Positions 1 to 20,252 of a stretch of 20,252 nucleotides of DNA are shown here, piece after piece (position 1 is the stretch's first letter; each line of letters begins with the position of its first letter). Made by a program: the position numbers and the translations under genes. Source of the stretch: a virus; the IMG/VR virus record IMGVR_UViG_3300032087_002112, positions 1-20,252 of that record, one strand, 5' to 3'. The notes beneath the pieces are model-generated. The model saw only the letters and a list, made by a program, of their open reading frames with translations, did no database searches and was not told where the DNA came from.

Positions 1-1
1 A

Positions 2-631
2 AAATGTTCATGGGATTCGATTATTCCTTTAGAGCCTATGTGGGAGCAGTTGAAGCGGGTCATTAAGCCTAATGGGGCTATTGTGATGACAGCGAGTCAG
101 CCGTTTACGACTACGTTAATTGCAAGCAATATGAAGATGTTTAAGTATTGCTGGGTGTGGGATAAAAAACTTTCTACAGGTGGGTTATTGTGCAATAAGA
201 GACCACTTAGGAGGCATGAAGATATATGCGTTTTTTATACTAAGCAAGTAAATTATAGACCAATAATGAGAAAAGGAAAGCCAAGGAAAAAAGGAGGTAT
301 GGCTCAAGGTGGCGTTTATAATGAAATTCCACAGCATAATGCAGTAATAAAAATATCAGACGAGTATTACCCAACATCAATATTGGAATTGAGTCATGCG
401 AAAATGAAAGGCAGGCAACACCCAACCCAAAAACCCGTAGCTTTAATGGAGTACCTAATCAAGACGTACACCAACGAAGGAGAAACGGTTTTAGACTTTA
501 CAATGGGCAGCGGCACTACAGGCCTAGCCTGCCAAAACCTAGGCCGTGATTTTATAGGTATTGAAATGGATGATCATTATTTTCAAGTGGCCAAGGATAG
601 AATAGAAAAACTTGCATCCACCAGCGAGTAG
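2..631 (+). CDS. DNA methyltransferase (N6-adenine/N4-cytosine, beta class), 5' end outside window
   Basis: The reading frame is open from base 2 and has no start of its own here; the first ATG at 38 is internal, because residues before it (including WDSIIPLEPMWEQLKR) match the usual run of this family. Counting from that Met, a HPTQKP motif lies at residues 128-133 and the AdoMet-binding motif I DFTMGSGTTG at 153-162, followed by GIE at 174-176. Motif I near the C terminus indicates the beta order, so the catalytic DPPY motif should lie upstream of the window. Phage enzymes of this type methylate adenine or N4-cytosine in short sites, often to protect phage DNA from host restriction. The target site cannot be read from the sequence. 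The call as amino-methyltransferase is firm; adenine versus cytosine specificity is open. Confidence 0.9.
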   Translation, partial: KCSWDSIIPLEPMWEQLKRVIKPNGAIVMTASQPFTTTLIASNMKMFKYCWVWDKKLSTGGLLCNKRPLRRHEDICVFYTKQVNYRPIMRKGKPRKKGGMAQGGVYNEIPQHNAVIKISDEYYPTSILELSHAKMKGRQHPTQKPVALMEYLIKTYTNEGETVLDFTMGSGTTGLACQNLGRDFIGIEMDDHYFQVAKDRIEKLASTSE

Positions 632-637
632 GCTATT

Positions 638-712
638 CTAATAACGAACGGGCGCTTTAATTAGCGCCATAACCCCAAGCACAACGGCTCGTCCGTTGAT
701 GCGCCTTGTTAG
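638..712 (+). repeat. attC-like hairpin site between the methyltransferase and the next gene
   Basis: The 101-base gap holds nested complementarity resembling an integron cassette recombination site. CTAATAA (638-644) can pair with TTGTTAG (706-712), and AACGGGC (647-653) with GTCCGTT (691-697), each with one G-T pair. Inside are a hairpin GGCGCT/AGCGCC (651-656 with 663-668) and CAACGG/CCGTTG (682-687 with 693-698). The spacers between the two outer stems are unequal (2 versus 8 bases), which is not canonical. No T-run follows, so it is a poor terminator. The attC reading is inference. Confidence 0.35.
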
Positions 713-732
713 CTGTTTTATTTGAGGATTGA

Positions 733-1089
733 ATGATGAATGAACGAACTATAGAACGACTACCTGACCTATTGCGCAGGCTGGCAAATGATTTTTTAAC
801 TGCTGACAAAAGAATAGAGGATTTAGAGCGTCAATTGGAAAGCGCGAAGGTTGGCGCATGGTTGGATGCAAGAGCGTGTAGGCCAGAGCAGAACCCAAAC
901 GCTAGGCCGTTTTGGGCAACGGTGCAGAATGGTGCGCTTAGTCGAATCGCTTTGCTTGCGTGGTTTGATGAATTTGGTTTTTGTGAGACAAGCGACATAT
1001 ATGCTGAAACATACGGCGAACAGGTATTGCTAGAGAATATTACTCACTGGATGCCGACAAATATGCCGTTTTACCCAGCAACTAAGTGA
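733..1089 (+). CDS. Small phage protein, possible divergent DUF551
   Basis: A 118-aa protein. Two adjacent ATGs (733 and 736) follow a GAGG at 724-727; either could start it. The N-terminal third (about residues 5-40) is charged and heptad-like, so probably a short coiled coil. The C terminus ends ITHWMPTNMPFYP, which resembles the THWMP close of DUF551 proteins such as the one at 4963-5259. The middle (FWATVQNG, WFDEFGF) is not something I recognise. DUF551 proteins are small phage accessory proteins of unknown role. The gene is bracketed by a perfect 11-base inverted repeat (706-716 and 1089-1099) within attC-like sequence, so it may have arrived as a gene cassette. Confidence 0.6.
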   Translation: MMNERTIERLPDLLRRLANDFLTADKRIEDLERQLESAKVGAWLDARACRPEQNPNARPFWATVQNGALSRIALLAWFDEFGFCETSDIYAETYGEQVLLENITHWMPTNMPFYPATK

Positions 1090-1122
1090 CAGCTAACAAC
1101 ACGATACGGGCGCTAGTCGCCC
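1089..1122 (+). repeat. Second attC-like end: CTAACAA box and hairpin
   Basis: ACAGCTAACAA (1089-1099) is the exact reverse complement of TTGTTAGCTGT at 706-716, on the far side of the small gene. It is followed by a perfect hairpin GGGCG-CTAGT-CGCCC (1108-1122). The stretch resembles the start of the site at 638-668 (CTAATAACGA.ACGGGCGC against CTAACAACACGATACGGGCGC). No matching right-hand GTTAG box is seen before the next gene, so if this is an attC it is truncated. Confidence 0.3.
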
Positions 1123-1139
1123 ATAAAAAGGAGAGTAAC

Positions 1140-1325
1140 ATGCCAGCAAAAAGAACCTACCTAGAGCCGTTCTCAATGTACGACCAGTGCTTTGATGTAG
1201 CGGTCTTGCTTAATGACAAAGAGTGGGACCAATACTGCGCCTTACCAGCAGAACAAAAGAACATGCTTAGAGAATCCGCGCATGATATAACTGTTAACGC
1301 TATATTTAAGATGATGGGGTGTTGA
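1140..1325 (+). CDS. Hypothetical 61-aa phage protein
   Basis: The start at 1140 is chosen because AAAGGAGAG (1127-1135) sits just upstream; the frame is open further 5' to a GTG at 1086, but that would run through the hairpin site. The protein begins MPAKRTYLEPFSMYD, has WDQY near residue 28 and two Cys that form no obvious metal motif. It is soluble and probably mostly helical. I do not recognise the family. The stop is one base away from the start of the membrane protein gene, so the two are probably co-translated. Confidence 0.7.
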   Translation: MPAKRTYLEPFSMYDQCFDVAVLLNDKEWDQYCALPAEQKNMLRESAHDITVNAIFKMMGC

Positions 1326-1326
1326 T

Positions 1327-1587
1327 ATGGATTATTTTTACATCTGTATAGCTCAATTTTTTAGTGTGTTCGCATTGGTAATGGGTAGCAAATTACTAAG
1401 AGATGACAGGTGGATTCTAGCTATGGCTAATAGCTGGCTTATATCAATAACCCAATTTGTGTTTGTGTTTATAGCTGCGAACTCTAGTACTCCATATATT
1501 ACATTCTTTTTTGCTGCCGTAGGCGGTTCACTTGGATGTGGTTTTGGGCATCTATTTTATACTCGTTTTATCTTAAGAGGTGATTAA
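1327..1587 (+). CDS. Small integral membrane protein
   Basis: An 86-aa protein with three hydrophobic stretches at about residues 4-22, 34-52 and 56-78, separated by short polar turns (SKLLRDDR at 21-28; NSSTP at 53-57). The last is glycine-rich (VGGSLGCGFG). This length and layout recur in uncharacterised small phage/prophage membrane proteins. It lacks features that would identify it as a holin, and it lies far from any lysis gene in view, so no function is assigned. It begins one base after the preceding stop and ends one base before the next start, inside an operon. Confidence 0.7.
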   Translation: MDYFYICIAQFFSVFALVMGSKLLRDDRWILAMANSWLISITQFVFVFIAANSSTPYITFFFAAVGGSLGCGFGHLFYTRFILRGD

Positions 1588-1588
1588 T

Positions 1589-3079
1589 ATGAAATGCCCA
1601 AACTGCGAAAGCGAAAACCTAGTGACGCATGGCAAGAATCCGCCTCGCTGGATATGCGGTGATTGCACACGAACGACGCGCCGGCCTATCATTGGTGCCA
1701 GTTGGCCGGATGTTAAACTAACCAAGCAAACCTTTGTCGTAACATGGGCGCAGAACGCAACGCCTGTATTTGCGCCATTTCTTAAATCAATCAAGACCTA
1801 CTTAAAACACAACGATGCCCAATTGCTTGTGGTGCCCGGGCGCTATAAGAATGCAACGAGCGTCTGGACTAAGCAGCAGGAAAATGACGAATGGTGGCAT
1901 GAGAGTCTAGCGCCGTACATGTGCGGCAATGAGACAAAGCTTGACCGGAATCTGACAGTATTGGCCGACCTGCCTATTCAGCCGACTGCGGTTAATCCCC
2001 TTTCTGGGTCCGTTAAGACCCAATCTGGTCCTCTTAGCTGTATAGTCGGTCATCCACAGATAGCGCAAGAAACCGTGGCCACGCCTCAAAGCAAGCTAGC
2101 CAAGATTGTCATGACAACCGGGGCAATCACTAAGCAGAATTACTCCAAGTCACGAGCAGGCAAGCAGGGCGAATTTCACCATGAATATGGTGCAGTAGTA
2201 GTCGAGATAGACGGGCCTCGCTTTCACGTTCGTCATATCATCGCTGACGGCCATGGCAAGTTCTACGACTTAGACAAACTCTATGACGGCAACAAGGTAA
2301 CGAAAGGCCATCGTGCAGCGTGCTTTGTCAGTGGTGACTTTCACGCTAAGTTCCTTGATCAGAGCGTAAAGCAAGCATGGTGGACTGGTAAGGACTCGCT
2401 GTTAAAGCTAATCAAACCAAAAGCCCAGGTATTCCATGACTTTTTTGATGGCTACTTTGGTTCACATCACCATGAGCGCGATCCGTTTCTTAAAGCCCGC
2501 AAGCACTATACAAAAGACAATGACGGTATGCGTGAGATGCAGCAGTCTATATCTGAATTATCCGATTGCTTGTTGTGCGATAAAAACTACATCACTAAAT
2601 CCAATCACGATGAGCACATTGATCGTTGGCTAAAAGAAACCGACTGGCGCAAAGACCCGCAGAATGCTGAGTTTTATCTGGAGACTAGCTTAGAGTGGAT
2701 TAAAACCATTAAAGCTGGCAAATCGTTTGACCCGGTTAAATTTTGGGTTGAGCGTTCGACTGATAAAGCCACATTCTTAGGGCGCGCCGATGTGATCAAG
2801 ATAAAAGACCATATTGTCAGCTACCACGGCGACAAAGGCCTGAACGGCTCGAGAGGCTCTCGCAAGTCCATGAATAACATCGGGGCAAAGACAATCATCG
2901 GCCATTCACACTCGCCAGGGAGAGAGAAAGGCTGCATCCAGGTTGGCCTGTCAGCCATCTATGGCCTTGAGTATGCAGTGGGCGCACCTAGCGCATGGAT
3001 GCACACGGCGGCGATTGAGTACGCTAATGGCAAGGTCACGTTGATCAATTGTATTGACGGGCATTATCGGAAGGGTTAA
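1589..3079 (+). CDS. Metallophosphoesterase, phage T5 A1-like
   Basis: The ATG at 1589 is preferred over an upstream in-frame GTG (1580) because AGAGGTGA lies at the right distance. The 496-aa protein opens with a zinc-ribbon-like pair of CxxC knuckles (C3, C6, C23, C26). It then carries the calcineurin-type metal-binding series: GDFH (D250, H252), SNHDEH (N339, H340, D341), YHGD (H413) and GHSH (H439, H441). The segments around HDFFDGYFGSHHHERD, NHDEHIDRW and GHSHSPG resemble the phage T5 A1 family (pre-early protein needed for second-step DNA transfer and host DNA breakdown), often annotated as DNA transfer protein or phosphoesterase. A two-metal phosphoesterase acting on nucleotides or DNA is well supported; a role in host DNA degradation is inference. 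A strong terminator follows. Confidence 0.85.
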   Translation: MKCPNCESENLVTHGKNPPRWICGDCTRTTRRPIIGASWPDVKLTKQTFVVTWAQNATPVFAPFLKSIKTYLKHNDAQLLVVPGRYKNATSVWTKQQENDEWWHESLAPYMCGNETKLDRNLTVLADLPIQPTAVNPLSGSVKTQSGPLSCIVGHPQIAQETVATPQSKLAKIVMTTGAITKQNYSKSRAGKQGEFHHEYGAVVVEIDGPRFHVRHIIADGHGKFYDLDKLYDGNKVTKGHRAACFVSGDFHAKFLDQSVKQAWWTGKDSLLKLIKPKAQVFHDFFDGYFGSHHHERDPFLKARKHYTKDNDGMREMQQSISELSDCLLCDKNYITKSNHDEHIDRWLKETDWRKDPQNAEFYLETSLEWIKTIKAGKSFDPVKFWVERSTDKATFLGRADVIKIKDHIVSYHGDKGLNGSRGSRKSMNNIGAKTIIGHSHSPGREKGCIQVGLSAIYGLEYAVGAPSAWMHTAAIEYANGKVTLINCIDGHYRKG

Positions 3080-3089
3080 TATCTAGCCC

Positions 3090-3113
3090 AGCAGAAGCCA
3101 CTCCTCTTCTGCT
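3090..3113 (+). other. Hairpin directly after the phosphoesterase gene
   Basis: AGCAGAAG (3090-3097) pairs perfectly with CTTCTGCT (3106-3113) around an eight-base loop. No T-run follows, so it is not itself an intrinsic terminator. It abuts the terminator stem that begins at 3115 and may protect the 3' end of the mRNA. Confidence 0.45.
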
Positions 3114-3114
3114 T

Positions 3115-3157
3115 GCCCGCACAAGGTTTATCCTCCTTTTCCTTGTGTGGGCTTTTT
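3115..3157 (+). terminator. Rho-independent terminator ending the first operon
   Basis: GCCCGCACAAGG (3115-3126) pairs with CCTTGTGTGGGC (3141-3152), a 12-bp stem with one G-T pair and a 14-base loop, followed by TTTTT (3153-3157). It lies 36 bases after the phosphoesterase stop. This is the clearest terminator in the window. Confidence 0.9.
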
Positions 3158-3209
3158 GGGTAACACGGCCCCGTTCGTACTTTATTCGCTTCGTGGTTTT
3201 TTAATACGC

Positions 3210-3342
3210 CGCCAATCACTTGCTTTGCTACATTGGCGCTCTTATTACCTCACCAAGGCTATGGTGCCGACATCAGTGTCGGTAGCACCTCAAATCGTGT
3301 GAGTATATTCGCCCCTCTTGTGTACGCATTAGGGGCTTTTTT
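3210..3342 (+). ncRNA. Possible small structured RNA ending at an intrinsic terminator
   Basis: Three successive stem-loops (3210-3238, 3263-3289, 3311-3336) end in a T-run, with no coding capacity between them. The middle stem has ten pairs. The candidate rests only on structure and position between two operons. The alternative is two stacked terminators plus unrelated hairpins. Confidence 0.22.
3311..3342 (+). terminator. Second rho-independent terminator
   Basis: GCCCCT (3311-3316) pairs with AGGGGC (3331-3336) around a 14-base loop and is followed by TTTTTT (3337-3342). It would stop read-through from the first operon or end a transcript arising within the noncoding stretch. Confidence 0.75.
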
Positions 3343-3416
3343 ATACACATCCCATTCTCATGTACACATATCGGCTTTTTCTATACATATCCCCGCGAAC
3401 ATATCTAAAAGTTGAA

Positions 3417-3444
3417 TTGATTACTTGGGCTTGGTGTTTATACT
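3417..3444 (+). promoter_or_regulatory. Putative sigma70 promoter for the 3475 operon
   Basis: TTGATT (3417-3422) and TATACT (3439-3444) are 16 bases apart, 30 bases before the start at 3475 and after two terminators. The -10 matches consensus at five of six positions and the -35 at four of six. Confidence 0.5.
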
Positions 3445-3474
3445 TGGTTTATCAACTAACAAGGAGCAACAAAA

Positions 3475-3975
3475 ATGAAACCAACACTAGAGCAACTAAA
3501 CGACCCTAAATGGTGGCGTGATAGTGCGCCGGAAGGTGCTGAGGCATGGGTAGATGAATGTTTCGTTAAATGGGATGAAGGGAGAGAATACATTTTTACT
3601 GATTCAGGGTGGGAGACCGAGGGAGAGTCGTGGACACTGCGAGATTATAAAAACGATTCTGGATTTTGTGTTGTGGAACGCCCAACCAAGCCAGCATTTG
3701 TGCCGAAGGTTGGTGAATGGTGCCTATCATATGGCGGGGCAAAGATGATGCTTGTCGGTTTAAGTAGCAGTGATCATTACGTCTTTGAGATTGATAATGG
3801 CGGATTAACAATGCTCGGTTCTATTGACGGATTCCGCCCCATAAAATCCGAGCGTGAATTGTTTGTTGAGGCTGGCGTAAAAGCAAATAGAAATTTAGGT
3901 ATAGGAGCAACACAAGAAGAAATGTTTGAAGCACTATACGACGCTGGATGCCGATTCATGGAGACCGACAAATGA
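3475..3975 (+). CDS. Hypothetical phage protein, 166 aa
   Basis: First gene of the second operon, with AAGGAG (3461-3466) eight bases before the ATG. The protein is acidic and Trp-rich, beginning MKPTLEQLNDPKWWRD. That opening with PEGAEAW resembles a group of uncharacterised phage accessory proteins that start with a 'TLEQL...PEGA' segment. The middle (about residues 70-125) reads as small beta strands (VPKVGEWCLSY, MMLVGL, YVFEID), followed by a helical tail with ERELFVEAG and ATQEEMFEALYDAG. Function is unknown. The stop overlaps the next start as ATGA. Confidence 0.8.
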   Translation: MKPTLEQLNDPKWWRDSAPEGAEAWVDECFVKWDEGREYIFTDSGWETEGESWTLRDYKNDSGFCVVERPTKPAFVPKVGEWCLSYGGAKMMLVGLSSSDHYVFEIDNGGLTMLGSIDGFRPIKSERELFVEAGVKANRNLGIGATQEEMFEALYDAGCRFMETDK

Positions 3976-4247
3976 TCCTACAAATGCGCAGAAACCGACA
4001 TGAGGTGCTTACTCTTATGAGTACTGGCTTTGTATTGCCGCCTGAACATTGCGAGTTCGTAGAGGCGGCCACAATCATGGAGAAGATGAAAGTAATTCTC
4101 ATGGAGCACGTAGGCACAATGCCAAGCGGTTATTGGTTTGAGCTGGTTACAAAAGACGACGAAGGCCGTGAGCGCACAAGTGAGATACCAGCAGAGATCG
4201 ACACGTCGGACGGCTTGCACGAATGGTATATGACGGAGGTGCAGTAA
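3972..4247 (+). CDS. Hypothetical protein, 91 aa
   Basis: The start at 3972 is chosen because its ATGA overlaps the upstream TGA, the coupling used repeatedly in this genome; an in-frame ATG at 3948 would overlap the previous gene by 28 bases. The protein begins MILQMRRNRHEVLTLM, has a helical centre and an acidic C terminus (TKDDEGRERTSEIPAEID). I see no recognised motif, signal or membrane segment. It ends in TAATG with the next gene. Confidence 0.65.
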   Translation: MILQMRRNRHEVLTLMSTGFVLPPEHCEFVEAATIMEKMKVILMEHVGTMPSGYWFELVTKDDEGRERTSEIPAEIDTSDGLHEWYMTEVQ

Positions 4248-4408
4248 TGGCATATTACACACCATACGAAGAGCAGGAGCAGTGCTGCTATAGCGAGGAA
4301 TGCAATAAGGTAGCAGATAACCGTGTCTTGGTTGGGCATTGCTTCCAATCAGTGTGTGACGATCACAAGAAGGAGCTTGAAGAATGGATAGCGGAACAGT
4401 TTACTTAG
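4247..4408 (+). CDS. Cys-rich 53-aa protein, possible small zinc-binding protein
   Basis: The start at 4247 overlaps the previous stop by one base, and GGAGGT (4235-4240) is six bases upstream. The protein contains CCYSEEC near residues 12-18, then HC, C and DDH near residues 31-39 (HCFQSVCDDHKK). The spacing C-x4-C ... H-C-x4-C-x2-H could hold a zinc ion. The C terminus is an acidic helix. The zinc-binding idea is inference from residue spacing; I cannot name a family. Its last 25 bases overlap the next gene. Confidence 0.7.
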   Translation: MAYYTPYEEQEQCCYSEECNKVADNRVLVGHCFQSVCDDHKKELEEWIAEQFT

Positions 4409-4557
4409 TGGGCCTGTTATGGCTTGTGACCTATGTCCTGGTGCTTCACGTTGAAGTGCCGGAGATAGACACTGGCCTGCCACAAGTGTCGGAAAAGTAT
4501 GACGCACGCGCACAAATCAAAACCGCTTGCATGGCGTTCGTTGAGCGTGTAGATTAG
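4384..4557 (+). CDS. Small single-span membrane protein, 57 aa
   Basis: Reading from ATG 4384 gives a protein starting MDSGTVYLVGLLWLVTYVLV, a clear membrane segment at about residues 5-22, followed by a 35-residue polar tail with acidic and basic patches (EVPEIDTG, SEKYDARAQIK) and ending FVERVD. AGGAG (4371-4375) is eight bases upstream. The first 25 bases overlap the previous gene in another frame. Good ribosome site, membrane segment and operon position support a real gene. Topology is likely N-out with a cytoplasmic tail, but function is unknown. Confidence 0.65.
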   Translation: MDSGTVYLVGLLWLVTYVLVLHVEVPEIDTGLPQVSEKYDARAQIKTACMAFVERVD

Positions 4558-4585
4558 AATTACAAACAACAGAGGAGTGAGAAAG

Positions 4586-4741
4586 ATGGGAATACTTGGA
4601 TTATTAGGCGTTCTATTTGTGGGCCTAAAACTAACCGGATACATTAATTGGGCATGGGTTTTAGTAACCTTGCCTTTCTGGGCTATGCCAGTCTTTGTGA
4701 TACTGATGGCGTTTGCTATTGCGGCGCTAGACCGTAAATAG
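4586..4741 (+). CDS. Very small membrane protein, 51 aa
   Basis: ATG 4586 follows AGAGGAG (4571-4577). The protein begins MGILGLLGVLFVGLKLTGYI and is hydrophobic throughout, with segments at about residues 3-19 and 22-46 and a C-terminal LDRK. The short pattern of hydrophobic residues around GYINWAWVLVTLP resembles a widespread family of ~50-residue phage membrane proteins sometimes annotated as fragile-X-F-like transmembrane proteins; I am not certain of that match. Position, ribosome site and intact frame support it as a gene. It could be holin-like, but no lysis gene is nearby. Confidence 0.65.
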   Translation: MGILGLLGVLFVGLKLTGYINWAWVLVTLPFWAMPVFVILMAFAIAALDRK

Positions 4742-4828
4742 AATCATCAACGAGCAGGAGGTGATAAAGCAGTACCCGCCGATCACATGCGTGAGCACCT
4801 GAGGCGGTTTTCTAAAGGAGTCCAACCA

Positions 4829-4957
4829 ATGAAAACAATCAAAATCACAATGGCCGCGCTTGTACTGGTGTTTGCTTATAGCCTAGTAGACCACATAGAA
4901 CGCACAAACACGCCGATTAATACCGATATTCGGCTCAATACGTTAGAAAAGGAGTGA
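4829..4957 (+). CDS. Small signal-anchored protein, 42 aa
   Basis: AAAGGAG (4814-4820) sits eight bases before ATG 4829. The product begins MKTIKITMAALVLVFAYSLV, a short positive N terminus and one hydrophobic stretch (about residues 7-19) like a signal anchor, then a polar tail ending TLEKE. An in-frame ATG at 4787 would add 14 residues (MREHLRRFSKGVQP) but has no ribosome site at the right distance. The end of the gene contains the ribosome site (AAGGAG, 4949-4954) of the next gene, so the two are translationally linked. Function unknown. Confidence 0.55.
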   Translation: MKTIKITMAALVLVFAYSLVDHIERTNTPINTDIRLNTLEKE

Positions 4958-4962
4958 TAGTT

Positions 4963-5259
4963 ATGAGTAAGCAGAAGATTAGAGAGTGGCTAGAAGAGAA
5001 CATAGGTTACTTCTACGATGACAATAGAATAACAATGGATGAGACTATTGACATCATCCACCAATACACCCAAGGCCAGAGCGGGTGGGTGAGTGTTGAA
5101 GATAGATTGCCAGAAGTCGGGGTACGTGTTTTGATTTTTACAACTCAGACGATAGAAGCCGTAATGTACCGTAATAATCGCTTTAATAGATTTGGCATGG
5201 ATATAGATTACGCCACCCACTGGATGCCGCTACCCCTGCCACCAACACAGGAGGCTTGA
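4963..5259 (+). CDS. DUF551 domain protein
   Basis: ATG 4963 is placed eight bases after AAGGAG (4949-4954). The 98-aa protein has an acidic helical N terminus (about residues 1-38, KIREWLEENIGYF) and a C-terminal DUF551 domain marked by WVSVEDRLPEVGVRVLIF near residue 42 and the closing THWMPLPLPP near residue 85. DUF551 is common in small early phage proteins and has no established function. The gene runs directly into the coiled-coil gene at 5261. Confidence 0.85.
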   Translation: MSKQKIREWLEENIGYFYDDNRITMDETIDIIHQYTQGQSGWVSVEDRLPEVGVRVLIFTTQTIEAVMYRNNRFNRFGMDIDYATHWMPLPLPPTQEA

Positions 5260-5260
5260 T

Positions 5261-5503
5261 GTGAAAGAACAAAACCTACTAGACCGCCTAGACAGCAAAG
5301 ACCGAAAGATCAAGGCTCAAGAGGCTGAGATCAAGAAGGTTAAGCAAGACCATAAAGCCCTGGCTGGATTGGTCAGGAGTCTGCGCGATAGGAACAAGCT
5401 ATTGAAAGCGCTTCTATCACGGATAGCTGACGAAACCAAAGACGGCCACGACAAGATTGAAGCTTGGCGGGCAGTTGCTGAAGATTGCAGGCATTTAGAC
5501 TAA
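5261..5503 (+). CDS. Small coiled-coil protein, GTG start
   Basis: An 80-aa protein that starts at GTG 5261, one base after the previous stop, with AGGAGG (5250-5255) in range. Residues 1-60 are almost entirely charged heptads (LLDRLDSKDRKIKAQEAEIK, then LAGLVRSLRDRNKLLKALLS), a long coiled coil, followed by an acidic C terminus. Such proteins occur among early phage genes without a known role. It is the last gene before the late promoter. Confidence 0.7.
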   Translation: MKEQNLLDRLDSKDRKIKAQEAEIKKVKQDHKALAGLVRSLRDRNKLLKALLSRIADETKDGHDKIEAWRAVAEDCRHLD

Positions 5504-5524
5504 CCCATGCAGTAGTGCTACAAT
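5496..5524 (+). promoter_or_regulatory. Putative extended -10 promoter of the late operon
   Basis: TACAAT (5519-5524) is preceded by TGC (5516-5518), an extended -10, and by TAGACT (5496-5501) 17 bases upstream, four of six to the -35 consensus. It lies 23 bases before the start at 5547, at the boundary between accessory and structural genes, although no terminator precedes it. Confidence 0.45.
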
Positions 5525-5546
5525 CAGCACATTAAGAGGTGATAAT

Positions 5547-5738
5547 ATGCCAGAAGTAACAAAGCTGCCAGATAGTGACGATAATGCGCCGACAGTAAAA
5601 CTTATCAAGGCGCTAACTCATGCCTGCTGGGAGTATGACGGCGAAATGTCTATTATCGAAATAACCGGATGTCTTGAGGTGGTTAAGCACCAAATACTAT
5701 TTGACACTGCGCTAGACGATGTGGATTGGGAAGAATGA
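5547..5738 (+). CDS. Small acidic protein, 63 aa
   Basis: ATG 5547 follows AAGAGGTGA (5534-5542). The product is strongly acidic, with a disordered start (EVTKLPDSDDNAP) and an acidic end (DTALDDVDWEE). The centre (LIKALTHACWEYDGEMSIIE) is helical. I do not recognise a family. It is the first gene behind the putative late promoter, and its stop overlaps the next start as ATGA, which suggests coupling to the structural protein that follows. Confidence 0.7.
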   Translation: MPEVTKLPDSDDNAPTVKLIKALTHACWEYDGEMSIIEITGCLEVVKHQILFDTALDDVDWEE

Positions 5739-6550
5739 CACAAAAACAGATAAACCCCTTCGATGAATTTTATTGCATGAGCGCTGATGACTCTCGCATT
5801 GCATTTGCTTTGCGTGAGATTTACCAGACGTTCAATGACAAAACCAGAGTTGACCGTAAGTCATTGCATAAGTTTGGCGGAAATCCAAGTGTTGGCACAT
5901 TGCTAGAGCCTGTTAATTCATGGGGTGAATTCGAGGAGTACCAGGCAAGCAATATTGTTTTAAATATGTCAAGTACAGACGACAACGACAGCGCTATGGT
6001 TACTATTGAATACATGTACTTTGATGAAAGCGATAATCTTGTTTTTGGATCACAGACCCAGACATTAACTGGACAGACGCCTATTGCCCTTCCTGTAGCT
6101 GCCTGCCGATGGACTAGGATGTTCACTTCAAGCAATGTAGGTGGTGACGTGTACATTTATCGGGGTACAGCTACAAATGGCCAGCCAAACAATCTGGCTA
6201 ACGTGCATTGTGCCATACCAGCAGGGTCCAACCAAAGCCAAAAGGCAGCGACTAGTATTGCAGGGTCTAATTATCTAATTTTAACGTATGGCTGGGCTGA
6301 CACGATTCGCAAAAGCTCAAGTTCTGTTGAAGTTGGCTTTAGGATTAGGCAGATAGGTAATGACTTTAGGGTCGCACCAAGGCGAGGCGCTAGTTCTGAT
6401 AATTCGATTAGCTATGTTTTTGATCCGTATATCATTATTCCGCCAAACTCTGATGTTGAGGTTGTAGCTAGAGCGGAGAGCGGCACTGATAACAATGTGA
6501 CCGCTGGTTTTGATGGTTATTTTGCAGATATTATAAGTGGGGTGGTGTAA
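5735..6550 (+). CDS. Probable virion structural protein, beta-rich
   Basis: The start at 5735 is chosen for the ATGA overlap with the upstream stop. The 271-aa product has no signal or membrane segment and is dominated by alternating beta strands rich in Ser, Thr, Asn and Gly. About residues 60-140 read as one beta domain (NIVLNMSSTDD, AMVTIEYMYFDES), and about 165-271 as a second, with VEVGFRIRQIGNDF, YVFDPYIIIPP and NSDVEVVARAESG. This last pattern occurs in proteins encoded near terminase and head genes of podoviruses and is annotated as structural. A capsid decoration or fibre role is inference from position and strand pattern. It overlaps the small terminase start by one base. Confidence 0.6.
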   Translation: MTQKQINPFDEFYCMSADDSRIAFALREIYQTFNDKTRVDRKSLHKFGGNPSVGTLLEPVNSWGEFEEYQASNIVLNMSSTDDNDSAMVTIEYMYFDESDNLVFGSQTQTLTGQTPIALPVAACRWTRMFTSSNVGGDVYIYRGTATNGQPNNLANVHCAIPAGSNQSQKAATSIAGSNYLILTYGWADTIRKSSSSVEVGFRIRQIGNDFRVAPRRGASSDNSISYVFDPYIIIPPNSDVEVVARAESGTDNNVTAGFDGYFADIISGVV

Positions 6551-6948
6551 TGGCTGGTCGACCAACAGACTACAATGACGAGATTTTAGTAAAAGCAATG
6601 GCCTATGTTGATGGTGAGTACATGGCAGAAGGTCAAGAAGTTCCAACTATTGAAGGCATGGCTTTATACCTTGGAAAGAGTCGCAGTACCATATATGACT
6701 GGGCCTCGCAACCTGAAAAGCAAGAATTCTCGGACATATTAGACAAATGTAATGCGCGCCAGACTGTTTTGCTGATGTCAGGCGCTCTACGCAATGACCT
6801 AAACGCGAATATAGCAAAGCTCATGCTAGGCAAGCAGGGCTACTCAGAGAAGAGCATACAGGAGCATGTGGGCGCTAATGGCGGTGCAATCAAAACCGAA
6901 TCAAAAGTCGAATGGACTATCCAGCCAGTAAAGCCAATCAATGAATAA
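6550..6948 (+). CDS. terS: Terminase small subunit
   Basis: A 132-aa protein whose start overlaps the previous stop (TAATG). It begins MAGRPTDYNDEIL, then has a helix-turn-helix at about residues 33-58 (TIEGMALYLGKSRSTIYDWA), followed by ARQTVLLMSGALRNDLN and ANIAKLMLGKQGYSEK. This is the typical order of P22/HK620-type small terminase (DNA-packaging) proteins, which recognise the pac site and hand DNA to the large subunit. The C terminus (about 105-132) is the variable tail. It is directly followed by the large subunit, whose start overlaps the end of this gene by eight bases. Confidence 0.9.
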   Translation: MAGRPTDYNDEILVKAMAYVDGEYMAEGQEVPTIEGMALYLGKSRSTIYDWASQPEKQEFSDILDKCNARQTVLLMSGALRNDLNANIAKLMLGKQGYSEKSIQEHVGANGGAIKTESKVEWTIQPVKPINE

Positions 6949-9307
6949 GACGCTTAAGGTTAATTACAAGATATGGGAAGGGATGCAGAAGCCCCAGCCC
7001 ATTATTGTTTTTATCGGTGGCCGTGGGTGCGTCAGTGCAGACACGCCGCTAGATACGCCTAATGGGCAGATTCGCATTGATGAATTTGATGGTGGTGAGA
7101 TATACGCCCTAACTAATAATGGTGTTAGGGCTGTTTATGCTGAGGCTCCGATAAGGTATCCAGAGGAAATGCTTTACGAGGTTAGGTTTTCTGATGGCGG
7201 CCTTTTGAAGTGTACTGACCAGCATCGTTTCTTGACTCCTCAAGGGTGGCGGTCTCTTTTAACCGTGCATTCCGAACGGCTTCAGATATGCGCCTCTTCC
7301 CGTCCTCACTCCAGTTCGGGCAGCGCCCCTTCAGCGTCTGACGAAGATGTTCAGCATTGCTTTCAAACACTCGTAGGTTTTCTATACAGTTATTACGCGT
7401 ATCTCCGTCGATATGATCAACAACCTCAGTCGGGAGTAGATACCTACCTAGATGCTGTTCAACAACTAGCCGGTGAACTGCAACATAAGAGCCATATTTT
7501 GAGCCATGAGGGTGCCCCGGAGTTCTGGAGTACTCGTAGCCCTTCACGACTTTCATCCCTCCTTTCCAGTTTGGCCTCTCTTCTCGAAGCGGAGGGGCAA
7601 AGTTCTGTAGGGCTGGGAAGTTGTAATATCGGAAAATCTTCTGAATTGATTTTGGAGTTACGTTTAATTGCTCGGCAATTTCATGAGAGTAATAGCCTTG
7701 AGCGGCTAACTCAGCAACTTTGCGAACTCGTTCAGGATTTCTACAGCGGCTGGATATTTTCAGCTCAAAGTCTCGAAACAATTCAGAGCACTCTTGAGCG
7801 CGACGTTGGCGATGGTTCATATAGTGACCTCCTTAGTTGTAATCACGACACCCATTATATCACTATTGAGTCATGCGTTAAAACCTCGCCCGCCAATTAC
7901 TATGATCTATTTGTTCCGTTCTATAACAACTACTTGAGCAATGGAATCATTAACCACAACTCAGGTAAGTCTTTGGGTGTTGGTGACGTGCTTACGTTCG
8001 AGATGGAAGCCAAAGGGTACGACATATATTGCCTCCGTGAATTCCAAGATTCACTATCTGACTCAGTGCACAAGGTATTTAAGGGGGCCATTGAGGATAG
8101 ATTACAATTAGATAACTGGACTGTACTAGAGAGCACTGTTATATCTCCAAACGGTTCAAAGACTACATACAAGGGTGCTAATCGCAATCCAGATGCAATG
8201 CAATCCGCACAGGGCTATTTGCGCTCATGGTTTGAAGAGGCGCACAGGGCTAGCCAAGCATCCTTAGACAAACTAATTCCCACGATAATCCGTAATCCTG
8301 GCGCTAAATGCATATTTACTGCAAACCCTCAATCGTCTGGTGACGCATTCAGCCAGCGATTTATCGTTCCATACTTGGAAGACCTAGAAAGAAACGGATA
8401 CTATGAGGATGATCTTCATTACATCTGCATCGTAAACTGGCGTGATAATCCATGGTGGAATGAGGAGCAAGAGCAATTGCGCAAATGGGACTTTGAGAAC
8501 CAGTCTAGGGCTAAGTACGACTGGATATGGGAGGGCAAGTTCTTGGATACTGTAGACGATGCCATTATTACAGCAGAATGGTTTGACGCTTGCGTGGATG
8601 CCCATGAGAAGCTTGGCTTTAAGAAGCGAGGAAAGAAGGTTGCAGCGCATGATCCTTCTGATACTGGTGACGATGCCAAAGGCTATTCATTCCGTCATGG
8701 CGTAGTGTTTGAGGATGTCTGCACAAAAGAAACAGGCGATGTTAATACTGGGTTAGACTGGGCCACTGATAAAGCCATTGCCCAAGGCGCACAATCATTC
8801 ACATGGGACTGTGACGGCCTTGGTGCTGCCTTGCGTAAGGATGTAGCTGCTAACTTTAAGGGTCAGAAGATCGACCAAGTTATATTTAAAGGGTCGCATG
8901 GTGTAGATAATCCAGATCAAACATACGAGCCTACAGCAGACGAGGCTGCGCAGGCTGTTAAGAATTGCGAGCTATTCAAGAATAAGCGTGCTCAATATTA
9001 CTGGGCGCTTAGAGATAGGTGCTACAAAACATATCGAGCTGTTGAGTTTAACGAGTATTGCGATCCTGATGAACTCATAAGTTTTAGCAGTGGCATTGAG
9101 CAATTACAGCAGCTTAGGTCTGAGATTTGCCGCATACCAAGGAAATGGAATGGTGCTGGCGTTATACAGATAATGAGCAAGATTGAGATGAAGAAGCTCA
9201 AGATACAATCCCCGAACATGGCTGACAGTGTGATGATGTCTTTGTCAATATCTGATAGAATCAAGCCAAAGAAACCACCTAAACCAAAGAGAATGTCGAT
9301 AGCATGA
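6941..9307 (+). CDS. terL: Terminase large subunit precursor, interrupted by an intein
   Basis: The 788-residue frame codes for an ATP-driven DNA-packaging motor and nuclease. Residues 1-29 end in GGRG and residue 341 resumes SGKSLGVGD, so removal of residues 30-340 restores a Walker A loop GGRGSGKS and leaves a 477-residue protein, close to the 499 aa of P22 gp2. Downstream are a Walker B-like RSWFEEAH (E432, E433), a helicase-type coupling segment (CIFTANPQ), and RNase H-fold nuclease acids: D571 in AAHDPSDTG, D623/D625 in WDCDG and D762 in NMADSVMMS. It overlaps terS by eight bases and the portal gene by four (ATGA). Without splicing the ATPase should be dead, because the intein splits the ATP-binding loop. 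Confidence 0.93.
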   Translation: MNKTLKVNYKIWEGMQKPQPIIVFIGGRGCVSADTPLDTPNGQIRIDEFDGGEIYALTNNGVRAVYAEAPIRYPEEMLYEVRFSDGGLLKCTDQHRFLTPQGWRSLLTVHSERLQICASSRPHSSSGSAPSASDEDVQHCFQTLVGFLYSYYAYLRRYDQQPQSGVDTYLDAVQQLAGELQHKSHILSHEGAPEFWSTRSPSRLSSLLSSLASLLEAEGQSSVGLGSCNIGKSSELILELRLIARQFHESNSLERLTQQLCELVQDFYSGWIFSAQSLETIQSTLERDVGDGSYSDLLSCNHDTHYITIESCVKTSPANYYDLFVPFYNNYLSNGIINHNSGKSLGVGDVLTFEMEAKGYDIYCLREFQDSLSDSVHKVFKGAIEDRLQLDNWTVLESTVISPNGSKTTYKGANRNPDAMQSAQGYLRSWFEEAHRASQASLDKLIPTIIRNPGAKCIFTANPQSSGDAFSQRFIVPYLEDLERNGYYEDDLHYICIVNWRDNPWWNEEQEQLRKWDFENQSRAKYDWIWEGKFLDTVDDAIITAEWFDACVDAHEKLGFKKRGKKVAAHDPSDTGDDAKGYSFRHGVVFEDVCTKETGDVNTGLDWATDKAIAQGAQSFTWDCDGLGAALRKDVAANFKGQKIDQVIFKGSHGVDNPDQTYEPTADEAAQAVKNCELFKNKRAQYYWALRDRCYKTYRAVEFNEYCDPDELISFSSGIEQLQQLRSEICRIPRKWNGAGVIQIMSKIEMKKLKIQSPNMADSVMMSLSISDRIKPKKPPKPKRMSIA
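7106..7131 (-). terminator. Perfect inverted repeat beyond the endonuclease stop, possible weak terminator
   Basis: GCCCTAAC (7106-7113) pairs exactly with GTTAGGGC (7124-7131) around a ten-base loop. On the minus strand it lies about 50 bases past the HNH stop codon and could end the antisense transcript, but no T-run follows (the next bases read gtatatctc). It sits inside sense codons of the N-terminal splicing domain. Confidence 0.3.
7182..7820 (-). CDS. HNH homing endonuclease encoded antisense within the intein
   Basis: A complete 212-codon gene on the minus strand. Residues 30-66 form a helix-turn-helix (VAELAAQGYYSHEIAEQLNV then SIQKIFRYY). Residues 94-163 form an HNH_3-type nuclease: YVAVHRLVVEQHLGR (112-126), VVDHIDGD (133-140, with D135 in place of the usual first His, a common variant), NN at 143-144, ENL at 147-149 and H158. 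The C-terminal tail is basic. AAGGAGGT lies six bases before its ATG, and an extended -10 with perfect TATAAT lies further upstream. It should cut intein-free terL near the P-loop codons to drive homing; that target is inference. Its codons never create a stop in the opposite, sense intein frame. Confidence 0.92.
   Translation of the reverse strand: MNHRQRRAQECSELFRDFELKISSRCRNPERVRKVAELAAQGYYSHEIAEQLNVTPKSIQKIFRYYNFPALQNFAPPLREERPNWKGGMKVVKGYEYSRTPGHPHGSKYGSYVAVHRLVVEQHLGRYLLPTEVVDHIDGDTRNNCIENLRVFESNAEHLRQTLKGRCPNWSEDGKRRISEAVRNARLKETATLEESRNDAGQYTSKGRHQKT
7827..7834 (-). promoter_or_regulatory. Ideal Shine-Dalgarno for the antisense endonuclease
   Basis: Read on the minus strand, AAGGAGGT is followed by six bases and then ATG (7820-7818). 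The same bases on the plus strand are sense intein codons for Asp-Leu-Leu. It decides the endonuclease start. Confidence 0.85.
7854..7881 (-). promoter_or_regulatory. Antisense promoter inside the intein C-terminal domain
   Basis: On the minus strand, TTAACG (7881-7876) is followed after 16 bases by TATAAT (7859-7854), directly preceded by TGA (an extended -10, TGn). The -10 is perfect and the -35 matches four of six. A start near 7847 would give a leader of about 27 bases carrying the Shine-Dalgarno. The same bases code for sense intein residues about 276-285. Confidence 0.6.
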
Positions 9308-11385
9308 ATAAAATGACGGACAAAGAGCTTTGTGCTGTCGCTGATTATTTAGTGGAAAACTCCATTACTGAGTCAGGGACGTTCAATAGTGATAATGAAG
9401 AATACCTCAAGTACTACAAAGGCGATCCGTTTGGCGATGAAGTGGATGGCCGCTCCAAGGTCGTTAGCACAGATGTGCGTGACTTAGTTGAGTCTGACAT
9501 GCCTAGCCTTGCTCGTGTATTTCTTGGCGCTGGTGATCCGGTTGAGTTTAAGCCCGTTGGCACCTCCGAGGCCGCTATTCAGGAAGCAAAAGACAAGCAG
9601 GCCATTGTTTCTCATATCATTCGTACAGTGCCAAACTCATTCAGAACCCAGCATGATTGGATTAAGCAAAGTGAGATGGCCACGTTCTCTATGCTTGAAT
9701 ATGGCGTTGAAGAAGTGGAAACGCCAAGCATTAAGACGTACCACGATATATCAGAGCAGGAGCTGGCTGCTATTGTCGCTGACATTGAGACTGAAAAGTC
9801 TGTAACTGATGTCGAGATTATCGAAACGGATAGCGAAGAAGGCGATGAGGTTATTGATTCGGCCACTATTCGTGTGACGTACACTAAGACTAACTATTTC
9901 ATGCGGTGTATCCCAGTTGAAGACTCGATTATAAGTCGCAACGCATGGAATAAAGATGACGCCGATGTAATAGGTAAGCGATTCACCAAGACTCGTGGTC
10001 AATTGATTGCCGAGGGATTTGACAAGGAGCTTGTTAAGTCGCTTGCATCGTCCAATAGTGAAGACCATGAGCGCAGCACTATCAAGGCTATTCGCTATGA
10101 GCAGCAAGGCGGTGAAGATTACGATTCAATCTCATACTCTCAATGGGCCAATCAAGAAGTTGAAGGCATTGATGTTTATGCCCGGGTAGACTTTGATGGT
10201 GATGGTATTGCAGAGCGCCGCCATGTGATCAAGGTTGGCAGCAAGATACTTGAGAACGAGCCGTGTGACCATGTGCCTTATTCTGTGTTTAGTTCAATGC
10301 TTATGCCTAACAATATTGCAGGCATTCCTCGTGCAGAGCTGGCCAAGCAATATCAGCGTATCAATTCCGTATTATGGCGCCAGACGCTAGATAACATGTA
10401 CGCCACCAACATGCCGCGATGGGCCTACACTGATAACGTAGACATAGATTCACTGCTAGATCACCAGTTCGGCGGCGCAGTACATGTGGAGGGCAATCCA
10501 GCTGCTGAGATTATGCCAATGACTACGCCTTATGTTGGCGATAAGTCATTACAGGTTATTCAGTTTCTGGAAGGCAAGAAGCAAGCCTCAACTGGCAACC
10601 CATTGGGCAACCAAGCATTAGAAGCTGACCAATTACACAAAGAGACAGCAACACGATTCCAAGGAATGCAGGATGCACAAGAGGCCAAGATCGAACTGGT
10701 TGCTCGTGTAATTGCTGAGGTTGGATATAAGGACCTATGGGAGGGTATTGCATGGTTTGCCGCTCATTATCAGGATACAGAGATGGAAATGCGTGTGCTA
10801 GGCCGTGAGATGCTAGTAAACCCTAAATCTTGGAAGCATGACTGTTATATCACAGCTAAGGTTGGCACAGGCGCCGGGGATGATACCAAGAAGGTGCAAA
10901 ACCTAACGGGCATCTACCAATTGCAATCAGCATTGCAGCAAATGGGTAATCCTATGGTAGACAATACCAAGCTGTATAACACGCTGTCAGAGCTGACCAC
11001 TGCACTAGGGCAGGACACAGTGCGTGCATTCTTTAACAATCCAGAAGAACCAGCGGCCATCGTGGAGGCTGAGCGTGATATCCTTCGTTCAACTGTTGAT
11101 CAACTACAACAGCAAATGACCAATCCACTAGCAGAAGCCGAGCAAGTCAAAGGCCAGTTCCAGATGCAGATGAAGCAAATGGAGCAGAAGTACAGCGCGC
11201 AGATTGACATGATGAAAATGGAGCAAGGCTATCGCAAAGAGATTGATGATGCTATGCAGAAGCGTGACCAGCAGTTACGCGAGCTCCAGTTCAAGTATGA
11301 TCAGCTAATGGTCAATAAGCGCTTTGACTATGACAAGCTCGAAACGGAAAACAATATTGATATTAAAGGAGAAGGCACAGAATGA
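9304..11385 (+). CDS. Portal protein, P22 gp1-like
   Basis: A 693-aa protein that overlaps terL by four bases (ATGA); P22 portal is 725 aa. It forms the dodecameric ring at one capsid vertex through which DNA is packaged and to which the tail attaches. Recognisable stretches are YLKYYKGDPFGDEVDGRSKVV near the N terminus, DVRDLVESDMPSLARVFLG, YARVDFDGDGIAERRHVIK in the centre and MLMPNNIAGIPRAELAKQYQ, all typical of the P22-type portal family. The last ~110 residues (from about 590) form a Gln/Met-rich coiled coil (QLQQQM, QFQMQMKQMEQKY), matching the helical barrel region. Position after terL supports the call. Confidence 0.92.
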   Translation: MNKMTDKELCAVADYLVENSITESGTFNSDNEEYLKYYKGDPFGDEVDGRSKVVSTDVRDLVESDMPSLARVFLGAGDPVEFKPVGTSEAAIQEAKDKQAIVSHIIRTVPNSFRTQHDWIKQSEMATFSMLEYGVEEVETPSIKTYHDISEQELAAIVADIETEKSVTDVEIIETDSEEGDEVIDSATIRVTYTKTNYFMRCIPVEDSIISRNAWNKDDADVIGKRFTKTRGQLIAEGFDKELVKSLASSNSEDHERSTIKAIRYEQQGGEDYDSISYSQWANQEVEGIDVYARVDFDGDGIAERRHVIKVGSKILENEPCDHVPYSVFSSMLMPNNIAGIPRAELAKQYQRINSVLWRQTLDNMYATNMPRWAYTDNVDIDSLLDHQFGGAVHVEGNPAAEIMPMTTPYVGDKSLQVIQFLEGKKQASTGNPLGNQALEADQLHKETATRFQGMQDAQEAKIELVARVIAEVGYKDLWEGIAWFAAHYQDTEMEMRVLGREMLVNPKSWKHDCYITAKVGTGAGDDTKKVQNLTGIYQLQSALQQMGNPMVDNTKLYNTLSELTTALGQDTVRAFFNNPEEPAAIVEAERDILRSTVDQLQQQMTNPLAEAEQVKGQFQMQMKQMEQKYSAQIDMMKMEQGYRKEIDDAMQKRDQQLRELQFKYDQLMVNKRFDYDKLETENNIDIKGEGTE

Positions 11386-11648
11386 CGCCACAACAAAAGC
11401 TTGATCGTATGCACCACGCTAACCAACTAAAGGCTAACCCAGTGTTGGCCGAGGTGTTTACCTACCTTAAAGCTGGTTACTTTGAAAAGCTGGCCAAGGT
11501 AAAAAAGGGGCGTGGATATGAAGAAGATCTAAAGGATATCCACGAATCAATGCAAAACCTTATTCGCATTGAAAACTATATTGATCGTTGTGTTGCTGAG
11601 GGCAAAGCAGTGCAGGCCAAGAAAGGCAAGGGCCCGATTGATGTTTAG
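11382..11648 (+). CDS. Small protein between portal and scaffold, 88 aa
   Basis: Starts within the portal stop (ATGA at 11382-11385). The product is helical and basic, with LKAGYFEKLAKVKKGRGYEE near residues 29-48 and a Lys/Gly tail (AKKGKGPIDV). A gene of this size often sits between portal and scaffold genes in P22-like and related podoviruses. I do not know a function. A role in head assembly is only suggested by position. After it comes a short gap with a hairpin and possible promoter. Confidence 0.75.
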   Translation: MTPQQKLDRMHHANQLKANPVLAEVFTYLKAGYFEKLAKVKKGRGYEEDLKDIHESMQNLIRIENYIDRCVAEGKAVQAKKGKGPIDV

Positions 11649-11650
11649 AT

Positions 11651-11678
11651 TTGATTAAGAACACTTTTGTGATAGTAT
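11651..11678 (+). promoter_or_regulatory. Possible internal promoter before scaffold and coat
   Basis: TTGATT (11651-11656) and TAGTAT (11673-11678) are 16 bases apart, with TGA directly before the -10 (extended). Each box matches four of six. It would raise expression of scaffold and coat, which are needed in high copy. The -10 overlaps the hairpin at 11667-11691. Confidence 0.35.
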
Positions 11679-11691
11679 TTCGCTATCACAA
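11667..11691 (+). other. Perfect nine-base-pair hairpin before scaffold
   Basis: TTGTGATAG (11667-11675) pairs exactly with CTATCACAA (11683-11691) around TATTTCG. No T-run follows. It could be an operator (dyad over the putative -10), an RNA processing site or an mRNA-stabilising stem. A second short dyad, CTTGTT/AACAAG (11694-11699 with 11710-11715), ends directly at the scaffold start and holds its ribosome site in the loop. Confidence 0.5.
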
Positions 11692-11716
11692 CCCTTGTTA
11701 ACCAACAGGAACAAGA

Positions 11717-12616
11717 ATGGACGATTTAACCAACCTAGTAAATTCAATTAAAGCACAAGACGAACCAGCCTCTCCCGAACCGGAAGAGACAACTGGCGAC
11801 ACTGATGAGCCTGTAGAGGCTCAAGAATCTGAGGAAGTAGAATCCGAAGAATCGGAAGAAATTGAATCAGAAGACGATAATCAAGAAACTGACGAACAAG
11901 GTGAAGAGTCAGACCCTGATGAAGAGTGGCACACAATTAAAGTGGGCGGCGAAGAAATTCAGGTAACTCTAGACGAAGCACTAAAGGGGTATCAGCGAGA
12001 TAAAGATTACCGTCAAAAGACGATGCAGCTTGCAGAGGATAAAAAAGCAATAGAGGCAGAGAAAGCCAAGATTGCCGACCTCATTCAGCAGGTGGATTCG
12101 TTTGTTTTGCATCAAGAAGAGAATATCGACTGGGATGAATTACGTGAAGACGACCCAGCTGGCTATATCAACGCCAAAGAGAAGTTAGAAAAAGCCAAGA
12201 GTGTACGTGAGCAGGCCGCAAAAGAACAACAGGCCATGCTGGCGGATTACATTCAGAAGCAAACTAAATCATTGGTTGAAGTTATGGGCGGTGATGAAGG
12301 ATGGAATCAAGAGCAGCGAAGTGTCGACATGAAGCTTGCTAGTGATTACCTCCAGAAAAAAGGTCTTAAAGACGAAGATATCTCTCAAATCTATGACCAT
12401 CGGTTATGGACGATTATTTTTGATGCTGCCAAGTCTGAGAAGTACAAAGAGACAGAGGCGAAGGTAAAAGAACAGGTGCGAAAAGCGCCAAAATCAGTGA
12501 AGCCAGGGCAGAAAATTGCACCAAGTGAACGTAAAAAGCGTGACGCTACTAAACGTATCCAAGGTGCTCGCACTCGTCAAGAAGGCATTTCAGCTCTAGC
12601 AGACTTACTTAAATAG
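11717..12616 (+). CDS. Scaffolding protein, P22 gp8-like
   Basis: A 299-aa protein (P22 gp8 is 303 aa) placed just before the coat gene. Residues 10-70 are an extreme acidic, probably disordered tract of Glu/Asp/Ser (SEEVESEESEEIESEDD). Then comes a small strand region (WHTIKVGGEEIQV), a long coiled coil at about 90-180 (MQLAEDKKAIEAEKAKIADL), and a basic C-terminal helix pair (APSERKKRDATKRIQGARTR), as expected for the coat-binding end of a scaffold. Scaffolds direct coat assembly into procapsids and then leave. A start with AGGA six bases upstream fits. Sequence layout and position support it strongly. Confidence 0.85.
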   Translation: MDDLTNLVNSIKAQDEPASPEPEETTGDTDEPVEAQESEEVESEESEEIESEDDNQETDEQGEESDPDEEWHTIKVGGEEIQVTLDEALKGYQRDKDYRQKTMQLAEDKKAIEAEKAKIADLIQQVDSFVLHQEENIDWDELREDDPAGYINAKEKLEKAKSVREQAAKEQQAMLADYIQKQTKSLVEVMGGDEGWNQEQRSVDMKLASDYLQKKGLKDEDISQIYDHRLWTIIFDAAKSEKYKETEAKVKEQVRKAPKSVKPGQKIAPSERKKRDATKRIQGARTRQEGISALADLLK

Positions 12617-12632
12617 TTAGAGGTAACAAACA

Positions 12633-13583
12633 ATGGCACAACCTACAAATTCTTTCAGCTCGTATGATGCTAAAGGCAACCGTGAAGACCTGATTGATCA
12701 GATCTACATGGTAGAACAAACCCGCACTCCGTTCAGCTCTCGTATTGCGAAAGTGACAGCGACTGCAACCAATCACGAATGGCAAACTGACGACCTAGCA
12801 GCAGCATCAAGCACCAACGCTGTTATCGAAGGTGATGACGCAAGCACTGATGCAACTGTAGCGACTACTCGTTTAGGTAACTACACTCAGATTTCTGACA
12901 AGGTTGCCCGTGTTACTGGTACTCAGCAATCAGTTGATCACGCTGGCCGTTCTGATGAAATGGCTTACCAAGTGGCCAAGCGCATGACTGAGCTTAAGCG
13001 CGACATTGAAAGCTCAATGCTTGCTAATAATGCGAAGGTTGCTGGTAATGATACCACTGCTCGTGAAGCGGCTGGTGTTGAATCTTGGATTGCAACCAAT
13101 ACAAGCGCTGGCGTTGGTGGTTCTGATCCTACTGGCGACGGTACTAATGCTCGTACAGATGGCACTCAGCGTGCATTCGTTGAAGATGACCTTAAGTCTG
13201 TATTGGCTGCGTGTGCTGACCAAGGCGGTGACCCTAACCTTGTGCTAGTTGGCTCGTTCAACAAGCAAGCAATGTCGGCGTTCTCTGGTAATGGCACTAA
13301 GACCTTCGAGGCTAACTCTCAAACGCTTAACACTGCTATTGATATTTATATCAGTGACTTTGGTACTCTTGAAGTTGTTTATTCTCCGTTCTCTCGTGAT
13401 CGTTCAGCATTAGTGCTAGACACTTCACTATGGGCAATGGCCACTTTGCCAGGGCGCGCATTTATGCAAACAGAACTGGCTAAAACTGGTGACACCGAGC
13501 GTAAGCAAATCCTGACCGAGTGGACTCTTGAGTCTCGCAATGAGTCAGGTAACGGCATCATTGCTGACCTTACAACCTCTTAA
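12633..13583 (+). CDS. Major capsid protein, DUF5309 / SU10-like
   Basis: A 316-aa protein with AGAGGTAAC before the start. N-terminal REDLIDQIYMVEQTRTPFSS, then HEWQTDDLAAAS, ISDKVARVTGTQQ and AYQVAKRMTELKRDIESSML are characteristic of the DUF5309 (SU10 major capsid) family, with the HK97 fold: a long spine helix at about residues 108-130 and a beta-rich P-domain after. It is much shorter than P22 coat (430 aa) and does not carry an obvious I-domain, so the capsid comes from a different lineage than the tail genes around it. High copy is suggested by the own hairpin after the gene and a nearby internal promoter upstream of scaffold. Confidence 0.88.
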   Translation: MAQPTNSFSSYDAKGNREDLIDQIYMVEQTRTPFSSRIAKVTATATNHEWQTDDLAAASSTNAVIEGDDASTDATVATTRLGNYTQISDKVARVTGTQQSVDHAGRSDEMAYQVAKRMTELKRDIESSMLANNAKVAGNDTTAREAAGVESWIATNTSAGVGGSDPTGDGTNARTDGTQRAFVEDDLKSVLAACADQGGDPNLVLVGSFNKQAMSAFSGNGTKTFEANSQTLNTAIDIYISDFGTLEVVYSPFSRDRSALVLDTSLWAMATLPGRAFMQTELAKTGDTERKQILTEWTLESRNESGNGIIADLTTS

Positions 13584-13590
13584 TTAACAA

Positions 13591-13604
13591 GGGGCTTCGG
13601 CCCC
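13591..13604 (+). terminator. GC hairpin with TTCG loop after the coat gene
   Basis: GGGGC-TTCG-GCCCC (13591-13604) is a very stable stem with a UUCG tetraloop, eight bases after the coat stop. No T-run follows, so full termination is unlikely. It may stabilise the 3' end of coat mRNA or reduce downstream expression. The next ribosome site (AAGGA, 13608-13612) lies just beyond. Confidence 0.5.
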
Positions 13605-13618
13605 GCTAAGGATTCTAT

Positions 13619-13792
13619 ATGAGTGAAAGTAAAGAGAAGTTAATCAAGGTTTTGGCAGTTCGCAATATCTGGGTAAAAGGCCCTAAAAAAGCCGTCAAGG
13701 TTCCAAAGGGAACAGTCGTTGAATTATCCAAAGAAGACATTGCAAACTTCGGCAAAGCTGTAACCAAAGATATTCCAGAGGATGCAGAATGA
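13619..13792 (+). CDS. Small protein after coat, 57 aa
   Basis: ATG 13619 follows AAGGA (13608-13612) at six bases. The product is basic and reads as a small beta-barrel-like protein: KLIKVLAVRNIWVKG, KKAVKVPKGTVVELS, then SKEDIANFGKAVTKD. The pattern 'VPKGTVVELS...D' is common in small phage head-region proteins that bind next to capsid or serve as linkers. I do not know a function. Its stop overlaps the next start (ATGA at 13789-13792), so the two are translationally coupled. Confidence 0.7.
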   Translation: MSESKEKLIKVLAVRNIWVKGPKKAVKVPKGTVVELSKEDIANFGKAVTKDIPEDAE

Positions 13793-14139
13793 GCGCACAT
13801 GATTTAGGTAAGGTCGCCTTGCAGGGTGTTATTGATGACATCTCTACGGCTGGCCAAGTATACATTCCAGTGCCTGAGCAGTTTGATGGCACTGTTGTTC
13901 AATTGGTTGCAACGCTTGACAGTGCTATTACTGTTGCAGATGCAACGCTTACCGTAAAAAACTCTGATGGTACAACCATTGGAACGCTTGTGGTTCCATT
14001 TAGTGGCTCGGCTGCTGGAGATACTGTTGAAGTATCACTTAACGGCTTGTGCCGCCCTAATGAAGCTATCGAGGTAGAAACTAACGGCGGTTCAACTACT
14101 GCCGCTAAATGTTATGTAACGGTGGTTATTAAACGATGA
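13789..14139 (+). CDS. Probable head decoration protein, 116 aa
   Basis: The protein is almost wholly beta strand: VQLVATLDSAITVADATLTV, TTIGTLVVPF, DTVEVSL, EAIEVET, KCYVTVVIK, a compact sandwich of about 100 residues. Small beta proteins directly after coat in phages of this type are often capsid decoration or cement proteins. No sequence motif proves that here, so the call rests on fold pattern and position. It is coupled to both neighbours by ATGA overlaps. Confidence 0.5.
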   Translation: MSAHDLGKVALQGVIDDISTAGQVYIPVPEQFDGTVVQLVATLDSAITVADATLTVKNSDGTTIGTLVVPFSGSAAGDTVEVSLNGLCRPNEAIEVETNGGSTTAAKCYVTVVIKR

Positions 14140-14453
14140 GCGAATGGCGGGAACTGAGCAAAGACAATGGCGTTACAACATACTTTCGAGAAAAGAACGG
14201 AAGAATTGAATACAACACTGTTGAGGATGTGTCAAAGCATCTGGCTCTAAACCGCCAAGCAAAGGCCAAGGAGTCAGGCAATTGGAAGGGTGACATGCAT
14301 CATGTTGCTAGTATCCCCCAAACTCTCTACATGGAATGGTGGAAGGAGTTTGGCGGGAATCCAATGTCTCCAGAACACCAGCCACGACTAATGCGTAAAT
14401 TGCAGGAGCGTGAATGGTCACAGTTACGAGTTAAATCAGGTCGCTTAATATGA
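14136..14453 (+). CDS. Hypothetical head-region protein, 105 aa
   Basis: Overlaps the previous gene by four bases (ATGA). The N-terminal half is polar (FREKNGRIEYNTVEDV). The C-terminal half has HHVASIPQTLYMEWWKEFGG and ends with LQEREWSQLRVKSGRL. 'ASIP..ly..WwkEfG' followed by 'W..lR...GR' is a pattern I associate with small proteins encoded near head-tail connectors of several podoviruses. Its function is not established as far as I know. Position between decoration and adaptor genes suggests a virion or assembly role. Confidence 0.6.
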   Translation: MSEWRELSKDNGVTTYFREKNGRIEYNTVEDVSKHLALNRQAKAKESGNWKGDMHHVASIPQTLYMEWWKEFGGNPMSPEHQPRLMRKLQEREWSQLRVKSGRLI

Positions 14454-15076
14454 GTATCAGCACTTACACAACACTAAAGCAGGCTGTCTTTGATTTCTCA
14501 GGCCGTGACGACCTATCGAGCAAGTTTGCATCTATTCTGCAGGTTGCCGAAGACTATATTTATAATAACGATACCCAGCCGCTACGCACAACGGAGCTAA
14601 TCACGACTAGCACTGTGACGACTGTTGCTGGTACTAACTCTCTAGCGTTACCCGCTGGCTTTATGAGCGGCCTTAGCGTGCTTATTAATATTGGCGGCGG
14701 CAAAAAAGAGCTGACCAATACAAGCCCAGCAGCATTGCGGCAGAATGGCGAGTCAGGATACCCTTGCAAATATGCTATTACTAGCGGGCTAATATTCGAT
14801 TATACACCCGATGGCGCTTATGATATCGACCTTACATATTATGCAAAGCCCGAGCCACTAGATACAGTTAATAATACAAACGACATCTTGACCAACTACC
14901 CGACCATTTATTTATTTGGCTGCCTTAGTGCTATTGCAGACATGACTGGCGAAATGAATGATGCAGATATGTATTATCAGAAAATGATACGCGCAATACT
15001 TGGTGCTATGCGCTCTAATCGCAAGAAACGCCACGCACCAGGCGCTACATCAACAATCAGAGGTGCAACACCTTAA
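14450..15076 (+). CDS. Head-tail adaptor, gp4/phage-adaptor family-like
   Basis: A 208-aa protein coupled by ATGA overlap to the previous gene. It starts with a helix (TYTTLKQAVFDFSGRDDL), has SILQVAEDYIYNNDTQPLRT near residues 27-46, a beta insertion (TVAGTNSLALPAGFMSGLSV) and C-terminal helices (YPTIYLFGCLSAIADMTG, DADMYYQKMIRAILG). This layout is typical of adaptor proteins that bind under the portal and close the head, as P22 gp4 (166 aa) and the larger gp4-like relatives do. A role in joining portal to the gp10-type hub fits the gene order. Confidence 0.75.
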   Translation: MSISTYTTLKQAVFDFSGRDDLSSKFASILQVAEDYIYNNDTQPLRTTELITTSTVTTVAGTNSLALPAGFMSGLSVLINIGGGKKELTNTSPAALRQNGESGYPCKYAITSGLIFDYTPDGAYDIDLTYYAKPEPLDTVNNTNDILTNYPTIYLFGCLSAIADMTGEMNDADMYYQKMIRAILGAMRSNRKKRHAPGATSTIRGATP

Positions 15077-16488
15077 TGGCTACTCGCTTCAAGACTGTAA
15101 ATTATCCAGCGGTTGGAGCCAGCTATAAATCTCCAGCACTACCAGCATCGGCACAGCGAACCGTTAATATGTACCCTGAAAATGTACAAAACGGATTAAC
15201 TGATGTTGTGCTTCATGCGTTCCCGGGACTTGATCGCCAGCTATCCGGTAATTCAGGCGAATTTGACAGGGGCCTGCATCGTTTCAAAGGCAATCTATAT
15301 CAGGTTGCCGGCTCTCAGCTATACCTTGTTAGTCCTACCTTTGTGAGAACACCTATCGGCTCTATCGGCGGTAGTGATCAGGTATCAATGGCAAACAATG
15401 GCTCGACCATGATCATTGTTACTAATGGCGATGGTGAATACACATATGACGGCTCAACATTTGCAGCGACCCCCTTGGGGCAGAATCCTTCTAATGTCGA
15501 ATACCTGAACAACTCTTTCTTTTTTGATGATGACGATGGCCGTGTAAGTGTGACCGACCCAGGCACTACCACAATCCCGCCATTGAATTACTTTACTCCT
15601 GAATCAGCGCCTGATGAGCTTGTTCGGTCTTATGTGTTCAACCAGTTTATATATTTATTTGGTGAGCGCACCATTGAGCCTTGGCAGTACACTGGCGTAG
15701 GCACGCCTCCAGTTGAACGCATGAATGGTGCAATTGTAGAAAACGTGGGATTGTCTGGGCGCAATGCAATAACCAATACAGAGAAAGCTATCTATTTCGT
15801 ATCCGACAAAGGGTCTGCTGAGCAGCTACAAGGCTTTAGCCCCAATGAAGTATCAACGGTAGCGGTAGCTAATGAATGGCGCACATACACGCTTACAGAC
15901 GCTATTGCGCAATCAATTGATATCCTAGGCTTAGACTTTGTTATTTTCTCGTTTCCAACCAATGGCAAAACTTGGTGTTATGTTGAGCAATACGACCTTT
16001 GGTTTGAGCTGGAACATGGCACTGCAAGCGGAAGATGGCGTGGTAATTCAATTATCGAGGTTTACGGTGAGACAATTGTGGCCGACTACGCAACAGGTAA
16101 TATCTACAAATTAAACCCTGATGTGTACACAGATAACGATACAGTGACAGTTCGCGAACGAATCTTTGCGCCATTAGCTGGTGAGAAGTTTGGCAATCCT
16201 CGCCAGTGGTTCCAATGGAATGAGTTTGGCCTATCATTACAAACAGGCATCGGCAATGCAGCAGAGCGTAACCCTTTGCTAATGGTTTCATTTTCGACTG
16301 ATGGCGCGCAAAGCTTTAGCAATGAGCGATTTATTGACCTTGGCGATACTGGTGAATACATGACCAATGTCAGAGTTTACGACAACAAGCACTTTCAAGA
16401 CTTGACGGTCAAATTGCGGTATACTGAGCCTACTAAATTCAGTTTATTTTCAAGCTATATGAAGATAAGAGAAAGCGGCAGACGATGA
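15076..16488 (+). CDS. Packaged DNA stabilisation / tail hub protein, P22 gp10-like
   Basis: A 470-aa protein, nearly the same length as P22 gp10 (472 aa). It begins with ASYKSPALPASAQRTVNMYP, and contains AFPGLDRQLSG, GLHRFKGNLYQVAGSQLYLV, a long stretch of repeated beta blades, WQYTGVGTPPVERMNGAIVE and GLSGRNAITNTEKAIYFVSD. These are hallmarks of the phage-stabilise family, which forms the hexameric hub below the adaptor ring and keeps DNA from leaking out. Start overlaps the adaptor stop (TAATG) and its stop overlaps the next start (ATGA). The call is strong. Confidence 0.9.
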   Translation: MATRFKTVNYPAVGASYKSPALPASAQRTVNMYPENVQNGLTDVVLHAFPGLDRQLSGNSGEFDRGLHRFKGNLYQVAGSQLYLVSPTFVRTPIGSIGGSDQVSMANNGSTMIIVTNGDGEYTYDGSTFAATPLGQNPSNVEYLNNSFFFDDDDGRVSVTDPGTTTIPPLNYFTPESAPDELVRSYVFNQFIYLFGERTIEPWQYTGVGTPPVERMNGAIVENVGLSGRNAITNTEKAIYFVSDKGSAEQLQGFSPNEVSTVAVANEWRTYTLTDAIAQSIDILGLDFVIFSFPTNGKTWCYVEQYDLWFELEHGTASGRWRGNSIIEVYGETIVADYATGNIYKLNPDVYTDNDTVTVRERIFAPLAGEKFGNPRQWFQWNEFGLSLQTGIGNAAERNPLLMVSFSTDGAQSFSNERFIDLGDTGEYMTNVRVYDNKHFQDLTVKLRYTEPTKFSLFSSYMKIRESGRR

Positions 16489-16775
16489 GTAGACAGGTAA
16501 ATAACCCAACAGGATGGAATAAGATACGCCCGAACGAGTGGCGTGTTGGCGGTTTTGCAATGTATTTCATGGGCATAGAGCGTTTTTGCCAGCAGGTTTA
16601 CGAGAATTTATCAGGCATTAAAGAGCAGCGATCTTTTACAGTGGCCACGCTTCCAGCAGCCTCTGACTATGAGGCGCATACTATTTACGTTTCAGACGAA
16701 ACAGGCGGCGCAACACTGGCATTCAGTGATGGCACTAATTGGCGCAGAGTTCAAGATAGAGCGGTGGTGAGTTAA
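16485..16775 (+). CDS. Small tail-region protein in the needle (gp26) position
   Basis: A 96-aa protein coupled to gp10 by ATGA overlap. Residues 1-45 contain WNKIRPNEWRVGGFAMYFMG and RFCQQVYENLSG; residues 48-96 form a small domain FTVATLPAASDYEAHTIYVS and LAFSDGTNWRRVQDRAVVS. The latter module occurs in many phage tail and fibre proteins. In P22 this slot holds the tail needle gp26 (233 aa, coiled coil); this protein is too short and lacks a coiled coil, so it is not a needle homologue by sequence. A virion role at the tail is inferred from position. Confidence 0.65.
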   Translation: MSRQVNNPTGWNKIRPNEWRVGGFAMYFMGIERFCQQVYENLSGIKEQRSFTVATLPAASDYEAHTIYVSDETGGATLAFSDGTNWRRVQDRAVVS

Positions 16776-17239
16776 TGCCAGCTAGTTATCTAACCATGAA
16801 TAGAATAGATGACAAGCAAGCAACAGGCATTTGTGACGGTGAGTTATGGGACAGAATAAGCCCTGATGGTTGCACAAAAGAAAACTCAGAGCTTCCACCT
16901 GAATGGAACTATCTTGCATTTAATAATGGTATTAGAGATGTTGGTTTTTGGGCCTACCATTATATTGATGCCAAAACGCTAGGTATCCATATCAATATAC
17001 TTAGTGAGTTCCGCAATGATTACGGGCTACAAGCAGGCGAAAAGCTGATATCACACATTAAAGACAAGATGATGTTGATTAATAGCGTTATTGCTGAAAT
17101 ACCAGAATGCTATCCAGATGTGATAAAATTCGCTAAGAAATTCGGATTCAATCAAGTCGGAACTAACAAAGAAAGCATTGTAAAAAATGGCGTTAATTCC
17201 GACCAAGTTATTTTAATATTAGAGATTGAGGGTAAATAA
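16775..17239 (+). CDS. gp14-like head/ejection assembly protein (DUF2824), GNAT-like fold
   Basis: A 154-aa protein placed just before the gp7-like gene, as gene 14 is in P22. It contains WNYLAFNNGIRDVGFWAYHY, LGIHINILSEFRNDYGLQAG and KFAKKFGFNQVGTNKESIV with a strand at the end (QVILILEI). This resembles the DUF2824/gp14 family. The run of strands and helices with a C-terminal 'a.k.GF...G' looks like a GNAT acetyltransferase fold, but I see no sure acetyl-CoA loop beyond 'RNDYGLQAGEKL' (a possible R-x-x-G-x-G/A variant). Role in P22 relatives is head assembly or ejection; enzyme activity is speculation. Confidence 0.75.
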   Translation: MPASYLTMNRIDDKQATGICDGELWDRISPDGCTKENSELPPEWNYLAFNNGIRDVGFWAYHYIDAKTLGIHINILSEFRNDYGLQAGEKLISHIKDKMMLINSVIAEIPECYPDVIKFAKKFGFNQVGTNKESIVKNGVNSDQVILILEIEGK

Positions 17240-17240
17240 T

Positions 17241-17951
17241 ATGGGCGCAGTTAGAAAAATTGGGGACACAGTAGGCGGTGTTGTTGGAAGTCTTACAGGT
17301 GAGAACGCGGCAGACGCGGCTCGTGATGCGGCTAATATCCAAGCAAAGGCAGCTTTAGCGCAAGCCGAGGCAACCAAAGAAGCCACAGCAATGACGGTAG
17401 AAGAGCAGCGCCTAGCTCGTGAGCAATCGCGTGCTGACTTGCAGCCTTTTACAGAATTCGGCACTGGGTTTATGGGTCAAACGCAAGACGCTGTGAATGC
17501 TTCTCAGGCGTTATTCAATGACCCTACTAGCATCATGCAAAATCCAATGTTTGCAGCATTACAAGAAGAAACACGCAGGCAAAATCTGCAAAACTCTGCT
17601 GTAGGTGGTCGCCTAGGTACTGGCGGCGCATTGGCCGGACTTGAGAATGCAGCTTTGCGAACTGGCTTTGATGTGCTAAACCAAGAGCGTAATGCACAAT
17701 TGCAAAACGCTTCTTTTTTATCCAATCTAGTAGGTATGGGCCAGAATGCAGCGGCAGGACAAGGCGCGGCATCAATACAGGCAGGCGGCAATATTGGCAG
17801 CCTAACCATGTATGGCAATCAAATAGCAGGCAATCAAACAATAGGCGCGGCTAATGCGCAGGCGGCGGGTGTTGTTGGTGCGGCTAATGCTCAGAGCCAA
17901 GGTATTATGAACACGCTTAATCTTGGTGCTACAATTTACGGAGCTAGATAA
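17241..17951 (+). CDS. DNA ejection protein, P22 gp7-like
   Basis: ATG 17241 is chosen over an in-frame TTG at 17226; it starts one base after the previous stop, with GAGGG eight bases upstream. The 236-aa product (P22 gp7 is 229 aa) has a Gly-rich opening (VGGVVGSLTGENAADAARDA), an Ala/Glu/Gln-rich helix, LQEETRRQNLQNSAVGGRLG, and a small-residue-rich C-terminal half. That half contains an 11-residue imperfect repeat (GAANAQ at about residues 202 and 213), also visible as a 33-base repeat in DNA (17847-17861 and 17880-17894). Such proteins are packed in the head and ejected with DNA to form a channel across the cell envelope. Confidence 0.8.
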   Translation: MGAVRKIGDTVGGVVGSLTGENAADAARDAANIQAKAALAQAEATKEATAMTVEEQRLAREQSRADLQPFTEFGTGFMGQTQDAVNASQALFNDPTSIMQNPMFAALQEETRRQNLQNSAVGGRLGTGGALAGLENAALRTGFDVLNQERNAQLQNASFLSNLVGMGQNAAAGQGAASIQAGGNIGSLTMYGNQIAGNQTIGAANAQAAGVVGAANAQSQGIMNTLNLGATIYGAR

Positions 17952-19061
17952 ATGGCGGTTGATTCTAAAATTGCATTAGGTGTTCAGGCTCCTGATGTTA
18001 TGTCGGCAATATCCGGCGGGCTTAAAACTGGCGAGCAATTGCGTACATCTGGTGTGCGTGAGCAGTTATTGCAGCAGAAAGCACAAGCCAATCAAATGAT
18101 CATTGAGCAATCAAAACAAAACCAAGCGCTCCAAGGTGTAATGAATTATGGCCGCGTAATTGATGGCCTTGCTAATATTCCAGATTTAAGGCAGCGCGCA
18201 AAAGTACTGGCGCAGCAATCACCAATGCTTGAAGAGGCTGGAATTCCTGTATCTCAACTCGCCTCGATGGATTTATCAGACGCGGGACTTAGTCAGCTAC
18301 AAGCCACTATCCGCCCGTTTTTGGCCAAGCAGCAAGCTCAGGCTCCTGCTAATGTAAAATCGTTTGAGTATTTCCAAAATGTATTACAAAGCCCTGAGTC
18401 GTCGGAGGATCAGAAGAAAGCGGCGCGTATTGAGTTAAAACTAGACGCCCCAGCGACAACTGATTATCAGAAATCAATGCTTGAGATTAAGGAAGAGGCA
18501 GCCAATCTTAAGCGATTAGAAATGCAGGCAGAAAAAGAAACCAATGAGCTTAAAAAGGAAAAGCTAAAAGCCGAGGTAGAAGCGAAGCAAGCAATGGTAG
18601 AGCAAGGGAACCAGAAGATAATCGAATCAGTGCAGCGTGATGTTGCTACTATAGATAGCACACTAAGCACTGTCGGCGCTCTATCTGACCACGAAGGGCT
18701 AGATGCTGCTGTTGGTGGAACTTCTATTTTCCCAACGCTCCCTGGCAGCGCTGCTGCAGATTTTGAAGCCAAGCTTGAGCAATTAAAAGGCCAACAATTC
18801 CTAACAGAAGTGACGAAGATGAAAGGCATGGGCGCTCTATCTGAGAATGAGGGGAAAAAATTGGCTGCAGCTGCATCATCTCTTGAGCTTAGCATGTCAG
18901 AAGATGCATTCAGAAAAGAACTGAAATACATTCAAGATACGATGGCCAAGGCGCGCAATAAGCTAGCTGGAAAATTACCAGTACAGCCAGCCCAGCAAAA
19001 CCAGGCTCCTGCTACCACTGAATTGTCAGACGAAGACCTACTTAAACAACTGGGATTATAA
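17952..19061 (+). CDS. DNA ejection protein, P22 gp20-like
   Basis: Begins directly after the previous TAA, with GGAG (17940-17943) eight bases upstream. The 369-aa product is shorter than P22 gp20 (471 aa). It starts MAVDSKIALGVQAPDVMSAI, then long Gln-rich helices (REQLLQQKAQANQMIIEQSK), a globular part (LRQRAKVLAQQSPML), a charged coiled coil at about residues 178-225 (EEAANLKRLEMQAEKETNEL) and a C-terminal domain with TKMKGMGALSENEGKKLAAA. 'KGMGALSENEGKKLAAAASSL' style segments are frequent in gp20-type internal proteins. Order between gp7- and gp16-like genes supports the call. The C terminus is a Gln/Pro linker plus DEDLLKQLGL. Confidence 0.8.
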   Translation: MAVDSKIALGVQAPDVMSAISGGLKTGEQLRTSGVREQLLQQKAQANQMIIEQSKQNQALQGVMNYGRVIDGLANIPDLRQRAKVLAQQSPMLEEAGIPVSQLASMDLSDAGLSQLQATIRPFLAKQQAQAPANVKSFEYFQNVLQSPESSEDQKKAARIELKLDAPATTDYQKSMLEIKEEAANLKRLEMQAEKETNELKKEKLKAEVEAKQAMVEQGNQKIIESVQRDVATIDSTLSTVGALSDHEGLDAAVGGTSIFPTLPGSAAADFEAKLEQLKGQQFLTEVTKMKGMGALSENEGKKLAAAASSLELSMSEDAFRKELKYIQDTMAKARNKLAGKLPVQPAQQNQAPATTELSDEDLLKQLGL

Positions 19062-20252
19062 TGGCCACAAAACAAGAGCTATTAATTGAAGCAAATAGAC
19101 GAGGCCTGCTTACTGGTGAGAAAAAGCAGGCTTTCGACTTGGCTGTAAAGCGCGGACTGATAACCCTACCTGACCAGCAGCCGCAACAAATGACAGAGCA
19201 GCAGTTCACTAATAGGTATGGTGACATTCCAGATATTAATGGCGTAATTGCACCGCAAGAGCCAAAGCCGGAGCCTAGCATGGGTGAGAAGGCGCTAGGA
19301 TTGGCTGAGGCAGGACTGACAACAGCATCAGGCGCTACAGGTGGGCTTTTGGGTATGATTGGCGGTACATTCCAAGGGCTTATTGATGAGATACGCTCCG
19401 GTGAATTTGGCTCTAACGATGCGGCAAATAGAATAGAGCAGCGCGCAAACGAACTCATGGGCGCGCTAACCTATCAGCCGCGTACAGAAACTGGACAGGA
19501 GTACGTGCAAGCGGTTGGCGAGGCTGGTGCTCAATTGGCACCGTTAGCAGGGCTAGGCGGCCCAATGGCGCAAATGGGACAACTAGCAAAAGCTGGCATC
19601 CCACAAGCTCAGGCCGCACTTGGCACTGCGGCGACAACAACCCAGCCAGCTAAAGCAGCATCTAAGGCGCTGTTTTCATATCAAAGCCCCACCAAGCAAA
19701 AGATTGCTCAATTGCTTGAGTCTGGCGTACCTGATGAAGAGACTGCACGCTTTAGAATAACAAAGCCATCATTGCCAAAAGCTGACCAGCCGCAATCAAA
19801 AGTCTTGCAAGCGCTTAATGCTGGAGGCGCTAAGATTGCTAAGGATGACATTGCAATCAAGGCAATAGATCAAGGTTTTGATGAGGGCGTTATTGCTGCG
19901 GTAAAAGTCGCATCAAAGGCCGACAAAGCCGACATGGTTAAAATGCTAGACGTATTTGAAAAAGGCAAGAAAAATCAACTATTTGCTGCCAAGAATAGAC
20001 CGACTGATGTGATCGGCGATAGAGTGCTAAAGACATTCAACGAGGTCAAAAAGGCAAACAGAAAGGCCGGAACCGATATTGATATTGCCGCCAAGTCATT
20101 AAAAGGCTTACAGGCAGAAAGATTATCTCACGGAAAACTTAAAGCTAGAAATGAAGATCCTAAATATATAGAAAAAAATAGTGATTTTGATATATTGGCA
20201 AAAGGAGGAATGTATGAAGTAAAATCCTCAGAAAATCAAAGCATGATAGGAG
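19061..20252 (+). CDS. DNA ejection protein, P22 gp16-like, 3' end outside window
   Basis: Starts in the previous stop (TAATG) and is open for 397 codons to the window edge. P22 gp16 is 609 aa, so much may be missing. It opens with a short repeat-like segment (LIEANRRGLLTGEKKQAFDL), has a Gly/Ala-rich hydrophobic stretch at about residues 78-112 (LGLAEAGLTTASGATGGLLG) that could insert in membranes, and helical regions after. From about residue 355 the DNA turns AT-rich and the protein reads AERLSHGKLKARNEDPK, then SDFDILAKGGMYEVKSSE, with D375/D377, E386 and K388 spaced like a PD-(D/E)xK nuclease core. The ejection call comes from position and layout. The nuclease-like tail is inference. Confidence 0.7.
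   Translation, partial: MATKQELLIEANRRGLLTGEKKQAFDLAVKRGLITLPDQQPQQMTEQQFTNRYGDIPDINGVIAPQEPKPEPSMGEKALGLAEAGLTTASGATGGLLGMIGGTFQGLIDEIRSGEFGSNDAANRIEQRANELMGALTYQPRTETGQEYVQAVGEAGAQLAPLAGLGGPMAQMGQLAKAGIPQAQAALGTAATTTQPAKAASKALFSYQSPTKQKIAQLLESGVPDEETARFRITKPSLPKADQPQSKVLQALNAGGAKIAKDDIAIKAIDQGFDEGVIAAVKVASKADKADMVKMLDVFEKGKKNQLFAAKNRPTDVIGDRVLKTFNEVKKANRKAGTDIDIAAKSLKGLQAERLSHGKLKARNEDPKYIEKNSDFDILAKGGMYEVKSSENQSMIG

Follow-up and report, generated by a model that had tools for sequence, protein, structure and literature searches.

Inteins are textbook elements, and their nuclease is normally part of the sense protein. In "fractured gene" split inteins, a free HNH gene lies between the two halves. 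In Lactobacillus phage CL2 (L123:473-2774), the terminase large subunit (TerL) is apparently split by a same-strand HNH gene positioned between intein N- and C-terminal halves; the phage record annotates a truncated TerL only. The dCTP deaminase intein of cyanophage CL131 carries an in-frame HNH, and a purified protein of the spliced size has been reported (PMC6293099). Lastly, the ShiLan domain is a mobile HNH hidden in an alternative frame, within an insertion in phage DNA methylases; the insertion is thought to stay in the protein, and no ribosome site was detected for it (PMC11855218). Here, we describe an intein in the TerL gene (terL) of a virus whose record is 20,252 bases long (hereafter, "the window").

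In none of CL131, CL2, and ShiLan is an antisense nuclease contained within an uninterrupted intein precursor. Like the CL131 intein, the element in the window combines a Hint splicing domain with an HNH_3-type nuclease domain in a phage host gene. However, the CL131 HNH is in the sense polypeptide, whereas here the nuclease has a gene of its own on the opposite strand, and the sense linker is not itself a nuclease. As in CL2, the host is TerL and Hint halves flank an HNH gene, but the CL2 nuclease is on the same strand and the intein halves are in separate ORFs, whereas here a continuous sense ORF runs through the antisense HNH gene. As with ShiLan, a mobile HNH is hidden in an insertion whose host frame stays open; unlike here, ShiLan is encoded on the same strand and has no splicing domain, and antisense coding is unmentioned in PMC11855218. 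The nuclease also resembles I-HmuI-type HNH homing endonucleases, which share the HNH motif and provide the best match among solved structures. I-HmuI sits in a group I intron, whereas a search of both strands of positions 6800-8200 against Rfam gave no match at E ≤ 1; a group I or group II intron origin was rejected, as no catalytic intron RNA was found in that interval. Neither an antisense endonuclease inside an intein nor any published intein of this layout, the novelty of which the original prediction had put forward with reserve, was found in the full-text literature searched, one 2025 preprint by Gosselin, Arsenault, and Gogarten (bioRxiv 10.1101/2025.01.02.630785) lying outside that search. 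That preprint reportedly deals with actinobacteriophage inteins of "non-canonical architecture", its title suggesting an unusual placement of the endonuclease. With this reserve, the layout appears to be new, and it is a very clean case of overlapping genes.

We interpret the locus, with a probability of roughly 0.92, as a mobile intein with a split coding plan: terL and the intein on the + strand, and the homing nuclease on the − strand. On the + strand, TerL would be interrupted at its Walker A motif by a Hint-fold mini-intein, the halves of which are joined via a long filler, this filler being the antisense image of a separate HTH+HNH gene. After translation, the intein would excise itself using Cys1, His66, His310, Asn311, and Ser+1, so that GGRGSGKS is re-formed and the terminase is active. 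Expression of the nuclease would depend on a sigma70-like promoter and a ribosome site of its own on the − strand, and the enzyme would cut intein-less P-loop alleles at the insertion point. Repair after cutting would copy the whole intein, antisense gene included. Since a closed sense frame loses TerL, the nuclease would be barred from codon pairs that write sense stops. Moreover, because the nuclease gene is antisense and separately controlled by signals of its own, nuclease production would be uncoupled from TerL translation and splicing.

The terL precursor is one 788-codon ORF (6941..9307, + strand) comprising N-extein, intein, and C-extein; on this strand it matches Pfam Terminase_3 (5.7e-21) and scores above the cut-off of TIGR01547 (phage_term_2). 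The N-extein (6941..7027, +) ends with the GGRG of Walker A, which reads GGRGSGKS in empty relatives. The intein (7028-7960, +) has 311 codons, from Cys1 to a terminal His-Asn followed by Ser+1. It consists of an N-terminal splicing domain (residues 1-90; 7028..7297, +) with block A Cys1 and block B His66; a sense linker (residues 91-274; 7298..7849, +), which is the antisense image of the nuclease; and a C-terminal splicing domain (residues 275-311; 7850..7960, +), which ends in His310-Asn311 and scores above the cut-off of TIGR01443. The C-extein (7961..9304, +) begins Ser+1-Gly-Lys-Ser. The intein is located after Gly29 of TerL, inside Walker A (GGRG|SGKS), and its removal would rejoin GGRG and SGKS into the complete motif. 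A separate observation concerns PHROG 17415 (named terminase large subunit, 940 positions), which matches the window across the intein C-terminus; because of this, the profile may have been built on intein-containing TerLs.

Several properties place the element in the Hint superfamily: the catalytic residues, the fold, and an in-frame insertion at a conserved host site that is also found empty. Searched alone, the intein matches Pfam Intein_splicing at 39.2 bits, over its cut-off; of the NCBIfam models, intein_Cterm is over its cut-off and intein_Nterm slightly under its own. Cys1, block B His66, Tyr302, Gly306, His310, and Asn311 are invariant in 41 inteins. In the AlphaFold2 model, residues 1-90 and 275-311 have pLDDT values of 87-97 (89-97 for the N-terminal splicing domain), while the linker is mostly at 35-65, and the top PDB matches in Foldseek are the DnaB, DnaE, and RecA mini-inteins (best E 5e-7). 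The predicted structure is thus a mini-intein (Hint) fold with a low-confidence linker. A split intein would consist of two separate precursor ORFs, whereas there is a single continuous ORF here and in the relatives, the sole interrupted precursor being that of L011 (= L137). In canonical large inteins, the endonuclease is part of the sense polypeptide, whereas it is antisense in all members of this family.

The HTH+HNH homing endonuclease gene (7182..7820, − strand) has an ATG start, encodes 212 amino acids, and lies wholly within the intein. The original prediction had placed an intein at 7028-7960 (+), in frame with terL, opposite an HNH gene at 7820-7182 (−), and these coordinates are exact. 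The protein matches Pfam HNH_3 (PF13392; 46.5 bits, 2.9e-12) and PHROG 10730 (9e-27); the HTH match is weak. The HNH catalytic residues, H136, N144, and H158, are invariant in 26 sequences, so that catalytic residues are invariant on both strands, in agreement with the prediction that both strands are coding. The AlphaFold2 model of the nuclease has a mean pLDDT of 89. Its closest PDB match is the homing endonuclease I-HmuI (1u3e), although this match is weak when the whole model is compared by Foldseek (E 0.14, prob 0.93).

Candidate expression signals precede the nuclease gene on the − strand. In the window, a Shine-Dalgarno sequence, AAGGAGG (7828..7834, −), is positioned 7 nt before the start codon (ATG 7820-7818). 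About 20 nt further upstream is the TATAAT −10 box of a putative promoter (7854..7859, −), in a perfect extended form, TGATATAAT, with a weak −35 box, TTAACG (7876..7881, −), at a spacing of 16. Of 61 distinct upstream stretches, 16 contain exact TATAAT (2.0 in shuffles), 14 contain TTGAC (3.4 in shuffles), and 23 contain a Shine-Dalgarno sequence of at least five letters (1.4 in shuffles), the last enrichment being somewhat optimistic because start codons were chosen partly by Shine-Dalgarno quality. The sense strand of the same 61 stretches has TATAAT once and TTGAC twice. One member, L037, has a perfect TTGACA-17-TATAAT, although most members show no convincing promoter. Antisense sigma70-like promoters and Shine-Dalgarno sites are thus enriched upstream of the HNH gene, which suggests that it is transcribed separately. 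These signals fall inside the code for the intein C-terminal splicing block.

Antisense overlapping genes are often doubted, since an open antisense frame can be a matter of luck. In this family, the pairing of the two strands is fixed: the first base of each sense codon faces the first base of an HNH codon, the second faces the HNH wobble base, and the third faces the second HNH base. Because of this pairing, a sense stop can arise only where an HNH codon ending in TT, CT, or TC precedes an A. The original prediction stated this rule, and it is obeyed in the window and in all relatives but one. Over the HNH gene of the window, the sense frame has no stops, whereas stops number 12 and 16 in the other + frames, and 12 and 17 in the other − frames. 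As a null model, HNH codons were shuffled synonymously, preserving the protein and the codon counts (n = 1000). The shuffled genes had a mean of 7.5 sense stops, roughly the ten or so that had been predicted, and none of the 1000 had zero.

The same analysis of 68 distinct lineages gave no sense stops against 408 expected, with a minimum of 364 over 1000 shuffle sets. HNH codons ending in TT, CT, or TC were followed by A in none of 2263 cases, compared to 31% for other codons. The ban extends to the protein sequence: both Phe codons fall in the class forbidden before A, and Phe followed by Ile, Met, Thr, Asn, or Lys is absent (0/316, with 74 expected). Directly after Phe, Ser and Arg are never encoded by AGN codons. 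Ile before A is encoded by ATA in 51 of 51 cases, as opposed to 115 of 530 elsewhere. Avoidance is absent from free-standing HNH relatives, with 17 stops observed against 15.6 expected in L121, 9 against 10.9 in L122, and 9 and 2 stops in L127 and L129, respectively.

These data bear on the simplest alternative, i.e., that a spurious antisense ORF arose by chance or codon bias opposite a real HNH gene, with the halves of terL being broken. Long antisense ORFs are common in GC-rich genes, and the PGAP pipeline calls the E. coli TerL a pseudogene lacking its N-terminus. However, the G+C content is 41-60%, and 2.6-11 stops are expected per gene; in addition, the splicing residues do not vary, and the empty site is exact. 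The shuffles, both of the window and of the 68 lineages, refute this alternative, and we regard its probability as negligible. The family therefore separates luck from selection, with the expected stops missing, the Phe pairs erased, and the controls without effect. The comparative pattern indicates that the sense frame is kept open by selection, with one lineage excepted. In that lineage (L011:3001-3594, = L137), the only one with a broken sense frame, the linker has a single TAA stop where the related L008 has CAA, and the HNH gene is intact; the stop could be a sequencing error, decay, or an early step toward a split intein. No relative was found in which the HNH gene is broken while the intein is kept. 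Hence, of the two kinds of broken relative that would have counted against the original prediction, the first is limited to this lineage and the second was not encountered. If our interpretation is correct, few antisense overlapping genes known in phages are as well supported as these.

The strand that carries the information differs along the intein. In pairs that are 2-30% divergent, the HNH third base is the most frequently changed. Since the HNH third base doubles as the sense second base, silent positions can be assessed at four-fold codons that lineages have in common. Opposite sense residues 83-275, which the conserved nuclease body faces, third-base identity at these codons is 0.25-0.36, i.e., saturated, whereas over residues 1-83 and 275-311 it is 0.56-0.93, i.e., conserved. 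HNH residue identity is 36-78% over most of the overlap, and the HNH protein overlaps intein block B only with its variable C-terminal tail. Linker hydropathy is as predicted from the HNH protein and local codon usage. Given the saturated and conserved silent bases and the predictable hydropathy, the nuclease is the selected product within the overlap, and the splicing blocks are outside it.

The sense frame might instead be held open by a function of the linker itself, e.g., in the regulation of splicing. All lineages except one have an open frame, and some alpha-helix is predicted in the linker, as this explanation would have it, but the HNH residues are conserved and the sense second bases saturated, the hydropathy is what HNH coding alone gives, and the linker pLDDT is low; we consider a linker function highly improbable. 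The sequence comparisons indicate that the linker of the mobile intein is filler, and that staying open is its only detectable constraint.

The arrangement is widespread. When viral contigs were searched with the HNH protein, 46 loci were obtained, in all of which the same antisense phase is open (L011 with one stop), while the other two antisense frames have 0 to 18 stops; all complete loci are intein precursors. Profile scans added viral loci as well as bacterial ones, from a Methylomonas bin, Enterobacter cloacae DSM 26481, Acinetobacter, and one further bin. Altogether, the layout is found in the same codon phase in about 100 database loci, or 68 distinct lineages, which include the opposite-strand HNH genes in terL inteins that the original prediction proposed to look for. 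Cultured phages with the layout are Pseudoalteromonas phage PHS3, seven Pectobacterium phages, and Dickeya phage Setonix. In this family, no HNH gene lies on the same strand within an intein. A tblastn search of phages with the L030 intein found none, plasmids gave weak HNH matches only, and surveys of ~300 genomes from each of the families to which the Enterobacter and Acinetobacter hosts belong gave no further copies.

All 61 distinct inteins are inserted at one Walker A codon, before [S/T/C][G/A]K, the exceptions being a few mis-called ends; the +1 residue is S, T, or C. Besides terminases of several Pfam types, the host proteins include SNF2-type helicases (L029, L188) interrupted at the same P-loop point. 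The helicases bear on the proposal that the HNH protein is a packaging cofactor, of the kind encoded next to terminases in many phages, that is antisense to terL by chance. Most members are indeed inside terL, and HNH proteins are described as common packaging components in a reference cited in PMC12613952. Besides the helicase hosts, this proposal is contradicted by disagreement between the HNH and TerL trees, and by the absence of the gene from nearly all close relatives (it is present in about 1 of the 775 E. coli genomes with this TerL), which implies that the HNH is not needed for packaging. It is very unlikely to be correct.

Consistent with a mobile element, presence at the site is sporadic. 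In about 65 TerL relatives (44-82% identical), the GGRGSGKS-type site is empty and no intein signal is present. In E. coli, this TerL is found in about 775 of 5426 genomes, but the antisense-HNH intein is found in only one, strain MEI003. When MEI003 is aligned with two empty strains, the insertion is seen to be exact (...AGFG|SGKTW...), and its flanks share about 93-96% identity. The HNH and TerL trees conflict in supported clades, and L017 and L021 have 84% identical HNH proteins but TerL C-exteins only 35% identical. The intein has therefore spread horizontally, presumably by DNA cleavage and homing.

A variant of this scenario is that the HNH is a nested parasite, i.e., a once free-standing nuclease that entered a mini-intein and now targets mini-inteins lacking an HNH instead of vacant host genes, using the intein as a shelter. 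The nearest HNH relatives outside the family are free-standing genes, and the antisense-intein HNH family probably began from such genes. However, mini-inteins lacking an HNH were found neither among 71 TerL relatives nor in the two empty E. coli alleles, the sites in these alleles and in the roughly 65 empty relatives being plainly vacant. Furthermore, because the same Walker A codon is used in 61 inteins across different host proteins, the exon sequence looks like the target. We consider nested parasitism unlikely, though less so than the other alternatives. Homing of the whole intein thus remains the preferred interpretation, and its key elements, an intein with an antisense homing nuclease and a sense frame that stays open, recur across the family as originally predicted. 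On balance, this is likely to be an old, widespread, and undescribed class of inteins in which the homing endonuclease overprints the splicing precursor in antisense, in a fixed phase; an early-type promoter of its own would lie within the splicing-domain code, and the sense-stop ban would have shaped the nuclease sequence.

The layout explains a number of annotation errors. In MEI003, PGAP annotates terL as a pseudogene lacking its N-terminus and retains the HNH; in the PHS3 record, the HNH is accompanied by a truncated terL; and the HNH genes of Pectobacterium phages were missed, with the record of phage Abuela listing one long hypothetical protein and no HNH. The cultured phages and the E. 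coli prophage make the layout testable. The occupied terL of MEI003 (L203; NZ_CP071263.1, about 151-153 kb) also has an 87-base tandem duplication (VVVNSSNPPVKDRVNSMNAMFCNANGERR twice) that neither of the two empty strains used for comparison has, so the prophage is possibly defective.

Two further variations were observed within the family. First, a second nuclease subtype, represented by L036, L037, L039, L040, L042, L045, L119, and L120, has a conserved C-terminal extension (DVRLRQILLAxLxLGxDSPYLLGTxHH...) that is missing from the subtype in the window. Second, in the 1097-codon terminase precursor at L180:1093-4383, the antisense-HNH intein is followed by another Hint domain (Hint_2, residues 506-548), and this gene possibly contains two inteins.
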